This document shows, in pieces, positions 1-64,000 of a stretch of DNA of 64,000 nucleotides (position 1 is its first letter; the number at the start of each line of letters is the position of its first letter). The stretch comes from Ruminococcus sp. GTDB taxonomy: Bacteria > Bacillota > Clostridia > Oscillospirales > Acutalibacteraceae. Below the pieces are notes generated by a model. That model had not been told where the DNA came from and ran no database searches. It saw only the letters and a program-made list of their open reading frames with translations. Made by a program: the position numbers and the translations under genes. The stretch is taken from the NCBI GenBank assembly GCA_017411835.1, contig JAFQPG010000014.1, positions 62,001 to 126,000 of the forward strand. The letters are read 5' to 3'.

Positions 1-2
1 GT

Positions 3-167
3 CTTTTTAAATTCGACATTGTTGCATGGATATGCGGCGGACAGACAGGTATCATAAGCAGAATAATCTATGTTATCGTCGGTCTTTCTGCTTTATGGTG
101 TATTTCTCTGCTTTTCAGAGACCACACCGAAGCAGGCGACTCTGACTTAACCAGCAACCCAATATAA
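3..167 (+). CDS. DUF378 family small membrane protein (5' end outside window)
   Basis: Only the last 54 codons are present; the frame is open from base 3 to the TAA at 165-167. The translated piece has the FDIVAWICGGQ and SRIIYVIVGLSALW signature of DUF378 (YuzA-like) proteins, which are small two-helix membrane proteins of unknown function. A hydrophobic segment (roughly IIYVIVGLSALWCISLLF) is followed by a polar tail that looks slightly longer than usual. It is transcribed towards ackA, and a shared bidirectional terminator separates the two. The family assignment rests on recall of the conserved GGQ...RIIYVLVGLAG pattern. No biochemical role can be given. Confidence 0.75.
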   Translation, partial: LFKFDIVAWICGGQTGIISRIIYVIVGLSALWCISLLFRDHTEAGDSDLTSNPI

Positions 168-171
168 AAAA

Positions 172-195
172 ATGCCGTCGGAAAACCGACGGCAT
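172..195. terminator. Bidirectional intrinsic terminator between DUF378 and ackA
   Basis: Perfect 10-bp stem (ATGCCGTCGG / CCGACGGCAT) with an AAAA loop, flanked by an A-run on the left and a T-rich run on the right. It can terminate the plus-strand DUF378 transcript and the minus-strand ackA transcript. Confidence 0.9.
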
Positions 196-237
196 AATTT
201 TTATGTATTATTTTTCTTTTAAAGAATTTAGCGTAAA

Positions 238-1446
238 TTAAAGAGCGTTTACGATTTCCTGTGTATCTCTTGCGATAACAAGCTCCTCGTTAGTAGCGAT
301 AAGCTCAACACGAATAGCCGAGTCGTCTGTAGAGAGTTGACCTGTTACACCGCGTTTAGCCTGCTCGTTGAACTCGTCGTTAAATTTAACACCTAAAACC
401 TTTAAGTATTCACAAACCTTTTTGCGAAGCTGTGGCTGGTTTTCGCCCAAACCTGCTGTAAATACGATAGCATCACAACCGCCCATCGCGATGTAGTACT
501 GACCGATGTACTTAGCAATCTGATAGTAAAGCATATCGTGAGCAAGCTTAGCTCTAGGGTTACCCGCTTCTTCAGCAGCAGAAACGTCGCGGTCGTCAGA
601 AGACACGCCGGACACGCCTAAAAGACCAGACTTTTTATTTAAGAGAGTATCCATCTCTTTTGGAGATAAGTTTTCTTTATCAGCAATGAATGTAACAACA
701 GATGGGTCAAGACAGCCTGTGCGAGTACCCATCATAATACCATCAAGTGGAGTAAGTCCCATTGAAGTATCTACAACCTTACCACCGTCAACAGCAGTGA
801 TAGATGAACCGTTACCGATATGGCAGGTGATAATTTTCAAATCTTTGATGTCTTTTCCCATAATTTTAGCCATTTGATGAGAAACGTAACGATGGGAAGT
901 ACCGTGAGCGCCGTATCTTCTTATAGCGTACTTCTCATAAAACTCGTAAGGAACAGCGTACATATATGCTTTTTCAGGCATTGTTGAATGGAAAGATGTA
1001 TCAAATACAGCAACCATAGGTGTATCCTTACCGAAAACCTCTAAACAGCCCTTCATAGCCTGTACGTGAGCAGGGTTGTGAAGCGGTGCGAGTGGGCTTA
1101 AGCCGTCGATATCAGCAAGCACCTTTTCGTCGATAAGCACAGAGCACTTGAAAATAGAACCACCCTGCACTACGCGATGACCGATAGCAGATACTTCATC
1201 AAGACTTTTGATAACGCCATACTGCTCATCTAAAAGCGCATCTTTTACAACCATAAATGCCTGTGCGTGATTGCTCATTGGTGCTTCTTTTTCAAAGCTT
1301 CTGCCGTCAGCAGTCTTATGGCCAATAAAAGAACCCTCCTGACCAACACGCTCACAGTTACCCTTAGCAATCATCTGCTCAGTTTCCATGTCGATAAGCT
1401 GATATTTCAAAGATGAGCTACCAGCATTGATAACTAATATTTTCAT
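238..1446 (-). CDS. ackA: Acetate kinase
   Basis: ATP + acetate <=> ADP + acetyl phosphate; in fermenters it runs towards acetate and yields ATP. The 402-residue length is typical. The N-terminus MKILVINAGSSSLKY is the family signature with the phosphate-binding Asn7. GHRVVQGG carries the substrate-binding Arg near residue 91, FDTSFH the catalytic Asp near 148, and GTRTGCLDPS the transition-state Arg near 241. The start has a good ribosome-binding site (AGGAGG, 8 bases upstream). Phosphotransacetylase (pta), usually the partner, is not adjacent. The gene is divergent from tmcAL, and their promoters overlap in the 1447-1544 region. A clean, confident assignment. Confidence 0.97.
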   Translation of the reverse strand: MKILVINAGSSSLKYQLIDMETEQMIAKGNCERVGQEGSFIGHKTADGRSFEKEAPMSNHAQAFMVVKDALLDEQYGVIKSLDEVSAIGHRVVQGGSIFKCSVLIDEKVLADIDGLSPLAPLHNPAHVQAMKGCLEVFGKDTPMVAVFDTSFHSTMPEKAYMYAVPYEFYEKYAIRRYGAHGTSHRYVSHQMAKIMGKDIKDLKIITCHIGNGSSITAVDGGKVVDTSMGLTPLDGIMMGTRTGCLDPSVVTFIADKENLSPKEMDTLLNKKSGLLGVSGVSSDDRDVSAAEEAGNPRAKLAHDMLYYQIAKYIGQYYIAMGGCDAIVFTAGLGENQPQLRKKVCEYLKVLGVKFNDEFNEQAKRGVTGQLSTDDSAIRVELIATNEELVIARDTQEIVNAL

Positions 1447-1461
1447 AACTATTTCCTCCTA

Positions 1462-1490
1462 TTGAAAATACTCAAAATATACCGTATAAT
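1462..1490 (+). promoter_or_regulatory. Sigma-A promoter of tmcAL
   Basis: TTGAAA (1462-1467), a 17-base spacer, then TATAAT (1485-1490). The -10 box directly abuts the -10 box of the divergent ackA promoter, so the two cannot be occupied at the same time. Confidence 0.7.
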
Positions 1491-1519
1491 ATAATAATAC
1501 TTTTGCTTGATTTTTTCAA
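1491..1519 (-). promoter_or_regulatory. Sigma-A promoter of ackA
   Basis: On the minus strand, TTGAAA (1519-1514), a 17-base spacer, then TATTAT (1496-1491). Transcription would start near 1484 and run left into ackA. Confidence 0.6.
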
Positions 1520-1544
1520 GTGTTTTCTAAAAGAGGTGATGCAG

Positions 1545-2687
1545 TTGACAGTAGCGGCGGTTATATGCGAGTTCAACCCGTTTCATAACGGGCATAAATA
1601 CCTGATTGATAAAATAAAAAGCGAATATGCTGACTGCGTCATCGCTATAATGAGCGGTAGTTTCGTGCAACGTGGAGATGTCGCGATTGTCGACAAATAC
1701 GAGCGTGCAAAAGCGGCGTTGCAAAACGGCTGTGATTTAGTAGTTGAGCTTCCTACAGTTTATGCGGTATCAAGCGCTGAGTTTTTCTCAAAAGGCGGAG
1801 TAAGTATCGCAAAAGCACTAAATGCCGATATGCTGTGCTTCGGCGCTGAAAACGACAACATCAGTATTCTAAAAGATATTGCAGACGCTTTTTCAAACGA
1901 GCATTTCATCTTTGCTATAAAAGAGCAGATGGAAAACGGCGACTACTATGCAAAAGCTGTAAGCACGATAGTAAGCAAGCATTTATCTAAAGAGCACGCA
2001 GATATACTAAACGGTGCTAACAACACACTCGGCATCGAATACATCAAAGCTTTAAAAAACACAGGCATAAGACCTGTTGCGATAAAACGCACAGGGGTTT
2101 CACACGACAGCAGCGACACAAGCGACGATATCGCAAGCGCTACTCATATAAGAAGCCTTATAAAAGAAAACAAAAGCTACGAAGATTTCACCAAATTCAA
2201 CGCAAAATACCACGCAGATATAAAAAATCTTGAAACTGCTATTTTGTATAAGCTTCGTTTATTAAGCAAAGAGCAAATCGAAAACTTGCCTGATGTAAAC
2301 GAAGGACTTCATAACAGGATATTTGATGCTTGTAGAAAAAGTAATTCTTTAGAAGAATTATACGACAACTTAAAAACCAAACGATACACGCTTGCAAGAC
2401 TCAGAAGAATTGTTATATGCGCGTTGCTTGATATCACAAAAGAGTATTTAGCAAATGATGCAAAATATATAAGAGTGCTCGCTATGAACGATTCAGGTGC
2501 ACGAGTGATAAAAAACTGCAACAAGCTACCGATTGTTGCAAAAGTTAAAAGCGACTACAACAAGCTAACTGAAGATGCAAAGGTACAATTTGATGTAGAT
2601 GTCAGAGCAAGCGAGGTTTTTTCTCTTGCTGTTAAAGATAAACCGAACATACAAAACGACTTTTGCGCACAAATAATAAAGCAATAA
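1545..2687 (+). CDS. tmcAL: tRNA(Met) cytidine acetate ligase (YlbM/TmcAL family)
   Basis: Makes N4-acetylcytidine at the wobble base (C34) of elongator tRNA-Met using acetate and ATP. The N-terminus reads TVAAVICEFNPFHNGH, the HxGH-type nucleotidyltransferase motif of this family, followed by AIMSGSFVQRGDVAIVDKYERA. I chose the TTG at 1545 (380 aa) because AGAGGTG (1532-1538) lies 6 bases upstream and the family motif begins right there. The longer frame from 1503 and the ATG at 1539 lack a usable site. The gene is followed by a strong terminator. Its divergence from ackA joins two acetate-using functions, which is an inference about co-regulation only. Confidence 0.92.
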   Translation: MTVAAVICEFNPFHNGHKYLIDKIKSEYADCVIAIMSGSFVQRGDVAIVDKYERAKAALQNGCDLVVELPTVYAVSSAEFFSKGGVSIAKALNADMLCFGAENDNISILKDIADAFSNEHFIFAIKEQMENGDYYAKAVSTIVSKHLSKEHADILNGANNTLGIEYIKALKNTGIRPVAIKRTGVSHDSSDTSDDIASATHIRSLIKENKSYEDFTKFNAKYHADIKNLETAILYKLRLLSKEQIENLPDVNEGLHNRIFDACRKSNSLEELYDNLKTKRYTLARLRRIVICALLDITKEYLANDAKYIRVLAMNDSGARVIKNCNKLPIVAKVKSDYNKLTEDAKVQFDVDVRASEVFSLAVKDKPNIQNDFCAQIIKQ

Positions 2688-2690
2688 ACA

Positions 2691-2717
2691 AAACGCTCTA
2701 CTTTTTGTAGAGCGTTT
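2691..2717. terminator. Bidirectional terminator between tmcAL and the Na/Pi transporter
   Basis: 10-bp stem AAACGCTCTA / TAGAGCGTTT with a 7-base loop, a T-run on the plus side and a T-rich tract on the minus side. It lies between two convergent genes. Confidence 0.9.
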
Positions 2718-2720
2718 TTC

Positions 2721-4466
2721 TTATGCAAGCTGATATTTATCGGAATAGTCACGATACATACGGTCGTACTCTCCCCCGCTTTTGCGAATTTCTCGCAAAG
2801 CCTGATGGGTATTCAAATCATGGTGCGCTAGGTCAACAACGCAACCCGAGATGTTTGAGCAATGGTCTGATATTCGCTCAAAGTTTGTGAGCAAGTCAGA
2901 CCAGACAAAGCCGACTTTCAAATCACAGCCACCCGACTGCAGACGTTTTGTATGATTTGTGCGCATCTGCTCTTTTAAATTGTCTATGACCTCCTCAAGG
3001 CTTTCTACCCTTAACGCTAAGGTGTAGTCGTTAGTTTCAAAGGCTTTGAAGGATAAGTCTACTATTTCTTCAACCGCTTTTGTAAACACTTTAAGCTCCT
3101 CCTGAGCAGACGAAGAAAAATTCAGTTCTTTTTTGTAGAGCTCTTTGCCTGACTCCATAATATTGCGACAATGGTCAGATATGCGTTCAAAGTCGCCGAT
3201 AACCTTTAAAAGCATTGCCGCCTGCGTGCTGTCATCGGTGCTTATAGGATAACTGCTAAGCTTTACAAGATAAGTGCCCAAGATATCCTCGTATTTGTCG
3301 GTTTTCTTTTCCGCATCTTGCACCTTAGTCGCAAGCTCATCGCTATAATCATATAGTGCAGACAAGCTGTCACTAAACGCATAAGATGTGCATTGTGCCA
3401 TTTCAATAGCAACCTTTCGACAGCTGTTTAAAGCGATTGCAGGAGTGGTGAGCAGACGCTCATCAAGTTGGGTTTTATGCTCTTTCTCCTTAGAGTCAGG
3501 AACAAGTACACAAACGAGCTTTTCGAGTAGCTTGCTCATCGGGAGCATAATTGCTGTGCAAGCCACATTGAACACAGTATGCGCAATCGCTACACCAAAA
3601 GCACTTGCGCTTTGCTCAAGCAACGCAATATTAAAAATTGATTTTACAATGCAGAAGACTACCAGTAAAACAGTAGTGCCAATTATGTTAAAGAACAGGT
3701 GCACTAAAGCGGCACGCTTAGCGTTTTTGCTTGTGCCAACTGAAGATATGAGTGCTGTGACGCAGGTGCCGATATTTTGACCCATAATTATCGGGATTGC
3801 AGCGCCATAGGAAACTTGTCCTGTCGCAGACAGCGCCTGCAAAATACCGACTGATGCTGAGCTTGACTGTATAACCGCAGTAAGCAATGCACCAACTACT
3901 ACACCAAGCACAGGGTTTTCAAACATAATAAACATCTGGCGGAAAGCTTCTACTTCTTTAAGTCCCGATACCGCCCCTGACATTATATCCATACCAAACA
4001 TCAAGGTAGCAAAGCCTAGCAAAATAGCGCCTGTATCGTGCTTTTTGTCTCCTTTTAAGAACATCATAAATATGATGCCGATAAGTGCTAAAATCGGAGT
4101 AAATGAAGTTGGCTTTAAAAGTTGAACAAAAACATTAGAGCTTTCTATTCCGCTAAGAGATAAAATCCACGCGGTAACCGTCGTGCCTACATTTGCGCCC
4201 ATTATTACATTTATCGCTTGGGATAAAGTCATCAAACTTGAGTTTACAAAGCCTACCACCATTACGGTAGTGGCTGACGAACTTTGAATAACGGCGGTGA
4301 CCGCTAAACCTGTCATAAAGCCCGCAAACTTATTTGAAGTAAGTCTTGACAACAGATTTCGCAAACTGCTACCTGCTCTACGCTCTAAGCTTTGGCCCAT
4401 AAAATGCATACCAAACAGGAAAAGACTTAGTCCGCCGATAAGCTCAAGCACATCAAAAATATCCAT
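2721..4466 (-). CDS. Na/Pi cotransporter family protein with PhoU-like tail
   Basis: Predicted sodium-dependent phosphate transporter of the NptA/YjbB type, 581 aa. The N-terminal ~310 residues hold two inverted Na_Pi_cotrans repeats, each with the QSSSA motif (QSSSATTVMVVGF near residue 60 and QSSSASVGILQAL near 200). A C-terminal helical region (about 345-560) resembles PhoU, the regulator of phosphate transport. The ATG is preceded by a GGGGG ribosome-binding site. The ~220 bp upstream (4467-4686) are AT-rich, hold the promoter region and the cysK terminator, and contain no gene. Direction of transport (import or export) cannot be told from sequence. Confidence 0.9.
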   Translation of the reverse strand: MDIFDVLELIGGLSLFLFGMHFMGQSLERRAGSSLRNLLSRLTSNKFAGFMTGLAVTAVIQSSSATTVMVVGFVNSSLMTLSQAINVIMGANVGTTVTAWILSLSGIESSNVFVQLLKPTSFTPILALIGIIFMMFLKGDKKHDTGAILLGFATLMFGMDIMSGAVSGLKEVEAFRQMFIMFENPVLGVVVGALLTAVIQSSSASVGILQALSATGQVSYGAAIPIIMGQNIGTCVTALISSVGTSKNAKRAALVHLFFNIIGTTVLLVVFCIVKSIFNIALLEQSASAFGVAIAHTVFNVACTAIMLPMSKLLEKLVCVLVPDSKEKEHKTQLDERLLTTPAIALNSCRKVAIEMAQCTSYAFSDSLSALYDYSDELATKVQDAEKKTDKYEDILGTYLVKLSSYPISTDDSTQAAMLLKVIGDFERISDHCRNIMESGKELYKKELNFSSSAQEELKVFTKAVEEIVDLSFKAFETNDYTLALRVESLEEVIDNLKEQMRTNHTKRLQSGGCDLKVGFVWSDLLTNFERISDHCSNISGCVVDLAHHDLNTHQALREIRKSGGEYDRMYRDYSDKYQLA

Positions 4467-4686
4467 ATTATCAACCCCCTTAGTCGTTGCTACTATATTT
4501 ACTTATTATGCCACCAAAAATGACATTTAAAATATAGCAACAATCAAAAGGAAGAGAAAGCAAGATAATGTATTATTTCTGTTAAATTTCAGGAAAAATA
4601 AATTACATAGATTTAACATTAAACCGCCTATTTAAGCTCAAACGCAGTAGCGGTATCCCTATCAAACGCAAAAAACATAAAAAAAT

Positions 4687-4710
4687 CGGCTACCGCATTA
4701 GCAGTAGCCG
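4687..4710 (-). terminator. cysK-like gene terminator
   Basis: On the minus strand, CGGCTACTGC / GCGGTAGCCG (10 bp, one G-U pair) with a TAAT loop, followed by ATTTTTTTA. Confidence 0.85.
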
Positions 4711-4718
4711 TTAACTTT

Positions 4719-5648
4719 TCAGTCAAATAAAGGGGTTGAGAAATATCGCTCTGCTGTATCGGGAAGTACAGTAACGATAGTTTTTCCTTTGCCGAGCAAC
4801 TTTGCCATACGCATAGCCGCGGCAACATTAGTGCCTGAACTGATGCCACACATAATGCCCTCTTTAGATGCCAAATCTTTTGATGCCTGAAGCGCCTCAT
4901 CGTCGTTTACCACAAAAACTCCGTCGTAAACTTCGGTATTTAAAATCGCAGGGATAAGTCCGTCGCCTATACCCATCTGGACGTGAGTGCCAATCGAGCC
5001 ACCCGACAAAATAGCGGCGTTTTCAGGCTCGACAGCCCAGATAAGGATGTCAGGATAATAAACCTTTAACACCTCACCGATACCCGTTATAGTACCACCT
5101 GTACCAATACCGGAGCAGAAGCCGTCAACCTTTCTGTCGCCAATCTGTTCGATGATCTCGCGCGCTGTACCCTTACGCTGAATTTCAGGGTTAGCAGGGT
5201 TCTCAAACTGCTGAGGCACGAAAACGTTTTCGTCTTCCTCTTTCATTTTAAGCGCAAGGTTAAGGCATTCTTCAATACAAAGACCGATGTTGCCTGCATC
5301 GTGAACCAAAATGACTTCTGCGCCATAGTGCTCAACAAGCTTTCTACGCTCTTCGCTTACAGAGTCAGGCATAATAATCTTTACCTTTATGCCGAGCACT
5401 GCTCCACAAAGCGCAAGTCCGATGCCCTGATTGCCCGAGGTTGGCTCAACGATAATCGTATTTTCGTTGATAATACCCTTGCTCATTGCGTCTTTTATCA
5501 TATTATAAGCGGTTCTGGTTTTGATAGAACCGCCGACATTAAGTCCTTCAAATTTCACAAGGATATCGGCGTCATCTTCTCCTGTCATATGCTGAAGTTT
5601 AATGATAGGAGTATCACCCATCGCCTCTAAAATGTTATTACAAATCAT
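4719..5648 (-). CDS. cysK: Cysteine synthase family PLP enzyme
   Basis: A fold-type II PLP enzyme, 309 aa, most like O-acetylserine sulfhydrylase (O-acetylserine + sulfide -> cysteine). LEAMGDTPIIKL opens the protein and the PLP-binding Lys is in GGSIKTRTA. The phosphate-binding loop is in SGIGTGGTITGIG, and the C-terminus has CGISSGTNVAAA and VTVLPDTAERY. Two substrate-side motifs differ from textbook CysK: SVKDR is SIKTR and TSGNTG is PTSGNQG. That could mean a lineage variant or a different beta-replacement reaction (for example desulfhydration), so the symbol is provisional. No cysE is nearby. A palindrome covers the -35 box of its promoter. Confidence 0.82.
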   Translation of the reverse strand: MICNNILEAMGDTPIIKLQHMTGEDDADILVKFEGLNVGGSIKTRTAYNMIKDAMSKGIINENTIIVEPTSGNQGIGLALCGAVLGIKVKIIMPDSVSEERRKLVEHYGAEVILVHDAGNIGLCIEECLNLALKMKEEDENVFVPQQFENPANPEIQRKGTAREIIEQIGDRKVDGFCSGIGTGGTITGIGEVLKVYYPDILIWAVEPENAAILSGGSIGTHVQMGIGDGLIPAILNTEVYDGVFVVNDDEALQASKDLASKEGIMCGISSGTNVAAAMRMAKLLGKGKTIVTVLPDTAERYFSTPLFD

Positions 5649-5680
5649 AAAATCTTCCTTATCTCAAAAGCTAGTTTAAT

Positions 5681-5709
5681 ATTATACTATATTATCAGTC
5701 ACATTGCAA
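5681..5709 (-). promoter_or_regulatory. Sigma-A promoter of cysK-like gene
   Basis: Minus strand: TTGCAA (5709-5704), a 17-base spacer, TATAAT (5686-5681). The -35 box is the centre of a 16-bp perfect palindrome. Confidence 0.7.
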
Positions 5710-5714
5710 TGTGA
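5699..5714. promoter_or_regulatory. Palindromic operator candidate over the cysK -35 box
   Basis: TCACATTGCAATGTGA is a perfect 16-bp palindrome centred on the TTGCAA -35 element. A dimeric repressor bound here would block RNA polymerase. The regulator is unknown. Confidence 0.5.
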
Positions 5715-5728
5715 AAATAAACAAAAAA

Positions 5729-5751
5729 ACAGGGCGCTTTTTGCACCCTGT
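5729..5751 (-). terminator. rlmL terminator
   Basis: Minus strand: ACAGGGTGC / GCGCCCTGT with an AAAAA loop and a downstream T-run. Confidence 0.9.
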
Positions 5752-5756
5752 AGTTA

Positions 5757-6869
5757 TTAAGATTTATAGTACATATAAACATTGCATTTAAGCATACCAT
5801 TGTAGAGCTTTCGGCGTTTGTCTGAAGCTCTGCCAAAGCATTTTTCAAAGTCGTCATCAGGACTTATGACCGTATAGCTATAGTGCTCACGTTTAAAAAA
5901 CTTTTCGCCCATGATTTTATAAAGTCTTTCAGCTTCTTTTACATCAAGCAAGCGCTCACCATAAGGCGGGTTCGTAATAACACAGAGGTAATCTTCATCC
6001 AATTTAAAATCTTTAATATCTCGGTTTGAAAATTCAATTCTGTCTGATACTCCTGCTTTTTCGGCGTTTTCTTTTGCAATACTTAATGCATCATCATCGA
6101 TATCAAAGCCGTAGGCTTTAAAGCTACAATCGGTGTTTATAAGACTCTTTGCACGCTTGCGCTCATTTTCCCATACCGATGCATCGGACTGTGCCCAGCT
6201 CTCGCAAATAAAGCTTCGGTTTATACCCGGCATAATGTTGAGTGCTTTGAGCGCTGCTTCGATAAGTATAGTACCACTTCCACAGAAAGGGTCACAGACA
6301 ATATGATTTTTTCTGACTCGTGACAAATCAACCATAGCAGCGGCTAAGGTTTCTCTAATCGGTGCTAAGTTTGCGTTTTCTCGATATCCTCGTTTGTGCA
6401 ATCCGTCGCCCGAGGTATCTATCATAATGCTTACCCTGTCTTTTATAATAAGAAAATGGATTTTATGGAGTGCTCCTGTTTCTTCAAACCATTCGGTTTT
6501 ATAAGACTTCTTAAGACTTTCAACAATCGCCTTTTTAATAATTTTCTGACACGCCGGTATGCTCGATAAAGCAGAATTAATCGAGTTTCCTTTTACAGGA
6601 AAAGCCTCATCAACAGCGATATACTTTGACCAATCGATAGAGTTTACACCATCAAAAAGCTGTTCAAAAGACGAGGCTTCAAACTCGTTTACAAGTATCA
6701 AAACACGCTCTGCGTATCGAGAGCAGATGTTTGCCCTTGCAAGAGTCGATAAATCGCCGTCAAAAAGCACTCTGCCGTTTTCAGCTCTTACATTTTCTAT
6801 TTCGTGATGTCGCAGTTCATTTGCGACCAAGCCCTCAAGTCCCAAAAGACAGGTAGCACAAAAAGTCAT
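5757..6869 (-). CDS. rlmL: THUMP-domain class I rRNA methyltransferase (RlmL/YpsC type)
   Basis: Predicted SAM-dependent N2-methyltransferase for a 23S rRNA guanine (m2G2445 by analogy with YpsC/RlmL-N), 370 aa. The N-terminus (CATCLLGLEGLVANELRHH) and the region to about residue 150 fit a ferredoxin-like plus THUMP RNA-binding unit. CDPFCGSGTILIEAAL (about 190-205) is the SAM-binding motif I. TNPPYGERL (about 302-310) is the NPPY catalytic motif of base N-methyltransferases. A GAGGAG ribosome-binding site precedes the ATG. It lies just downstream of the hpf terminator, so it has its own promoter or is expressed by read-through. Confidence 0.88.
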   Translation of the reverse strand: MTFCATCLLGLEGLVANELRHHEIENVRAENGRVLFDGDLSTLARANICSRYAERVLILVNEFEASSFEQLFDGVNSIDWSKYIAVDEAFPVKGNSINSALSSIPACQKIIKKAIVESLKKSYKTEWFEETGALHKIHFLIIKDRVSIMIDTSGDGLHKRGYRENANLAPIRETLAAAMVDLSRVRKNHIVCDPFCGSGTILIEAALKALNIMPGINRSFICESWAQSDASVWENERKRAKSLINTDCSFKAYGFDIDDDALSIAKENAEKAGVSDRIEFSNRDIKDFKLDEDYLCVITNPPYGERLLDVKEAERLYKIMGEKFFKREHYSYTVISPDDDFEKCFGRASDKRRKLYNGMLKCNVYMYYKS

Positions 6870-6888
6870 TTTTATCTCCTCAAAAATA

Positions 6889-6912
6889 TAGGCGGAAGAA
6901 AACTTCCGCCTA
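6889..6912 (-). terminator. hpf terminator
   Basis: Perfect 10-bp stem TAGGCGGAAG / CTTCCGCCTA with a 4-base loop and TATTTTTG following on the minus strand. Confidence 0.88.
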
Positions 6913-6932
6913 ATTATTATTCTATTAAAGAA

Positions 6933-7463
6933 TTAATCGTCGTAAGCCGGCTCAAGCAAGCCGTACGCGCCGTTTTCACGACAGTAAACAACGTTTACTT
7001 CGTTAGTATCAACATTAGTGAACATATAAAACTTGTGGCCAACCATATTCATCTGCAAAATAGCCTCGTCTACGGTGATAGGCTTAAGCGGAATTTGCTT
7101 AGTGCGCAAGATTTTATACTCTTCTTCAGTTTCCTCAACAGGTGATTCAAACAAATCGTCGATTGAACCGGACTTAAGTTTTTTCTCAAGTCTTGCTTTG
7201 TTCTTTCTTAATTGTCTGCCGAGTACATCAATACATTTATCAAGGGCATCGTTCATTTCAAGCTGTGTCTTCTCTGCCCTGTAAATCATTGAGTTATCCT
7301 TGATGGTAAGCTCAACGGTCTGGTTGTTTTTGTTCAATGTGACAACAACATTAACAGTAGCATCGTCAGAGAAAATCTTCTCAAATTTCTTGAGCTTTTT
7401 CTCAACACGCTCCTTGAAATTGTCTCTCAGATTAACCTTTCTAGCGGTATAGGTAATCTTCAT
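6933..7463 (-). CDS. hpf: Ribosome hibernation promoting factor, long form
   Basis: Binds the 30S decoding site and dimerises 70S ribosomes into inactive 100S particles in stationary phase. The 176-residue length and two-part layout identify the long form. The N-terminal S30AE domain (MKITYTARKVNL...KLKKFEKIF, about 1-100) is joined by a charged linker to the C-terminal dimerisation domain (KQIPLKPITVDEAILQMNMVGHKFYMFTN, about 122-176). GGAGG lies before the ATG. It ends the yabR side of the cluster, 36 bp after yabR, and has a clear terminator. Confidence 0.95.
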   Translation of the reverse strand: MKITYTARKVNLRDNFKERVEKKLKKFEKIFSDDATVNVVVTLNKNNQTVELTIKDNSMIYRAEKTQLEMNDALDKCIDVLGRQLRKNKARLEKKLKSGSIDDLFESPVEETEEEYKILRTKQIPLKPITVDEAILQMNMVGHKFYMFTNVDTNEVNVVYCRENGAYGLLEPAYDD

Positions 7464-7499
7464 AGTAATGCCTCCTTTGCATTGTGATATGTATTAAAT

Positions 7500-7973
7500 T
7501 TATTTTCTGCCGGAGCCGTTGCCTCTACGGCTATAGCCACGACTTTCACCACGTTTTAAATCGGACATCTTGTCCTCGCTGGTTTTTTTGAATTTAGACA
7601 TCATATCTTCAAATGAAGCACCGCTTGGCTGGGTGCTGTGCCATTCAAAATCAGGCGGAGAGGTGACCTTTGGAGCAGGAGTGTATTTTCTCTGCGTCCT
7701 TGGTTTACGCTCGCGTATTTCCTGCGGTTTGTCGGTTTCTTTGCTCGCCTGCTTAATAGACAACGCAAGTTTGCCGTCGTCAGCAATAGAAATAACCTTG
7801 CATTCTACCGCTTGTCCAATAGACAGCTCTTTTGAAATATCCTCGACAAATGAGCGTGATATTTCAGAAATATGTACCATACCCTTTTTGCCCTCTGCGG
7901 TTTCAACAAAAGCGCCGAATTTTGTGATGCCTGTAACTTTTCCCTTTACGATTGTGCCTACCTCGTATGACAT
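7500..7973 (-). CDS. yabR: S1 RNA-binding domain protein (YabR-like)
   Basis: Small cytoplasmic RNA-binding protein, 157 aa. Residues 1-70 form one S1/OB domain (GTIVKGKVTGITKFGAFVE, MVHISEIS, GQAVECKVISI). The rest is a basic, low-complexity tail ending in RGYSRRGNGSGRK, probably extra RNA-binding surface. Its place after divIC matches B. subtilis yabQ-divIC-yabR, which supports the name. Its target RNA is unknown. The ribosome-binding site AAGGGG is rather far from the ATG. Confidence 0.85.
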   Translation of the reverse strand: MSYEVGTIVKGKVTGITKFGAFVETAEGKKGMVHISEISRSFVEDISKELSIGQAVECKVISIADDGKLALSIKQASKETDKPQEIRERKPRTQRKYTPAPKVTSPPDFEWHSTQPSGASFEDMMSKFKKTSEDKMSDLKRGESRGYSRRGNGSGRK

Positions 7974-8007
7974 TAGTGTGTTGTACCCCTTAAAAAAATG
8001 TTTATGA

Positions 8008-8322
8008 TTAATCTCCTGCTACATTGACAAAAACACGCTCGCCCTGCTTGATATAGTCAAGGTCTTCGCGGGCAATTTTTTCGATGTATTCAGAGAACTC
8101 CTCATCAGATGAGTTATATAATTCGTCCATTTCCTCGTTTTTGATTTCTTGTATAGCGATTTCGTCATTGATAAGTTCAAGCTCGTTTTTCTTCTCGCCG
8201 ATTTGCGAGTAAAGATTTGCAAGTGTTACTACAGAATAAACAGCGAAAATCAATATCACAACGCACAGCACTATGTATCGTAAATTGGAAAGCGGTTTTT
8301 TAGTTTCCTTTTTCGTGCTCAT
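8008..8322 (-). CDS. divIC: Septum formation initiator, DivIC/FtsB family
   Basis: Bitopic division protein that joins FtsL/DivIB in the septal complex. 104 aa: a short basic cytoplasmic start (MSTKKETKKPLSNLRY), one membrane segment (about 16-38, IVLCVVILIFAVYSVVTLA), then a coiled coil (about 40-75, charged heptads) and a short extracytoplasmic tail with the family's EKIAREDLDYIKQGERVF motif. It overlaps the yabQ 3' end by 23 bp, which implies translational coupling in the spore-linked yabPQ transcript, while a vegetative source is also needed. Confidence 0.92.
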   Translation of the reverse strand: MSTKKETKKPLSNLRYIVLCVVILIFAVYSVVTLANLYSQIGEKKNELELINDEIAIQEIKNEEMDELYNSSDEEFSEYIEKIAREDLDYIKQGERVFVNVAGD

Positions 8323-8776
8323 AAATAGTCCTTTTCTTTTTAAACACTATATTTTGTGCTTTATATATTATTCCACCTACATTATACACTACAAATCTAT
8401 TTAGTTTCAATACCTTATTCAAAAAAACTCTAAGTATTTTTAAACTTTTTTTGATTAAGTTTCTTATTATACGTATAAAAAAACTATACACGCTTGTCAT
8501 AAGCTCGCCTAAAGTAAACCTGTAGACAATAAAGCCTACTGCCTCACCAAATAAAACAAAGTATCTGACAGAACCTTTATTAAACGGCATAGCAAACAAA
8601 GAGGTCAAAACTGCGCATACAAAAAAATACAAAATATCGGTGAGTATAATCTGCCATAATCGGTTAAAACCCGAAAGCCTTAAAATACGCACCAAATCGT
8701 AAAGCGATGAAATCATAACGCCAAACAGTAAGGAAAACAAAAAATATACTGTCTGGTCAGCAAGCGAAAACAACAT
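8300..8776 (-). CDS. yabQ: Spore cortex biosynthesis protein YabQ
   Basis: Integral membrane protein required for spore cortex assembly, made in the mother cell. I start it at the ATG 8776-8774 (158 aa), one base after the yabP stop (TGA-T-ATG). The longer frame would begin at a TTG inside yabP without a ribosome-binding site. The N-terminus QTVYFLFSLLFGVMISSLYDLVRILR shows the YabQ pattern of a hydrophobic helix followed by YDxxR. Further hydrophobic stretches lie near residues 37-57 and 62-85, and the C-terminal half is basic. The conserved order yabP-yabQ-divIC supports the call. Confidence 0.88.
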   Translation of the reverse strand: MLFSLADQTVYFLFSLLFGVMISSLYDLVRILRLSGFNRLWQIILTDILYFFVCAVLTSLFAMPFNKGSVRYFVLFGEAVGFIVYRFTLGELMTSVYSFFIRIIRNLIKKSLKILRVFLNKVLKLNRFVVYNVGGIIYKAQNIVFKKKRTIYEHEKGN

Positions 8777-8777
8777 A

Positions 8778-9047
8778 TCACTTAAACAGCTTTGATTTGA
8801 GGTTTTTATCTGACTTTGCAAAATACTGAAGCGAATTTATGATTCCGTCAATACAGACATCTTTTGTGTCTAAATTCAGCTTACTTATATGTAGCGAGTT
8901 TCCCTTTACGATAAGCGGTCCGCAGTCAGTCGTAAGGCTTACTGTCTGCTCGTCAAAACCGACGACATCGGTGACACCGGTTAGAGAAAGTTTGCTTTTG
9001 TTATCAAGTATAAGCGAGTGAGCGGCTTTTGATAATTGTTCAGTCAT
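8778..9047 (-). CDS. yabP: Sporulation protein YabP
   Basis: Small protein (89 aa) of the YabP/YqfC family, needed for cortex formation in B. subtilis and mother-cell specific there. The middle shows the family beta-rich pattern (LSLTGVTDVVGFDEQTVSLTTDCGPLIVKGNSLHISKLNLDTKDVCIDGII). A paralogue, yqfC, is at 63374-63655. The ribosome-binding site GGAGG is 7 bases before the ATG and lies inside an 11-bp stem (9055-9086), whose other arm overlaps a sigma-E-like -10 box. This gives a way to keep the gene silent in vegetative read-through mRNA. Confidence 0.92.
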   Translation of the reverse strand: MTEQLSKAAHSLILDNKSKLSLTGVTDVVGFDEQTVSLTTDCGPLIVKGNSLHISKLNLDTKDVCIDGIINSLQYFAKSDKNLKSKLFK

Positions 9048-9054
9048 AAAAAGA

Positions 9055-9086
9055 CCTCCATATACTACTATCTAAGTATATGGAGG
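9055..9086 (-). promoter_or_regulatory. Inverted repeat that can hide the yabP ribosome-binding site
   Basis: Perfect 11-bp arms CCTCCATATAC (9086-9076 on the minus strand) and GTATATGGAGG (9065-9055) with a 10-base loop. The second arm contains the yabP GGAGG. The first arm contains most of the sigma-E-like -10 box. TCTTTTT follows the stem, so it could also act as a weak terminator. Confidence 0.75.
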
Positions 9087-9104
9087 AAAATTTACAATTA
9101 TGAT
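9075..9104 (-). promoter_or_regulatory. Sigma-E-like promoter of yabP-yabQ-divIC
   Basis: Minus strand: ATCATAAT (9104-9097), a 14-base spacer, CATATACT (9082-9075). The -10 matches the mother-cell consensus CATACAnT at 7 of 8 positions. The start point would fall at about 9066-9069, in the hairpin loop. The -35 overlaps the rqcP stop codon. Confidence 0.7.
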
Positions 9105-9343
9105 TAAACTGAGGTGTACATAGAAGAAGCGTCTTCTTTTCTGACCGTTTCAGCGACGGAGACCACTTTTACTTTTATAGAGCGTGTATCAAATGTTATT
9201 TCAATAACATCGTCGACCTTGACATCGTATGATGCGCGCACAACTTTTCCATTTACAGAAACCTTGCCTGCATCGCAAACCTCGTTTGCTACAGTGCGTC
9301 GCTTGATTATTCTAGACACCTTTAAATATTTATCAATTCTCAT
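9104..9343 (-). CDS. rqcP: S4-domain ribosome quality control protein RqcP (YabO)
   Basis: RNA-binding factor that helps RqcH add alanine tails to nascent chains on stalled 50S subunits. 79 aa, essentially one S4 domain (MRIDKYLKVSRIIKRRTVANEVCDAGKV, then VNGKVV and VKVDDVIEI). Position between mazG/hup and yabP equals the B. subtilis yabN-yabO-yabP order. AGGAG precedes the ATG. Only 34 bp separate it from the hup terminator, so its promoter must overlap that hairpin or it depends on read-through. Confidence 0.92.
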   Translation of the reverse strand: MRIDKYLKVSRIIKRRTVANEVCDAGKVSVNGKVVRASYDVKVDDVIEITFDTRSIKVKVVSVAETVRKEDASSMYTSV

Positions 9344-9377
9344 AATCTACTCCTAATTTGAAATTAAATGAAAAAGG

Positions 9378-9404
9378 AAAAGCCGACAAAATGTCGGCTT
9401 TTCA
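9378..9404 (-). terminator. hup terminator
   Basis: 11-bp stem GAAAAGCCGAC / GTCGGCTTTTC with a 5-base loop, followed by CTTTTTC on the minus strand. It closes the 21-gene run that begins at hprK. Confidence 0.85.
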
Positions 9405-9417
9405 GTCATAAGAAAAA

Positions 9418-9693
9418 TTACTTGTTAACAGCGTCCTTGAAAGCTTTACCAGCTTTGAATGCAGGAACCTTAGAAGCAGGGATTTCGATTGTCTCGTTTG
9501 TTCTTGGGTTGCAACCTGTTCTAGCGTTTCTCTCTCTTCTCTCAAATGTACCGAAGCCTACGAGCTGGATCTTGTCGCCAGCAGCAACAGCGTCTACGAT
9601 TACGTCGAATGTAGCAGCTACAGCCTTCTCAGCATCTTTCTTTGAAAGGTTAGCTTTCTCTGCAACAGCAGCGATGAGTTCTGTCTTCTTCAT
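9418..9693 (-). CDS. hup: HU family DNA-binding protein
   Basis: Nucleoid-associated histone-like protein that bends DNA as a dimer. 91 aa from the ATG at 9693, which has a strong GGAGG site; the frame extends further upstream but without a start signal. [25 protein letters not shown] is the helical body. [29 protein letters not shown] is the conserved core leading into the DNA-gripping arm with its Pro (IPASKVPAF). It is inserted between mazG and rqcP, where B. subtilis has no gene. A short TGTGA/TCACA palindrome lies upstream. Confidence 0.96.
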
Positions 9694-9718
9694 TTTAATT
9701 TCCTCCAAAAAATTAATT

Positions 9719-9733
9719 TGTGATTTTATCACA
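9719..9733. repeat. 15-bp palindrome upstream of hup
   Basis: TGTGAT-TTT-ATCACA, a perfect 6-bp inverted repeat between the mazG stop and the hup ribosome-binding site. It may be an operator or a weak hairpin; no regulator can be named. Confidence 0.4.
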
Positions 9734-9737
9734 TTTT

Positions 9738-10523
9738 TTATTTAACTTCTTCCCAAAGGGAATCAAGTACCGAAAGTGAAGCGCTTGACATATCGATAGA
9801 GCGCTCTTTGCAAAGAGCTTCTACCTTAGCAAAGCGGTCGGTAAACTTAAGCGTTGCATCATAAAGTGCTTTTTCGCTGTCTACCTTAATAAATCTTGCA
9901 ACATTGACTACCGAGAAAAGTAAATCGCCGAGCTCTTCGCTCATATTCTCGGCATCGTTATTATTGATAGCAGATTTAAGCTCAACAAGCTCTTCATCTA
10001 CTTTATTAATAGCATCTTCTGTCTTTTCAAAATCAAAGCCAACTTTAGCGGCTTTGTGCTGAACCTTCTGGCTATACATCAACGCAGGCAAAGATTTAGA
10101 AACAGAGCCTAAAACTTCGGACTGGCTCTTTTGAGATTTAGTCTGCATCTTGATTTTATCCCAGTTAACAAGAACCTGTTCAGGAGTATCAGCAGTAGTG
10201 TCAGAAAAAACGTGAGGATGACGGACGATAAGCTTTTTACAAACCTCGTCGCAAACATCGTTTATATCAAAAACGCCTGCTTCCTCTTCCATTAAAGCGT
10301 GAAAAACAACCTGCATCATAACGTCGCCGAGCTCTTCTTTTAAAAGCTCTTTGTCGTTTGTGTCGATTGCTTCAATCGCTTCGTAGGTTTCTTCGATGAA
10401 GTTTTGTCTGATGCTTTCGTGGGTCTGCACCCTGTCCCATGGACAGCCATCAGGAGAGCGAAGAATTTTCATAATATCGACTAAATCATTAAAGTCGTAT
10501 TTATTCTTTCTTTCAAACTCCAA
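9738..10523 (-). CDS. mazG: Nucleoside triphosphate pyrophosphohydrolase MazG
   Basis: House-cleaning enzyme hydrolysing (d)NTPs to monophosphate and PPi. Two MazG helical modules are seen: the first at the N-terminus ([51 protein letters not shown]) and the second in the C-terminal half ([38 protein letters not shown]). Both have the EExxE...ExxD metal-binding pattern. I favour the TTG at 10523 (261 aa), because GGGGTG lies 7 bases before it; an earlier TTG at 10538 has no site. Placement next to the SpoVB-like flippase and rqcP matches yabM-yabN-yabO. The B. subtilis YabN methylase half is absent here. Confidence 0.9.
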
Positions 10524-10580
10524 ATGAACACACCCCAAAATATCAAAAAATGGCGAAAAATGCCTTTAACATCACATATT

Positions 10581-12371
10581 TTAACGTAACAGATGCAGTT
10601 TTGCAAGGATTGTTACAACATTGTTGCCTTTTGGTAACATTTTGATTTCATTTTCCGTAAATGTGTGCATTAAAAGCAGAGAAATCAAGTAAAATACTGA
10701 CGCAATGACTATACTCAGTAGGGTTGCCAGCGTATCAGACATAATCGGATTTAACAGTTTATACACAAGATACGCGGATAAACCACAGACAATCGAGCCC
10801 ACAAGCGGCTTAACAACTGTGTGTAAAAAGTTCGGAATCACGCCTGCTTTTTTGATAAGGAAGTACATTCCGACAACGCACACAAACAAATAAGCAACCA
10901 GCGAGCCGACAGCCGCACCCATAATATTGATGCTGACTATACTTACAAAAGCATAGTTTAGAGCAATCTTCATCACCATTGCAATCGAATACAATTTTAG
11001 CGGCATATCTATTCTTCCCACACCCTGAAGCATACTGCAAATCGGTGTTGAGGTAGCAATAAAAATTACCGAAAGACCCATCACGCACAGCACTCTTGCA
11101 CCAACAACAGCGATATAGCCGTCATATAAAAGTTCCATAATCGGATATGACAGCACAAACATACCTATACCGGCAGGGAAAGTCACAAGTACAGTAAGCT
11201 TTAATACTGTTTCGATAGCTTTTTTAAGTTCGCTCTTATCCCCTTTAGTATATGCATCGGTAACAGACGGCATAGCACTTGTACCAAACACCTGAGTAAT
11301 ATGAGTCACAAGCTGCATAATTGTAAGTGCACAGCTATATGCACCGAGCAAATATGTGTGGATTGTGATAGGTTTGCTCTTTGTCGGGTTTAGTGGAATA
11401 TGGCTATCAAGATTGCCATCATACTGTGCTAAAAGTTCTTTAGGATTAGTTTGAGCCATCTTGTATAAAACATTCTGAATAACCATAGTATCAATAGACG
11501 AGCTGATACTCATAACCAAAGCGGCAAGACCAATAGGGATAGCAGTTTTTAAAAGTTTGTTGAATGTTTCCCTACGGCTGAGTGCATCGACGGAATTATC
11601 GAAATACTCCTGAGGAATAGCATTCTTATTACGCTTATATATAATTCTGAGAGTCACAAAAGACAGCAAGCCTCCAAATGAAATTGCAAAAATCGCGCTG
11701 GCTACGGAGAAAGCCAAGAGCATATTCATAGCTTCGCTCTCGCTTTCAAAGTTTAGCCCGAAGATAGTGCCTGATGCTTTATACTGAGCCATACCTATTT
11801 TCATCACGATATATGACAAAGGTAAGCCGACAACCATTTTAACAGCAGCTTCTACAATCTCAGAAATCGCAGTAGGAGCCATATTTCGCTGACCTTCAAA
11901 ATATCCACGATAAATAGAAACGATACACCCGAAGAAAATCGAAGGGGCAAGTGTAATCATAGCGTAGATTGAATACGGAGATTTGATAACATTCACGTAA
12001 ACAAAGCTTAGTCCCACCATAAGCGAAAAGCACACAAGACCCATAATTACAAAGAATGGTATTGATACTTTGTAAATCTGGCGAACATCTTTGTAGCGTT
12101 CTTTTGCTATGCTCTCAGATATAAGACGGGAAACCGCAATCGGAAAACCTGCTGTTGCAAGTGTAAAAAGCGGGATATAAATTTCGTAAGCGTTAGTAAA
12201 CAGTCCTGTACCGATACCGGCATACTGGTCGCCAAACATCGAGTATATACGCGTAAGCATAAGTTTGTACACCATACCGCACAAACTTACTATAGCCATA
12301 CTGATGCTGAGCACCATCGCACCTTTTAAAAAGGTTTGCGAGCTGTTCTTTTTTATATTATTACTTTGCAT
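10581..12371 (-). CDS. SpoVB/YabM-type polysaccharide (lipid-linked) flippase
   Basis: Multidrug/oligosaccharidyl-lipid/polysaccharide (MOP) superfamily exporter, 596 aa with about 14 hydrophobic segments. FLKGAMVLSISMAIVSLCGMVYKLMLTRIY and YEIYIPLFTLATAGFPIAVSRLISE are typical of the SpoVB/MurJ-like branch that moves lipid-linked cell-wall precursors. In B. subtilis, YabM sits at the same place (before mazG/yabN) and its relative SpoVB is needed for cortex synthesis. Whether this copy works in sporulation or vegetative growth cannot be decided. It follows the zinc-ribbon gene by 18 bp. Confidence 0.85.
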   Translation of the reverse strand: MQSNNIKKNSSQTFLKGAMVLSISMAIVSLCGMVYKLMLTRIYSMFGDQYAGIGTGLFTNAYEIYIPLFTLATAGFPIAVSRLISESIAKERYKDVRQIYKVSIPFFVIMGLVCFSLMVGLSFVYVNVIKSPYSIYAMITLAPSIFFGCIVSIYRGYFEGQRNMAPTAISEIVEAAVKMVVGLPLSYIVMKIGMAQYKASGTIFGLNFESESEAMNMLLAFSVASAIFAISFGGLLSFVTLRIIYKRNKNAIPQEYFDNSVDALSRRETFNKLLKTAIPIGLAALVMSISSSIDTMVIQNVLYKMAQTNPKELLAQYDGNLDSHIPLNPTKSKPITIHTYLLGAYSCALTIMQLVTHITQVFGTSAMPSVTDAYTKGDKSELKKAIETVLKLTVLVTFPAGIGMFVLSYPIMELLYDGYIAVVGARVLCVMGLSVIFIATSTPICSMLQGVGRIDMPLKLYSIAMVMKIALNYAFVSIVSINIMGAAVGSLVAYLFVCVVGMYFLIKKAGVIPNFLHTVVKPLVGSIVCGLSAYLVYKLLNPIMSDTLATLLSIVIASVFYLISLLLMHTFTENEIKMLPKGNNVVTILAKLHLLR

Positions 12372-12389
12372 AAAAAAATCACCAAAAAA

Positions 12390-12746
12390 TCAAAGTTTAG
12401 AGCCACATTCAGAGCAGTAGGTTTCGTCTGCCTTAATAAGTTTTGAGCAAACAGGACAACGCTTCATACTTTTAATGTTATCAATCTGCTTTTTTGTATT
12501 ATCCAGCTGTTCAATTAAATCTTCGATTTCGCTAAGCTCTTTTGAAAAATCAGTTTTTTCAAGCTCGTTGCTTTTAAAAGCACCGTAATACTTAACACCG
12601 AGTGCTTTGTACTGCTTTGCTAAATCACGCTCGTGTCTTGCTTTGATTGTGTTGAGCTTTGTGATGTCGTAAGCATCAGACGCTTTTTCGCCGACCTTGT
12701 AAACAACAGCTTTAGCATTCTCTAAAAAATCGTTAAAAATTCCCAT
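12390..12746 (-). CDS. Zinc-ribbon protein with coiled coil, function unknown
   Basis: 118 aa from the ATG at 12746, which has AGGAGG eight bases upstream; earlier in-frame ATGs have no such site. The N-terminal 75 residues are helical and charged (FLENAKAVVYKVGEKASDAYDITKLNTIKARHERDLAKQYKALG). A second helix covers about 75-100. The C-terminus is a rubredoxin-like zinc ribbon: CPVCSKLIKADETYCSECG (two CxxC pairs). I do not recognise a named family. Such small zinc-ribbon/coiled-coil proteins are common in Clostridia. It sits between hemZ and the flippase in the long run. Confidence 0.7.
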   Translation of the reverse strand: MGIFNDFLENAKAVVYKVGEKASDAYDITKLNTIKARHERDLAKQYKALGVKYYGAFKSNELEKTDFSKELSEIEDLIEQLDNTKKQIDNIKSMKRCPVCSKLIKADETYCSECGSKL

Positions 12747-12801
12747 GGTAAAAACCTCCTGCATATAAAATAACACAAATATATGAATAATGTATTAAAT
12801 C

Positions 12802-14247
12802 TTAAAAATACTCTGCGTAAAAATCATAAATAGCCTCTTTACGCTTAATAAGCTCGTCAAAGCGTGTGTTATATTCATACGGATATTTAAAATTAAATAT
12901 GCGTGTGAGCTTGTCGCAAGAAAAGGCTTTAAGCTTGCTCACCCCACCTGCACCACAGGCAAGTATCGTATGGGTTTCGTCCATAATATAAACATTATAT
13001 AAGCTTTCAAAACCTTTCTTTGACCAGCCGACATTTTCTAAATTACCCGCCATACGGCTTTGACGATAAAGATAATACGGAATATAGGCTTTATCAAGTA
13101 AGACCTTCTGCGAGTAAGAAAGCATATCAGTGCTTTCATTTTTAATGCCGATATTTACGGCGATGTTCTCGGTATTCAAGGTTGAGCTACGCTTTAGTGC
13201 TAACGTATGGATAGTAACGCTTTCAGGAGAAAGTTCAACGACTTTGTCAAGGGTATCGACAAAGCTATCATAGCAATCGCCCTTAAGTCCTGCAATCAAA
13301 TCCATATTTATGTTATCAAAGCCACATTCACGCGCAAGGTAAAAAGCGTCTATAGCATCTTGTGCGCTATGACGTCTGCCGATAATTTCCAAAACCTCGT
13401 CGTTTAAGGTCTGTGGGTTTATGCTTATGCGATCTACCCCGTTTTTCTTAATCGCTAAGAGCTTATCTTTAGTTATTGTATCAGGGCGTCCTGCTTCAAC
13501 AGTAAACTCGCGACACGTTGACATATCAAAGCATCGAGTAACAGTAGAAAGCACCATATCCATCTGCTCAGCTGTAAGCGTTGTCGGGGTGCCACCGCCC
13601 ATATAAACGGTTTCGAGTTTCAGCTCAAGGTCGTGTGCAATTTTTGCGGTTTCTTCAAGCTCTCTACACAAAAGCACAACATAGTCGTCGATGAGATGCT
13701 TTGCTTTTTCTACAGACTGGGATACAAAGCTACAGTAGTTACAGCGTGACGGACAAAATGGAATCGAAATATAAAGTGAAAAAGACTTTTCTTTTGACAA
13801 AGCTAAAATCTCGCGCTCGGCTTTTTGAGTAAGCAACGCAAGTTCTAACTTCTGGTTGCTGACTTTAAGCTCATTTTTAAAGTAGTCTACTGCATTATCA
13901 ATGCCGTTTTTGTCAATCAGTCTGCGTAAAAGCTTAATCGGTCGAACACCTGTGAGCACACCCCAAGGCAGGGTGGTCTCAAAATACTCACATAAAAGCG
14001 AGTAAAGAAGCTGTGCCATTTTAAGCTCATCGAAAGCTTCCTCCCCTGTTTTAGGGGCACAAAGCGATTTTTCAAAAGCATCAATGCAAAGCTTAACTTC
14101 AATATTATCTTTATAAGATGTAAGTACATACGGACTATTTATAGACTCGTATTCTTTTAATACAGTAATCTTATCATACGGGAAGAAAGCCCTTACCAGG
14201 TTTTCCATCTCGTAATGAAAAGTATGGCTGTCGATATATAAATTCAT
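12802..14247 (-). CDS. hemZ: Radical SAM coproporphyrinogen III oxidase-like protein HemZ
   Basis: 481 aa. The radical-SAM cluster motif is in IPFCPSRCNYCSF (CxxxCxxC, about 172-181). GGGTPTTL and DLIAGLKGD follow, both hallmarks of the HemN/HemZ/HemW group. The N-terminal ~165 residues form the HemZ-specific extension (GVLTGVRPIKLL). The name comes from B. subtilis, where HemZ is thought to act in anaerobic haem synthesis. In haem-free anaerobes the true substrate is uncertain. The order rel-dtd-MBL-hemZ is widely seen in Clostridia. The gap to the MBL gene is 10 bp. Confidence 0.87.
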   Translation of the reverse strand: MNLYIDSHTFHYEMENLVRAFFPYDKITVLKEYESINSPYVLTSYKDNIEVKLCIDAFEKSLCAPKTGEEAFDELKMAQLLYSLLCEYFETTLPWGVLTGVRPIKLLRRLIDKNGIDNAVDYFKNELKVSNQKLELALLTQKAEREILALSKEKSFSLYISIPFCPSRCNYCSFVSQSVEKAKHLIDDYVVLLCRELEETAKIAHDLELKLETVYMGGGTPTTLTAEQMDMVLSTVTRCFDMSTCREFTVEAGRPDTITKDKLLAIKKNGVDRISINPQTLNDEVLEIIGRRHSAQDAIDAFYLARECGFDNINMDLIAGLKGDCYDSFVDTLDKVVELSPESVTIHTLALKRSSTLNTENIAVNIGIKNESTDMLSYSQKVLLDKAYIPYYLYRQSRMAGNLENVGWSKKGFESLYNVYIMDETHTILACGAGGVSKLKAFSCDKLTRIFNFKYPYEYNTRFDELIKRKEAIYDFYAEYF

Positions 14248-14257
14248 AGATATTGCC

Positions 14258-14878
14258 TTATTTCATATATGGGTTATACATTCGTTCTGTAGACAGCTTT
14301 GAAAAAACATCGTGTCCCGGAAAGACGACAAAATCGCCGTCGAGGTCTCTTAGCTTTTTAAGTGAGTTTTTCATATCACTCATACTTGACGTCTCAAAAT
14401 CAGTTCTACCGATTGACTGACAGAAAAGTGTGTCGCCTGTAAACAACCATTCATTTATGATAAAGCAACCGCTTCCTGCGGTGTGACCGGGAGTGGATAT
14501 GAATTTAATCTCATTTTCACCGAGCTTTAAAACATCATTGTCAGAAAGCTCAATATCAACCTTAATCTCATTGATATTCAAATCGTGTGCAAAGGCGCCG
14601 TTAAGCGACGGGTTGTTTAATAAATCAAGTTCAAGCTTACTGATGCAAACCTGCGCATTGTAGCGTTTTACAAGCTCGCACACCCCGCCGATATGGTCAA
14701 AATGGCCATGGGTCAGCAAAATGTATTTAAGATTTTTACCGTTTTCATCAATGTAAGAAAAAAGCTCATTGCTATCTACACTTGGGTCGATAACGGCAAT
14801 TTCATGAGAATCTTCGTCTTTTAATATATAGGTGTTGTTTTCAAGCTGTCCTAAAACAAGATAGTTTAAGTCAATCAT
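14258..14878 (-). CDS. MBL-fold metallo-hydrolase (glyoxalase II-like)
   Basis: 206 aa metallo-beta-lactamase fold enzyme of the YqgX/GloB-like group. [10 protein letters not shown] (about 56-65) is the HxHxDH zinc motif. [10 protein letters not shown] (about 130-139), FTGDTLF and FPGHD supply further ligands. It probably hydrolyses a thioester, but glutathione use is unlikely in this type of organism. Its ATG overlaps the dtd stop (ATGA), so the two are translationally coupled. The substrate is unknown. Confidence 0.85.
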
Positions 14879-15330
14879 TTTATAAGCTCCTTTGAATCAA
14901 GCAGTATGGTAACAGGTCCGTCATTTAAAAGGCTTACCTTCATATCAGCACCAAAAATGCCTTTTTTTACATCCTGCACGCCGTCATCTTTAATTCTTTT
15001 GCAGAAATATTCATAAAGCTCATTTGCCATATCAGGCGCACCTGCATTAATAAAGCTAGGTCTTCTTCCCTTTCTGCAGTCAGCAAGGAGAGTAAACTGA
15101 GAAATCACCAATACAGAGCCGTCGATGTCACCTAAAGAAAGGTTCATTTTGCCGTTTTCGTCCTCGAAAACACGCAAACCTGAAATCTTCTTTGACAGCA
15201 CGTCGGCATCTTTTTTTGAGTCACCGTTTTCTACACCCAAAAGAATAAGAAAGCCTTTTTCGATTTTTGATACAAGCTCGTTTTCGACAACGACCTGTGC
15301 GTACGTCACACGCTGTAATACTGCTTTCAT
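14875..15330 (-). CDS. dtd: D-aminoacyl-tRNA deacylase
   Basis: Removes D-amino acids and misplaced glycine from tRNA. 151 aa, typical length. [16 protein letters not shown] opens the fold. The catalytic Ser-x-Gln motif is in [19 protein letters not shown] (about 78-96). The cross-subunit Gly-cisPro motif is in [13 protein letters not shown] near the C-terminus. The gene is 15 bp after rel, a neighbourhood conserved from Bacillus to Clostridium. Confidence 0.96.
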
Positions 15331-15345
15331 AAAAACCTCAAAAAA

Positions 15346-17538
15346 TTAATGTCTTGTTATAGAAACAATGCCGTTGATATTAGCAAGTCGAGCCATAACG
15401 CTACGCAGATGGTCCATACCGTTGACGTCAATCACAACCGATACAACCGCCATACCGTCAGGAAGCTCGCGGGAGTTAAGCATATGAATATAGATATGCA
15501 TAGCGGAAAGCTGGTTCGTTACATCAGCTAAGAAGCCTGTGCGGTCTTTTGCAAAAATCTCAAGGCTTGCTTGGAAGGTTTCGTTGATATTATCCTCCCA
15601 ATGCGCATTAACCCAACGCTGTGGCTCTTCACAGGAGGAAATGTCTTCAGGCACATTTGTGCAACTGCGCTTATGGATAGACACGCCAAAACCTCTGGTA
15701 ATAAAGCCGATGATATCGTCACCCGGCAGAGGATTACAGCAACGTGAAAACTTAATCAGACAATCGTCAACGCCCTCGACCGTAACGCCTGAACCGACAC
15801 GCTTTTTGCGTGGTGGCTGTGAAGGCTCTTTAGCTTTTGTTTCTTCGTCGTATGCTTTTTTATATTTTTTCTGGTATGCATCCTTAACTCGTGGCATAAT
15901 CTTCCACAGCTGTGTACCGCCGTAGCCGATAGATGCAAAAAGGTCATCAAGAGTTGAACAATGCTGGCGGGAAATAATTGGTGCAAGACATTCTTCAAGA
16001 TCTTCTTCGTTAAAATATATACCCGCCTTTTTAATCTCGCGCTCGAACATCTCCTTACCTTGGGCGACGTTCTCTTCCCTACGCTCTTTCTTAAACCAAG
16101 AGCGAATTTTTGCACGAGCTTGATTTGTCTTTACGATATTAAGCCAGTCACGTTTCGGGCCTGTGCCTTCCTTCTGGGTTAAAATCTCGACAATCTCGCC
16201 TGTTTTAACCTGATAGTCAATCGGCACAATTCGTCTGTCGACCTTTGCGCCGACCATTCGGTTACCAACCGCAGTATGAATAGCATAAGCAACGTCGATG
16301 ACCGTAGCACCGACAGGCATACTGATAACGTCACCCTTAGGCGTAAAGACGTAGACCTCGTCAGGAGACAGGTCGTTTTTAATAGTTTTTACAATATCGG
16401 TTGCGTCCTCTGCTTCGGACTGAATCTCAAGGGTGTTGCGTATCCACGAGAGTCTGTCTTCTATAGATGAGTTTTTAGCCTCATGCATACCGAGCTTATA
16501 TTTCCAGTGTGCTGCGATACCGTATTCAGCAGTATGATGCATCTCGTAGGTACGAATCTGCACCTCAAAAGGTACGCTGTTTACATCGAAAACTGTGGTA
16601 TGCAATGACTGATACATATTAGGCTTTGGTGTGGAAATATAGTCCTTGAAACGATTTGGCAGGGGTGTAAACAAGTCGTGTACTAAACCGAGCACGTTGT
16701 AGCAATCAGGGATAGTATCAACAATTACACGCACCGCAAATACGTCAAAAATCTGGTCGAGTGTTTTGCCCTGCATATAGGTTTTGCGGTAAATGGACAA
16801 AACGCTTTTTACTCGTCCGTTTATAGTAACATTTTCTATAGTACCGCCGATTTTATCAAGAATTTTCTGCTTAATATTTCCGATAAATTCATTACGGTCT
16901 TTTTCAGAAAGTCGAAGCTCCGTTTCGATTTCTTCGTAAGCAATCGGGTCAAGGTAGCGGATAGATAAATCTTCGAGCTCTTCCTTGATGTTTTTCATAC
17001 CGAGTCGGTGAGCGATTGGTGCATAAATGTCGAGACACTCACGTGCTTTATCACGACGCTTTTGCTCCGCCACACATCCGATAGTACGCATATTGTGGAG
17101 TCTGTCAGCAAGTTTTACGATAATTACGCGAATGTCATTTGACATAGCCATAAGCATTTTGCGGATATTTTCCGCCTGATGCTCTTCTCTGTCGGTAAAT
17201 TTAATCTTGCTGATTTTGGTCAGACCGTCAACAAGCATAGCAACCTCGTTGCCAAACAGCTTTTTGACAGTATCAAGAGTCACCTGAGTGTCTTCAACTA
17301 CATCGTGCAAAAGTGCAGCGACGATAGAGTCGGTATCCATACCCATATCAGCAAGGATACACGCAACAGATGTCGGGTGAAGAATGTACGGAACGCCCGA
17401 TACTCTGCGCTGGTCACCGTGAGCTTCATCAGCAAAATGATAAGCGTTGGAAATCTTATCGATATCATAAGTAACATTACTTTTTTCAATTCGAGTCATA
17501 AGCTCGTGAAAATCCATATAATAGACTCTTTCAGGCAT
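15346..17538 (-). CDS. rel: Bifunctional (p)ppGpp synthetase/hydrolase (RelA/SpoT homologue)
   Basis: Stringent-response enzyme, 730 aa. An N-terminal HD hydrolase domain is intact (HPTSVACILADMG, HDVVEDT, RLHNMRTI; about 40-190), so the protein should both make and break (p)ppGpp. The synthetase domain (about 240-360) has EVQIRTYEMHHTAEYGIAAHWKYK. The TGS domain lies near 395-460 (VYVFTPKGDVISMPVGATVIDVAYAIH), a conserved Cys/His region near 600 (FSRCCNPLPGDDIIGF) and an ACT domain at the C-terminus. The ATG lies inside the last codons of recJ, with AGGAGGTGAGT upstream, giving an 8-bp overlap. Confidence 0.97.
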   Translation of the reverse strand: MPERVYYMDFHELMTRIEKSNVTYDIDKISNAYHFADEAHGDQRRVSGVPYILHPTSVACILADMGMDTDSIVAALLHDVVEDTQVTLDTVKKLFGNEVAMLVDGLTKISKIKFTDREEHQAENIRKMLMAMSNDIRVIIVKLADRLHNMRTIGCVAEQKRRDKARECLDIYAPIAHRLGMKNIKEELEDLSIRYLDPIAYEEIETELRLSEKDRNEFIGNIKQKILDKIGGTIENVTINGRVKSVLSIYRKTYMQGKTLDQIFDVFAVRVIVDTIPDCYNVLGLVHDLFTPLPNRFKDYISTPKPNMYQSLHTTVFDVNSVPFEVQIRTYEMHHTAEYGIAAHWKYKLGMHEAKNSSIEDRLSWIRNTLEIQSEAEDATDIVKTIKNDLSPDEVYVFTPKGDVISMPVGATVIDVAYAIHTAVGNRMVGAKVDRRIVPIDYQVKTGEIVEILTQKEGTGPKRDWLNIVKTNQARAKIRSWFKKERREENVAQGKEMFEREIKKAGIYFNEEDLEECLAPIISRQHCSTLDDLFASIGYGGTQLWKIMPRVKDAYQKKYKKAYDEETKAKEPSQPPRKKRVGSGVTVEGVDDCLIKFSRCCNPLPGDDIIGFITRGFGVSIHKRSCTNVPEDISSCEEPQRWVNAHWEDNINETFQASLEIFAKDRTGFLADVTNQLSAMHIYIHMLNSRELPDGMAVVSVVIDVNGMDHLRSVMARLANINGIVSITRH

Positions 17539-19582
17539 CCATACTCACCTCCTTAAGTTTAGAAATAATAAGTGAATCATCAAGGTTGACTTTGCCTTCA
17601 ACCTCGTTTAACTTGATTTTTGTTGAGTGCATACCCTCATAAATTTCAATAAGGGACAGCTCATTCATACACTCTAAAATAACTCGCAATTTACCGTAAG
17701 ACAAACTTGCGCTATTCAGTCTGTAAAGCAAAACATCAACAGGGAAATTAAAGCCCGAGTTTGCTCTTAAATAGCGATAGACAAGTGCAAACTCGCCTCT
17801 GTCAGGTAAAAGGTGTAACGCTTGCTGTGGTGTGATGTCATCACCGCGGCAAAACGCCTCGAAGTCCTCTTTTGAAGCAAAGATTTCTTCCTCGTCTATA
17901 TTTGAAAATCTCATTTCCTTAATTATGATGCTGAGGTTTTCGATATTATTATAAATATTTTTATCAAGAGTTACTGCACAGTCAACAACGTCTCCGACAA
18001 TGTACGGAAACTCCTTTTTTGTTGTTGAAAATTTCATTGCGGTTACTGAGTTTGCACCGCGTGATAAAGTAAGCTTTAAATGCTTTCCGCCACCGAGCTC
18101 ATGGATATCGGAAACTGTCATATTATAAAGACCGAAAAGCGGAGTCGGGTTGCCCGCGCCAAACGGCTCAAGCATAGATAGCTGGTCAGCAAGCGAAACG
18201 GAAAGCTGGGCAGGGTTTAATTTGCAGTCGAGCTCAAGCTCAGGAATAGGCATTTGTACAGTTTTAGCGTAGTCGTTGATAGCCTGAATAAAGGCATCAA
18301 TGTTCTCGCTTAAAATGCCAAAGCCCACCGCCATCGGATGTCCGCCAAACTGAGTAAGCAAATCAGAGCAAGCAAAAACAGCGTCGCAAAGCGAAAAGCC
18401 TTTTACACTTCTGCCTGATGCACGGCAAACATCGTCGTCAATAGAAATAACAATGCTCGGTTTTCCGTAGGCTTCCTTTAAACGGGAAGCTACAATGCCG
18501 ATAACTCCCTGATGCCAGTTTTCTCCGCAGACAACAATCACTCTGTTTTGCACGATAGTCGGGTCGCGTTTAATACGCCCATCAATATCATCTAAAATCT
18601 CTTTTTCAATAGCCTGTCGCTGGGTATTATCTTCACACAGCTCCTGAGCAATTTCAAAGGCTGTCTGCTCGTCTTCAGCCAAAAGCATAGAAACAGTTTT
18701 TTTAGAAAGACCTAAGCGACCGCCAGCGTTAATTCTAGGCACCAAAGTAAATGAAACGTTGCCGGTCGTGATTTTTCTATCAGAAAGTCCAGACTGCTCA
18801 ACAAGCGCTTTGATACCACATCTGTCGGAATTTGAAATATATTTAAGTCCGTTTTTTACGATAACTCGGTTGTCGCCGACAAGCTCAACAATATCGCCAA
18901 TCGTACCTAACGCCGCAAGGTCGGAGTAATTCTCGAGTATTTGCTCGGTGTCGCCGTACTCTCCTTCAATCGCCATAACGAGTTTTAAAGCAACGCCAAC
19001 GCCTGATAATTCTTTAAAAGAACTATTGCAATCTTCCTGATGCAAATCTACAATAGCAACGGCATCAGGCAAAACGGAATTTGGCATATGGTGGTCGGTG
19101 ACGACGGTATCGATATTCAGACTTTTTGCGTAAGCAATTTCGTCAACGGCGGCGATGCCGTTATCAACAGTTATGATAAGCTTGACGTCCTGATAAGCTA
19201 ACAGGTCAACCGCCTCTTTATTCATACCATAGCCTTCGCCCTCTCGTGCCGGTATGTAAAACATAACATTTGCACCGACTGTATCTAAATAAGAGTAGAG
19301 AAGTGCTGTAGATGTCACACCATCAGCATCAAAATCTCCGTAAATACAGATTTTTTCGTAGTTCTCAATAGCTTGCTTTATGCGTTCTACAGCTTTATCC
19401 ATATCTTTAGCATCAAACGGGTCGGAAAGCACGCTTTCGTTATAGAGAAAATCGTTAATCTCGTCGTCATTTATGATACCTCGAATTTCGAGTATCATAG
19501 CAATTAACATCGGAAGTTCGTGGCGCATAGAAATGTCGACAGCTATGTCTTTATTCAGTTTTGCTACTGTCCATTTCTTCAT
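17531..19582 (-). CDS. recJ: Single-stranded-DNA-specific exonuclease RecJ
   Basis: 5'-3' ssDNA exonuclease for recombination and base-excision repair. 683 aa. DHH-family motifs: YGDFDADGVTSTALLY (about 80-95), VDNGIAA, the DHH triad in VTDHHMPNSVLPDA (about 163-176), and the DHHA1 motif GGHPMAVGFG (about 414-423). A further ~230 residues follow, containing an OB fold and a helical tail. It is coupled to rel by overlapping reading frames and follows recN by 36 bp. Confidence 0.95.
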   Translation of the reverse strand: MKKWTVAKLNKDIAVDISMRHELPMLIAMILEIRGIINDDEINDFLYNESVLSDPFDAKDMDKAVERIKQAIENYEKICIYGDFDADGVTSTALLYSYLDTVGANVMFYIPAREGEGYGMNKEAVDLLAYQDVKLIITVDNGIAAVDEIAYAKSLNIDTVVTDHHMPNSVLPDAVAIVDLHQEDCNSSFKELSGVGVALKLVMAIEGEYGDTEQILENYSDLAALGTIGDIVELVGDNRVIVKNGLKYISNSDRCGIKALVEQSGLSDRKITTGNVSFTLVPRINAGGRLGLSKKTVSMLLAEDEQTAFEIAQELCEDNTQRQAIEKEILDDIDGRIKRDPTIVQNRVIVVCGENWHQGVIGIVASRLKEAYGKPSIVISIDDDVCRASGRSVKGFSLCDAVFACSDLLTQFGGHPMAVGFGILSENIDAFIQAINDYAKTVQMPIPELELDCKLNPAQLSVSLADQLSMLEPFGAGNPTPLFGLYNMTVSDIHELGGGKHLKLTLSRGANSVTAMKFSTTKKEFPYIVGDVVDCAVTLDKNIYNNIENLSIIIKEMRFSNIDEEEIFASKEDFEAFCRGDDITPQQALHLLPDRGEFALVYRYLRANSGFNFPVDVLLYRLNSASLSYGKLRVILECMNELSLIEIYEGMHSTKIKLNEVEGKVNLDDSLIISKLKEVSMDA

Positions 19583-19618
19583 ATTAAATCCCCAAATAGT
19601 AAATATATTTTATAAAAA

Positions 19619-21280
19619 TCAAGCGTTTTTGATAAGCTCTTTTGCGTGTTCAATCGCAGTTTGCGTAATATTGACGCCGTCGATAATACGAGCAAGCTCG
19701 TTTACCCTGCCATCCATATCAAGCTTATTAACGCTCGTAAAGGTTTTGTTGTTTGAAAACTCTTTGCTGATAACAAAGTGGCTGTCGGCAAGAGCGGCAA
19801 TCTGCGCTTGGTGGGTTACGCACATAACCTGTCTATCCTTTGAAACCTCTTTAAGCTTCATACCGACTTTTGATGCGGCAGAGCCTGAAATACCTGTATC
19901 AATTTCGTCAAATATCATGGTTTCAACGATATCGTGACGTGCAAGAACGGTTTTAATAGCGAGCATCATACGGGAAAGCTCACCGCCTGATGCGATTTTT
20001 GCAACAGGCTTAGGGTCTTCACCTAAGTTTACGGAAATCAAAAACTCAACCTTATCAATACCTGATTTGCAAAGTTCAGTTTCAGTAAACTTTACACAAA
20101 GGCGAACATTCGGCATCTCTAAAAAAGTCATTTCCGACTGTACCTGTGTTGAAAACTCAAGTGCTGTATCATGTCGGATTTTTGAAAGCTTTTTCGCAAA
20201 CTCAGTTGCTTTTTGCTCAAGCTCAAGAAACTTTGCTTTTAACTTTTCACGGTTTATGTCGTAGTCTTCAAGCTCTTTAAGCCTTTTCTTTGCAGACTCT
20301 AAAAAGTCGAGCATTTCTTGTTCTGTAGAGCCGTATTTACGCGATAAGCGGTAGAGCAAATCAAGTCTTTCTTCTATCGCTTCTAATCTATACGGGTCAG
20401 ACTCAATATCAGAAATACTGTCGTCAATAAGCTCAGAGATATCTTTTAGCTCGTACAAAGCATTTGCAAGTCTGTCGGATAAATCAGACAAAGACTCCTG
20501 ATATCTTGCTGATATCGCCAAAGCCGATTGAGCGTCGTCGGTCATATTAATAACGCCGTCAACATCGTCATCGCCGTCTAAAATAGCCTTTGCTTTTATA
20601 AGAGCTTTTGTGATTTTATCAGAGTTTAAAAGAGTAGTTTTTTCAGCATTAAGCTCGTCTGTTTCGCCGATTTTAATATCAGCGTTTTCAAGCTCTTCGA
20701 CCTGATAACGAAGCAAATCGATATCAGAAAGTCGCTTTGCTTCATCGTCGTTTGCGTTTTCTAAAAGTTCTTTTGCTTTTGCGTACTCGTAATAGGTTTC
20801 TCGATACAAATTAAGTAAATCGGAATTTTGTGCAAGAGCGTCGATATAATGCAGATGCAATGACGGAGACATAAGCTCAGCGTTATCCGACTGGCCATGG
20901 ATATTCACAAGATACGACGACAGCTCTTTAAGCGCTGAAACGGTAGCGGGACGAGAATTAATGCGGCAGTTGTTTTTGCCCGACAGGTTCATTTCACGCT
21001 GTAAAATAACTACACCGTCTTCAACCTCAAAGCCGAGCGACTTCGCCTTTTTCTCAACAAAGCGGGACACGTCGCTAAAGGTCGCGCTTACAAAAGCGCT
21101 GTTACAACCATTTCTTATAAGCTGTTTTGTGGTGCGTTGACCTAAAACCGCGTTGATAGAGTCGATAACAATACTTTTACCGGCACCCGTCTCACCCGTA
21201 AGCACATTAAAGCCATCGGTAAAATCAATATTCGTTTTTTCGATAACTGCTATATTTTCAATGTATAAATTTGATAACAT
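19619..21280 (-). CDS. recN: DNA repair protein RecN
   Basis: SMC-like ATPase that holds DNA ends during double-strand-break repair. 553 aa. MLSNLYIENIAVIEKTNIDFTD leads to the Walker A loop TGETGAGKS (about 29-37). The centre is a long coiled coil (about 150-370) broken by a hinge. The signature SGGELSRMMLAIKTVL and Walker B MIFDEIDTGISG follow at about 435-475. Downstream of argR by 17 bp, the same order as in most Firmicutes (argR-recN). Confidence 0.97.
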   Translation of the reverse strand: MLSNLYIENIAVIEKTNIDFTDGFNVLTGETGAGKSIVIDSINAVLGQRTTKQLIRNGCNSAFVSATFSDVSRFVEKKAKSLGFEVEDGVVILQREMNLSGKNNCRINSRPATVSALKELSSYLVNIHGQSDNAELMSPSLHLHYIDALAQNSDLLNLYRETYYEYAKAKELLENANDDEAKRLSDIDLLRYQVEELENADIKIGETDELNAEKTTLLNSDKITKALIKAKAILDGDDDVDGVINMTDDAQSALAISARYQESLSDLSDRLANALYELKDISELIDDSISDIESDPYRLEAIEERLDLLYRLSRKYGSTEQEMLDFLESAKKRLKELEDYDINREKLKAKFLELEQKATEFAKKLSKIRHDTALEFSTQVQSEMTFLEMPNVRLCVKFTETELCKSGIDKVEFLISVNLGEDPKPVAKIASGGELSRMMLAIKTVLARHDIVETMIFDEIDTGISGSAASKVGMKLKEVSKDRQVMCVTHQAQIAALADSHFVISKEFSNNKTFTSVNKLDMDGRVNELARIIDGVNITQTAIEHAKELIKNA

Positions 21281-21297
21281 TCTTTACCTCTGTGGTG

Positions 21298-21747
21298 TTA
21301 AGAAATAAATGTAGAAAATTCCTGTGTGTATGCTTTTGCGCAGTTTTCGTCCCTGCAAACAATAAAAATAGTGTCGTCGCCTGCGATAGTGCCAACTATC
21401 GTGTCGTACTCCATAGCATCAAGTGCGGCACAAACAGCCTGTGCCATACCCGCAAAGGTTTTGACAACAACCATATTCATAGCGTAATCAACGCTGACAA
21501 TAGACGAGTCAACAAGATTCAAGAAACCATTTTGTGTAACTGCCGATTTAGTCTGCGGTGCCTGATAGCGGTACTTGCCGTTTGAGTCAAGCGACTTGCT
21601 AAGTCTAAGCTTCTTTATATCGCGCGAAACGGTGGACTGGGTAACGTCAAAGCCCTCTGCTTTTAAATACTCGAGCAGTTCGTCCTGAGTCGTGATAGGA
21701 TATTTATTTATAAGTTCAACGATAGTTGAGTGTCTGTTTGATTTCAT
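21298..21747 (-). CDS. argR: Arginine repressor
   Basis: Transcription factor that senses arginine as a hexamer. 149 aa. The N-terminal winged helix (RHSTIVELINKYPITTQDELLEYLKAEGFDVTQSTVSRDIKKL) holds the conserved TQSTVSRDI recognition helix. The C-terminal oligomerisation/arginine-binding domain carries GTIAGDDTIFIVCRDE. No arginine genes are nearby. Its location here reflects the ancestral tlyA-argR-recN cluster. It starts 1 bp after nadK. Confidence 0.95.
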   Translation of the reverse strand: MKSNRHSTIVELINKYPITTQDELLEYLKAEGFDVTQSTVSRDIKKLRLSKSLDSNGKYRYQAPQTKSAVTQNGFLNLVDSSIVSVDYAMNMVVVKTFAGMAQAVCAALDAMEYDTIVGTIAGDDTIFIVCRDENCAKAYTQEFSTFIS

Positions 21748-21748
21748 T

Positions 21749-22615
21749 TTAGTTCTTCTCCTTTAACTTTTCGTTAAGCAGAGTGTAGAAATTTTTCTCT
21801 TTAAGAATTATAAGGTCAAGATGCAGGTCAGATTTTTTGATAGTCACCTTGTCACCTTTTAACAGTTCGATATTAGTCTGGCCGTCAATTACAAGGTAGC
21901 CTTTTGTTACATCGGCATTATCAACCGTAGCGGTAAGCACCGAGTCTTCTCTAAAAACTACCTGTCTTGAAGACAGAGCGTGCGGACAGATAGGCGCAAG
22001 CAATATGCAGTCCATATCAGGCTCGACAACAGGACCACCGGCAGAAAAGCTATAAGCGGTTGAACCGGTAGGCGTTGCAAAAATCATACCGTCTGCCCTG
22101 TATGTAATTATACGCTCAGAGTTTAGCGATACAGAGATTTCGATAATAGGCTTTAATATATCGCGGGTGATAGCGGCTTCGTTTACGCAAAGGTATTTTA
22201 AAATCTTTCCTTCTCGCTCAAGCTCAACGTCTAAAAGCATTCTGCGCTGGGTTTTAAAGTCACCGTTTATAAGCTTTTTAAGCTCGTTTATCTCGTAATA
22301 CTCAAGACCTGCAACAAAGCCGATGCGACCCATATTCACGCCGATAAGCGGTTTTTTGTACATAGCCGCAAACTTTGCGTTATGGATAATAGTGCCGTCA
22401 CCGCCGACGGTAATCGCAACATCGCAGTTTTTAATAACCGCTTCGTCGCTATCAAAATACATTAGCGAATCTTTATATTCATTTAGGTTTAATATTTCTT
22501 TTACAGAATTATTAAGCAAAACCGTAGCATCTTTTTGCAAAAGCAGTTTTGCAATCTGCTCGCTACAAACTTCGGCTTGGTTTTTATCTTTATTAACAAT
22601 AAGTCCGATTTTCAT
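21749..22615 (-). CDS. nadK: NAD kinase
   Basis: Phosphorylates NAD to NADP. 288 aa. GGDGT motif (ITVGGDGTIIHNAK, about 71-84), VNMGRIGFVAGL (conserved NxGxLGF variant with Arg-Ile in place of Leu), and TPTGSTAYSFSAGGPVVEPD (about 180-199). A C-terminal VDGQ-like patch follows (LVIDGQTNIELLKGD). Located between tlyA and argR as in many Clostridia. Confidence 0.96.
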   Translation of the reverse strand: MKIGLIVNKDKNQAEVCSEQIAKLLLQKDATVLLNNSVKEILNLNEYKDSLMYFDSDEAVIKNCDVAITVGGDGTIIHNAKFAAMYKKPLIGVNMGRIGFVAGLEYYEINELKKLINGDFKTQRRMLLDVELEREGKILKYLCVNEAAITRDILKPIIEISVSLNSERIITYRADGMIFATPTGSTAYSFSAGGPVVEPDMDCILLAPICPHALSSRQVVFREDSVLTATVDNADVTKGYLVIDGQTNIELLKGDKVTIKKSDLHLDLIILKEKNFYTLLNEKLKEKN

Positions 22616-22627
22616 AAAATCACCGTT

Positions 22628-23431
22628 TTATTTATCAAGTTGAGTATGGGAGTCAAGAACTACCTGACTAGCTGTTGTTGATGTTTTAAGTGATGGTTCG
22701 TCAGATTTTTTAATATGGATAAGATACTCGATATTTCCCTGTGGGCCTTTAATCGGAGAAAAATCGAGCCCGAGCACATCAAAACCGTTGTTTAAACAAA
22801 AATCAATAATCATATCAACGACGCTGATATGCACGTCCTTATCTCTTACAACTCCGTTTTTACCAACATTTTCGCGTCCTGCCTCAAACTGAGGCTTGAT
22901 AAGACAAACGCCCTCGCCCTCATCGCTTAAAAGCTGACGTGCGACAGGTAAAATAAGCTTTAGAGAAATAAAGGAAACGTCAACAGAAAAGAAGTCGATT
23001 TTATCACTTACCTGCTCATCGGTCACGTAGCGCATATTGGTACGTTCCAGATTTACGACACGACTGTCGTTGCGTAATTTCCACGCAAGCTGGCCGTAGC
23101 CAACATCAACAGAGTAAACCTTTTTTGCGCCGTTTTGAAGCATACAGTCGGTAAAACCGCCTGTTGATGCTCCGATATCCATCGTCACTTTGTCAGTCAA
23201 AGTGATAGGAAAGCTGAGCATCGCTTTTTCAAGCTTGTAGCCACCTCGGCTTACATACTTTTGCGAATCACCTCTTACTTCAAGCGGCAAGCTTTCGTCA
23301 AAGGATACACCCGGTTTATCGGCTTTTTGATTATTTACATATACAAGTCCTGCCATAATAATGGCTTTGGCTTTTTCACGACTTTCTGCAAAGCCTTTTT
23401 CGAAAACAAGTACATCGAGTCTTTTTTTCAT
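22628..23431 (-). CDS. tlyA: TlyA family rRNA 2'-O-methyltransferase
   Basis: 267 aa. An S4 RNA-binding domain at the N-terminus (KKRLDVLVFEKGFAESREKAKAIIMAGLVYVNNQ) is followed by an FtsJ/RrmJ-like methyltransferase (MDIGASTGGFTDCMLQNGAKKVYSVDVGYGQL, about 84-115; KPQFEAGRENVGKNGVVRD). TlyA in mycobacteria methylates C1409 of 16S and C1920 of 23S rRNA; the same class of activity is likely here. Older annotations as a haemolysin are misleading. Sits 21 bp after dxs. Confidence 0.94.
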   Translation of the reverse strand: MKKRLDVLVFEKGFAESREKAKAIIMAGLVYVNNQKADKPGVSFDESLPLEVRGDSQKYVSRGGYKLEKAMLSFPITLTDKVTMDIGASTGGFTDCMLQNGAKKVYSVDVGYGQLAWKLRNDSRVVNLERTNMRYVTDEQVSDKIDFFSVDVSFISLKLILPVARQLLSDEGEGVCLIKPQFEAGRENVGKNGVVRDKDVHISVVDMIIDFCLNNGFDVLGLDFSPIKGPQGNIEYLIHIKKSDEPSLKTSTTASQVVLDSHTQLDK

Positions 23432-23452
23432 CTTAACTCCTTGACTGAATTA

Positions 23453-25306
23453 TCAGTCGTTTTTCATAATCTCGTACATCGAGTCTGCATCGAGTTTGTT
23501 GTATCTAAGGGCATCAGCTACGGTAGCGTGCGGGATAAATTTATCTTCTATCGCTGTGATTTTATAAAGACCTGTGTAGCCGATTTTTGTAAGCTCGTAG
23601 TCAAAGGTCTCGCCGATGCCACCGGCTAAAATACCCTCTTCAAAGAAATGTATTTTTTCAAAGCCTTTAGCAAACTCAATCGCATTTTTATCAATAGGCT
23701 TAATTCTGCATAGCTTTAAAATGCAGATGCTTTCGCCCTCTTGCTTTAGCTTTTCGTACGCTTTTACTGCGTTTGCGAAAAGTCTGCCGTAGGTAATGAG
23801 AAGCTTTTTAGCGTTTCTGTCGCCGTAAATATCGTAGTTCATACTGCTTTGCGGCATATCAGAAACTCTTGAGATTTCACCACCGCGAGGATAACGGATA
23901 GCAACCAAGCTGTTGCAACCGTAAATCGCTGTATTAAGCGACTGCTTCATCTCATCAAAATAGCACGGTGAGAATATCGTGGTATTAGGAATAGAGTTTA
24001 GCATAGAAACGTCGAAAACGCCCTGATGGGTTTCGCCGTCTTCACCGACAATACCTGCTCTGTCAACCGCTACAACCATATGTAGCTTTTGCATCGCCGC
24101 ATCGTGGAGCAGTTGGTCGTAAGCTCGCTGTAAAAAGGTAGAGTACACCGCAAAAACAGGTATCATCCCTTTTGTCGCTAAACCGCAGGAAAAAGTAACC
24201 GCGTGCTCTTCAGCAATACCAACGTCAAAGAATCGGTCTTTATATATTCGTGAAAAGTCCACAAGTCCTGTGCCTGTACGCATAGCGGCGGTTACTGCAC
24301 AAACCTTTTCGTCGTTTTGAGCAATACGACACAAACCCTCGCCGAATACGGTGGAAAAGTCCTTTTTGCTTGAAATCGGCTCACCTGTTTCGATATGGAA
24401 CTGTCCGATACCATGAAAGCTCGCAGAGTCGCTTTCAGCGTACTGATAGCCTTTACCCTTTTTCGTAACTACGTGCAAAAGCACAGGGCCTTTAGTAGAT
24501 TTTGCGGCAAGCATGGCGTTTTTAAGCGCATCCATATCGTGACCATCAACAGGGCCGTAATATCTAAAGCCGAGCTGGTCAAATAAGGTATCTTTATAAA
24601 CTAAGTGCTTTACTCTTGACTTTGAGCGTTTGAGCAAAGACTTTATCGGAGAACCTAAAATCGGAATATGGGTAAGTATTTTTTCGACTTTGTTCTTAAC
24701 ACGCAGGTAAGTAGGCTTTACTCGAATACTTGTTAAATACCTAGCCATTGCGCCGACATTTTTAGAAATAGACATTTTATTGTCATTTAAAACGACAATA
24801 AAGTTTTTCTTAAAGCGACCTGCGTTATTTAGCCCTTCGTACGCAAGACCACCTGTCAAAGAACCGTCGCCGATAACAGCAATAGTAAAGCTGTCGTCGC
24901 CACTTAACCTTTTAGCTTCCGCGATGCCTAAAGCCGCTGAAATCGAGGTGCTCGAATGTCCTGCATTAAATGCGTCATACTCGCTCTCGCTACGCTTAGG
25001 AAAACCCGACAAACCGCCTTCGGTGCGGATAGTATTGATATCGCTGTATCTGCCTGTAAGCATCTTATGGGTATAGCACTGATGTCCTACGTCCCATACT
25101 ATGCTGTCTTCAGGGCAATTAAAGATGTAGTGTAGCATAACAGTCAGTTCAACTACGCCTAAATTTGGTGACAAATGTCCGCCGTTTACTGAAACAGTAT
25201 CAATAATCTTTTCTCTGATTTCCTCGCACAGCTTTACAAGCGCTTTTTCGTCAAGGCTTTTTAAGTCTTGTGGTGATTTAATTGTAGATAAAATCTCGTT
25301 TGACAT
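23453..25306 (-). CDS. dxs: 1-Deoxy-D-xylulose-5-phosphate synthase
   Basis: First step of the MEP isoprenoid pathway: pyruvate + glyceraldehyde 3-phosphate -> DXP + CO2, thiamine-diphosphate dependent. I start at the ATG 25306 (617 aa), which has AGTAGGT upstream; the extra codons before it begin at an unsupported TTG. Motifs: GGHLSPNLGVVELTV, WDVGHQCYTHKMLTGR, GHSSTSISAALG, the ThDP site GDGSLTGGLAYEGLNNAG, and DRAGIVGEDGETHQGVFD in the transketolase-like middle domain. It is followed by tlyA and preceded by the prenyltransferase that uses its end products. Confidence 0.97.
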   Translation of the reverse strand: MSNEILSTIKSPQDLKSLDEKALVKLCEEIREKIIDTVSVNGGHLSPNLGVVELTVMLHYIFNCPEDSIVWDVGHQCYTHKMLTGRYSDINTIRTEGGLSGFPKRSESEYDAFNAGHSSTSISAALGIAEAKRLSGDDSFTIAVIGDGSLTGGLAYEGLNNAGRFKKNFIVVLNDNKMSISKNVGAMARYLTSIRVKPTYLRVKNKVEKILTHIPILGSPIKSLLKRSKSRVKHLVYKDTLFDQLGFRYYGPVDGHDMDALKNAMLAAKSTKGPVLLHVVTKKGKGYQYAESDSASFHGIGQFHIETGEPISSKKDFSTVFGEGLCRIAQNDEKVCAVTAAMRTGTGLVDFSRIYKDRFFDVGIAEEHAVTFSCGLATKGMIPVFAVYSTFLQRAYDQLLHDAAMQKLHMVVAVDRAGIVGEDGETHQGVFDVSMLNSIPNTTIFSPCYFDEMKQSLNTAIYGCNSLVAIRYPRGGEISRVSDMPQSSMNYDIYGDRNAKKLLITYGRLFANAVKAYEKLKQEGESICILKLCRIKPIDKNAIEFAKGFEKIHFFEEGILAGGIGETFDYELTKIGYTGLYKITAIEDKFIPHATVADALRYNKLDADSMYEIMKND

Positions 25307-25335
25307 AATATTACCTACTTTATTCAAAATAAATT

Positions 25336-26217
25336 TTAGTTCTTTCTGTTTTTAAGGCTTAGTGCAAGCTCTTTTAAAGCAGATGTATCTGCATCAAAGG
25401 CTGACAAAGCATCGAGTGCTTTGTTTGTCAGCTCTTCTACAAGTTTTTTGCACTTGTCAACACCTAAAAGTGAAACATAGGTTGACTTATTATTTGTGCT
25501 GTCGCTGCCCGCAGGCTTGCCGAGTTCCTCGCTCGTAGCAGTAACATCAAGGATATCGTCGACAATCTGGAAAGCAATACCGATGCTGTGTGCATATTCG
25601 CGTGCAGACTCAATCTGCTCGTTTGCTGCACCGCCGATAATACATCCCATCTCGCAAGAAGCTTTAATCAAAGCGGCTGTCTTTTTGTCGTCCATTTCGC
25701 TCAAAATCTCAAGCGGAGCATTTTTATCCTCATTTTCGATGTCGATAACCTGTCCGCCTACCATACCGAGCACACCACAGTATTTTGCAAGTGTGAATGC
25801 CGCTTTGCACGCTCTGTCAGGAGTGGTCTTCAAAACAGCTTCATCGCTGAGCATAATTTCAAACGCAAGGCTTTGAAGCGCGTCTCCCGAAAGGGTTGCG
25901 ATATCATCTCCAAAAACCTTGTGATTTGACGGCTTTCCTCTGCGGTAGTCGTCGTCGTCCATACAAGGCAGGTCGTCGTGAATAAGCGAATATGTGTGTA
26001 TCATTTCAACAGCACAAGCATAAGGCAGTGCTGCCTTACAATCAGTATTGCAAAGCTCACAGAAAAGTAAAGTAAGCAATGGTCTGATGCGTTTTCCGCC
26101 TATCATAAGCGAATATTCCATAGAGTCGATAAGCTTTTGCTCTAAGTACTCGCCATTTGGCAGATAGCTTTTTAGTGCTGTTTCAATCAGATTTCTGTAG
26201 TCGTTAGAATCTCGCAT
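25336..26217 (-). CDS. ispA: Polyprenyl (farnesyl/geranylgeranyl) diphosphate synthase
   Basis: trans-prenyltransferase, 293 aa, adding IPP units to make FPP or GGPP for undecaprenyl phosphate and other isoprenoids. GGKRIRPLL (about 36-44), the first Asp-rich motif in LIHDDLPCMDDDDYRRG (about 78-94), GDALQSLAFE, and the second Asp-rich motif FQIVDDILD (about 215-223). Order xseB-ispA-dxs is conserved in Firmicutes. 2 bp separate it from xseB. Chain length cannot be assigned with certainty. Confidence 0.94.
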   Translation of the reverse strand: MRDSNDYRNLIETALKSYLPNGEYLEQKLIDSMEYSLMIGGKRIRPLLTLLFCELCNTDCKAALPYACAVEMIHTYSLIHDDLPCMDDDDYRRGKPSNHKVFGDDIATLSGDALQSLAFEIMLSDEAVLKTTPDRACKAAFTLAKYCGVLGMVGGQVIDIENEDKNAPLEILSEMDDKKTAALIKASCEMGCIIGGAANEQIESAREYAHSIGIAFQIVDDILDVTATSEELGKPAGSDSTNNKSTYVSLLGVDKCKKLVEELTNKALDALSAFDADTSALKELALSLKNRKN

Positions 26218-26219
26218 AA

Positions 26220-26450
26220 TTAATCCTCAAATAAATTATCGTTATTTGTTTTTGCTTTTTCGATGCGGTCATTGATATCAACAATCTGGCCTTTGCATTC
26301 TTCAAGCTTTTTGGTGCAGTAATTAAGCAACTTGTACGCTTTCTCGTACATAACCATACAATCTTCCAGCGGCACATCGCCTTTTTCCATTTTTGAAACA
26401 ATTTCTTCGAGTTGGGCGTTAGCTTGCTCAAAAGTAAGATCTTTACTCAT
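26220..26450 (-). CDS. xseB: Exodeoxyribonuclease VII small subunit
   Basis: 76 aa from the ATG at 26450, where AGAGG sits nine bases upstream; an ATG three codons earlier is possible but too close to that site. MSKDLTFEQANAQLEEIVSKMEKGDVPLEDCMVMYEKAYKL is the conserved small-subunit coiled coil that binds the C-terminal helices of XseA. The large-subunit gene xseA, normally directly upstream, is missing from this window; whiA takes its place. XseB has no activity alone, so xseA must be elsewhere or lost. Confidence 0.93.
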   Translation of the reverse strand: MSKDLTFEQANAQLEEIVSKMEKGDVPLEDCMVMYEKAYKLLNYCTKKLEECKGQIVDINDRIEKAKTNNDNLFED

Positions 26451-26451
26451 A

Positions 26452-27363
26452 TCATTCATCCTCTTGTGAAAGTTTAATTAATTTTGTAAGTCGGTGGTTT
26501 ACTCCGCTTCGCGATATCGGCGGGTTTAGCATCTGCCCCATATCTCTTAAAGAAAGCTCGGGATATTCAAGTCGAAGGCAAGCCACCTCTTTAAGCTCTT
26601 CGCTTAGGGTGTTAAATTTACCGCTTGCTTTTAGCTTATTGATAGCTTTAATCTGCACCGCTGATGCACCCGCAACCTTTTGCAGATTAGCGACCTCAGA
26701 ATTTACGCGTCGGTTTAAGGCGTTTCTCACCTGCTTGAGCGCTTTTGCACCCATAACGGACATCGCAGAATTTGACGCTCCGATAAAGGCTAAAAAGTCA
26801 GTAATCTGCTCGCTGTCCTTAATGTAGGCGATGTAGCTGCCGTTTCTGCTCAGCATTTTAATCGTGATGCTACAGTCCTCTAAATCACGAATGATGTTAC
26901 AAACATCGGTGCATAAATTTTTATGCGCTATACACAGCTCAAGATGGTACGCTTTATCGGGGTCAGTCACAGATCCGCAGGCTAAAAACAAGCCTCTGAT
27001 GAAAGCACGCTCGTTTCTGCTGTCAAGCAAATTTGCTCGATTAACACGCAGATTAACCTCACGCTCGTCATGACCGTAAAAATCAAATATACGCTTGCAG
27101 TCAGCAGAGTCTACAATCGTTACCGTATAAATCTTTGACGAATTTGTAAGCGGTTTTTTACATTCAATTATCGGTGAAAACAGCATCGAGCATAATGACA
27201 CAAAATGGTCTGCAGTATACTTGTTTTCAGTTTTAAAAACAATTTTTTCGCTCGAAAAATGTCGTGCAAGTAAAAGCATCGCGTAAAACTCGCTTCGAAG
27301 CAGTTCGACATCAGTCGTCGCTATTGAACATAATTCTTTTTTTGTATCGGTAGCAAATGACAT
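26452..27363 (-). CDS. whiA: DNA-binding protein WhiA
   Basis: 303 aa from the ATG at 27363 (GAGGGAAAA upstream). MSFATDTKKELCSI starts the degenerate LAGLIDADG homing-endonuclease-like fold, with RGLFLACGSVTDPDKAYHLEL near residue 110. A C-terminal helix-turn-helix follows (YPELSLRDMGQMLNPPISRSGVNHRLTKL). In Firmicutes WhiA affects division and chromosome segregation, and in actinomycetes it activates sporulation genes. The usual upstream partner gene yvcK/glmR is absent between rapZ and whiA. WhiA is followed with no gap by xseB. Confidence 0.95.
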   Translation of the reverse strand: MSFATDTKKELCSIATTDVELLRSEFYAMLLLARHFSSEKIVFKTENKYTADHFVSLCSMLFSPIIECKKPLTNSSKIYTVTIVDSADCKRIFDFYGHDEREVNLRVNRANLLDSRNERAFIRGLFLACGSVTDPDKAYHLELCIAHKNLCTDVCNIIRDLEDCSITIKMLSRNGSYIAYIKDSEQITDFLAFIGASNSAMSVMGAKALKQVRNALNRRVNSEVANLQKVAGASAVQIKAINKLKASGKFNTLSEELKEVACLRLEYPELSLRDMGQMLNPPISRSGVNHRLTKLIKLSQEDE

Positions 27364-27385
27364 ATTTTCCCTCAAAAACTATGAT

Positions 27386-28252
27386 TTACGCTTTCCATAT
27401 ATCCCTGTGGTGAATTGCTGATTGCTGGTTGTGTTCGATAAAATGGCTGTTTAAAAGTCTGGCAAGTGTAACAGAGCGATGCTTTCCGCCTGTGCAACCA
27501 ATGCCGATAACAAGCTCGCTTTTGCCCTCTTCCTTATAAAGCGGAAGTGAAAAGTCAAGGTAGCTTATAAGCTTTTCGATAAACTGCTGAGTGATATCAA
27601 AGCCTAAAACGTAATTCCGCACCTCTTCATCAAGTCCTGTTTTATGCTTAAGCTCTTTTATATAAAAAGGATTTGGAAGACAGCGAACATCAAATATAAG
27701 GTCAGCTTCGAGCGGAATACCGTATTTAAATCCAAAAGACATACAGGTGACGAGCATACCGCTTGAGTCCCCTTGTGAAAACATAGTGGTCACTCGCTCT
27801 TTAAGCTGTTTTGGTGTCATTGAAGATGTGTCGATAACATAGTCAGAAATCGACTTTACCGGCTTCATAAGTTCGATTTCAAGCGCTACTGCTCTTTCAA
27901 TCGAGCCACCCGCAAATTCAGCAGCGAGCGGATGCTTACGTCGAGTTTCTTTATATCTGATGAGGAGGGTGTCGTCTTTAGTATCTAAAAACAGCATTTT
28001 AAAGCGTTTGCCGTCGAGCTTGCTTTTCGAAATAATGTTTGCAAGCTCGTTAAACATATTACCGCTACGCATATCTACAACAACAGCGACTTTTTTCATA
28101 CGCTTGTCTGCAGAATTTTCGCAAAGGTCATAGAACGTATCAAGTAGCAACGGCGGAATATTATCAACACAGTAGTAGCCGATGTCTTCCATAGCGTGCA
28201 AGGCTGAGGTTTTGCCTGCGCCCGAAAGTCCTGTGATAATTACAAACTCCAT
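27386..28252 (-). CDS. rapZ: RapZ/YvcJ family nucleotide-binding protein
   Basis: 288 aa. Walker A GLSGAGKTSALHAMEDIGYYCVDNIP at the N-terminus and the C-terminal RapZ domain with GIGCTGGKHRSVTLA. In E. coli RapZ targets sRNA GlmZ for RNase E cleavage to control glucosamine-6-phosphate synthesis. In Firmicutes YvcJ hydrolyses nucleotides and its role is less clear. Located between murB and whiA, linking it to cell-wall precursor supply. The ATG has GGAGGAG upstream. Confidence 0.95.
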   Translation of the reverse strand: MEFVIITGLSGAGKTSALHAMEDIGYYCVDNIPPLLLDTFYDLCENSADKRMKKVAVVVDMRSGNMFNELANIISKSKLDGKRFKMLFLDTKDDTLLIRYKETRRKHPLAAEFAGGSIERAVALEIELMKPVKSISDYVIDTSSMTPKQLKERVTTMFSQGDSSGMLVTCMSFGFKYGIPLEADLIFDVRCLPNPFYIKELKHKTGLDEEVRNYVLGFDITQQFIEKLISYLDFSLPLYKEEGKSELVIGIGCTGGKHRSVTLARLLNSHFIEHNQQSAIHHRDIWKA

Positions 28253-28281
28253 AACTCCTCCAAAATATCTAAAGTAAATGA

Positions 28282-29187
28282 TTAATCAATGTGAATAATT
28301 TCTCTTTCTAAAAAGTAGCCTGTTTTTTCTTTTACGGTATTCTGCACAAGCTTAATAAGGTCTAGCACGTCACTGCAAGTAGCTTCCCCGATATTTATGA
28401 TAAAGCCTGCGTGCTTAACAGATACCTGTGCTCCGCCGATGGTGGTACCCTTTAAGCCACATTGCTCAATAAGTGTGCCTGCAAAGTTACCCTCAGGGCG
28501 TTTAAAAACACTGCCCGCGCTTGGAAACTCAAGCGGTTGCTTAGTCTTACGGCGGGTCATAAAGTCGTCCATACGAGCTTTAATCTCTTCGCTGTTATCG
28601 CTCTTTAGTTCAAACGTAGCTGATAAAATAATATCATCGGTGTTTTTATAAACGCTGTGGCGATATGCAAAATCAAGCTGTGATTTATCTAAAGTTACTA
28701 TTTCGCCGTTGCTTGTGATATGCGTCACAGAAACGACAACGTCTTTCATCTCTCCCCCATAAGCACCCGCGTTCATATATACCGCACCGCCTACACTGCC
28801 CGGTATGCCGTAAGCAAACTCAAGTCCCGATAGCGACTGTGACAAAGCAAAGACACAAAGCTTTGTTAAACTTACGCCTGCGCCACAGGTGATTTTATTT
28901 TCTTCTACAGAAATATTTCTAAAATCACCGTCGAGCGTAAGCACAACGCCTTTCATACCATCGTCAGAAATCAGCAGGTTACTACCTCTGCCGAGGATAA
29001 AAAGCGGAATGTCGTTTTCCATGCACGCTTTTATTACGGCTTTGAGCTGGAGCTCATTTTCAACGCTGACAAAAAGCTCGGCATTACCGCCAATTTTGAA
29101 AGAAGTATGCTTTTTAAGAGGTTCTTGCTCTGTGTAGCTAAAGCCAAACTCCTTAGCTTTAGCCTTTATAATCTGAAGGTCGTACAT
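28282..29187 (-). CDS. murB: UDP-N-acetylenolpyruvoylglucosamine reductase
   Basis: FAD/NADPH enzyme making UDP-MurNAc, the second committed step of peptidoglycan synthesis. 301 aa from the ATG at 29187 (GGAGGATTT upstream). KKHTSFKIGGNAELFV, the FAD-binding ILGRGSNLLISDDG (about 63-76), FAYGIPGSVGGAVYMNAGAYGGEM (catalytic and FAD contacts), and the catalytic Ser in PSAGSVFKRPEG. A type II MurB by its lack of the extra type I loop. It lies in a run with hprK, a PHP phosphoesterase and rapZ. Confidence 0.96.
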   Translation of the reverse strand: MYDLQIIKAKAKEFGFSYTEQEPLKKHTSFKIGGNAELFVSVENELQLKAVIKACMENDIPLFILGRGSNLLISDDGMKGVVLTLDGDFRNISVEENKITCGAGVSLTKLCVFALSQSLSGLEFAYGIPGSVGGAVYMNAGAYGGEMKDVVVSVTHITSNGEIVTLDKSQLDFAYRHSVYKNTDDIILSATFELKSDNSEEIKARMDDFMTRRKTKQPLEFPSAGSVFKRPEGNFAGTLIEQCGLKGTTIGGAQVSVKHAGFIINIGEATCSDVLDLIKLVQNTVKEKTGYFLEREIIHID

Positions 29188-29197
29188 AAATCCTCCG

Positions 29198-29920
29198 TTA
29201 AATTGCAATATTTTTTTCAGATAAAAATTGTTTTAAGTTATCTAAGCTTGAATTGACTACAAGCTCCTTTGGAAAGTCAATTTCAGAAAGCATCTGCAAA
29301 GCAAAAGGCACCTTGCCGACATTTGATGCAAAATGCGCGTCGGTGTTCACAACAACGCGAGCACCGTGCTTTTTGCAAAGCTGAGCAATCTTTTTACAGT
29401 TAGGGATAGAATCCTTTCTAAAGCCTGTAAAGGTTGCATTATTAATTTCAATCAAAGTATTTGTCTTTACACATTCTTTGACAACTGTTTCGTAGTCGTA
29501 CTTGTAGTACGGCGAGCCCGAATGTCCGATAACGTGCACATAAGGGTTTGCACACACTTTAAGGTAAGCGTTAGTGCATTTTGACACATCGGGTTTATCT
29601 TTAAGGGTGATAGTGTGCATAGAAGCAACCACCCAATCAAGCGTTGACAAAAGCTTGTCGCTTGCATCAAGGTTGCCGTCAAAGTCGATGATATTCGCTT
29701 CCATACCTTTGAGCACCTTAACTTTGTAAAGCTCACTAGGCACAAGTGACAAAGACTCAAAATAGTAAGCCCCCGGTGCACCCTCCATCGCTCTGCCGTG
29801 GTCAGTAATCGCTATAGCATATAAATTTTCATCTGCTGCAGCTCTGACCATTTCGTCAATCGTTGAATATGCATGAGTGCAGGCGTTAGTGTGCGTGTGT
29901 AAATCTGCGATAATTTTCAT
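29198..29920 (-). CDS. PHP-domain phosphoesterase (YcdX-like)
   Basis: 240 aa, cytoplasmic. ADLHTHTNACTHAYSTIDEMV is the first PHP metal motif (HxH); AITDHGRAM, VLKGMEANI, HVIGHSG and VNTDAHFASNVG follow, together enough for a three-metal site. Relatives include E. coli YcdX and histidinol phosphatases. Being next to hprK and away from any his genes, it is more likely a general phosphatase. The substrate is not known. Only 4 bp after hprK. Confidence 0.88.
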   Translation of the reverse strand: MKIIADLHTHTNACTHAYSTIDEMVRAAADENLYAIAITDHGRAMEGAPGAYYFESLSLVPSELYKVKVLKGMEANIIDFDGNLDASDKLLSTLDWVVASMHTITLKDKPDVSKCTNAYLKVCANPYVHVIGHSGSPYYKYDYETVVKECVKTNTLIEINNATFTGFRKDSIPNCKKIAQLCKKHGARVVVNTDAHFASNVGKVPFALQMLSEIDFPKELVVNSSLDNLKQFLSEKNIAI

Positions 29921-29924
29921 TTAA

Positions 29925-30890
29925 TCACCAGTTGGTATCAATTTTCTTTTTGCCGATATCGTCAGGGCTGATATCCATACCGAGGTTTTGTAAAAGCTCC
30001 TGAGCACCGTTGTAGCCCATTTTCTTCTGGCGCTGGTTCATAGCGGCAACCTCAATGATAATAGCAAGGTTTCGACCAGGCTTAACAGGGATAGTAACAA
30101 CCGGTACTTCGATGCCTAAAATCTCCATATACTCGTTGTCCATACCCATTCTGTCGTAAACCTTAGTAGAGTCCCAAAGTTCCATATTGATGACCATATC
30201 AATTTTTTCGCTCACCTTAACAGCACCCATACCAAAAATACGACGAGCGTTGATAATACCGATGCCTCTTAGCTCGATAAAGTGGCGGATGTTTTCAGGC
30301 GATGAGCCCACGAGAGATTTTTTAGAAACTCTCTTAATCTCAACAGCGTCGTCAGCGATAAGACGGTGACCACGCTTGATAAGCTCGATAGCAGTTTCAG
30401 ATTTACCTACACCGCTGTTACCGATAAGCAAGCAACCCTCGCCGTACACTTCAACCAGTACACCGTGGCGGGTAATACGAGGAGCAAGCTCGACGTTCAA
30501 AAAGGATACCAAAGCTGCTGTGAGAGTTGAGGTATCGTCAACAGTAGTTAAAATAGGTACTTCATATTTTTTAGCGTAATCAGTCATCGTCTTACTAGGC
30601 GTAATATCACGCGCAATAATAACTGCCGGTGGTTTACGCGAAAGGATAGGCTCGATGTGAGCAGCTCTTTCTTCGTCAGTCAAATTGCGCAAAAATGTAT
30701 ACTCGGTCTGTCCTAAAACAACAATCTGAGAACTATCAAAAAACTCTAAGTATCCAACGAGCTGAAGACCCGGTCTGTCGATACTTTTATTGCTGACAAA
30801 CAAGGTTTCAGGATCATGTGGCATATAATATTGCTGGAGTCCGATTTCATCAATAATTTTCTTTAAAGATACGCTATATTCACTTACCAT
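29925..30890 (-). CDS. hprK: HPr kinase/phosphorylase
   Basis: Phosphorylates HPr at Ser46 and reverses it, controlling carbon catabolite repression in Firmicutes. 321 aa. The N-terminal domain is followed by the Walker A GNSGVGKSETAIELIKRGHRLIADDAVEIKR (about 157-187) and the HprK signature LRGIGIINARRIFGMGAVK (about 207-225). The C-terminal helix has NLGMDISPDDIGKKK. It is the first gene of the 21-gene run. A sigma-A promoter is proposed at 30939-30967. Confidence 0.97.
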   Translation of the reverse strand: MVSEYSVSLKKIIDEIGLQQYYMPHDPETLFVSNKSIDRPGLQLVGYLEFFDSSQIVVLGQTEYTFLRNLTDEERAAHIEPILSRKPPAVIIARDITPSKTMTDYAKKYEVPILTTVDDTSTLTAALVSFLNVELAPRITRHGVLVEVYGEGCLLIGNSGVGKSETAIELIKRGHRLIADDAVEIKRVSKKSLVGSSPENIRHFIELRGIGIINARRIFGMGAVKVSEKIDMVINMELWDSTKVYDRMGMDNEYMEILGIEVPVVTIPVKPGRNLAIIIEVAAMNQRQKKMGYNGAQELLQNLGMDISPDDIGKKKIDTNW

Positions 30891-30938
30891 AGTTACACCG
30901 ACTTTCTAATTAAATTTGTGCATACTTATACAGATTTA

Positions 30939-30967
30939 ATTATACTCCTATATATTATGTTTATAAA
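30939..30967 (-). promoter_or_regulatory. Sigma-A promoter of hprK and the downstream run
   Basis: Minus strand: TTTATA (30967-30962), a 17-base spacer, TATAAT (30944-30939). The -10 is perfect; the -35 is weak. It starts about 50 bp before the hprK ATG. Confidence 0.5.
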
Positions 30968-30990
30968 CCTATAAAAGAACATTTTTGAAT

Positions 30991-31006
30991 ATTTTATGCA
31001 TAAAAT
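30991..31006. promoter_or_regulatory. 16-bp perfect palindrome between hprK and the DUF421 gene
   Basis: ATTTTATGCATAAAAT reads the same on both strands. It is in the divergent intergenic region about 30 bp upstream of the hprK -35 box. It is a candidate operator, but AT-rich sequence makes chance palindromes more likely. Confidence 0.35.
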
Positions 31007-31044
31007 GCATATTTTTATATACTTTTTTATTTTATCGTTTCTTG

Positions 31045-31074
31045 TGAATATGAAATTTATACCTGCACATATTA
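31045..31074 (+). promoter_or_regulatory. Sigma-G/F-like promoter candidate of the DUF421-DUF4363 pair
   Basis: TGAATA (31045-31050), a 17-base spacer, CATATTA (31068-31074), close to the forespore consensus TGAATA/CATACTA. Against it, the ATG is only 15 bases after the -10 box, so the leader would be very short and would cut the ribosome-binding site. Confidence 0.4.
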
Positions 31075-31088
31075 TTTAGGGTGATTAT

Positions 31089-31541
31089 ATGCTGATTATT
31101 CTTATCAGAACTTTGCTTTTATACGCCTTTATTATACTTGCCGTACGCATTATGGGTAAGCGTCAGATAAGCGATATGCAGACATCAGAGCTTGTCATTA
31201 CGCTTGTAATTTCTGACATCGCCGCAATACCGATGCAAAGCGCAGAGCAACCGCTTATGAGCGGGTTGCTTCCGATTATGGTGCTTGTTTCCCTTGAAAT
31301 CATCGTAAGCGTTATTATGCTTAAAAGTGCAAAATTCCGCGATGTAGTTTGCGGACATTCGATGATAATAATAAAGGACGGAAAAATAATTGAAAATCAG
31401 CTTAAAAAAATGAGAATCACATACGAAGATTTATATAGCCTTTTGCGTCAACAACAAGTGTTTGATGTAAGCGATGTTCGGTACGGAATAATCGAAACAA
31501 ATGGCAGTTTGAGCATTTTAAAATATGAGGGTGAGCAGTAA
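31089..31541 (+). CDS. DUF421 membrane protein (YetF-like, short form)
   Basis: 150 aa. The N-terminus has two to three membrane segments with the DUF421 pattern IRTLLLYAFIILAVRIMGKRQISDMQTSELVITLVISDIAAIPM. A small soluble domain follows (SMIIIKDGKIIENQLKKMRITYEDLYSLLRQQ). B. subtilis relatives (YetF, YdfS) and the mobile 2Duf protein are spore inner-membrane proteins. This short copy ends before the extra C-terminal part seen in YetF. The next gene begins one base into its stop codon. A role in the spore membrane is inferred. Confidence 0.85.
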   Translation: MLIILIRTLLLYAFIILAVRIMGKRQISDMQTSELVITLVISDIAAIPMQSAEQPLMSGLLPIMVLVSLEIIVSVIMLKSAKFRDVVCGHSMIIIKDGKIIENQLKKMRITYEDLYSLLRQQQVFDVSDVRYGIIETNGSLSILKYEGEQ

Positions 31542-31921
31542 TGAAAAGAATATGGGTTGCACTTTTTTTACTTTTGTTTTCGCTCTCTTTTGCGTTGTCT
31601 GAATTTTTTCTTGTCAAGCACTCTTACCAAAAGCATCTTGATATGCTTACTGTTGCAGAAATTTATTTTTCTCAAAAAGAATATAACGATACTTACGATC
31701 AATGCAAAGCGGTTGAAGAGTCGTGGGATAAAAACAAAAAGTTCCTCAACGTTTTTCTTGTTCACAAGCAAGTTGAGGAGGTTTCGCAAAGTTTATTGAC
31801 ATTGAAAAATCAAGCAAAAATTAAAGACGAAAAAGCCTTTTTGCTTACAATAGACAAAACAAAAAGGCAGTTGCTTTCTATAAAAGAAAGCGAACTGCCT
31901 AATTATGAAAACATATTGTAA
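31541..31921 (+). CDS. DUF4363 family protein
   Basis: 126 aa with one N-terminal membrane or signal segment (IWVALFLLLFSLSFALSEFFLV), then an all-helical extracytoplasmic region rich in charged residues (about 30-126). DUF4363 genes often follow DUF421 genes in spore formers, as here with a TAATG overlap. This linkage suggests a two-part membrane complex. Function is unknown. A shared bidirectional terminator follows. Confidence 0.75.
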   Translation: MKRIWVALFLLLFSLSFALSEFFLVKHSYQKHLDMLTVAEIYFSQKEYNDTYDQCKAVEESWDKNKKFLNVFLVHKQVEEVSQSLLTLKNQAKIKDEKAFLLTIDKTKRQLLSIKESELPNYENIL

Positions 31922-31961
31922 AGTACGGTTTATAATTCGAATTAAGAATTAACCGTGCTTT
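31920..31961. terminator. Bidirectional terminator between DUF4363 and secF
   Basis: 11-bp stem AAAGTACGGTT / AACCGTGCTTT (one G-U pair) with a 20-base, partly self-complementary loop. It overlaps the stop codons of both convergent genes. CTTTT follows on the plus side. Confidence 0.7.
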
Positions 31962-32884
31962 CTTTTCTGCCACATTACCCAAAGTGGACCTGCGATACAG
32001 ATTGAAGAATAGCAACCTGAAATTACACCGATCATCATAGGGAGTGCGAATGACTGAACAGAGTCAAGACCGAAGATTGTAGCAACAACATAAACTGTAC
32101 CGATAGCGGTCAATGTTGTGATAGATGTGAAAATTGTACGCTTTAAAACTGCAGAAGCGCTGTGGTTGAATACCTGCGCGACGTCAGCCTTAGGGCCTGC
32201 AAGCTTACGCTCTTCTCTTACTCTGTCGTAGATAACGATAGTATCGTTGAGTGAGTAACCCAAAATCATAAGTACAACAGCGATGAAGTTAGAGTCGATA
32301 GGCATACGGAAAATTACGTACATAAAGTAAATCATAGCAACATCGTGGAAAAGTGCTACAAGCGCCATCATACCTGCAGAAAGACCGCCGATACGCTTAA
32401 ATCTGATAGTAACGTAGACAACCATCAAAGCACAAGCGATAAGAACAGCAGTTAAGCACTTAAGTAGGAACTTAAAGCCCATTGTTGACTCAACAGAAGT
32501 TGTCTCCTGATAAATAAAGTTGTTGTCAGGGAAAGTCTTTGTGAGTGCGTCTGTGATAGCCGCCTGCTGTGATGTTTCAATAGCCTCTTCACCGGAGAAG
32601 TTGATATCGATAACATAAGCGTCGTCGGTATCAGTATTGTTCATAATGTCCTTAGATACGGTGAAAGTAACTGTGTTTTCAGGAGTTGCTTTCTGGATAG
32701 TATCCTTGAGCGCTGTTTCTTCAACCTCACCTGTGAAGCTGTAAGAAATGATAGCACCGCCCTTGAACTGGATATCAAGAGTTGTACCAAAAATAATGTT
32801 GCAGATAATACCGATAAGAATGATGCCCAGTGAGATAGCGAAGAAAATCTTACTGCGACCAACAAAATTTAAGTCTTTTTTCAT
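31949..32884 (-). CDS. secF: Protein translocase subunit SecF
   Basis: Membrane partner of SecD that uses the ion gradient to pull proteins through SecYEG. 311 aa from the ATG at 32884, which overlaps the secD stop (ATGA) and has GGAGGTG upstream. Six membrane segments are expected: one near the start (KIFFAISLGIILIGIICNIIFG), and five in the C-terminal half including AVVLMILGYSLNDTIVIYDRVRE, the family signature. The first periplasmic-side domain has LDIQFKGGAIISYSF. Confidence 0.96.
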   Translation of the reverse strand: MKKDLNFVGRSKIFFAISLGIILIGIICNIIFGTTLDIQFKGGAIISYSFTGEVEETALKDTIQKATPENTVTFTVSKDIMNNTDTDDAYVIDINFSGEEAIETSQQAAITDALTKTFPDNNFIYQETTSVESTMGFKFLLKCLTAVLIACALMVVYVTIRFKRIGGLSAGMMALVALFHDVAMIYFMYVIFRMPIDSNFIAVVLMILGYSLNDTIVIYDRVREERKLAGPKADVAQVFNHSASAVLKRTIFTSITTLTAIGTVYVVATIFGLDSVQSFALPMMIGVISGCYSSICIAGPLWVMWQKRKHG

Positions 32885-34230
32885 TTTCTTGCACCTCCAA
32901 ACAACCATTCTTTACGCAAGCACTTAAAGCCTGCAATACTCTTGAGCATAACTCTAGAGAAGAATACGCCCATTACAAAGTTGGAGATAACACCCATCAA
33001 GAGTGTGTAACCAAACGCATAAATAGTACCTGTTGTAGATGCGCCGAACAGCCATGAAAGGATATTTGACGGACCAAATACAAGAAGCAGGATAATAGAT
33101 ACAATAATGACAGTCATATTACCGTCGATAATAGCGGTAAGTGAGTTCTTAGTACCCTTTTCGAGAGCACCATCAAGAGTTTTACCTGTTCGAAACTCAT
33201 CCTTGATACGCTCTGCGGTGATGATGTTAGCGTCAACACCCATACCGATAGAAAGGATAATACCGGCAATACCAGGCAGAGTCATAGTGAATGAATCAAA
33301 TGGTGCAAAGTATCTTGTGATAGCAGCAACTGAAAGGCCAACCTGACCTAAAAGTGCGATAACAGCAACAACACCAGGAATTCTGTAAACAGCAATCATG
33401 AAGATAGCGATAAGAATAATAGCGATAATGCCAGCATAAGCCATAGCGGTCAAAGAATTCTGACCGAGTGTTGGGCTGATGGAGCTGTAAGATGCAACCT
33501 CGAGTGAGAATGGAAGCGCACCACCGTTAATCTGGTTAGCAAGCTTATTAACCTCTTCTGAAGTGAAGTTACCGGTAATCTGAGCCTTACCGCCTGTGAT
33601 ACCGTTAACGTTTTCTTCATCTACAACCGGACTGGAAATCATAGTTTCGTCCATATAGATGTATATAACTTTACCGACATTTGCTTTTGTAGCTTCAGCA
33701 AAGATATCAGCACCTTCGTCAGTAAGGTTCAGCTCAACGAGATATTCGTTGGCAGAGCCTTGCTCAGTGTTAACCATAGCTCTAGCGTTTTTAACAGAAG
33801 AACCGTCCATTACAACGTTGCCTGCTTCATCTCTGAATGTCAGGTTTGCTGTAGCTGCAAGCTCATCGATAGCTGCAACCGGGTCGTAGTTCTTCTCGTC
33901 CTCTTTCCATGGGAAACGAACGATAATGCGGTCGCTACCGTCGTCTACGTAAAGCTCGTAGTCGGTAATACCGCTAGATATCATACGGGTTTCAATAATA
34001 GATTTAGCAGAATCTAACTGCGCATCAGTGGCGTCTACGTCGTCAGCCGGTTTGAATGTAGCTTCAACACCGCCACGGATGTCAATTCCCCATCTAATGT
34101 CATCCATACCCTTGAATACTGTTTTTTCGATATCGCCGTCATAGTAAGAAACGCCGAAAATCGAAGACGCAGCAAACAGGAGAATCAGAATGGCAACGAT
34201 GAAGAAAACAGGCTTTGGAATTCTTTTCAT
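32881..34230 (-). CDS. secD: Protein translocase subunit SecD
   Basis: 449 aa from the ATG at 34230, where GGAGG sits eleven bases upstream; an earlier in-frame TTG is not supported. One N-terminal membrane segment (PVFFIVAILILLFAASSIFG), then DIRWGIDIRGGVEATFKP (the D-L-x-GG family start), a P1 domain, and a C-terminal five-helix block with ANIITAERIKDEFRTGKTLDGALEKG. Separate secD and secF genes, unlike the fused B. subtilis secDF. A promoter and hairpin arrangement lies upstream. Confidence 0.96.
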   Translation of the reverse strand: MKRIPKPVFFIVAILILLFAASSIFGVSYYDGDIEKTVFKGMDDIRWGIDIRGGVEATFKPADDVDATDAQLDSAKSIIETRMISSGITDYELYVDDGSDRIIVRFPWKEDEKNYDPVAAIDELAATANLTFRDEAGNVVMDGSSVKNARAMVNTEQGSANEYLVELNLTDEGADIFAEATKANVGKVIYIYMDETMISSPVVDEENVNGITGGKAQITGNFTSEEVNKLANQINGGALPFSLEVASYSSISPTLGQNSLTAMAYAGIIAIILIAIFMIAVYRIPGVVAVIALLGQVGLSVAAITRYFAPFDSFTMTLPGIAGIILSIGMGVDANIITAERIKDEFRTGKTLDGALEKGTKNSLTAIIDGNMTVIIVSIILLLVFGPSNILSWLFGASTTGTIYAFGYTLLMGVISNFVMGVFFSRVMLKSIAGFKCLRKEWLFGGARK

Positions 34231-34293
34231 GCCTTGGACCTCCAATAAATATTGTGTTGTCAAAAATGTGAGCAAAGCAGATAAAAAATAAAA

Positions 34294-34330
34294 ACTCTGC
34301 TATAGCCTACACTTTTAACCATAACAGAGT
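34294..34330 (-). terminator. Hairpin terminator overlapping the secDF start point
   Basis: Minus strand: ACTCTGTTAT / ATAGCAGAGT (10 bp, one G-U pair), a 17-base loop, then TTTTTATTTTTT. Its first arm abuts the -10 box of the secD promoter. Only transcripts from the upstream aminotransferase gene would contain the full stem. Confidence 0.65.
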
Positions 34331-34331
34331 A

Positions 34332-34360
34332 ATTATACTTTTTTATCACCAAAAAGTCAA
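34332..34360 (-). promoter_or_regulatory. Sigma-A promoter of secDF
   Basis: Minus strand: TTGACT (34360-34355), a 17-base spacer, TATAAT (34337-34332). The predicted start point is G34325, inside the first arm of the adjacent hairpin. Confidence 0.75.
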
Positions 34361-34444
34361 CAAAACATTGTGAAATCTTTGTGATATTTATTAAATTTTG
34401 TCGAATATCATTTTATATTTCTACTAACGAAATATAAAGACAAA

Positions 34445-35728
34445 TTAAGCGTTAGTATTAAGCAGTTTTTCAACAGCCGCATACTTACAGCAAACGCTGA
34501 AAACATACATAGCTTTAGACAAATCTGCGACCGACGGTGCGGTTGGAGCAATACGGATATTAGAGTCCTTAGGGTCATTTGAATATGGATAGGTCGCACC
34601 CGCACCTGTTAAAATAACACCTGCTTCTTTACACAAAGCTACCACTCTCTTTGCAGTACCTTCCATTACATCAACGCTGACGAAGTATCCGCCCTTTGGC
34701 TCTAAGTAAGTGATGATGCCGTATTCTTCGATATTATTTTTAATGTTCTCAACAACCATATCAAATCTAGGCTTTAAGATTGCTCTGTGCTTCTTCATAT
34801 GTGCCTTCATACCGTCAAAGTCTTTAAAGAAACGCACGTGTCTAAGCATATTGATTTTATCAAAGCCGATTGTCTGGAACTTATACTTATTCTTGATAAC
34901 CTTCATATTATTTGATGATGCTGCCATAGCAGCAACACCAGAACCCGGGAAGGTGATTTTTGAAGTTGAGCAAAATTGAATTGGTAAATCAATATTGTCT
35001 GCCTTTTTACATTCCTCAAAAATATTTAAAAGGCTTACCTCTTCCTCTGTCAAATCGTGGATAACATAGGCGTTATCCCACATAATTCTAAAGTCCTTAG
35101 CAGCAGGCTTTAACTGCGCAAGACGCTTTACTGTTTCGTCAGAATATGTGATGCCCTGTGGGTTTGAGTACTTAGGTACACACCAAATACCTTTAACAGA
35201 ATCGTCCTTTACAAGCTCTTCAACAATATCCATATCAGGACCATTTTCAGTCATAGGCACAGTAATCATCTCAAAACCAAAATATTCGGTAATGCCAAAA
35301 TGTCTGTCATATCCCGGTACAGGACATAAGAACTTTCTATTTTTAACCTCATACCAAGGCTTTTCGCCCTCTACAACCGGTGTTGTCATAAAAGTTGCTA
35401 TTGTGTCGAACATCATATTAAGGCTTGAGTTACCGCCAACCATAACCATATCAGGAGAAACAGACATCATCTGCGCCATAAGAGCCTTACACGAAGGTAT
35501 GCCGTCCATAATGCCGTAATTTCTGCAATCTTGGCCATCAATAGTCTGGCACTGCACAGAGCTGTTAATAATATCAAGCATCGAGCGGGAAAGCTCAAGC
35601 TGTTCCTGACAAGGAACGCCTCGTGACATATTAAGAGAAAGTTTCAAGTTTTTAATTTCTTCAAGCTCTTTTGTAAGTTTTTCAAACTCTTCTTTGAGTT
35701 GTTCTTTAGTATAATCTTTGTAAAACAT
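34445..35728 (-). CDS. Aminotransferase, MocR-like aspartate aminotransferase type
   Basis: PLP-dependent fold-type I enzyme, 427 aa. NMSRGVPCQEQLELSRSML and GMDGIPSCKALMA-like motifs place it in the group known as type Ic aspartate aminotransferases (Pfam Asp aminotransferase/MocR). The PLP Lys is in FCSTSKITFPGSGVAAMAAS (about 255). WDNAYVIHDL carries the Asp that pairs with the pyridine nitrogen, and the C-terminal Arg is in NIRIAPTAPS. It should exchange amino groups between aspartate and 2-oxoglutarate. It is a single-gene unit with its own promoter; no amino-acid operon is near. Confidence 0.85.
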   Translation of the reverse strand: MFYKDYTKEQLKEEFEKLTKELEEIKNLKLSLNMSRGVPCQEQLELSRSMLDIINSSVQCQTIDGQDCRNYGIMDGIPSCKALMAQMMSVSPDMVMVGGNSSLNMMFDTIATFMTTPVVEGEKPWYEVKNRKFLCPVPGYDRHFGITEYFGFEMITVPMTENGPDMDIVEELVKDDSVKGIWCVPKYSNPQGITYSDETVKRLAQLKPAAKDFRIMWDNAYVIHDLTEEEVSLLNIFEECKKADNIDLPIQFCSTSKITFPGSGVAAMAASSNNMKVIKNKYKFQTIGFDKINMLRHVRFFKDFDGMKAHMKKHRAILKPRFDMVVENIKNNIEEYGIITYLEPKGGYFVSVDVMEGTAKRVVALCKEAGVILTGAGATYPYSNDPKDSNIRIAPTAPSVADLSKAMYVFSVCCKYAAVEKLLNTNA

Positions 35729-35779
35729 TTTGCACCAACTTTATATAAAAATTGCAAAAAAATATAATCGCTAAGTAGT

Positions 35780-35808
35780 ATAATAACCTTTCTTGACACT
35801 TTTTGCAA
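35780..35808 (-). promoter_or_regulatory. Sigma-A promoter of the aminotransferase
   Basis: Minus strand: TTGCAA (35808-35803), a 17-base spacer, TATTAT (35785-35780). Confidence 0.5.
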
Positions 35809-35897
35809 TACATATTTAAAAATCTTGCAAAAATATATTCACCCTATATTATGCACTTTTCTAGTAAATATATACAAATTAATAAGGGCAAAAAGAA

Positions 35898-35919
35898 AAG
35901 CCCGCTAAAAAGCGGGCTT
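35898..35919 (-). terminator. Terminator of the Wzz/tyrosine-kinase operon
   Basis: 8-bp stem AAGCCCGC / GCGGGCTT with a 6-base loop and TTCTTTTTG on the minus strand, directly after the kinase stop. Confidence 0.88.
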
Positions 35920-35925
35920 AAATAA

Positions 35926-36645
35926 TCAATAGTACTTATAATAACCGTAGTTATTTTTATTATACTTTTTATGGTCGTGCAATGAACAGCCTACCTTTAA
36001 GAAACCGAGAATCTTAGAGTCAGTAAGCTCGATTTCCTGCACGGCTTTTTCAATATCGCCATGAGTAGTGGACTTTTCTCTAACGATTAAAACGTAGCCG
36101 GCTATATGGTCCTTAAGCAGCAATGTATCTGTAACAACGCCTACAGGCGGTGTATCAAGAATAATATAATCGTACTGATTTTTAACCATATTCATAAATG
36201 AGCCAAATGATGATGATGCGATAAGCTCGGACGGGTTCGGCGGAATTGCACCGGAGGTAAGCACATCAAGACATGGAACGACACTACGGTTAACAGCGTC
36301 TTCAAAATCAATAAACTGACCGATAACCTCAGAAAGTCCTGATGTATTCTTTAGCTTAAGCAGGTTGTGCACATTTGGTCTACGCAGGTCGGTATCAATC
36401 AAAAGAACGTTCTTGCCCATTTTAGCAAAGGAAATAGCAAGATTTACCGTGGCAGTACTTTTACCCTCGCCTTTAGACCAGGAGGTTACTGCAACGCAAG
36501 GATTGTTCTCCGCAACGAGCGAGAAAACAAGACTTGTACGAGCAGATTTGTATCCCTCAACGATAGCAAACTTACTGTCGTTATTAATGATATTCTTAGT
36601 TTTTTCAACGGAAGCTTGACGCTTTTTCTTAGAAATCAGTTTCAT
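35926..36645 (-). CDS. CpsD/CapB-type tyrosine-protein kinase (BY-kinase)
   Basis: 239 aa, cytoplasmic P-loop kinase that autophosphorylates tyrosines and controls polysaccharide chain length together with its membrane partner. Walker A in SWSKGEGKSTATVNLA (about 57-65), Walker A' in VLLIDTDLRRPNVH, Walker B in YDYIILDTPPVGVV. The C-terminus ends in a six-tyrosine cluster (YNKNNYGYYKYY), the usual phosphorylation site. The ATG overlaps the stop of the Wzz-like gene (ATGA). No glycosyltransferases, flippase or phosphatase lie nearby, so its target may be encoded elsewhere. Confidence 0.9.
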   Translation of the reverse strand: MKLISKKKRQASVEKTKNIINNDSKFAIVEGYKSARTSLVFSLVAENNPCVAVTSWSKGEGKSTATVNLAISFAKMGKNVLLIDTDLRRPNVHNLLKLKNTSGLSEVIGQFIDFEDAVNRSVVPCLDVLTSGAIPPNPSELIASSSFGSFMNMVKNQYDYIILDTPPVGVVTDTLLLKDHIAGYVLIVREKSTTHGDIEKAVQEIELTDSKILGFLKVGCSLHDHKKYNKNNYGYYKYY

Positions 36646-37331
36646 CTCTTTCTTGCACCGCCTTCCATTTCAAAGTCAATAATCTCTGCAAATACAGGGA
36701 TTTTGTATATATCATAAAGGTCATCACCAGGTTTAACAGTTGTGTCAACAACTTCCATTAAGAACGCGATAGCAAGCGCAAGTATCAAACCGGCTAAAAA
36801 GCCCATCATAACATACTGCGACACATTTGGCGATGATGGTGAGCTAGGGATAGCAGCCTCGTCAACGGTATCTACTCTACCGGCTTCACCAAAATATTTA
36901 GCAAAAACTTCCGGAGCAGCTTCAGCAACCTGATTCGCTACGTTTGCTGCAGCAAGCGGGTCAGAAGATGAAACCTTTACCTCAAGGAAATAAGAATCTT
37001 CTATTGCCGTGATGGATACAGAGTTGCCAGCAATAATAGCTTTCATATCAGGATCTTTCCTAAACAAAGTAGTACAAGTATTTGCAAGCATAGCAGACTG
37101 GGTGATGTTACTTGTATCAACTTCTACGTTACCATCGTCAGAAGAAGTTATCTGCGACATATTGGAGTTGTTCTGTACCAAAAGCAGAGCTGTAGTGGTA
37201 TATACAGGTGTAACAAAATACGATACATATACATAAGCAAGTATCGTTCCAACAATCGCCATAATAATAATAAGCTTAATATGTGCAAGAAACATCTTCA
37301 AAATATCATTGATAGTTAACTGTCTGGACAT
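36642..37331 (-). CDS. Wzz/CapA-type chain-length determinant and kinase activator
   Basis: 229 aa membrane protein. Two membrane segments: LIIIMAIVGTILAYVYVSYFV (about 18-38) and YVMMGFLAGLILALAIAFLMEVV (about 178-200). An extracytoplasmic Wzz domain lies between. The proline-rich stretch before the second helix (AIPSSPSSPN) is typical of this family. The short cytoplasmic tail after the second helix activates the kinase encoded next. A palindrome covers the probable promoter upstream. Confidence 0.88.
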   Translation of the reverse strand: MSRQLTINDILKMFLAHIKLIIIMAIVGTILAYVYVSYFVTPVYTTTALLLVQNNSNMSQITSSDDGNVEVDTSNITQSAMLANTCTTLFRKDPDMKAIIAGNSVSITAIEDSYFLEVKVSSSDPLAAANVANQVAEAAPEVFAKYFGEAGRVDTVDEAAIPSSPSSPNVSQYVMMGFLAGLILALAIAFLMEVVDTTVKPGDDLYDIYKIPVFAEIIDFEMEGGARKR

Positions 37332-37390
37332 ATTAACCCCCTATTTCTCATATTCTGTCAAGATATACTATAGCTTATTATTTCTTAAAA

Positions 37391-37411
37391 ATAATTCTAA
37401 TTTAGAATTAT
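37391..37411. promoter_or_regulatory. 21-bp palindrome over the wzz-kinase promoter
   Basis: Perfect 10-bp arms (ATAATTCTAA / TTAGAATTAT) around one central base, about 60 bp before the Wzz gene. It overlaps a TATAAT box (37412-37407, minus strand). Candidate repressor site; the regulator is unknown. Confidence 0.5.
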
Positions 37412-37431
37412 ATAAATTTTACAATAAAAAA

Positions 37432-37456
37432 AGGTGAGTGCATAAAGCACTCACCT
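37432..37456 (-). terminator. oadB terminator
   Basis: Perfect 10-bp stem AGGTGAGTGC / GCACTCACCT with a 5-base loop, followed by TTTTTTT on the minus strand. Confidence 0.9.
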
Positions 37457-37481
37457 AAAAATATTATCAACTTAATACCTA

Positions 37482-38732
37482 TTAACCTAAGATACTTAAC
37501 AGCACACCAGCCGCAACGGCAGAGCCGATAACGCCGGCAACGTTAGGTCCCATAGCGTGCATAAGCAGGAAGTTACCAGGATTTTCTTCCTGACCAACCT
37601 TGTTAGCAACACGAGCAGCCATCGGAACGGCAGATACACCAGCTGAACCGATGAGTGGGTTAACCTTACCGCCTGTAAAGATATACATAAGTTTACCAAA
37701 CAGAGTACCGCAAGCTGTACCTACGCAGAACGCTGCAAGACCTAAGAAGATAATAAAGAGCGTTTCTTTCTGCAGGAAGCGTGTACCTGTAGCAGTAGCA
37801 CCGACAGTAACACCTAAGAAGATAGTAACGATATTCATCAGTTCATTCTGAGCAGTCTTGTTGATACGCTCAACAACGCCTGACTCTTTAAAGAGGTTAC
37901 CGAGCATCAGCATACCGATAAGCGGAGCAGAGCTTGGAAGTAAAATAGAACAGAGAATAACAACAATTACAGGGAACATAATCTTCTCGAGTTTTGAAAC
38001 AGGTCTTAACTGTTCCATAACTACAGAGCGCTCTTTCTTTGTAGTAAGAGCTTTCATAATAGGTGGCTGAATAATCGGAACAAGTGCCATATATGAGTAA
38101 GCCGCAATAGCGATAGAACCTAAAAGTTCAGGAGCAAGCTTACTTGTAACATAAATTGCAGTAGGACCGTCAGCACCACCGATGATACCGATAGCGCCAG
38201 CTTCATTTGGAGCAAAGCCGAGCAAGATAGCACCGATAAATGTGATAAAGATACCAATCTGTGCAGCAGCGCCTAAAATAAAGCTCTTAGGGTTAGCGAT
38301 AAGCGGACCGAAGTCAGTCATACAACCGATACCAAGGAAGATAAGCGGTGGATAAATACCGAGCTTTACACCCTGATAGAGGTAGTAAAGTAAGCCGCCG
38401 GCTTCCGGTTTTGTGTAATAAAATTGTCCGTCAAGACCCTGTGTAACAGGGTAGCCGATTTCAGCTATATTAATATCAGCCATTGATTTCGCGCCCTCGA
38501 TAAGCACAAGGTGGTTTGAAGGCGGGTCCATAATAGCCGGATAGAGGTTAACAAGCAACATACCAAAAGCGATTGGCAAAAGCAAAAGTGGCTCGTACTG
38601 CTTTTTAATAGCAAGATAGAAAAGCACAATAGAAACGGCAACCATAACATAGTTCTGCCATACAAGCACAGAAAGACCTGAGTCGTTATAGAGACCGATG
38701 ATAGCATCTAAAAATCCATTTAAAATTTCCAT
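37482..38732 (-). CDS. oadB: Sodium ion-translocating decarboxylase, beta subunit
   Basis: 416 aa integral membrane subunit that decarboxylates carboxybiotin and pumps two Na+ out. About nine to eleven hydrophobic segments. GGADGPTAIYVTSKLAPELLG (about 181-201) carries the conserved Asp needed for Na+ binding. NPLIGSAGVSAVPMAARV and LLMHAMGPNVAGVIGSAVAAG near the C-terminus carry the Ser/Asn signature. The substrate (oxaloacetate, methylmalonyl-CoA or glutaconyl-CoA) cannot be told from the beta subunit. The symbol is therefore generic. Alpha and biotin-carrier genes are not in this window. Confidence 0.92.
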   Translation of the reverse strand: MEILNGFLDAIIGLYNDSGLSVLVWQNYVMVAVSIVLFYLAIKKQYEPLLLLPIAFGMLLVNLYPAIMDPPSNHLVLIEGAKSMADINIAEIGYPVTQGLDGQFYYTKPEAGGLLYYLYQGVKLGIYPPLIFLGIGCMTDFGPLIANPKSFILGAAAQIGIFITFIGAILLGFAPNEAGAIGIIGGADGPTAIYVTSKLAPELLGSIAIAAYSYMALVPIIQPPIMKALTTKKERSVVMEQLRPVSKLEKIMFPVIVVILCSILLPSSAPLIGMLMLGNLFKESGVVERINKTAQNELMNIVTIFLGVTVGATATGTRFLQKETLFIIFLGLAAFCVGTACGTLFGKLMYIFTGGKVNPLIGSAGVSAVPMAARVANKVGQEENPGNFLLMHAMGPNVAGVIGSAVAAGVLLSILG

Positions 38733-38750
38733 ACTTATCCCCTTTCCCTA

Positions 38751-39122
38751 TTAAAACGGTCTGGTGTTAGTAACAACACCTGCGTTAGCCCAGGCACGGC
38801 GTGCAGGAGCTTTTTTGATATTCTTAATTCTGACGTTGCCTGTGCCATACATAAATTCAACAGCAGCAGCGATACAAGCAAGCACATCAGGGCTTACACC
38901 GCCAGAAGCTGAAGCGCAAGTAGCTCCACCGCCTGCACCAGTGCCCTTTGGAGTATCGTCGTCATCTTTTTTAGACTTGTCCTTTTTAGGTTTGTTCTGG
39001 ATATTATAAACGATAGTACTGTAGATTTTGATAATAACGATAAGTAAAATCAATACCGCGAATACTACAACAAAGCCTGTAATAAGTACAGTCCAGGCTT
39101 GCATCATATCGATACCGTCCAT
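38751..39122 (-). CDS. oadG: OadG family gamma subunit of Na+ decarboxylase
   Basis: 123 aa with one N-terminal membrane segment (WTVLITGFVVVFAVLILLIVIIKIY), a basic then acidic linker, a Gly/Ala-rich stretch and a conserved C-terminal part (LACIAAAVEFMYGTGNVRIKNIKKAPARRAWANAG). Small gamma subunits of this kind anchor and stabilise the alpha-beta complex and may bind the metal. It is first in the operon, 18 bp before oadB, with a good sigma-A promoter. Confidence 0.85.
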   Translation of the reverse strand: MDGIDMMQAWTVLITGFVVVFAVLILLIVIIKIYSTIVYNIQNKPKKDKSKKDDDDTPKGTGAGGGATCASASGGVSPDVLACIAAAVEFMYGTGNVRIKNIKKAPARRAWANAGVVTNTRPF

Positions 39123-39159
39123 AAAATAACCCCCATATTTTCAAATTTAGTCATTGTAT

Positions 39160-39188
39160 AGTATATACCAAAACCGATACAATTTCAA
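39160..39188 (-). promoter_or_regulatory. Sigma-A promoter of oadG-oadB
   Basis: Minus strand: TTGAAA (39188-39183), a 17-base spacer, TATACT (39165-39160), about 40 bp before oadG. Confidence 0.72.
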
Positions 39189-39268
39189 TAAAAATATGAG
39201 GGTAAAAAAATATTTAGTTTATTTTTACAATTTTGTTAGTTTTTTAACAACTTGTTTAGTAATTTCAA

Positions 39269-40747
39269 TTACAGGATAATGCATATAAGTCCGTTGCAAC
39301 CGTCATTTATAATTTTTTCGATAGTCTCCCCTACTTTAGCTCTGGCTTGTGGCGGCATACGGTAGAGCTTGTTGTTCAATCCCTCGGATACGAGCTCGTT
39401 TACTGACTTACCAAAAATATTTGACTCCCATATCTTCTTCGGGTTTTCTTCAAATTCCTTTAAAAGATATGTTACAAGCTCCTGGGATTGCTGTTCGCTT
39501 CCGACAATCGGGGTGACCTCTGCGGTTGTAGATATTTTCATCATATGGATACTCGGTGCAGATGCTTTTAGCTTTATTCCGTACTTTCCGTTTTGCTTTA
39601 TTATCTGCGGTTCTTCCAAAGATAGTTCTTCAAGCGTTGGCATAACTATGCCGTAGCCGGTCTCCTTAACCTGTTCATAAGCCTGTGAGATTTTATCAAA
39701 CTGCGCTTTTTTCTCTGACAGCTCACAAATGCAATCGAGCAAGGACTTTTCATTATTGATTTCAATACCGGTCTGCTCACTTAATATCTTAAAGAACAAG
39801 TCGTTTTGCAAATCGATACAAACCTTTGCACTGCCTACTCCTAAATCAAGATTAGTAAGGCGTGCTCTGTCTACATATTCACATTCGCAGATACTATCAA
39901 GCACATCTTGTATTTCACGTATTTTCTGCATCTTTTCAGTATTTTCTCTGATTGCTTCAAAGACAGAATTTTTCAACCAATGGTCTTTTTCAAGCGATGT
40001 TAACCACTTTGGAATATTGACCTTGATTTCACGAACAGGGAACTCAAACAGCACTTGTGCGAGTATCGCTTTGATGCGGTCCTCATCAAGCTCGAGGCAA
40101 TTCACAGGAAGCACAGGCACCTGATATTTTTTGCTCATTTGGGAAGCAAGCTGACCTGTCTGTATAGATTGAGGCTCGATGCTGTTGAGCAAAATAATAA
40201 ACGGCTTATTAATTGCTTTTAGCTCCGCAACAACCCTCTGTTCAGCTTCGATATAATCTTCTCTGTCTATATCAGAGAAAGAGCCGTCGGTTGTAACCAA
40301 AAGTCCGATTGTGCTATGCTCGTTTATAACCTTTTGTGTTCCGATTTCTGCTGCTTTATCAAACGGAATTTCCGTATCAGACCAAGGCGTTTTAACCATT
40401 CGAGGCGCATCCTCTTCCATATATCCGTAAGCAGAATCGACCACGTAACCGACACAATCAATCATTCGAACTTTTAAAGTCGCGGTTTTATCAACACAGA
40501 TTTTTACAGCCTCTTCGGGTATAAATTTAGGCTCGGTTGTCATTATTGTTCTGCCACTTGACGACTGTGGTAGCTCGTCGTTTGTACGACGTCTTAAATT
40601 TTCGTCACCTATATTTGGCAAAACGATTGTATCCATAAAACGCTTTATAAATGTAGACTTACCTGTTCGAACAGGTCCGACTACTCCTATGTAAATATCG
40701 CCCGATGTACGGCTTGAGATATCTTTGTAGATGCTTCTTTCTTCCAT
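39269..40747 (-). CDS. spoIVA: Stage IV sporulation protein A, coat morphogenetic ATPase
   Basis: Polymerises on the forespore outer membrane as the base layer of the spore coat. 492 aa from the ATG at 40747 (GGAGG upstream), the standard length of SpoIVA. MEERSIYKDISSRTSGDIYIGVVGPVRTGKSTFIKRFMD holds the Walker A loop (about 22-31). DCVGYVVDSAYGYMEEDAPRMVKTPW and TIGLLVTTDGSFSDI are typical, and the C-terminus ends GLICIIL. A sigma-E-like promoter stands 30 bp upstream. sipL, its known partner in C. difficile, is one gene away. Confidence 0.98.
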   Translation of the reverse strand: MEERSIYKDISSRTSGDIYIGVVGPVRTGKSTFIKRFMDTIVLPNIGDENLRRRTNDELPQSSSGRTIMTTEPKFIPEEAVKICVDKTATLKVRMIDCVGYVVDSAYGYMEEDAPRMVKTPWSDTEIPFDKAAEIGTQKVINEHSTIGLLVTTDGSFSDIDREDYIEAEQRVVAELKAINKPFIILLNSIEPQSIQTGQLASQMSKKYQVPVLPVNCLELDEDRIKAILAQVLFEFPVREIKVNIPKWLTSLEKDHWLKNSVFEAIRENTEKMQKIREIQDVLDSICECEYVDRARLTNLDLGVGSAKVCIDLQNDLFFKILSEQTGIEINNEKSLLDCICELSEKKAQFDKISQAYEQVKETGYGIVMPTLEELSLEEPQIIKQNGKYGIKLKASAPSIHMMKISTTAEVTPIVGSEQQSQELVTYLLKEFEENPKKIWESNIFGKSVNELVSEGLNNKLYRMPPQARAKVGETIEKIINDGCNGLICIIL

Positions 40748-40777
40748 AATTTCCTCCGATACACTGTTGATACTATA

Positions 40778-40807
40778 AATGTATGAGGACAATATAAAAT
40801 TTATGAC
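40778..40807 (-). promoter_or_regulatory. Sigma-E-like promoter of spoIVA
   Basis: Minus strand: GTCATAAA (40807-40800), a 14-base spacer, CATACATT (40785-40778). The -10 is a perfect match to the CATACAnT consensus. Confidence 0.82.
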
Positions 40808-40814
40808 ACAATAA

Positions 40815-40842
40815 AAAGCCACCCGTAAATTCGGATGGCTTT
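40815..40842 (-). terminator. pdxK terminator
   Basis: Minus strand: AAAGCCATCCG / CGGGTGGCTTT (11 bp, one G-U) with a 6-base loop and a T-run. It sits directly upstream of the spoIVA promoter. Confidence 0.88.
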
Positions 40843-40888
40843 AAGTTTTTATTTCTATTATAGAATTATTTATATTTCTGTCTTAGAA

Positions 40889-41722
40889 TTATAAACCGAG
40901 CATACGTACAAGCTGTGGGATAGCGGTCTCAAATTTAGTGCCGTACCAATGGGAATCATCGCCGACTGTGTTTTCGATACATTTAAGGGTATAATCAGAT
41001 GCGATTTTAACCGCTTCAAATTCAGTTTTTCCTTGCATAAGAGCACCGACAAAGGTAGACGAGAAAATGTCGCCTGTGCCATGGAAGATTTTATCAATCT
41101 TTTTATGAGTATAGGCTGTCTGCTCATTTTTTGAATTGATAAGCACCTGTATCTCTAAGTCATTAAAGCTTACACCGGTAATGATAACTGTACCTTTGCA
41201 AATTTCTGAAAGCTTTAAAACAAGAGTATCTATATACTCTTTGTCGTAAGTTTCTTTGTACTCAACACCTGTTAAAAAGCACGCTTCCGTAATATTAGGA
41301 AGAATGATATCGGCCTTTGAACACAAATAGCGCATACCCTTTACATACTCTTCGTCAAAGCCCCAGTAAAGCTTGCCGTTGTCTGCCATTGCAGGGTCAA
41401 CAATGATTTTTGCATCCTTACGCTTTAAGGTATCAAAAATATCAACAACATAATCAATCTGCTTTGTAGAGCCTAAATAACCTGTATATATAGCATCAAA
41501 AGAAATGCCCTCTTTGAGCCAATGCTTTTTAATATTCGGAAAATCTTCTGACAGGTCATTTACTGTATAGCCTGAAAAACCGCCTGTATGGGTAGAAAGC
41601 ACAGCAGATGGCAAAATGCAGGTTTCGTGACCGCAAGCAGAAATAATCGGTAAAGCAACCGTCAGCGAACACTGACCAAGACACGAGATATCCTGAATTG
41701 TTAAAATTCTTTTATATGGCAT
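40889..41722 (-). CDS. pdxK: Pyridoxamine/pyridoxal kinase
   Basis: Vitamin B6 salvage kinase of the ribokinase-like fold, 277 aa. RILTIQDISCLGQCSLTVALPIISACGHETCILPSAVLSTHTGGF is the N-terminal substrate pocket typical of the PdxK/PdxY type. GTGDIFSSTFVGAL (about 220-233) is the PfkB signature with the catalytic Asp. It is flanked by spoIVA and sipL but has its own sigma-A promoter and terminator, so it is probably a vegetative gene lodged between two spore genes. Confidence 0.9.
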   Translation of the reverse strand: MPYKRILTIQDISCLGQCSLTVALPIISACGHETCILPSAVLSTHTGGFSGYTVNDLSEDFPNIKKHWLKEGISFDAIYTGYLGSTKQIDYVVDIFDTLKRKDAKIIVDPAMADNGKLYWGFDEEYVKGMRYLCSKADIILPNITEACFLTGVEYKETYDKEYIDTLVLKLSEICKGTVIITGVSFNDLEIQVLINSKNEQTAYTHKKIDKIFHGTGDIFSSTFVGALMQGKTEFEAVKIASDYTLKCIENTVGDDSHWYGTKFETAIPQLVRMLGL

Positions 41723-41766
41723 ATAAGCATCTCCTTTTCAAAGAGAAAAATCCCCTTTGATTAGGT

Positions 41767-41795
41767 ATATTACCACTATTGTTTTTAATCGTCAA
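41767..41795 (-). promoter_or_regulatory. Sigma-A promoter of pdxK
   Basis: Minus strand: TTGACG (41795-41790), a 17-base spacer, TAATAT (41772-41767). Confidence 0.7.
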
Positions 41796-41804
41796 GTAAA
41801 TAAT

Positions 41805-41830
41805 AGTAGCGGGTAAATTCACCCGCTACT
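41805..41830 (-). terminator. sipL terminator
   Basis: Perfect 10-bp stem AGTAGCGGGT / ACCCGCTACT with a 6-base loop; the following tract (ATTATTTAC) is only moderately T-rich. Confidence 0.8.
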
Positions 41831-41838
41831 TTAAAAAA

Positions 41839-43371
41839 TTATTGAGTTGGCACTAAAATCATTTTATCCGTATCAAGCTTTTCGCAATCTAAGGAATTTT
41901 CAGTTATTAACAGGCTTTCCTTTGTCTTATACATTTTTGCAATCTCCCATAAAGACTCGCCTTTTTCAGCAAAATAAAGTATCAGTGAGCAATCATCACT
42001 TTTGATTTTGCTGTCCTCTTTTGCTTGCACAAAAGTCACCGGACTTTCATTTACCGTTTCACACAGCAAGGCTCTCATTTTAAGTTCGAGTCGTATTTCG
42101 ATTGTGTTATCATCTATGAGTCTGTAGCTGATTGAATGAACCTTGCTTGATAAAAGATTCGCTTTGTCAAAGCTGTCATTTATTTCAGGCTTATAATCAA
42201 GCTCTATACTTCTCTCGATATAGTTCGGGACTTTGTCGCTGTCTTCAAGCAAAATGCAGATATTTGTTTTGCCCGACAAGGTGAGCGTATTATCAGCAAT
42301 CAAAGGGGTAAGGAAAACTCCCTCGCTGTAAAAATCTAAAATCTTAGAAATTTTTATACTGTCAAGGCTGACAGTCGACTTTACGATATGCGTAAAATTC
42401 TTTAAATTATGGTTTGCTTCGCAATTAAGACTTGTGCGATTTTGCTCTACAAGGTAGTTTGTAGAATAAGCGTCATCAATAATAGAAACATTTTTATTAT
42501 TATAACCGATTTCAGAAAAGCACATTTTTACATCAAGCGCCAAAAGCGAACCGTCGTTTAAATTATCATTTCGTATGTGCAAATCGCTCGACATTATTTC
42601 AAGTTCAACTACATTGACGGTATCGTCCATAACGCCATCACAGTCAAATATCTTATTTATCGGGAATACGTAGGATAAATGCTCAATAGTGCCCTTATCC
42701 AAATCAGAGATGTATAAAGCACGCAGGGTAAGCTCTGCATTGAGCATAATTTTGTTGTGAATACTTTTAAGCTCTGTTATGTTTGAAAAGACCTCGTAGC
42801 TGAGCATCGCTTCAACGGGCGGCTGTGTGCTTACATTTATATCCTCGCTGACTGAAAATTGTTCCTGACATATTGCGTTTAAATCAGAGATTAAAAGATT
42901 TTTATGTTTTACTTGCAAATCGCAATCTTCATCAAAGCTGTAGACTTCATTTACACCCTTGCACAACACCTTTGCGTATAGCGAAAATGCACCATGCACC
43001 ACAAGCTTTCGCGGACTTAAAGCTCTGCAATTTACATACTCGCTTTTTGTATCCACCATAACGATATACTGCTCAGGGGTCGATTTTAAATTAAAGTTTG
43101 CGGTAAACGGAACTGACTGCTCAAAACATCTTACGTGGTGTCGTATGCTGTCGCAATAAAGTATTCTCACAGTAGAGCATCCGTCTACGGTGAGCTGACC
43201 GCCGGAGATTTTCTTTGTGTAAACTTTTTGAGTCAATGTGCATTTTAGTATCTTTTCGATATCGGGACAATAATCAGGTAAGGTGATATCAGCATCGACA
43301 ATCTGCTCATTTACTGTATCAAGAAAACTGCTCAGATATCCTACCGAATGTTTAGATAAATTATATTCCAT
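41839..43371 (-). CDS. sipL: SipL-like spore coat protein (DUF3794 repeats plus LysM)
   Basis: 510 aa soluble protein. DUF3794-type repeats fill most of the length (for example DADITLPDYCPDIEKILKC at about 22-40, with similar units further on). The C-terminus is a LysM domain (about 460-508, YFAEKGESLWEIAKMYKT...LDTDKMILVPTQ). This is the architecture of C. difficile SipL, which binds SpoIVA through its LysM domain and holds the coat to the forespore. The close linkage to spoIVA and the sigma-E-like promoter support that role. The symbol is by analogy. Confidence 0.88.
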   Translation of the reverse strand: MEYNLSKHSVGYLSSFLDTVNEQIVDADITLPDYCPDIEKILKCTLTQKVYTKKISGGQLTVDGCSTVRILYCDSIRHHVRCFEQSVPFTANFNLKSTPEQYIVMVDTKSEYVNCRALSPRKLVVHGAFSLYAKVLCKGVNEVYSFDEDCDLQVKHKNLLISDLNAICQEQFSVSEDINVSTQPPVEAMLSYEVFSNITELKSIHNKIMLNAELTLRALYISDLDKGTIEHLSYVFPINKIFDCDGVMDDTVNVVELEIMSSDLHIRNDNLNDGSLLALDVKMCFSEIGYNNKNVSIIDDAYSTNYLVEQNRTSLNCEANHNLKNFTHIVKSTVSLDSIKISKILDFYSEGVFLTPLIADNTLTLSGKTNICILLEDSDKVPNYIERSIELDYKPEINDSFDKANLLSSKVHSISYRLIDDNTIEIRLELKMRALLCETVNESPVTFVQAKEDSKIKSDDCSLILYFAEKGESLWEIAKMYKTKESLLITENSLDCEKLDTDKMILVPTQ

Positions 43372-43400
43372 ACTTTGTTCTCCTTTTTATTTTCTATCAA

Positions 43401-43430
43401 ATTGTATTATGAAGAACAAAAAATTATGCA
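43401..43430 (-). promoter_or_regulatory. Sigma-E-like promoter of sipL
   Basis: Minus strand: TGCATAAT (43430-43423), a 14-base spacer, AATACAAT (43408-43401). It matches the spoIVA promoter in spacing and core. Confidence 0.72.
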
Positions 43431-43435
43431 TAAAA

Positions 43436-43459
43436 AAGCAGGCTTAAAAAAGCCTGCTT
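43436..43459 (-). terminator. Terminator of the dnaG-rpoD-metallopeptidase operon
   Basis: Perfect 10-bp stem AAGCAGGCTT / AAGCCTGCTT with a 4-base loop and TTTTTA following on the minus strand. Confidence 0.9.
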
Positions 43460-43463
43460 AATT

Positions 43464-43838
43464 TTAGCTGTAGCCACGGCTACGCAGATATTCTTCTATC
43501 CTCTTATCGTCGTAAAATACAAGGTCGTTGCAACCTGCCAAATACTCGTTGTGGTGCAAAACCTCGTGACGCAGAGTCTTTTTAAGGTGTTTATAATACT
43601 CTTCTTTAGATTTATCTTTAAACACCTTTATAAAACTGCCGTAGTAAATAACAATTCGTTTGCCAAGATTGTCCCTGACATACACGCCTAAGATATACAA
43701 ATCGTTATTCACAGCGCACGGGTGAAGTCGAGAGCCACGGTCGAGCAAAATGCCACCGTTTAACTCTCTATATAAATCAGTCGGTAGCTCGTCGGCAATC
43801 TGGTCGAGCATAGCACCGCATTCTTCGTAAGAAATCAT
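43464..43838 (-). CDS. Zincin-like metallopeptidase family protein
   Basis: 124 aa. RHEVLHHNEYLAG (about 89-101) contains HExxH, the zincin motif, in the context typical of the small metallopeptidase family formerly DUF1025. The N-terminal part (MISYEECGAMLDQIADELP) is also characteristic. Substrate and role are unknown. It is the last gene of the dnaG-rpoD unit, 2 bp after rpoD, so it is expressed with the replication and transcription machinery. Confidence 0.8.
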   Translation of the reverse strand: MISYEECGAMLDQIADELPTDLYRELNGGILLDRGSRLHPCAVNNDLYILGVYVRDNLGKRIVIYYGSFIKVFKDKSKEEYYKHLKKTLRHEVLHHNEYLAGCNDLVFYDDKRIEEYLRSRGYS

Positions 43839-43840
43839 AA

Positions 43841-44956
43841 TTAATCTAAGAAATCTTTAAGCTTTTTACTTCTTGAAGGGTGACGAAGCTTTCTTAAAGC
43901 CTTTGCTTCAATCTGACGGATACGCTCTCTAGTTACGTTAAACTCCTTACCAACTTCTTCAAGAGTACGGCTTCTGCCGTCTTCTAAACCAAAACGAAGT
44001 CGAAGAACCTTTTCTTCTCTAGGGGTCAAGGTATCGAGTACCTCCATAAGCTGTTCTCTAAGCATTGTATGTGATGCAGCATCAGCAGGTGCAGGAGCAT
44101 CGTCGTCAGGAATAAAGTCGCCCAGATGGCTGTCCTCTTCCTCACCGATTGGAGTTTCTAAGGATACAGGTTCCTGTGCAACACGCATAATTTCTCTTAC
44201 CTTTTCCACAGGCATATCGAGTTCTTCAGCGATTTCGTCAGCAGACGGCTCGTGACCGTTCTGATGTAAAAGCTGGGAAGAAACCTTTTTTACTTTGTTG
44301 ATTGTTTCTACCATATGAACAGGAATACGGATAGTACGCGCCTGGTCAGCAATCGCACGAGTGATAGCCTGTCTTATCCACCATGTTGCGTAGGTAGAAA
44401 ACTTAAAGCCTTTAGTATAGTCAAACTTTTCAACCGCTTTAATCAAACCGAGATTACCCTCCTGAATAAGGTCAAGGAAATGCATACCACGTCCGAGATA
44501 GCGCTTTGCAATACTTACAACAAGTCGAAGGTTTGCTTCTGACAGGCGCTTTTTAGCATTTGCATCGCCCTCTGAAATTCTGATAGCAAGCTCAACTTCT
44601 TCTTCAGATGTAAGAAGTGGAACTCGACCGATTTCCTTAAGGTAAACCTTTACAGGGTCGTCGATAGAGATATTGTCAACGCCGTCAGCGCCTTCGGATA
44701 CAGCGTGTGATGTACCTTCGCTGTCAACTCCCTCGATATCAATCACATCAAGGTTTAAGTCGTCGATGATGTCTTCTTCAACGATTTCTATACCTGAGCT
44801 TTCTAAAGTGTCGTAAAGCTTTTCGAGCTGTTCAGGCTCAAAGTCAATTTCGCCAATAGCATCTAAAATGTCTTTGTTAGTTAAAGAACCTTTTTGTTTA
44901 CCAAGCTCAATAAGCTCTTTAATAATTGTTTTCTTGTCTGTTGATGGTGCTGTCAT
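43841..44956 (-). CDS. rpoD: RNA polymerase primary sigma factor (SigA/RpoD)
   Basis: Housekeeping sigma factor. I start at the ATG 44956 (371 aa), which has AAAGGA nine bases upstream; an earlier ATG has no site. Region 1.1 is short. Region 1.2 ([17 protein letters not shown]), region 2 ([22 protein letters not shown], then [21 protein letters not shown] for -10 recognition), region 3 ([14 protein letters not shown]) and region 4.2 ([21 protein letters not shown] for -35 recognition) are all complete. Downstream of dnaG by 48 bp, as in the B. subtilis dnaG-sigA operon. Confidence 0.97.
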
Positions 44957-45004
44957 AATTCCATTTCCTTTCATTTATCGTAAATTTGAGTAAAATTTTC
45001 AAAA

Positions 45005-46771
45005 TCATTTACGCTTTTCTTTTAGTTTTTTAAGGTAAGAGTCAAGCTCGCCAGGCGATAAAGACGCGATATCCTCGTCGCTTAACCTGTGCTTTTCTTC
45101 CTTGATTGTATTTATATATTCAACAACTGCCTCGTCAGTACAGGCAAGCTGGGAATATTTAGAAATGATGTAGGTGATTGACGAAACCTCGTCAGAGGTA
45201 AAATCTGCAGTGTAAGTTGTGAGCGGATTTTTGCCTTCTTTAATTCTTTGCGAGAAATATTCGAAAAGCTTTCTGTTAAATTCAGTCACAAAATCGTCAG
45301 GTGTAATACGCTGCTGTATAAAAGAAAGCTTGTCTACGTTATTGACTAAAAAAGCAATTAAATTTTGCTCGGCAACCGTAGCACGCGGCTTTTTAGCGTG
45401 TTCAGGGTTGATTTTGTCATCTCTGCCAGATATATCTGTTTGAATCTTTTTAAACTCTGATTGTTTTTCAGTTTTGTATTTATTCTTTTTAGCCTTTTTA
45501 ATCTGCTCTAAAATAGCGTTTTTTTCAACAGAAACTTCCGTCGAAAGCTTAGATGCGTAGATGTCCTGCTCTAAATCATTTTCTAAAGTAGAGAGCACCT
45601 TTACAGCATGAGTCAGATATGCAAAGCGACCGTCAGGAGAGGTGAGGTCGTGCTGCTGTTTAATCTTAAAGAGTCTGTACTCAACATCGTTACCGCTGTT
45701 TTCAAGGATGTATTTAAAAGCGGCTGTGCCTTTATCGCCATTTTTGCGAATGAACTCGTCAGGGTCTTTGCCGTCAGGGATAGTAAGCACCTTGACCAAA
45801 AGTCCCGTGCTTCGCAAAATCGAGATAGCACGCGCAGTCGCCTTTTGTCCTGCTTCGTCAGCATCGTAGCAAATAACGACTTCGTCACAGTAGCGTTTCA
45901 TAAGCATCGCCTGCTCTGTTGTCAGCGCTGTGCCCAATGTAGCGACCGCATCAGTAAAGCCCGCTTGATTTAAGGCGATAACATCCATATAGCCCTCGCA
46001 GAGAATCAGCCTGCGGGTGCCGGAATTTTTAGCGTTATTTAAAGAAAAGAGATTTTGGCTTTTATTAAAAACTATAGTATCTGAGGTGTTTAAATATTTT
46101 GGCTTTTGGTCAGTCATAATACGACCGCCAAACGCAATAACATTTCCTCTTAAATCAATAATCGGGAACATAACTCGATTTGTGAACCTGTCGACAACAC
46201 CTTTGCCAGAGCGTGCTTTAAAAACTAAATTCGCCGCAATAAGCTCGGAGTCGGTAAAGCCTTTAGATTTCAAATGATTAGTCAAAGCAAAGCGATTATC
46301 CGGAGCAAAGCCTAAACCAAATCGGGTAATAGTTTTATTCGACAATGCTCTTTTTCTAAGATAATCAAGCGCTTGTGCACCGCTTGGAGAATTAAGAGAC
46401 GCGTAAAAAAAGCGTGCAGCCTCGCGGTTTGCTTCATATACTCTGGTGCGTAATTTACTCATAGAGTCGTCAACCGCATCTTCAGGTACAGTCATACCCG
46501 CACGCTGAGCCAGAAACTTTACCGCTTCCATATAGTCGAGGTTTTCGATTTTCATAATAAAGGTGATGACATCACCGCCGACACCGCAACCAAAGCAGTA
46601 AAAAGAGCCGTTTTCAGCATAAATATTAAAGGACGGGGTTTTCTCGCCATGGAAAGGACAAAGACCGACTAGGTTTCTGCCGCGACGTTTAAGCTGCATA
46701 TAAGAAGCCGCAATCTCCGACAAATCAGAACGGTATTTCAGCTCTGCTATAAAATCTTCAGACAGTCTCAT
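45005..46771 (-). CDS. dnaG: DNA primase
   Basis: Makes RNA primers at the fork. 588 aa. The N-terminal CHC2 zinc finger (GLCPFHGEKTPSF, then FYCFGCGVGGD, about 36-67), the RNA-polymerase core with RFTNRVMFPIIDLRGNVIAFGGR, and the Toprim domain (LILCEGYMDVIALNQAGF at about 255-272; VICYDADEAGQKA at about 300-312). The C-terminal helicase-interacting part is about residues 450-588. First gene of the dnaG-rpoD unit. No rpsU upstream. Confidence 0.97.
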   Translation of the reverse strand: MRLSEDFIAELKYRSDLSEIAASYMQLKRRGRNLVGLCPFHGEKTPSFNIYAENGSFYCFGCGVGGDVITFIMKIENLDYMEAVKFLAQRAGMTVPEDAVDDSMSKLRTRVYEANREAARFFYASLNSPSGAQALDYLRKRALSNKTITRFGLGFAPDNRFALTNHLKSKGFTDSELIAANLVFKARSGKGVVDRFTNRVMFPIIDLRGNVIAFGGRIMTDQKPKYLNTSDTIVFNKSQNLFSLNNAKNSGTRRLILCEGYMDVIALNQAGFTDAVATLGTALTTEQAMLMKRYCDEVVICYDADEAGQKATARAISILRSTGLLVKVLTIPDGKDPDEFIRKNGDKGTAAFKYILENSGNDVEYRLFKIKQQHDLTSPDGRFAYLTHAVKVLSTLENDLEQDIYASKLSTEVSVEKNAILEQIKKAKKNKYKTEKQSEFKKIQTDISGRDDKINPEHAKKPRATVAEQNLIAFLVNNVDKLSFIQQRITPDDFVTEFNRKLFEYFSQRIKEGKNPLTTYTADFTSDEVSSITYIISKYSQLACTDEAVVEYINTIKEEKHRLSDEDIASLSPGELDSYLKKLKEKRK

Positions 46772-46873
46772 ATATTCCCCTCCTTTTTAAAATTATGCAA
46801 GCAAATTAAAACAAACTAATATTAATTACGCACAAGTTTGCTTTTTCCCTTTATTTTTTTTAAAAAAATTCAA

Positions 46874-46919
46874 AAACTGCGTAAAGTTTCGTGTTTTGCA
46901 CACCTATTTTACGCAGTTT
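46874..46919 (-). terminator. yigZ terminator (large hairpin before dnaG)
   Basis: 12-bp arms AAACTGCGTAAA / TTTACGCAGTTT around a 22-base loop that holds an inner GTGT/ACAC pair. TTTTTGAATTTTTTT follows on the minus strand. Confidence 0.75.
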
Positions 46920-46955
46920 CTTATTTTATCTTTTATTTTTTATTAATTTTCAAAA

Positions 46956-47579
46956 CTAATTTTGCTCATAAAAAGCTTTTGAAAGTTCTTTTGCACAGCA
47001 CTCGCCACAGGAAAGTTCGGACAAAGCAACATTAAGCTTTTCTAAATTGTCGCATGGCAGATGGAATTCGACCATTATATTGTCAGTAAACTCAGAGTAA
47101 TCTACAACGCCGTCAAAAGACGCGATTGTTGCAGGGATTTTGCCGTACTGAGTATATGTGCAATAAAGCTTGCAGACGCTACACATCTGCATAGTAATCA
47201 TACCGATTTTTTTAAGAGCAATAGACGCAGAGTGTGAATAAGCACGCACAAGCCCGCCCCCACCTAAAAGCACACCGCCGAAATATCGCGTTACTACAAC
47301 GACTACGTCGGTGACATCATTTTTTAAAAGCACATCAAGCACAGGAATACCGGCAGTACCCTGAGGCTCGTTGTCATCAGAATATCGCTTTACCTGATTT
47401 TCTCTAAGGCAGTAGGCGTAAACGTTGTGGGTTGCGTCCCAATGCTTAGAGCGTATTTGTGCAATAAAATCGGTGGCTTCTTTTTCAGTTTCGACGTGCT
47501 TTATATATCCGATAAAGCGTGAACGCTTTTCATAAAACTCGTCAAAATCTTCGCCTTTTACAGTAATGTATGTCTGCAC
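46956..47579 (-). CDS. yigZ: YigZ/IMPACT family protein
   Basis: 207 aa from the GTG at 47579, where AAGGAGA lies 5 bases upstream; the longer frame starts at a TTG inside the rpmE terminator. Impact domain: KRSRFIGYIKHVETEKEATDFIAQIRSKHWDATHNVYAYCLR, then DNEPQGTAGIPVLDVLL and VVVTRYFGGVLLGGGGLVRAYS (about 80-105). A second small domain (DUF1949-like) follows. Eukaryotic IMPACT inhibits Gcn2; the bacterial role is unclear but ribosome-related contexts are common, as here next to rpmE. Confidence 0.92.
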   Translation of the reverse strand: MQTYITVKGEDFDEFYEKRSRFIGYIKHVETEKEATDFIAQIRSKHWDATHNVYAYCLRENQVKRYSDDNEPQGTAGIPVLDVLLKNDVTDVVVVVTRYFGGVLLGGGGLVRAYSHSASIALKKIGMITMQMCSVCKLYCTYTQYGKIPATIASFDGVVDYSEFTDNIMVEFHLPCDNLEKLNVALSELSCGECCAKELSKAFYEQN

Positions 47580-47610
47580 AGCTGTCTCCTTAAAAAACAA
47601 ATAAAAGAAC

Positions 47611-47631
47611 AGGCGGTACAAAGTACCGCCT
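47611..47631 (-). terminator. rpmE terminator
   Basis: 9-bp stem AGGCGGTAC / GTACCGCCT with a 3-base loop; GTTCTTTTATTTGTTTTTT follows on the minus strand. Confidence 0.85.
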
Positions 47632-47645
47632 CAACAATTACATAA

Positions 47646-47852
47646 TTATTTTTCTTCCATACCGAAACGCTTCTTAAATCTATCAACACGTCCGCCGGTA
47701 TCAACGAGCTTCTGCTTTCCTGTGAAGAATGGGTGGCATTTTGAACAAATTTCAACACGAATATCCTTCTTTGTTGAACCTGTCTCGATTACATTACCGC
47801 ATGCGCAAGTAATTGTTGTCTTCTCATAATTTGGATGGATACTTTCCTTCAT
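47646..47852 (-). CDS. rpmE: 50S ribosomal protein L31, zinc-binding type
   Basis: 68 aa. [26 protein letters not shown] and [30 protein letters not shown] match L31. The four Cys (CAC and CSKC) mark the C+ form that stores zinc. AGGTG precedes the ATG and the sigma-A promoter is strong. Transcribed alone and followed by a terminator. Confidence 0.97.
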
Positions 47853-47894
47853 TGATGTTCACCTCTTTCGCTGAAACCGTAATATAACAAATGG

Positions 47895-47923
47895 ATTATA
47901 CACTAAAACATTATAAAAAGCAA
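47895..47923 (-). promoter_or_regulatory. Sigma-A promoter of rpmE
   Basis: Minus strand: TTGCTT (47923-47918), a 17-base spacer, TATAAT (47900-47895). Confidence 0.72.
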
Positions 47924-47941
47924 GTGTTTTTTTAATTTTTC

Positions 47942-48733
47942 TTATTGTGAGTTCAAATAGTTTATATATTCGTCAAGATTCATATTGTATGCACGCATGG
48001 AAAAAGCGTTATTTGCACCGACATATCTGAACAAACTTGCACTATATGAAAGGCCGCCCGTATTCTCCTTATCAGGGTAACGAAGCACAAAGCCGTAGTC
48101 AACCCCGTTTTTCATAAGCCATCTAAATTGCTCGGTTTTTTTGAATTTCTTCCCTGTGTCTGTAGAAAATTTTACGATAAGTCCGGTTTGTTGCTCGCAC
48201 TCTCCCGCATTTGGAATAGTCTTTTTTACTGCAGCTTCAGCCTTTACGGTTGAGCACTTATGCTTTTTCTTATACTTCTTTACAGCTTCATCGTACTTTT
48301 CTTTTTGTTCTTCAAAAGAAATATAGCCCTCGCTCACCTCAATGATGATGCCATCGTTTTCAGCATCTAAGAGCATTTGCTTGAGGTCAGAAAGCATAAG
48401 AGAGCTAACCTGCACCCCATTATATGATGAAAGCTTTGGTACAAATGACTTATCGATTGTATTTGCAGAGCTGACTGTTCTCAAAAGATAGTCGTTTTCC
48501 GCTTTAGTAAACTGAGGCTCTGTTGCAGACGTACGCGTTTGACTTATCTGCTTATCAAGGTAATTATCAGTATAAGACAGATAACCAAAATAAATGCCGA
48601 TAATCAGAACAGCGACCATAATAACAGGAAGCATAATAAGCATTACGCGCTGATACTCAAATTTATCTTCGCTTCTTTTTCTTTCTTCTTCAAGGCGACC
48701 CCTTGCGACTTTCATAGTAGATTTTCTTCTCAA
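47942..48733 (-). CDS. VanY-like D,D-carboxypeptidase homologue lacking zinc ligands
   Basis: 263 aa with a charged N-terminus, one membrane segment (about 30-52, MLIMLPVIMVAVLIIGIYFGYL) and an external VanY/M15B-like domain. The fold is recognisable: LSDLKQMLLDAENDGIIIEVSEGYISFEEQKEKYDEA, QTGLIVKF, WLMKNGVDYGFVLRYP and SLFRYVG. The zinc and catalytic residues are not: SxHxxGxAxD reads CEQQTGLIVK and EPWH reads SASL. It is probably a binding or scaffold protein. The start is the TTG at 48733 with GGAGG seven bases upstream. It follows thrS by 34 bp with no terminator. Confidence 0.78.
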   Translation of the reverse strand: MRRKSTMKVARGRLEEERKRSEDKFEYQRVMLIMLPVIMVAVLIIGIYFGYLSYTDNYLDKQISQTRTSATEPQFTKAENDYLLRTVSSANTIDKSFVPKLSSYNGVQVSSLMLSDLKQMLLDAENDGIIIEVSEGYISFEEQKEKYDEAVKKYKKKHKCSTVKAEAAVKKTIPNAGECEQQTGLIVKFSTDTGKKFKKTEQFRWLMKNGVDYGFVLRYPDKENTGGLSYSASLFRYVGANNAFSMRAYNMNLDEYINYLNSQ

Positions 48734-48767
48734 GGAGTCACCTCCGTTTCAATAAATTTTAATAAAA

Positions 48768-50711
48768 TTATTTAATAAGCTTTGTTTTTATTTCTTCAAC
48801 AGCTTTTTCGATAAAGCTGTCAAGGCTCATAGCGCCGAGGTCGCCCTCTTTTCTGTCACGAACAGAAACAGTATTGTTTTCGATATCCTTATCACCGACT
48901 AAAATCATATATGGCACCTTAGAAAGCTGTGCTTCTCTGATTTTAAAGCCGATTTTTTCGCTACGGTCGTCAATTTCTACGCGCATACCCTTTTGCTCGA
49001 GTGCCTTTTTAACCTCGTAGATATAATCAAGATGTCTGTCAGCAATCGGTAAAAGCTTAACCTGAACCGGTGCAAGCCACATTGGGAAAGCGCCCGCGTA
49101 TTTTTCAATAAGTAAAGCGAGTGTACGCTCGTAGCAACCAAGTGAAGTTCTGTGGATAATATATGGATTTTTCTTTACGCCGTCTTTGTCGACATATTCC
49201 ATGGAGAACTTTTCAGCAAGCATCTGGTCAACTTGAATTGTAATGAGGGTATCTTCCTTACCAAATACGTTTTTAATCTGGATATCAAGCTTTGGACCAT
49301 AGAAAGCCGCCTCGCCGATACCAACCTTGTAAGGAATTCCAAGATGGTCAAGAATTTTGCCCATAATGCCCTGTGCTTCGTCCCACTGCTCTTGTGTGCC
49401 GATGTATTTTTCTCTATCATTAGGGTCCCATTGTGAGAAACGGTAGGATACATCTTCGTAAAGTCCTAATGTCTTTAAGCAATAAATCGCAAGCTCTAAG
49501 CAATGCTTAAACTCGTCTTCGAGCTGTTCAGGAGTACACATAAGATGTCCTTCAGAAATAGTGAACTGACGAACACGAATAAGGCCATGCATCTCACCAC
49601 TTGCTTCATTTCTGAAAAGCGTTGATGTTTCGTTAAATCGCATTGGTAAATCACGATAAGAACGCTGACGGTTTAAGTATGCCTGATACTGGAACGGACA
49701 AGTCATCGGACGAAGCGCAAAAACTTCGTCGTCTTTTTCCTCGTCACCTAAAACAAACATACCTTCCTTGTAATGTCCCCAGTGACCTGATAATTTATAC
49801 AAATCTGATTTTGCCATAAGTGGTGTTTTTGTAAGCTGCCAGCCGTGTGACTGCTCCAAGTCTTCTACAAAACGCTGTAAAAGCTGAATAATACGAGCAC
49901 CCTTTGGTAAAAGAATAGGTAAACCCTGACCGATAAGCGGTGAGGTTGTGAAAAGCTCAAGCTCACGGCCAAGCTTATTGTGGTCACGCTTTAAAGCCTC
50001 TTCCTGTCTTACTAAATATTCTTCAAGCTGAGACGCTTTAGGAAAAGAAATACCGTACACACGACAAAGCTGTGCGCTTTTAGCATCGCCTCTCCAGTAA
50101 GCACCTGTGCAGTTTGTAAGCTTGATTGCTTTGATTTGGGAAACGCTCATAAGATGAGGACCTGCGCAAAGGTCAGTAAACTCGCCCTGTTTGTAAAAAC
50201 TGATTGGCTCGCCTTTGTCAGCATGCTCTGATGCAAGCTCAACCTTATATGGTTCGCCCATCTCTTCTAAAAGCTTGATAGCTTCTTTTGGCTCAAGCTC
50301 AAAACGAGAAAGCTCAAGACCAGATTTAACGATAGCCTTCATTTCTTTTTCTATCTTTTCGATGTCCTCAGTTGAAAATGGCTTTTCAACATCAAAGTCG
50401 TAGTAAAAGCCCTCGTCAATAGCAGGACCGATAGCAAACTTTGCATTCGGGAAAATACGCTTTACAGCCTGCGCAAGGATATGAGAGGTTGTGTGCCAAA
50501 AAGCCTTTTTGCCCTCTTCATCATCAAAAGTAAGCAGTTCTAATTTGCAGTCTTTTGTAAGCGCAGTACGTAAATCACAAACCTCACCGTCAATCTTTGC
50601 GGCACAAACAGATTTGTAAAGACCAGCGCCGATAGACTTCGCAACTTCTGCTGCAGTAATGTTTTCTTCATACTCGCGGATAACTCCGCCTTTTAACTCA
50701 ACATTTATCAT
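48768..50711 (-). CDS. thrS: Threonyl-tRNA synthetase
   Basis: Charges tRNA-Thr. 647 aa. An N-terminal TGS domain (about 1-62), the editing domain with HTTSHILAQAVKRIFP (about 72-87, HxxxH) and DLCAGPHL (about 181-188), and a class II catalytic core: motif 2 in RNEASGEMHGLIRVRQFTISEGHLM and motif 3 in HRTSLGCYERTLALLIEKYAGAFP. The zinc Cys/His/His set is present (MTCPFQYQ and the two His). The C-terminal anticodon domain spans about 540-645. Controlled by the T-box leader upstream. Confidence 0.97.
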   Translation of the reverse strand: MINVELKGGVIREYEENITAAEVAKSIGAGLYKSVCAAKIDGEVCDLRTALTKDCKLELLTFDDEEGKKAFWHTTSHILAQAVKRIFPNAKFAIGPAIDEGFYYDFDVEKPFSTEDIEKIEKEMKAIVKSGLELSRFELEPKEAIKLLEEMGEPYKVELASEHADKGEPISFYKQGEFTDLCAGPHLMSVSQIKAIKLTNCTGAYWRGDAKSAQLCRVYGISFPKASQLEEYLVRQEEALKRDHNKLGRELELFTTSPLIGQGLPILLPKGARIIQLLQRFVEDLEQSHGWQLTKTPLMAKSDLYKLSGHWGHYKEGMFVLGDEEKDDEVFALRPMTCPFQYQAYLNRQRSYRDLPMRFNETSTLFRNEASGEMHGLIRVRQFTISEGHLMCTPEQLEDEFKHCLELAIYCLKTLGLYEDVSYRFSQWDPNDREKYIGTQEQWDEAQGIMGKILDHLGIPYKVGIGEAAFYGPKLDIQIKNVFGKEDTLITIQVDQMLAEKFSMEYVDKDGVKKNPYIIHRTSLGCYERTLALLIEKYAGAFPMWLAPVQVKLLPIADRHLDYIYEVKKALEQKGMRVEIDDRSEKIGFKIREAQLSKVPYMILVGDKDIENNTVSVRDRKEGDLGAMSLDSFIEKAVEEIKTKLIK

Positions 50712-50742
50712 ATTATCTCTCCTAATAAAAATGTACTGAAAT

Positions 50743-50980
50743 AAAAAAACGTCCTAATATTCTATAAAAGAATATTAGGACGACAATAAACTAAGTCGTG
50801 GTTCCACCTAACTTCGGTATAAAAACCCTCTTTAACCTATATCGCGGTCAGCCGTCGTGCCATTTCCTGCACAATCTCAAAGGTGGTATCCTCATTATAA
50901 TGCTGTTGCCTTCCAGCAAACGGCAACTCTCTGTAAGCACAAAAAAACAAGGCATTGTCCTTATCAACGATAAATATTAC
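50743..50980 (-). promoter_or_regulatory. T-box riboswitch leader of thrS
   Basis: The minus strand carries the T-box AGGTGGAACCACG (50809-50797), followed by a 13-bp terminator stem CGTCCTAATATTC / GAATATTAGGACG (50782-50750) and a T-run. Upstream, AGAGAG and a GTTGCC/GGCAAC apical hairpin fit Stem I. The specifier is read as ACC (50887-50885), a threonine codon, in GATACCA. Uncharged tRNA-Thr should favour antitermination. This fills most of the 312-bp gap between thrS and the dockerin gene. Confidence 0.93.
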
Positions 50981-50986
50981 CTAAAT

Positions 50987-51015
50987 AATATATCACTTTA
51001 AAAATAAAGTGTCAA
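50987..51015 (-). promoter_or_regulatory. Sigma-A promoter of thrS with an inverted repeat in its spacer
   Basis: Minus strand: TTGACA (51015-51010), a 17-base spacer, TATATT (50992-50987). The spacer is filled by CACTTTA-TTTT-TAAAGTG, which may be the terminator of the preceding gene. The -35 starts 8 bases after that gene's stop. Confidence 0.78.
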
Positions 51016-51023
51016 TGTTTAAA

Positions 51024-52430
51024 TTATAACAATTCTGCAATAAATCGCTGAACATAACTTGCATCTAAAACAGTAACCTCTGCATCAAAGTCAGCGTCGG
51101 CAAAAGCTAAATTGTAAAGCGGTAAGTCGATGTCTTTTGCAATATATCTTTGGATATTTGTCGCATCCATTACATCAACATAGCCGTCTACGTTACAATC
51201 TCCTCGGTTAAAGCTTACATTTAAGCTGTTTGACAAGGCTGAGTCAGCAAAGCTGCCTTTGTCACAAACTACAACAGGATCGCAACCGCTTGAAAAAGCC
51301 TTTGAGCTAATCATAATAATCTCAGGCGGTACACTAATAGCAGACAGTTTAGTACAGCTTGCAAAAGCATCATCAGAAACCGATGCAACATCACTAGACA
51401 TCAAAGCGACCTCGAGGCTTGAGCAATACGCAAAAGCGCCCTTGCTTAACACGACATTATTTCCTCTTATAAAAGCGTATGAAAGCTTAGAGCAATTAAT
51501 AAACGCTCCTTTGCCTATCAAACCGGTTGTAAACGGAAGCTCAACACACGAAAGCTTTGAGCAATTAGCAAATGCTTCTTCGTCAATCATAATAAGTCCG
51601 TTTGTCAAAGTAATGCTCTGAAGATTTGCACAGTTCATAAATGCACGTGCGCCAATAGAAAAAACTGACGACGGTACATTCAACGAAGTAACAGAGGTAT
51701 TGCCGTAAAAGGCGTTTGGAGCAATCTGCTTTATGGTAGATGGAACAGAAACTGCAGATAAAGCGCCGTTGTAAGCAACAAGGATATCGTCGCCGAGCGT
51801 GACAAAATCTGTGCTGTTTTCAAGCCATTTTGTAGAATAGAAAGCATCAGCGCCAATGAAGCTGACGCTATCGGTCACATCAACGCTAGCAAGCAAATCA
51901 CACTCGTAAAAAGCGCCCTCACAGATAGAAGTCAGCTTATCCCCTGCTTTAAAAGAAGTAATGGTTTTGTTTCGTAAAAAAGCATAAGGTGAAATGCTAC
52001 AAATGCTGTCAGGTAAAGTAACACTAGACAAAGTACCGTTATAGCTAACAAGCGCAGAGCCAACCGCTAAAAACTCGTCAGTAGACTCAAAAAGAAACGG
52101 TGTGTCGTAAAAAGCAAATGCTCCGACATATTTAACAGAACTATGGTTGCTTAAAGTACTAAGCGAGGTACAACCGTAAAACGCTCTGTCACCTATGGAA
52201 TAAACATTGCTGTGAAGCTTTACTGATTTAATTGTAGTATTATTTTCAAATGCGCTTTCGCCAATCACTCTAACAGATGACGGTATAGTAACACTTGTAT
52301 TAGTACCTGTATATGACATCAAAACTCCGTCTTCAACCACAAAATCGGTATCAGCCGAAAAAGCAGAGCTGATAGTAAGCATACACGCAAGTATTAATAT
52401 AGCGCAAAAAACAGATAAAATCTTTTTCAT
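51024..52430 (-). CDS. Secreted BspA-type leucine-rich-repeat protein with dockerin domain
   Basis: 468 aa. A signal peptide (KKILSVFCAILILACMLTISSAFSA) is followed by many ~23-residue LRR_5/BspA repeats (for example SVTIPSSVRVIGESAFENN, SVDVTDSVSFIGADAFYS), about 45-400. The C-terminus (about 405-468) is a type I dockerin with two calcium loops: DCNVDGYVDVMDATNIQRYIA and DADFDAEVTVLDASYVQRFIA. It should be exported and attach to a cohesin scaffold at the surface. No cohesin gene is in the window. Start at the ATG 52430 with AAGGA nine bases upstream. Confidence 0.88.
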   Translation of the reverse strand: MKKILSVFCAILILACMLTISSAFSADTDFVVEDGVLMSYTGTNTSVTIPSSVRVIGESAFENNTTIKSVKLHSNVYSIGDRAFYGCTSLSTLSNHSSVKYVGAFAFYDTPFLFESTDEFLAVGSALVSYNGTLSSVTLPDSICSISPYAFLRNKTITSFKAGDKLTSICEGAFYECDLLASVDVTDSVSFIGADAFYSTKWLENSTDFVTLGDDILVAYNGALSAVSVPSTIKQIAPNAFYGNTSVTSLNVPSSVFSIGARAFMNCANLQSITLTNGLIMIDEEAFANCSKLSCVELPFTTGLIGKGAFINCSKLSYAFIRGNNVVLSKGAFAYCSSLEVALMSSDVASVSDDAFASCTKLSAISVPPEIIMISSKAFSSGCDPVVVCDKGSFADSALSNSLNVSFNRGDCNVDGYVDVMDATNIQRYIAKDIDLPLYNLAFADADFDAEVTVLDASYVQRFIAELL

Positions 52431-52448
52431 ACTAACCAATCCTTATAA

Positions 52449-52464
52449 AAAGCCGTATGGCTTT
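52449..52464 (-). terminator. Second small hairpin before the dockerin gene
   Basis: Minus strand AAAGCC / GGCTTT with a 4-base loop and TTTTTAT following. It may be a backup terminator for the membrane-protein gene, or a leader hairpin of the dockerin gene. Confidence 0.5.
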
Positions 52465-52473
52465 ATGCAGAAA

Positions 52474-52494
52474 ATGGGCGGATTAACCGCCCAT
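52474..52494 (-). terminator. Terminator of the 422-aa membrane protein gene
   Basis: Perfect 8-bp stem ATGGGCGG / CCGCCCAT with a 5-base loop and TTTTCTGC on the minus strand. Confidence 0.8.
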
Positions 52495-52499
52495 AATTA

Positions 52500-53768
52500 T
52501 CAGATAACGTCGTCCTCAGTAATCTCAAGAATGAGCCTATCAATTCTATCCATACGAGAATCTGTGTATTCCATATTGGAGCTATCTTCTTCTTCGTCGT
52601 AGGTGCTGTCTGCTTTTGTGATATACATATCAGCAGACTCAGAAGGCTCCATAGGTGCATCGTACTCATTAACAGCGTCAGAATCAACCGGCAAAATAAA
52701 GTCGTCATCTTCCGGTACTGTGCCGTAAATAAAGTCACTTGTATCGACATCGTCGTAATCACCACTACCGTTTTCGATAGATGCCTGAGCAACCTCGAAG
52801 AACACATCATCACTAACGGAGAGCTGTTCGCTTTCTTTTTTGTACTGCGCACTTTGTGCTTGTGCACCGTTTGTAACAGAACCTGCAATCGCGCCGATTT
52901 CAGCTTCTTCGTTGTCGATTTCCTTATATTCCTCGTCCTTGTCTTCAATGTATTCAATTTCATCTTTGCGTCTGACGTTAGCGCTCAATTCAATAACGAA
53001 AGCAAAAATGTAAAGTCCGAGTAATAAAAGCTCGATGCTCTCGAGATTATTAAACACATTAAAGTTGACGCTTGAATAAATATAATCGCTAATGAGGCTA
53101 TGTATGCTATAAGAAATTAAAACAACAACTGCAGGTAAACCGTAAATAAACGCGGTTTTTACAGGACTTTTGCCCTTCATAAGCGCGATAATCATCGCAT
53201 AATTGAAAAGGAACAATGTTGCAAAAATATAGCACGCGAGAATCGTAACATCAGTAACCGCAATAGACACAGTAGTAAACTGCATAAAGCACTCAACAAG
53301 TCTTAAAGCGCCCCAAAGTGCAGGCACCAGATAAAAAACAGCCAAGCCCTTTACCCCGCCGTTACCGACAAAATGGTTAAGTCCGAGTACTACAAAAACA
53401 ATAGCACATAAAAGGGTGAGCACGATATCAGCAATCTCGAAAAAGCCGGCGCTCATACTTCTCATAAGCACAAAAGTACGGTTAGCACCCTCGCTTGCAA
53501 GAGCGACTGCAAGGAAAAGTCCAAGCACACCACAAACAACGTTTTTCTTAATGAGATAAACAGGTGCTATTTTTCTATCTGTCAGGCAGAAAATAACTGC
53601 AAAAAGCAAAACAAGCACCGCACAAGCGATAGAAAGATACGAAAGCATCAGGTCATTAAAGCCGAAGAACAGACCATCTGCACCCATAAAGAATATCTGT
53701 ATAATCTTGATCGCTACAGCCGCTATGGAAAGTGGCACAAAAGCAATCCATGATAATTTAGAGGTCAT
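52500..53768 (-). CDS. Unrecognised multi-pass membrane protein with long acidic tail
   Basis: 422 aa; no family recognised. Residues 1-265 hold about eight hydrophobic segments (for example LSYLSIACAVLVLLFAVIFC, VCGVLGLFLAVALA, IADIVLTLLCAIVFVVLGL, VTILACYIFATLFLFNYAMI). The last ~155 residues are cytoplasmic-looking and strongly acidic (EIEYIEDKDEEYKEIDNEE, DYDDVDTSDF, YDEEEDSSNMEYTD), ending in VI. The gene has its own sigma-A promoter and terminator and a good AAAAGGAG site, so it is a real, expressed gene. It lies between a dockerin protein and DacF-like pseudoenzymes, both envelope proteins. Confidence 0.7.
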   Translation of the reverse strand: MTSKLSWIAFVPLSIAAVAIKIIQIFFMGADGLFFGFNDLMLSYLSIACAVLVLLFAVIFCLTDRKIAPVYLIKKNVVCGVLGLFLAVALASEGANRTFVLMRSMSAGFFEIADIVLTLLCAIVFVVLGLNHFVGNGGVKGLAVFYLVPALWGALRLVECFMQFTTVSIAVTDVTILACYIFATLFLFNYAMIIALMKGKSPVKTAFIYGLPAVVVLISYSIHSLISDYIYSSVNFNVFNNLESIELLLLGLYIFAFVIELSANVRRKDEIEYIEDKDEEYKEIDNEEAEIGAIAGSVTNGAQAQSAQYKKESEQLSVSDDVFFEVAQASIENGSGDYDDVDTSDFIYGTVPEDDDFILPVDSDAVNEYDAPMEPSESADMYITKADSTYDEEEDSSNMEYTDSRMDRIDRLILEITEDDVI

Positions 53769-53824
53769 AATGCATCTCCTTTTTCAAAAGTTATAATAAT
53801 CCATACTAACTTTTATATATCTAT

Positions 53825-53853
53825 ATTTTATAATAGCCGTATTTACTAGTCAA
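53825..53853 (-). promoter_or_regulatory. Sigma-A promoter of the 422-aa membrane protein gene
   Basis: Minus strand: TTGACT (53853-53848), a 17-base spacer, TAAAAT (53830-53825). Confidence 0.7.
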
Positions 53854-53945
53854 GTTAATTTATTGTAAACATTACGAAAAACCGCATTAAATCGCTGTTT
53901 TTGAAAGATTTTAGCAAATGACAATCTATATAAAACGCAAAAGAA

Positions 53946-53968
53946 AAAGCGCCTATAAAAGACGCTTT
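53946..53968 (-). terminator. Terminator of the DacF-like pair
   Basis: 8-bp stem AAAGCGTC / GGCGCTTT (one G-U) with a 7-base loop and TTCTTTTG on the minus strand. Confidence 0.75.
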
Positions 53969-53977
53969 AAAAATTCT

Positions 53978-55303
53978 TTATCTTTTGTTTCTACGCTTTT
54001 GAGCTTGTGCCCTTTTCTTTTTGGTATATGACGACGAAATGCCGACATAAACAACAAATAAAACAATGACAATAAACACAGAAATCAAGAACCATACTGA
54101 GGTCAGCACGCTTTTAACAAGCTCTGTTATATACAAAATAAAGCTGACTTTTACATTCTCTTGTGCTATCAGGTTAATTTGTGTGACTGACTCGCCCTTG
54201 TAGTACACGGTAGCCGTGGTGACAATATCGCCCTTTGAGATAGGTGCACTGATAGGCTCTGTGGTATCAGGGGTAACCACAACATCTGCTTCTTTGTAAT
54301 CATTTGGCAAAATGATGTTAAGGTCAGTTTCAGGAACAAGCAAAATCGAGTCTGTATCCCACGCGTGCTCTACCTTCTGCTCGCAAATCGGTGTATCCTT
54401 AGTCACCTGTGTTACAAACTGCAAATTCAAAAATGCCCATCTGAACATATTTGCGGCTTCTATCATACAGTACTGCTCGGTTACATCACGCTCGTAATTA
54501 TACGGTGCTTGCAAGCATACAATAAGATATGCATAGCCGTCATACACCGCGGTGCTGACAAGGCATCTGCCGCCTTGGTCAGTAGTGCCGTTTTTGACGC
54601 CTGTAGCGTAAGTGTAGAAATAATCTCCGCCTCTGCCTGAATCAATCATATAGTTTGTAGTGGTAATCGGATATTCGTCACCCTTGAGATAATATGTCGA
54701 TGTAGAGCAGATTTTTGAAAACATCGGTAAACCTAAGGCATACTTTGTCATTATATACATATCGCGAGCTGTGGTGTAGTGCTCAGGGTCGTAAACACCG
54801 GTTGTATTTGTAAAATGAGTACCTTTACAACCTAGCTCTTTTGCCTTTTTGTTCATCATATCGACAAAATCTGTACCCGACTGTGTTGTAATATAATCAG
54901 CAAGTACGGTAGCCGAGTCGTGACCGACAGGCACCATAAGCGCATAAAGCAAATCGGTAACAGAAAGCTTTTTGCCGGCGTGCCACTCAAGGCCGGACAG
55001 CGCAATTCCGTTTTGCTCAAGTGAATCAAGCAACGATTTTTTTATTTCAATCTTCGTGTTGTCGTAATCATCAAAATACTCAACCGCAATGATATAGGTC
55101 ATAATCTTTGTCAAAGATGCAGGATAACGCTTTGAGTCAGCGTCCTTTTCAAACACCACCATATCAGAGTCGAGATTCACCATCAGCATAGACTCGGAAT
55201 AGGTCTTAACATCACAATCAAAGCTAATCGCTGATGTGCTGATGCAACTAAACATAGAGATAGTAACAATCAACACGAAAAATATGCTAATAAATTTCTT
55301 CAT
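53978..55303 (-). CDS. DacF-like D-alanyl-D-alanine carboxypeptidase with altered SxN and KTG motifs
   Basis: 441 aa, serine-type S11 peptidase. Signal peptide at the N-terminus (ISIFFVLIVTISMFSCIST), catalytic SxxK present (YPASLTKIMT, about 63-66). The second motif, normally S-G-N, reads PVGHDSA, and KTG reads VKNG. So acylation residues are there but the other two boxes are altered; activity is doubtful. The end has a membrane segment (VWFLISVFIVIVLFVVYVGI) and a very basic tail. It starts 2 bp after a still more degenerate paralogue, in the same operon. Confidence 0.85.
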   Translation of the reverse strand: MKKFISIFFVLIVTISMFSCISTSAISFDCDVKTYSESMLMVNLDSDMVVFEKDADSKRYPASLTKIMTYIIAVEYFDDYDNTKIEIKKSLLDSLEQNGIALSGLEWHAGKKLSVTDLLYALMVPVGHDSATVLADYITTQSGTDFVDMMNKKAKELGCKGTHFTNTTGVYDPEHYTTARDMYIMTKYALGLPMFSKICSTSTYYLKGDEYPITTTNYMIDSGRGGDYFYTYATGVKNGTTDQGGRCLVSTAVYDGYAYLIVCLQAPYNYERDVTEQYCMIEAANMFRWAFLNLQFVTQVTKDTPICEQKVEHAWDTDSILLVPETDLNIILPNDYKEADVVVTPDTTEPISAPISKGDIVTTATVYYKGESVTQINLIAQENVKVSFILYITELVKSVLTSVWFLISVFIVIVLFVVYVGISSSYTKKKRAQAQKRRNKR

Positions 55304-55305
55304 TG

Positions 55306-56622
55306 TTACTCTCCCTGCTGTGATGATTTAGTATCTTTACTTTTTTTACTGCTTTTATCGGTCTTTTGTGTAGGACTTTGTGTTTCCTCTAAGGCAGACT
55401 GCTCTTCGCTTTCCTGCTCTTTACTCGGTGTAAGGGTTGCATCAAACATAGAGCCTAAAAAGCTTGTTATGTCGCCATACATACTGACGCCTACTGACGA
55501 ATCAGAGATAAGGTCAATAGTCTCGTAATACCTGCCGTCATAATACAGATTTGCTGTACCCATATTCTGACCCTCAAAAACAGGCAATTTAACATCCAAG
55601 GTTTCATCAACCTTGATAGTAATCATATCAGCAGTATAGGTATCAGGCACGCTTCTGACGATGTCCTCGCCTACAGTCAAATTGATATCCGTTTCACCCC
55701 ACGGAGTTGTTGCGGTAACAGTTTTTAAAACTGACGAATCAGATATAATCTGCTTGTTGCCGAGATAAAGATAAACCCAAGAGAAAAATAGCTTTGCTTC
55801 AGTAAACGCATTATGCTCGCTGCTTACCTGTGAGCCTAAAGTAATGCAAACATAATCAAGGTTGTTGTAATTAGCAACCGAAACAAGATTTCCACGTGCT
55901 ACCTTATCAACGCCATACTTGCCATTTTCAGTATAGGTAAAGTAGTACGGACTTTTTTTCTTAAGTAATGAATTGTTTGTAGTAATGGTTTTATCCGGCA
56001 TTTTTTTAGTGCTTATCGTATATTCAACAGCACCGGATATTTCTTTATAATCAGGGGTATCAAGTGCGCATTTGATGATTTTATACAAATCTTTACAGGT
56101 GGTGTACTGGGTTTTATCAAACACCGCAGCAGGAGAAGTGAACTTAGTCTTTTTACAGCCTAAGTCTCTCGCCTTTTTATTCATAAGCGCTACAAAGTCA
56201 TCCACTTTGCCCTTTGATACATAATCAGCTAAAACAAAGGAAGCATCCTTGCCGTTTGTAAGCATAATGCAGTAAAGCAAATCTTTAACAGTCAAGGTTT
56301 TACCGACGTATTTATCAAGCGAGTTGTCAGGCTCAGCGATTGCATCAAGCACCGACTTTTTAATTTCCACCTTTTCTTCAATATCGGCGACATTATTGCG
56401 CGCAACGATAAAGGTCATTATATTTGTAAGATACGACTGGTAACGGACACCGCTTGAGTTTTTTTCGTAAACAAAGGTATCGGTATTAAGGTTTGCTACC
56501 AAAACAGCACGCGACGTACTTTCAACAGGACAATCGTATGAAAATGCAGAAAAAGGTATTGTACTTGCGCATAAAATGACACAAAGCATCAAACAAACGC
56601 AAAAAATTAGTTTTTTCTTCAT
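55306..56622 (-). CDS. DacF-like pseudoenzyme (no catalytic motifs)
   Basis: 438 aa, clearly paralogous to the next gene (same segments LLY.IM, MNKKARDLGCKKTKFTSPAAVFD, matching MNKKAKELGCKGTHFTNTTGVYD). All three active-site boxes are lost: SxxK reads SYLTN (Ser to Tyr, Lys to Asn), SxN reads TNGKDA and KTG reads DKVARG. A signal peptide is present (KKLIFCVCLMLCVILCAS). The tail (about 395-438) is Glu/Ser/Lys-rich and low in complexity with no membrane segment. It probably binds peptidoglycan or its partner without hydrolysing. Confidence 0.82.
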   Translation of the reverse strand: MKKKLIFCVCLMLCVILCASTIPFSAFSYDCPVESTSRAVLVANLNTDTFVYEKNSSGVRYQSYLTNIMTFIVARNNVADIEEKVEIKKSVLDAIAEPDNSLDKYVGKTLTVKDLLYCIMLTNGKDASFVLADYVSKGKVDDFVALMNKKARDLGCKKTKFTSPAAVFDKTQYTTCKDLYKIIKCALDTPDYKEISGAVEYTISTKKMPDKTITTNNSLLKKKSPYYFTYTENGKYGVDKVARGNLVSVANYNNLDYVCITLGSQVSSEHNAFTEAKLFFSWVYLYLGNKQIISDSSVLKTVTATTPWGETDINLTVGEDIVRSVPDTYTADMITIKVDETLDVKLPVFEGQNMGTANLYYDGRYYETIDLISDSSVGVSMYGDITSFLGSMFDATLTPSKEQESEEQSALEETQSPTQKTDKSSKKSKDTKSSQQGE

Positions 56623-56640
56623 AGTATTTTCCTTTAAAAT

Positions 56641-56655
56641 ATGATATTATATCAT
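56641..56655. promoter_or_regulatory. 15-bp palindrome at the DacF-like operon start point
   Basis: ATGATAT-T-ATATCAT, perfect 7-1-7 inverted repeat just downstream of the operon's -10 box and in the divergent region with the metallophosphoesterase gene. Operator candidate. Confidence 0.4.
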
Positions 56656-56656
56656 T

Positions 56657-56685
56657 ATATTACAATAAAAGATAAATTATATCAA
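56657..56685 (-). promoter_or_regulatory. Sigma-A promoter of the DacF-like operon
   Basis: Minus strand: TTGATA (56685-56680), a 17-base spacer, TAATAT (56662-56657). Confidence 0.6.
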
Positions 56686-56715
56686 TCATTTTTTCAAATT
56701 TCAGGAGGAATAGTT

Positions 56716-57378
56716 GTGGTATATATTACCGGTGATATACACGCCGATATAAAAGATTTTGAGAGCCGTAGCATAAACAAGCTCAAAAAAGGCGATGTGC
56801 TGATAATTACGGGGGACTTCGGCTTTATATGGGATAATTCTAAAACAGAATTAAAGAATATAAAAAAGCTTTCAAAAAAGAAGTTCACTATCCTTTTTGT
56901 TGAGGGTGTGCACGAAAACTTTGAGCTTTTGGAACAATATGAAGAAGCAGAGATTTTCTTATCAAAAGCAAAAAAAATCGCAGACAACATTTATTGTCTT
57001 AACCGTGGCGAAATTTATACAATCGAAAATAAAACCTACTTTTGTCTTGGTGGCGGAGAGGTTGAAGACCCGATTGAAAATTCAGGTTCAGACTTGCTAA
57101 ATCAAAAAAGTATGCCGACAGACGAACAGCTTCAGTACGCAGTAGACAACTTACAAAAAGCAAACAAAAAGGTTGACATCATTATTACGCACGAAGCCCC
57201 TGCGTCAGTTAAACGACTGATACGCAGGGACTCAAATGTAAACGATATCAATATGTTTTTAGATACTCTGCTTCACAATGTCCGCTATAAAAAATGGTAC
57301 TTTGGAAGCTTGCACACAGACAGGGTGCTTTCAGAGCAGTTATGCTGTGTATGGCAAGACGTAATAAAAGTAGATTAA
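56716..57378 (+). CDS. Calcineurin-like metallophosphoesterase
   Basis: 220 aa from the GTG at 56716 (AGGAGGAA five bases upstream); the frame runs further back without a start signal. VYITGDIHADI gives the first metal motif (GDxH), LIITGDFGFIWD the second (GDxx), EGVHENFE replaces the usual GNHE, and ITHEAP (GH-like) and GSLHTDR close the site. The Asn-His of the third motif is shifted to His-Glu-Asn, so metal binding may be altered. Substrate unknown. Divergent from the DacF-like operon and convergent with recG, their stop codons overlapping. Confidence 0.82.
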   Translation: MVYITGDIHADIKDFESRSINKLKKGDVLIITGDFGFIWDNSKTELKNIKKLSKKKFTILFVEGVHENFELLEQYEEAEIFLSKAKKIADNIYCLNRGEIYTIENKTYFCLGGGEVEDPIENSGSDLLNQKSMPTDEQLQYAVDNLQKANKKVDIIITHEAPASVKRLIRRDSNVNDINMFLDTLLHNVRYKKWYFGSLHTDRVLSEQLCCVWQDVIKVD

Positions 57379-59414
57379 TTAAGCGTTGACTGGTCTGCCG
57401 ACTTAAACAAAAGGTTAATCATCGCTTTTAAGCCTTTAAACGCAGGGTCGGACAAATCAGGAGAACGCTCAACAATAAGCTGTGCCGCCTCTTGGGTGCT
57501 ATAAAGGCTTTGCATATCAGAAAAATCAGCGATATTAAGTTCAGGCAAGCCGTGCTGACGACTTCCGAAAAAGTCGCCCGGACCACGCAAACGCAAATCT
57601 TCATCAGCAATTTCAAAACCGTTGGATGTTTTACACATTGTGCTCAAACGTCTGACGGTTTCTTCGTTATAATTATCTGACACAAGTATGCAGTAAGACT
57701 TAGCATCTCCCCTGCCTACTCTGCCTCTAAGCTGATGTAGCTGGGAAAGTCCGAAACGCTCGGCATTTTCAATCATCATAACGGTCGCGTTTTTAACGTC
57801 GACGCCGACCTCAACGACGGTAGTCGCAACAAGCACCGATATGTCGCCGCTTGCAAAATTATTCATAACCTCGTCTTTATCTTTTGGCTTCATTTTACCG
57901 TGGAGTATGCCGACAGGATAATCGGCAAAATCTTTGAGCATAAGCTCGGCGGCGTAGTTTTCAGCCGACTGCAAATCAAGCTCGCCCTCCTCTACAAGCG
58001 GACAAACTATATAGCTTTGGTGTCCGTTATCAAGCTCCTGCTTAATAAAATTCAAGGCACGAGTTCGCTTTTTGGAATCAATCAGCATTGTTTTTACGGT
58101 TTGTCTACCCGGTGGGAGTTCATCTATACAGGTGATATCAAGGTCGCCGTAGATAATAAGCCCGAGTGTACGCGGAATCGGCGTTGCAGAAAGCACGAGC
58201 ACGTGAGGATGCTCGCCTTTTTGGGCAAGCTTTGAACGCTGTTGCACGCCAAAACGATGTTGTTCATCGGTAATCGCACAGCCCAAATTTTTAAATTTAG
58301 TTGAGTCTGTAATAAGCGCGTGAGTGCCGACGATGATGTCCGTCTCGCCTGACTCAAGCTTTAGGCGTGCTTTATCTTTCTTTGATTTTGTCATCGAGCC
58401 GATAAGCATATCAACCTTGATTCCAAAAGGCTCAAACATCTTTGTTAAATTTTCAAAATGCTGTTGGGCAAGAATTTCAGTCGGCGCCATAAAAGCCGCC
58501 TGATAGCCGTTTTTTACACAGTTGTAGCACACCGCCGCACCGACAGCAGTTTTGCCACAGCCTACATCGCCCTGAACAAGTCTGTTCATCGGCGATTTTT
58601 TATTTTTCATATCATTTACGCAGTCGACAACCGCTTTTTTCTGGGCATTTGTCAGCGTATACGGCAGGCTTTTTATAAACTCGCCTGTGTAGTCAACGTG
58701 CATTTTGCAAGGGGTTTCTTCGTTCTTGCGATTTTTAAAAAGTCGCAGTCCTAAATTAAGCACTAAGAGCTCTTCAAAAACAAGTCGCTTACGCGCTTTT
58801 TCAAGCGAATCCGTATCAGCAGGAAAATGAATATTATGTAGCGCAAAACGCAAGGTGCAAAGGTCGTATTTTTTCAAAATGTCGTATGGCAAAGGGTCGG
58901 TCATATTCTCGGGTAAGAGCTTGAGCGCTTGCTTTACAGCAGAAATAACCACGCGATTAGTAAGACCTGATGTCAGATTATACACAGGCGTGATAGCGTC
59001 TATATCACAAGCTTTTTTAAACTCGGGAGATGTCATGGAAAAGCCGTACAAATCACGACTTACTTTACCGAAAAAGCAGTACTCCTCATCAAATTTAAGC
59101 ATAGACGAAATGTACTTGTTGTTGAAAAAAACAAGCTCGATAACACCGCTTTCATCGCTGACCTGAACCTTTGACAAAATTCTGCCACCGCTGATTCTGC
59201 TAACAGAAACAGCCGAGCATACGCGTGCTTTTATCATACATTTTTCGCCATTTGATACTTCAGAAATTAGAGTCGAATTGCCCCAGTCTGAATATGTACG
59301 GGGATAAAAGCGCAAAAGCTGTCCGACAGAACGCACATTAAGCTTTTCAAAAAGCGAGCAACGGGTTTTTCCCAAGCCTTTTAATGTTGACAATGGTACA
59401 TCATACAGCGACAT
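57375..59414 (-). CDS. recG: ATP-dependent DNA helicase RecG
   Basis: Remodels stalled forks and Holliday junctions. 679 aa. A wedge domain with OB fold (about 45-150, CMIKARVCSAVSVSRISGGRILSKVQVSDESG), helicase motif I RLVQGDVGCGKTAVG (about 272-286), the motif II DEQHRFGVQQRSKLA, motif III VLSATPIPRTL, and motif VI QLRGRVGRGDAKSYC. The C-terminal TRG hairpin and wedge contacts follow. The stop TAA overlaps that of the convergent metallophosphoesterase by 4 bases. It follows yloV, as in B. subtilis. Confidence 0.97.
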   Translation of the reverse strand: MSLYDVPLSTLKGLGKTRCSLFEKLNVRSVGQLLRFYPRTYSDWGNSTLISEVSNGEKCMIKARVCSAVSVSRISGGRILSKVQVSDESGVIELVFFNNKYISSMLKFDEEYCFFGKVSRDLYGFSMTSPEFKKACDIDAITPVYNLTSGLTNRVVISAVKQALKLLPENMTDPLPYDILKKYDLCTLRFALHNIHFPADTDSLEKARKRLVFEELLVLNLGLRLFKNRKNEETPCKMHVDYTGEFIKSLPYTLTNAQKKAVVDCVNDMKNKKSPMNRLVQGDVGCGKTAVGAAVCYNCVKNGYQAAFMAPTEILAQQHFENLTKMFEPFGIKVDMLIGSMTKSKKDKARLKLESGETDIIVGTHALITDSTKFKNLGCAITDEQHRFGVQQRSKLAQKGEHPHVLVLSATPIPRTLGLIIYGDLDITCIDELPPGRQTVKTMLIDSKKRTRALNFIKQELDNGHQSYIVCPLVEEGELDLQSAENYAAELMLKDFADYPVGILHGKMKPKDKDEVMNNFASGDISVLVATTVVEVGVDVKNATVMMIENAERFGLSQLHQLRGRVGRGDAKSYCILVSDNYNEETVRRLSTMCKTSNGFEIADEDLRLRGPGDFFGSRQHGLPELNIADFSDMQSLYSTQEAAQLIVERSPDLSDPAFKGLKAMINLLFKSADQSTLN

Positions 59415-59444
59415 TTTATCCCTCCTTTTTTATAATAAACAAAC

Positions 59445-59468
59445 GGCGGCGAAAAAAGCTTCGCCGCC
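59445..59468 (-). terminator. yloV terminator
   Basis: 9-bp GC-rich stem GGCGGCGAA / TTCGCCGCC with a 6-base loop and GTTTGTTT on the minus strand. It separates yloV from recG. Confidence 0.85.
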
Positions 59469-59474
59469 AAAATT

Positions 59475-61139
59475 TTATTCTACACTTAAGATGTAATAAT
59501 AGATTGGCTGTCCGCCAGAAACAAAGGTAATATCAACATCATCACCAAATTTGTCGCAAAGCATCTCGTAAGCGTTCTGTGCTTCTTCCTCTGTTACGTC
59601 TTCACCGCTGATAAGAGTGACAAAAGATTTATCCTTGTCAATCATATTTTTAGCGAGCTTTAAGAGTGCTTTGTCAACAGTTTTATCGGTTACTGTGAGT
59701 TTACCGTTTTCAAGAGCGATAATTTCGCCCTCTTTAATCTTCTTCATACCAAACTCAGAGTCTCTAGCAGCATAGGTTACCTGACCTGTGCTTACATTAG
59801 AAGCGGCATCAATCATAGCCTCTCTGTTTGTATCAGCATCAGCATCGGCATCAAACACGAGCATAGCAGACATACCCTGTGGGATAGTACGGGTTGGAAC
59901 AATAACAACCTCTCTATCCTCAACGATAGCCTGAGTCTGCTCGGCAGCCATAATGATGTTTTTATTATTTGGTAAAACGAAAACTGTTTTCGCAGGAGTT
60001 GCCATAACAGCCTCGTAAATATCGTCAGTTGAAGGGTTCATACTCTGACCGCCTGATACGACATTAGCACAACCGAGCTGTTCGAAAAGCTCGGTAACGC
60101 CGTCACCGGCAGCAACAGCAACAAAGCCAAAGTCTTCTACAGGTTCAGCTACTTCGAGCTTCTTCTTTGCTTTTGCAGGCTTTTTGCTTTCGTTGTCAGC
60201 CTTAGCCTGTTTATGCTGTTCTTTCATATTTTCAACCTTAACGGTTAAAAGTGAACCAAATTCAAGACCCTTTTTAAGAGCATCACCAGGCTGTTCGGTA
60301 TGAACATGAACCTTAATGATTTCTTCGTCGTCAACTACAACAACGCAGTCACCAATAGTCTCTAAGAAAAGTCTGAGCTCGTTAGGCTCGGTAGCGATTT
60401 CAGCATCACGGCCAACGATAAATTCAGTACAATATGTGAAGGTGATATCATCGTCAAATTCAGCAGCAGCACTTCTGAAAGCATCCTCTGCTTCTTCATC
60501 GTCATCAGCTGCGTCAACTGCTTCGATAACCACGCCGTCTTTAATAACAGAAAGCATACCTTCAAAAATAACTAAGATGCCCTTACCGCCTGCATCAACA
60601 ACGCCGGCTTTTTTAAGAACTGGGAGCATAGTAGGAGTCAAATCAAGCGCATGCTGTGCTTCTTCGCAAACAATTTCCCAGATTTCTACAACATCTTCAG
60701 TTTCAGCAGTTGCTTCAACAGCAGCCTCGGCAGCCATACGACCAACGGTGAGCATAGTGCCCTCGGTAGGCTTCATTACAGCCTTGTATGCAGCGTCAAC
60801 ACCAAGCGCTAAAGCGTCAGCCAAGTCTTTACCTGATGCTTCTTTTTTGCCCTCAAGACCATTCGCAAAACCTCTGAAAAACAAAGAGGTAATAACACCG
60901 GAGTTACCGCGAGCGCCTCTAAGCATAGCAGAAGCAGTCTTTTTTGCGATGGTAGCAACATCGTCATTATCCATCTTTTCGATTTCCTTAACAGCAGCCA
61001 TAACCGTCATAGACATATTTGTACCGGTATCGCCATCAGGAACAGGGAAAATATTGAGGTCATTGATACGTGCTTTTTGTGAACAGATGTTGTTTGCACC
61101 TGAAATAATTGCTTGTTTTAAAATTTGACCATTAATCAA
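59475..61139 (-). CDS. fakA: DAK2-domain fatty-acid kinase-like protein (YloV/FakA)
   Basis: 554 aa. The N-terminal DAK2 (DhaL-like) domain has NDLNIFPVPDGDTGTNMSMT (about 26-45, Mg-ATP binding) and ASAMLRGARGNSGVITSL. A central and a C-terminal domain follow (TLISGEDVTEEEAQNAYEML). Known FakA proteins phosphorylate fatty acids carried by FakB (DegV). No degV/fakB is in the window. The start is a TTG (61139) with AAAGGATG upstream. An Asp/Glu-rich insert lies near 220-240 (EAVDAADDDEEAEDAF). Confidence 0.9.
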   Translation of the reverse strand: MINGQILKQAIISGANNICSQKARINDLNIFPVPDGDTGTNMSMTVMAAVKEIEKMDNDDVATIAKKTASAMLRGARGNSGVITSLFFRGFANGLEGKKEASGKDLADALALGVDAAYKAVMKPTEGTMLTVGRMAAEAAVEATAETEDVVEIWEIVCEEAQHALDLTPTMLPVLKKAGVVDAGGKGILVIFEGMLSVIKDGVVIEAVDAADDDEEAEDAFRSAAAEFDDDITFTYCTEFIVGRDAEIATEPNELRLFLETIGDCVVVVDDEEIIKVHVHTEQPGDALKKGLEFGSLLTVKVENMKEQHKQAKADNESKKPAKAKKKLEVAEPVEDFGFVAVAAGDGVTELFEQLGCANVVSGGQSMNPSTDDIYEAVMATPAKTVFVLPNNKNIIMAAEQTQAIVEDREVVIVPTRTIPQGMSAMLVFDADADADTNREAMIDAASNVSTGQVTYAARDSEFGMKKIKEGEIIALENGKLTVTDKTVDKALLKLAKNMIDKDKSFVTLISGEDVTEEEAQNAYEMLCDKFGDDVDITFVSGGQPIYYYILSVE

Positions 61140-61213
61140 TTAAAACACATCCTTTGCTTTAAAACGTAGGGTGAATATAAACAATCATAATTATTGCATT
61201 ATACAATGTCTGC

Positions 61214-61242
61214 ATTATACATTAAAACATTAATTTTAGCAA
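61214..61242 (-). promoter_or_regulatory. Sigma-A promoter of yloV
   Basis: Minus strand: TTGCTA (61242-61237), a 17-base spacer, TATAAT (61219-61214). An 11-base direct repeat TGTATAATGCA recurs 16 bases downstream (61205-61195), giving a second -10-like box. Confidence 0.65.
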
Positions 61243-61308
61243 GTCGTTTAAACTCTTTTCGGCATTATGCCGATATTTGTTGAGGGTTCAACAAGTATTG
61301 TATAAAAA

Positions 61309-62082
61309 CTATCTTAAATTAAAACGCTCTACAGATACAGTTTTGCCTGATTTTTCGTCAATATCAAAAAGTACACAGTCAAGGGCGCATTCACCGTCGG
61401 CATAATCAAAGCGATGCGGAAGCTTTGTTTTAAAGCGACTGATGATAATATCCTTTTTTACACCGATTACAGAGTCTATAGGTCCTGTCATACCAAGGTC
61501 TGAAATATAACCCGTTCCGCCTTTTAATATACATTCGTCGGCGGTTTGCACGTGAGTATGGGTACCAAATACAGCAGAAACTTTAGAGTCAAGATAAAAG
61601 CCCATCGCCTTTTTCTCGCTTGTAGCCTCGGCGTGCATATCGACAAAGATGATTTTAGACTCGACCTTTTTTAAAATTTCGTCTACTGCGTAAAAAGGAT
61701 TTTCGACGCTTGCGTCCATAAATTCCTGTCCCATAAGGTTAATTACAGTCACGCTTGTTCTGCCCAAATCAACGGTGCAGTATCCCCTGCCGGGGGTTGA
61801 TGGCGACGGGAAATTATACGGTCTAATAATATTTTCTTCTTGGTCGAGATACTCGTAAATCTCTTTACGGCGAAAAGCGTGATTACCAAGCGTAATGACA
61901 TCAACGCCGCTTGTGAAAAGATGCTGGGCAGAAGCAGGCACGATACCGTTTCCGTCGGTGCTGTTTTCACCGTTACAGATTACAAAATCTATACCCTTTA
62001 ATTTTTTAAACTGTGGTAAAGTTTTTCGCAAAAACTCGCATCCGATGCTACCTATAACATCGCCGATACACAGTACTCTCAT
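61309..62082 (-). CDS. ymdB: YmdB-type metallophosphoesterase
   Basis: 257 aa phosphodiesterase (TIGR00282 family) with activity on 2',3'-cyclic nucleotides in B. subtilis, where it affects biofilm and motility genes. MRVLCIGDVIGSIG (D8), ICNGENSTDGNGI (Asn, Glu), ITLGNHAFRRKEIY (GNH), VDMHAEATSEKKAMG (His) and GTHTHVQTAD (GxHxH) supply the di-metal site. It is normally located after rny; here it is between yqfD and yloV. Confidence 0.93.
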   Translation of the reverse strand: MRVLCIGDVIGSIGCEFLRKTLPQFKKLKGIDFVICNGENSTDGNGIVPASAQHLFTSGVDVITLGNHAFRRKEIYEYLDQEENIIRPYNFPSPSTPGRGYCTVDLGRTSVTVINLMGQEFMDASVENPFYAVDEILKKVESKIIFVDMHAEATSEKKAMGFYLDSKVSAVFGTHTHVQTADECILKGGTGYISDLGMTGPIDSVIGVKKDIIISRFKTKLPHRFDYADGECALDCVLFDIDEKSGKTVSVERFNLR

Positions 62083-62142
62083 ATTATCACCCTTTTTATA
62101 TGATAGTTACAGTATAGCACATTTTTAAAAAAACACAAACCG

Positions 62143-63363
62143 CTACTGTGTATTTTCTTTTTCACTTTGGAGCACTCTGTCGATCGTGATGTTTTTTGCG
62201 TCAATCTCGCTTTTGTACGCGATGTCTTCAACACATAAGAAAGTACACTCAAGCGTGTATTTGCCATCGCTTTCAAAAAACTCATAGTTTCGGCTTTTAA
62301 CCTGCGCATCAGATAAATTAAAACATTCATAAAGGCGTGCCCAAGTAAGCAAAATTTCCTGCGCTTTTTTGTCGTTTAAAGCTTTCTCTTTATACTGCTT
62401 TTCGTACAGCCTTTGGGTACTCACAGACACAGGCAAAAAGGTATCAAAAAGATATAAGCTATCATTTTGAAAACGCATCGCGCTTGCTTTTTCGTCTGCA
62501 AAAGCAAATGAAAAAGGAACATCAAGCCAAAGTATATTCAGCCTTTTTCTGGTTTTTTCTTCTTTAAAGCCAGTGGTGTTTATAATTTTACTAACTTCAA
62601 AGGTTTGTTTATGGGTAGTTTGAGCTATCACCTGTGCGTTTGCTCTAACAAGCTTTACTCCGCCGAGTTTGTCTTCAACTACTCCGCTGACCAAAAGCTG
62701 GTCTTTTACAACCGCAGAGCCTTCTTCAAAAAACGCCTCTCCCTGATAAGTGTTTATGCTTAAAATCAAACCGTCGGTTGATGCCTTTACATTTGCAGGA
62801 ACGCTTGTGTTTTCTACCTTTGGCGATTTCGCTTTTTCTTTTATCTCTACCGATGCGTGAGAGCCGATAACATTTATAGACATCCACCCGATGTCCTCGA
62901 TATCGAGCATCGTATCACGCGAAATAGTTATAAAGCTAGCATTTTTCTTATAAGCACCGACATATAGTCCGTTTTCCTTTAATGTGCTTAAAAGATGCGA
63001 ATAGCTGATTGTTTCTAAGCCTGTAACATCTATAGTCCACACAAAGCACGACATTATGTAAACGACTATTATAAACACAAAAACACCAACAAGCACTCCG
63101 ACTCTGTTTTTGTACTTCTTTATAAAAAACGGTAAGCCGTGACGGGAAACTATTTTAAGCCGTACCCTACTTTTTTTAGCAAACTCTCGTATATCTTTAT
63201 AGTCACGCACATACATACTTGCATAAAGCGTGCTGTCTTTTTTTACGGTGTTCCAGATAGTTAATCGGTTTTTTGTAACGATATTTATAAATCGCTCGGG
63301 CGATTTGCCTATTATCTTAAAATACACATAGCCCTGCAACCATCTGACAAATTCAAGTAACAT
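62143..63363 (-). CDS. yqfD: Sporulation protein YqfD
   Basis: 406 aa, YqfD family, made in the mother cell in B. subtilis and needed for efficient sporulation. One membrane segment (about 88-108, NRVGVLVGVFVFIIVVYIMSCFVW) divides a basic cytoplasmic N-terminus (LLEFVRWLQGYVYFKIIGKSPERFINIV, the family signature) from a large external region (DVTGLETISYSHLLSTLKENGLYVGAYK, then beta-rich). It lies 10 bp after yqfC as in other spore formers; phoH and ybeY, usual next genes, are absent and ymdB follows. Confidence 0.9.
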   Translation of the reverse strand: MLLEFVRWLQGYVYFKIIGKSPERFINIVTKNRLTIWNTVKKDSTLYASMYVRDYKDIREFAKKSRVRLKIVSRHGLPFFIKKYKNRVGVLVGVFVFIIVVYIMSCFVWTIDVTGLETISYSHLLSTLKENGLYVGAYKKNASFITISRDTMLDIEDIGWMSINVIGSHASVEIKEKAKSPKVENTSVPANVKASTDGLILSINTYQGEAFFEEGSAVVKDQLLVSGVVEDKLGGVKLVRANAQVIAQTTHKQTFEVSKIINTTGFKEEKTRKRLNILWLDVPFSFAFADEKASAMRFQNDSLYLFDTFLPVSVSTQRLYEKQYKEKALNDKKAQEILLTWARLYECFNLSDAQVKSRNYEFFESDGKYTLECTFLCVEDIAYKSEIDAKNITIDRVLQSEKENTQ

Positions 63364-63373
63364 AACCCACCCC

Positions 63374-63655
63374 CTACGCTATAAACTCAACTTTTTCGAT
63401 ATATCCGTTTATTATCAGCTCGCTTGACGAAATACACTTTAAATTAAGGCTTTTGCCGTAAAAGCACATTAAGCCTGCCGATGTATTTATGCGTATGAGC
63501 TGTTGGGTGTATTCAAGCACGCCTTTGCTCCCCTCGATAACAACCTCTTTGTTGTAATCAAATTGTAGCTGTGGCAACTCGTAAAAAAGCTCTTTTACTG
63601 CGTTTGTACGCGTTTTGTTTTCACCGCGTTTTCTGTCTTTTGAATTTTTCATCAT
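63374..63655 (-). CDS. yqfC: Sporulation protein YqfC
   Basis: 93 aa, same family as YabP, mother-cell protein linked to YqfD. Basic N-terminus (KNSKDRKRGENKTRTNAVKELF), then the family core LPQLQFDYNKEVVIEGSKGVLEYTQQLIRINTSAGLMCFYGKSLNLKC and INGYIEKVEFI. Starts at the ATG 63655 with GGGGG upstream. It is divergent from ylbJ, so the short intergenic region must hold two promoters. I could not find convincing sigma-E boxes there. Confidence 0.9.
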   Translation of the reverse strand: MMKNSKDRKRGENKTRTNAVKELFYELPQLQFDYNKEVVIEGSKGVLEYTQQLIRINTSAGLMCFYGKSLNLKCISSSELIINGYIEKVEFIA

Positions 63656-63713
63656 ATACCCCCGTTCATATTATTTTTATGATTAACAGCTCATATATAT
63701 TAGTGGTGATAAA

Positions 63714-64000
63714 ATGATGTGGTTACAAAATTGGGACGTTTATAAAATACGGATAAAAACAATAATCTCGATTTTTCTGACAATTTTTGCAATATACTGC
63801 GCAATTCATTACTCAAAAGAATGCTCAGACGGAGTAACAAAAGGGCTAGAGCTTTGTATGACGGTGCTTGTACCGTCGCTGTTTGTATTTATGGTCATAG
63901 CTTCTTATAGCGCAGACAGTCTGCTTTTTACTTTTTTAAACAAGCTTTTGCAAAAACCTGTCTACTTATTTTTTAAACTTGAAAAAGAATGTGCAGGCGT
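63714..64000 (+). CDS. ylbJ: Sporulation integral membrane protein YlbJ (3' end outside window)
   Basis: Only the first ~95 codons are present and stay open to the window edge. The translation has a membrane segment (IISIFLTIFAIYCAIHYS) and the family feature SDGVTKGLELCMTVLVPSLFVFMVIASYSADSLL, in which a short hydrophobic stretch follows a G-L-x-L-C motif. In B. subtilis YlbJ is mother-cell specific and needed for normal spores. The start is one of two adjacent ATGs, with GGTGAT upstream. It is divergent from the yqfC-yqfD pair. Confidence 0.82.
   Translation, partial: MMWLQNWDVYKIRIKTIISIFLTIFAIYCAIHYSKECSDGVTKGLELCMTVLVPSLFVFMVIASYSADSLLFTFLNKLLQKPVYLFFKLEKECAG

Follow-up and report, generated by a model that had tools for sequence, protein, structure and literature searches.

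A covarying hairpin uniting a sigma-E-type promoter with the ribosome-binding site of yabP as a possible developmental insulator in Ruminococcus-like spore formers

The window analysed here, meaning the whole 64,000-nt stretch of DNA, carries on its minus strand the gene order hup, rqcP, yabP, yabQ and divIC, as given by the list of open reading frames (ORFs), where rqcP is the name that we presume for an S4-domain gene codirectional with yabP (Table 1). The rqcP frame ends at a -35-like box, and the 56 nt that separate rqcP from yabP in the window sequence hold a perfect 12-bp stem with an 8-nt loop, whose 5' arm contains a -10-like box and whose 3' arm contains the yabP Shine-Dalgarno sequence (SD), followed up to the start codon by a U-tract. 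The original prediction for this locus had described an 11-bp perfect inverted repeat with the yabP GGAGG in its second arm and most of the -10 box in its first; the repeat is indeed perfect and the GGAGG lies where it was placed, but the stem extends to 12 bp (9055-9066 / 9075-9086) and the -10 box lies within the first arm in its entirety. The -35-like TCATAAT, the TCTTTTT tail and the recurrence of the arrangement at other genes were absent from that account. Counting 7 nt below the -10 box, transcription in sporulation would start at about 9068, inside the loop.

Table 1. Features of the yabP region and of related leaders. Positions are those of the window unless a locus number precedes them.
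Feature	Position	Strand	Basis or context
hup	9418-9696	-	ORF list
Terminator-like hairpin between hup and rqcP	9403-9377	-
S4-domain gene, taken as rqcP	9104-9343	-	ORF; PF01479, 45 bits; upstream of yabP
-35-like box TCATAAT	9103-9097	-	Sequence; directly after rqcP stop, 14 nt above -10
Hairpin 5' arm CCTCCATATACT	9086-9075	-	Inverted-repeat search; covariation
-10-like box CATATACT	9082-9075	-	Sequence; wholly inside 5' arm
Hairpin loop, 8 nt	9074-9067	-	Inverted-repeat search
Hairpin 3' arm AGTATATGGAGG	9066-9055	-	Inverted-repeat search; covariation
yabP SD GGAGG	9059-9055	-	Sequence; inside 3' arm
U-tract TCTTTTT	9054-9048	-	Sequence; terminator-like scan; between SD and ATG
yabP	8778-9047	-	TIGR02892, 76.4 bits (cut-off 75.4); PF07873
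yabQ	8300-8821	-	PF09578; TIGR02893; downstream of yabP, same direction
Sigma-A-like promoter TTGAAA-18-TATAAT	8410-8381	-	Near-consensus; inside yabQ, ahead of divIC
divIC	8008-8322	-	Last of the gene order, after yabQ
spoIVA leader	40811-40745	-	Covariance-model match, 33.9 bits
OAD_gamma-family gene	38751-39122	-	Behind spoIVA
Stem at OAD_gamma-family gene, 15 bp	39203-39189 / 39143-39129	-	Hides SD; p 0.01
Sigma-A-like promoter TTGAAA-17-TATACT	39188-39160	-	In the loop of the OAD_gamma stem
Membrane-transporter-like gene (by eye)	start near 4466	-	19-bp SD-hiding stem, 40-nt loop, p 0.01
277-aa conserved gene	L143:1565-2395		Own genome: behind PcsB-like M23 peptidase gene
282-aa conserved gene	L145:1601-2446		Own genome: behind PcrA/UvrD-like helicase gene
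DUF6512 gene	L157: start near 13179	-	Also in L147

The yabP leader of the window has a computed folding energy of -30.3 kcal/mol (z -5.3), which none of 200 shuffles equalled, and in this fold the -35 letters also pair with the start codon region. Perfect repeats of at least 12 bp with loops of 3-20 nt match six times at four distinct places in the window and not at all in three shuffled windows. An Rfam element at the yabP leader was rejected, as nothing between 8700 and 9500 reached a gathering score; the one sub-threshold match there, AgrB at 26.7 bits (gathering 40), lies over the hup terminator at 9322-9406 on the plus strand and is probably due to chance.

The original prediction had proposed that the rqcP-yabP gaps of relatives be aligned for conservation of the stem. 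In a sample of 100 genomes of the genus, yabP was present in 91, and 90 loci were used, a partial match in G052 being left out. When SD-covering stems were scored against dinucleotide shuffles, 75 of the 90 yabP leaders carried a significant stem at p<0.05 and 70 at p<0.01, the SD lying within the stem in all 75 by design of the test; the stem is thus kept among relatives and, as detailed below, it covaries. Other SDs of the same loci, scored as controls, gave no stem at hup (0/31), rqcP (0/56) or mazG (0/5; together 0/92) and a single one at yabQ (1/20). As background within the own genome, 5 of 305 scored genes reached a stem score of at least 24 (window plus 20 stretches, 420,575 bases), which is an overestimate because the 20 stretches were partly chosen to include covariance-model matches; the yabP stem scores 29.0, yabP itself falling below the length limit of that scan. 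Since the species are related, counts per species are not independent.

Ten yabP leaders with rqcP upstream have no stem that is significant by the shuffle test, and two of these ten, judged by eye, seem to have an insert that separates the promoter from the SD. By eye, L034/L096 and L027/L105 appear to have extra sequence downstream of the sigma-E-type promoter and ahead of the SD of yabP.

Covariation was measured on a plain alignment, unfitted to structure, of 80 of the 90 leaders (79 distinct). It leaves out the loci without rqcP (L018, L032, L033, L068, L078), those with an apparent insertion (L027, L034), L061, whose leader is identical to that of L060, L079, with only 52 nt of contig upstream of the ATG, and L007, an arbitrary omission, whose stem has p 0.0498. 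In this alignment 87.8% of stem cells are paired, and 103 cells are changed on both sides, as against 46.5 +/- 6.4 (sd) in shuffled alignments and 10 to 38 in slid versions. Double changes occur at 9 of the 12 stem pairs, a count matched by 42 of 500 shuffles, and RNAalifold run on the plain alignment retains 6 of the 12, each of which shows double changes. Mapped onto a poorly resolved YabP protein tree, the five varied pairs need a minimum of 3 to 7 changes. At the second base of the -10 box, A is paired with U in 33 of 79 rows and G with C in 30, which indicates that promoter and SD arm change together. Chance complementarity as the source of the stem is rejected by the shuffles, the in-locus controls and the covariation.

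A perfect palindrome lying across a -10 box might also be a DNA operator bound by SpoIIID or another repressor, and the yabPQ genes of B. subtilis are listed as sigma-E-controlled and SpoIIID-repressed in PMC517825. Evenly scored G-U pairs, however, outnumber A-C mismatches 65 to 19 (p 5e-7 if independent), an excess which fits pairing in RNA of the yabP strand better than a palindrome in DNA, and the arms, anchored at the SD, are spaced by 3 to 37 nt across all 75 stems. We therefore regard an operator as highly improbable.

The promoter boxes are similarly regular. The motif C[AG]TA is found at the -10 in 74 of the 80 aligned leaders, and among the 76 leaders with room for a -35 box, 65 match a sigma-E pattern at six or more of seven positions (a raw count) and 65 have a spacing of 14, each taken as the best of spacings 12-16. 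Boxes resembling the sigma-E -35 and -10 thus stand at near-fixed spacing when judged by this pattern, and sigma-E is the probable user of this promoter. With the start set 7 nt below the -10 box, the computed cost of opening the SD, for the 72 aligned leaders among the 75 with a stem, averages 12.5 kcal/mol in read-through RNA versus 3.5 in promoter RNA, and the difference exceeds 1 kcal/mol in all 72; for the window leader the costs are 15.1 and 3.9 kcal/mol, respectively.

The stem also tracks the upstream neighbour of yabP. In five species rqcP is missing ahead of yabP within the DNA fetched, and none of them has the stem (0/5), as against 75 of 85 other loci, a number in which L079 is counted as rqcP-upstream with its upstream gene beyond the contig end. 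Fisher's test of this association gives p 7e-5 with ancestry ignored. On the YabP tree the neighbourhood has changed about three times, at least two of them on firm branches, and its independent-pairs test cannot reach significance; the association between the stem and the rqcP neighbourhood is therefore only suggestive. A codirectional ORF still lies upstream in four of the five rqcP-less species, namely a polysaccharide deacetylase-like ORF (by eye) in three and a 393-aa ORF in one, and ORFs on the opposite strand precede yabP in the fifth. At seven loci with rqcP 359-611 nt distant, the stem is still found at the SD. Another codirectional ORF intervenes in the four longest-gap loci mapped (L098, L099, L100, L106), and none was seen in L102 and L107, where the gap is also long.

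The arrangement is not confined to yabP. A covariance model built from the yabP leaders found further sites in the own genome and in 25 genomes of the genus, and the same shuffle test was applied to the 30 loci most similar to each query. Significant stems were present at the 277-aa conserved gene in 30/30 loci, at a TIGR04086 membrane gene in 26/29 (by eye, a yajC-like ORF precedes it in about 27 of 29), at a sigG-like gene in 20/29 (behind an rmuC-like ORF in three of four loci inspected by eye), at the 282-aa conserved gene in 20/30 and at a PdaB-like deacetylase gene in 18/30 (TIGR02764, 229.4 bits against a cut-off of 237.4; cysS-like ORF ahead in 19 of 30, by eye). The sigG-like count includes two negatives of nine (L431, L441) that were scored from internal starts, L419 having given no result; TIGR02850 is the best match of this gene yet stays under cut-off in 40 of 40 genomes, and in many of its leaders a sigma-F-like -10 box lies within the arm. 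The 282-aa gene has longer loops, 33-57 in most of its stems, and a promoter matching no assignable type. Across these five gene families the T fraction of the SD-ATG spacers is 0.59 to 0.78, and in the own genome the stem is significant at six genes, namely yabP and one member of each family. The 277-aa and 282-aa proteins, each present in 55 of 60 genus genomes, have no Pfam match at 0.001 and no NCBIfam match over cut-off, and their genes are candidates for new sporulation genes.

The sporulation gene spoIVA served as a negative control. Its leaders in the genus have a significant stem in only 3 of 30 loci and their spacers are A-rich; in 18 of the 30, a codirectional ORF of at least 479 codons, which we take to be a sipL-like sporulation gene, is no more than 60 nt from spoIVA. 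The idea that the stem is a property of all sigma-E genes is accordingly rejected, even though spoIVA of three other genera matches the model. The same result bears on the view that the stem is a by-product, the SD and the sigma-E -10 being complementary by chance so that sigma-E genes with short leaders would all show one. The motifs are indeed short, and ATA and TAT stretches pair readily, but besides the spoIVA result the shuffles and the exchange of A-U for G-C at the second -10 base speak against this view, to which we give very little credence.

Since the U-tract follows directly on the stem, the hairpin scores as terminator-like, and a terminator scan indeed picks it out. The U-tract goes with the stem: SD-ATG spacers are 71% T with TTTT in 46/75 when a stem is present and 49% T with TTTT in 2/15 in stemless yabP leaders, and the control spacers have 43% T and TTTT in 5/61 (rqcP), 34% and 0/24 (hup), 42% and 5/18 (yabQ), 27% and 0/4 (mazG) and 21% and 0/30 (spoIVA). 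A hairpin that acts on translation alone, with full read-through RNA being made, the SD hidden and the U-rich spacer without a role, would account for the SD lying in the stem in all 75 leaders (by test design), for the stem staying at the SD where rqcP is distant, and for the existence of long-loop stems and of 29 stems of 75 without TTTT. It leaves unexplained why T should be enriched in spacers with a stem relative to stemless and spoIVA spacers and why T-rich spacers recur at the five other stem-bearing gene families, and we consider it unlikely.

The opposite possibility is that the hairpin does no more than end the vegetative transcript, the SD lying inside it for economy. Besides the U-tract and the scan match, the terminator score favors this possibility in the window, where the hairpin reaches -7.2 and the hup terminator -8.8 (our own coding of the score formula, useful for ranks only). 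Across the genus, however, 52 of 75 stems could be scored, with a median of -18.5; the score exceeds 0 in 14 of 75, and the 61 that do not pass 0 include 23 unscorable ones. A terminator, moreover, has no need of an SD or a -10 box, and loops of 33-57, as in most stems of the 282-aa gene, are long for one. Termination alone is thus a quite improbable account. A restart of transcription downstream is nevertheless to be expected if vegetative transcription ends at yabP, and divIC, which is vegetative by its known role, is preceded by a promoter matching at least 10 of 12 positions below the start of yabQ in 21 of 29 loci, the window included; this promoter lends support to a putative termination at yabP. 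The terminator-like hairpin between hup and rqcP suggests that rqcP may itself depend on read-through from hup.

On the observed anatomy, conservation, covariation, computed SD opening and recurrence at other genes, we consider it reasonably probable that a single hairpin serves as promoter, ribosome-site lock and probable terminator, and so as a developmental insulator of yabP. In growing cells, RNA polymerase leaving rqcP would copy both arms, the read-through RNA would fold and bury the yabP SD, and the stem and U-tract would probably end part of the transcripts ahead of yabP, so that yabP would be silent, with the silencing presumably shared between translation block and termination. In the mother cell, RNA would start in the loop, at the sigma-E-type promoter that has its -10 box in the 5' arm; such RNA would have the 3' arm only, leaving the SD open and no terminator, and yabP and yabQ would be made. 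Because the lock opens only if transcription starts inside it, no repressor would be needed for silence. Several observations count against this reading: the ten leaders behind rqcP that have no significant stem, the 29 stems of 75 without TTTT, the 13 stems with loops longer than 12, the low terminator scores, the small number of neighbourhood changes on the tree, the codirectional ORFs that precede yabP in four of the five rqcP-less species, and the 41 of 65 leaders outside the genus in which a significant stem is absent. The original prediction, that read-through RNA hides the SD and sigma-E RNA cannot, keeps its core given the conservation, the covariation, the placement of the promoter, the computed SD opening and the missing stem in the five rqcP-less species; it was too narrow in treating yabP as a single case and in leaving out termination, which the U-tract accompanying the stem makes a natural second part of the model.

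Outside the genus the design is common in the order but not universal. Under stricter filters, the covariance model matches in 19 of 147 order genomes with E of 0.02 or less, counting the own genome, and the genes matched (by eye) include yabP, again preceded by rqcP, in two other families; spoIVA, with full stems, in three genera; a TIGR04086-like gene that follows yajC; and genes that follow secF-, tyrS- and gpr-like ORFs. From the 134 genomes with a match we fetched 69 non-genus yabP loci, 40 of these loci being hand-picked, and scored 65; two (L359, L360) of the four without a script result are the model-matching leaders L309 and L311. A significant stem was present in 24 of the 65 at p<0.05 and in 10 at p<0.01 (p 3e-15 against 5%) and absent from 41, and controls in 29 of the 69 loci gave no stem at rqcP (0/13) or hup (0/15). 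In these stems the anti-SD often lies just above the -10 box, which is then in the loop. We judge it slightly better than an even bet that a class of insulators exists, with the -10 box in the 5' arm, the SD in the 3' arm and a U-tract that makes the whole a terminator, set at sporulation genes of both compartments behind housekeeping genes in Ruminococcus-like spore formers and, less often, in the order; in the window genome it would operate at the six genes named above and perhaps, with the roles swapped, at a vegetative gene that follows spoIVA.

The logic of a lock on read-through RNA is itself already known. In transposase genes of the IS10 kind, RNA entering from outside folds over the ribosome site and RNA from the own promoter does not; these, unlike yabP, belong to mobile elements, and their arms are the terminal repeats. 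An intrinsic terminator shares with the yabP hairpin the stem followed by a U-tract, whereas the yabP stem also holds the SD and the -10 box. For phage T4 gene e (lysozyme), the original prediction cited the logic correctly: a long early RNA hides the ribosome site, and RNA started from late promoters just upstream, being without the 5' strand of that structure, is translated (PMC3014915). T4 is a phage, with late promoters in the role of the sporulation promoter, and what that account says of the structure mentions no U-tract. Closest is sigG (spoIIIG) of B. subtilis, where, according to the relevant passage of PMC5942855, which credits Masuda 1988 and Sun 1991, a hairpin of at least 20 pairs was suggested as the block on read-through transcripts of PspoIIG; transcripts that start at PsigG cannot form it. 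There, too, a sporulation gene lies behind another operon, but the read-through described comes from the sporulation operon spoIIG, and yabP differs in having rqcP upstream, a sigma-E-type promoter, a 12-bp stem, a U-tract and genus-wide conservation. The sigG-like gene of the genus bears the same design as the yabP leader.

In the open-licence PMC literature we found no earlier report of such a lock at yabP, of a sporulation -10 box, SD and U-tract in one covarying hairpin, or of such a design repeated at several sporulation genes that follow housekeeping genes. In many bacteria sporulation genes lie among vegetative ones, and the question of what silences them when adjacent genes are expressed is rarely raised; the hairpin design would be an answer that needs no repressor and is visible in the sequence. 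It suggests that the hairpin put forward for sigG in 1988 is a single instance of a design used repeatedly, and covarying hairpins of this kind may help to locate developmental promoters in spore formers not yet cultured.

Several further leaders touch on this design. The spoIVA leader of the window, the second-best covariance-model match in the own genome, has sigma-E-like TCATAAA and TCATACATT boxes and a broken SD stem that is not significant (p 0.24). The SD-hiding stem of the OAD_gamma-family gene, with its sigma-A-like promoter in the loop, is perhaps a reverse lock that shields a vegetative gene from sporulation read-through. A long-looped stem likewise hides the SD of the membrane-transporter-like gene (Table 1). 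At the DUF6512 gene, the arms CCCCCATCATATACTT / AAATATGTGATGGGGG lie over the SD with TTTTT behind (p 0.01), and the 5' arm again contains CATATACT.
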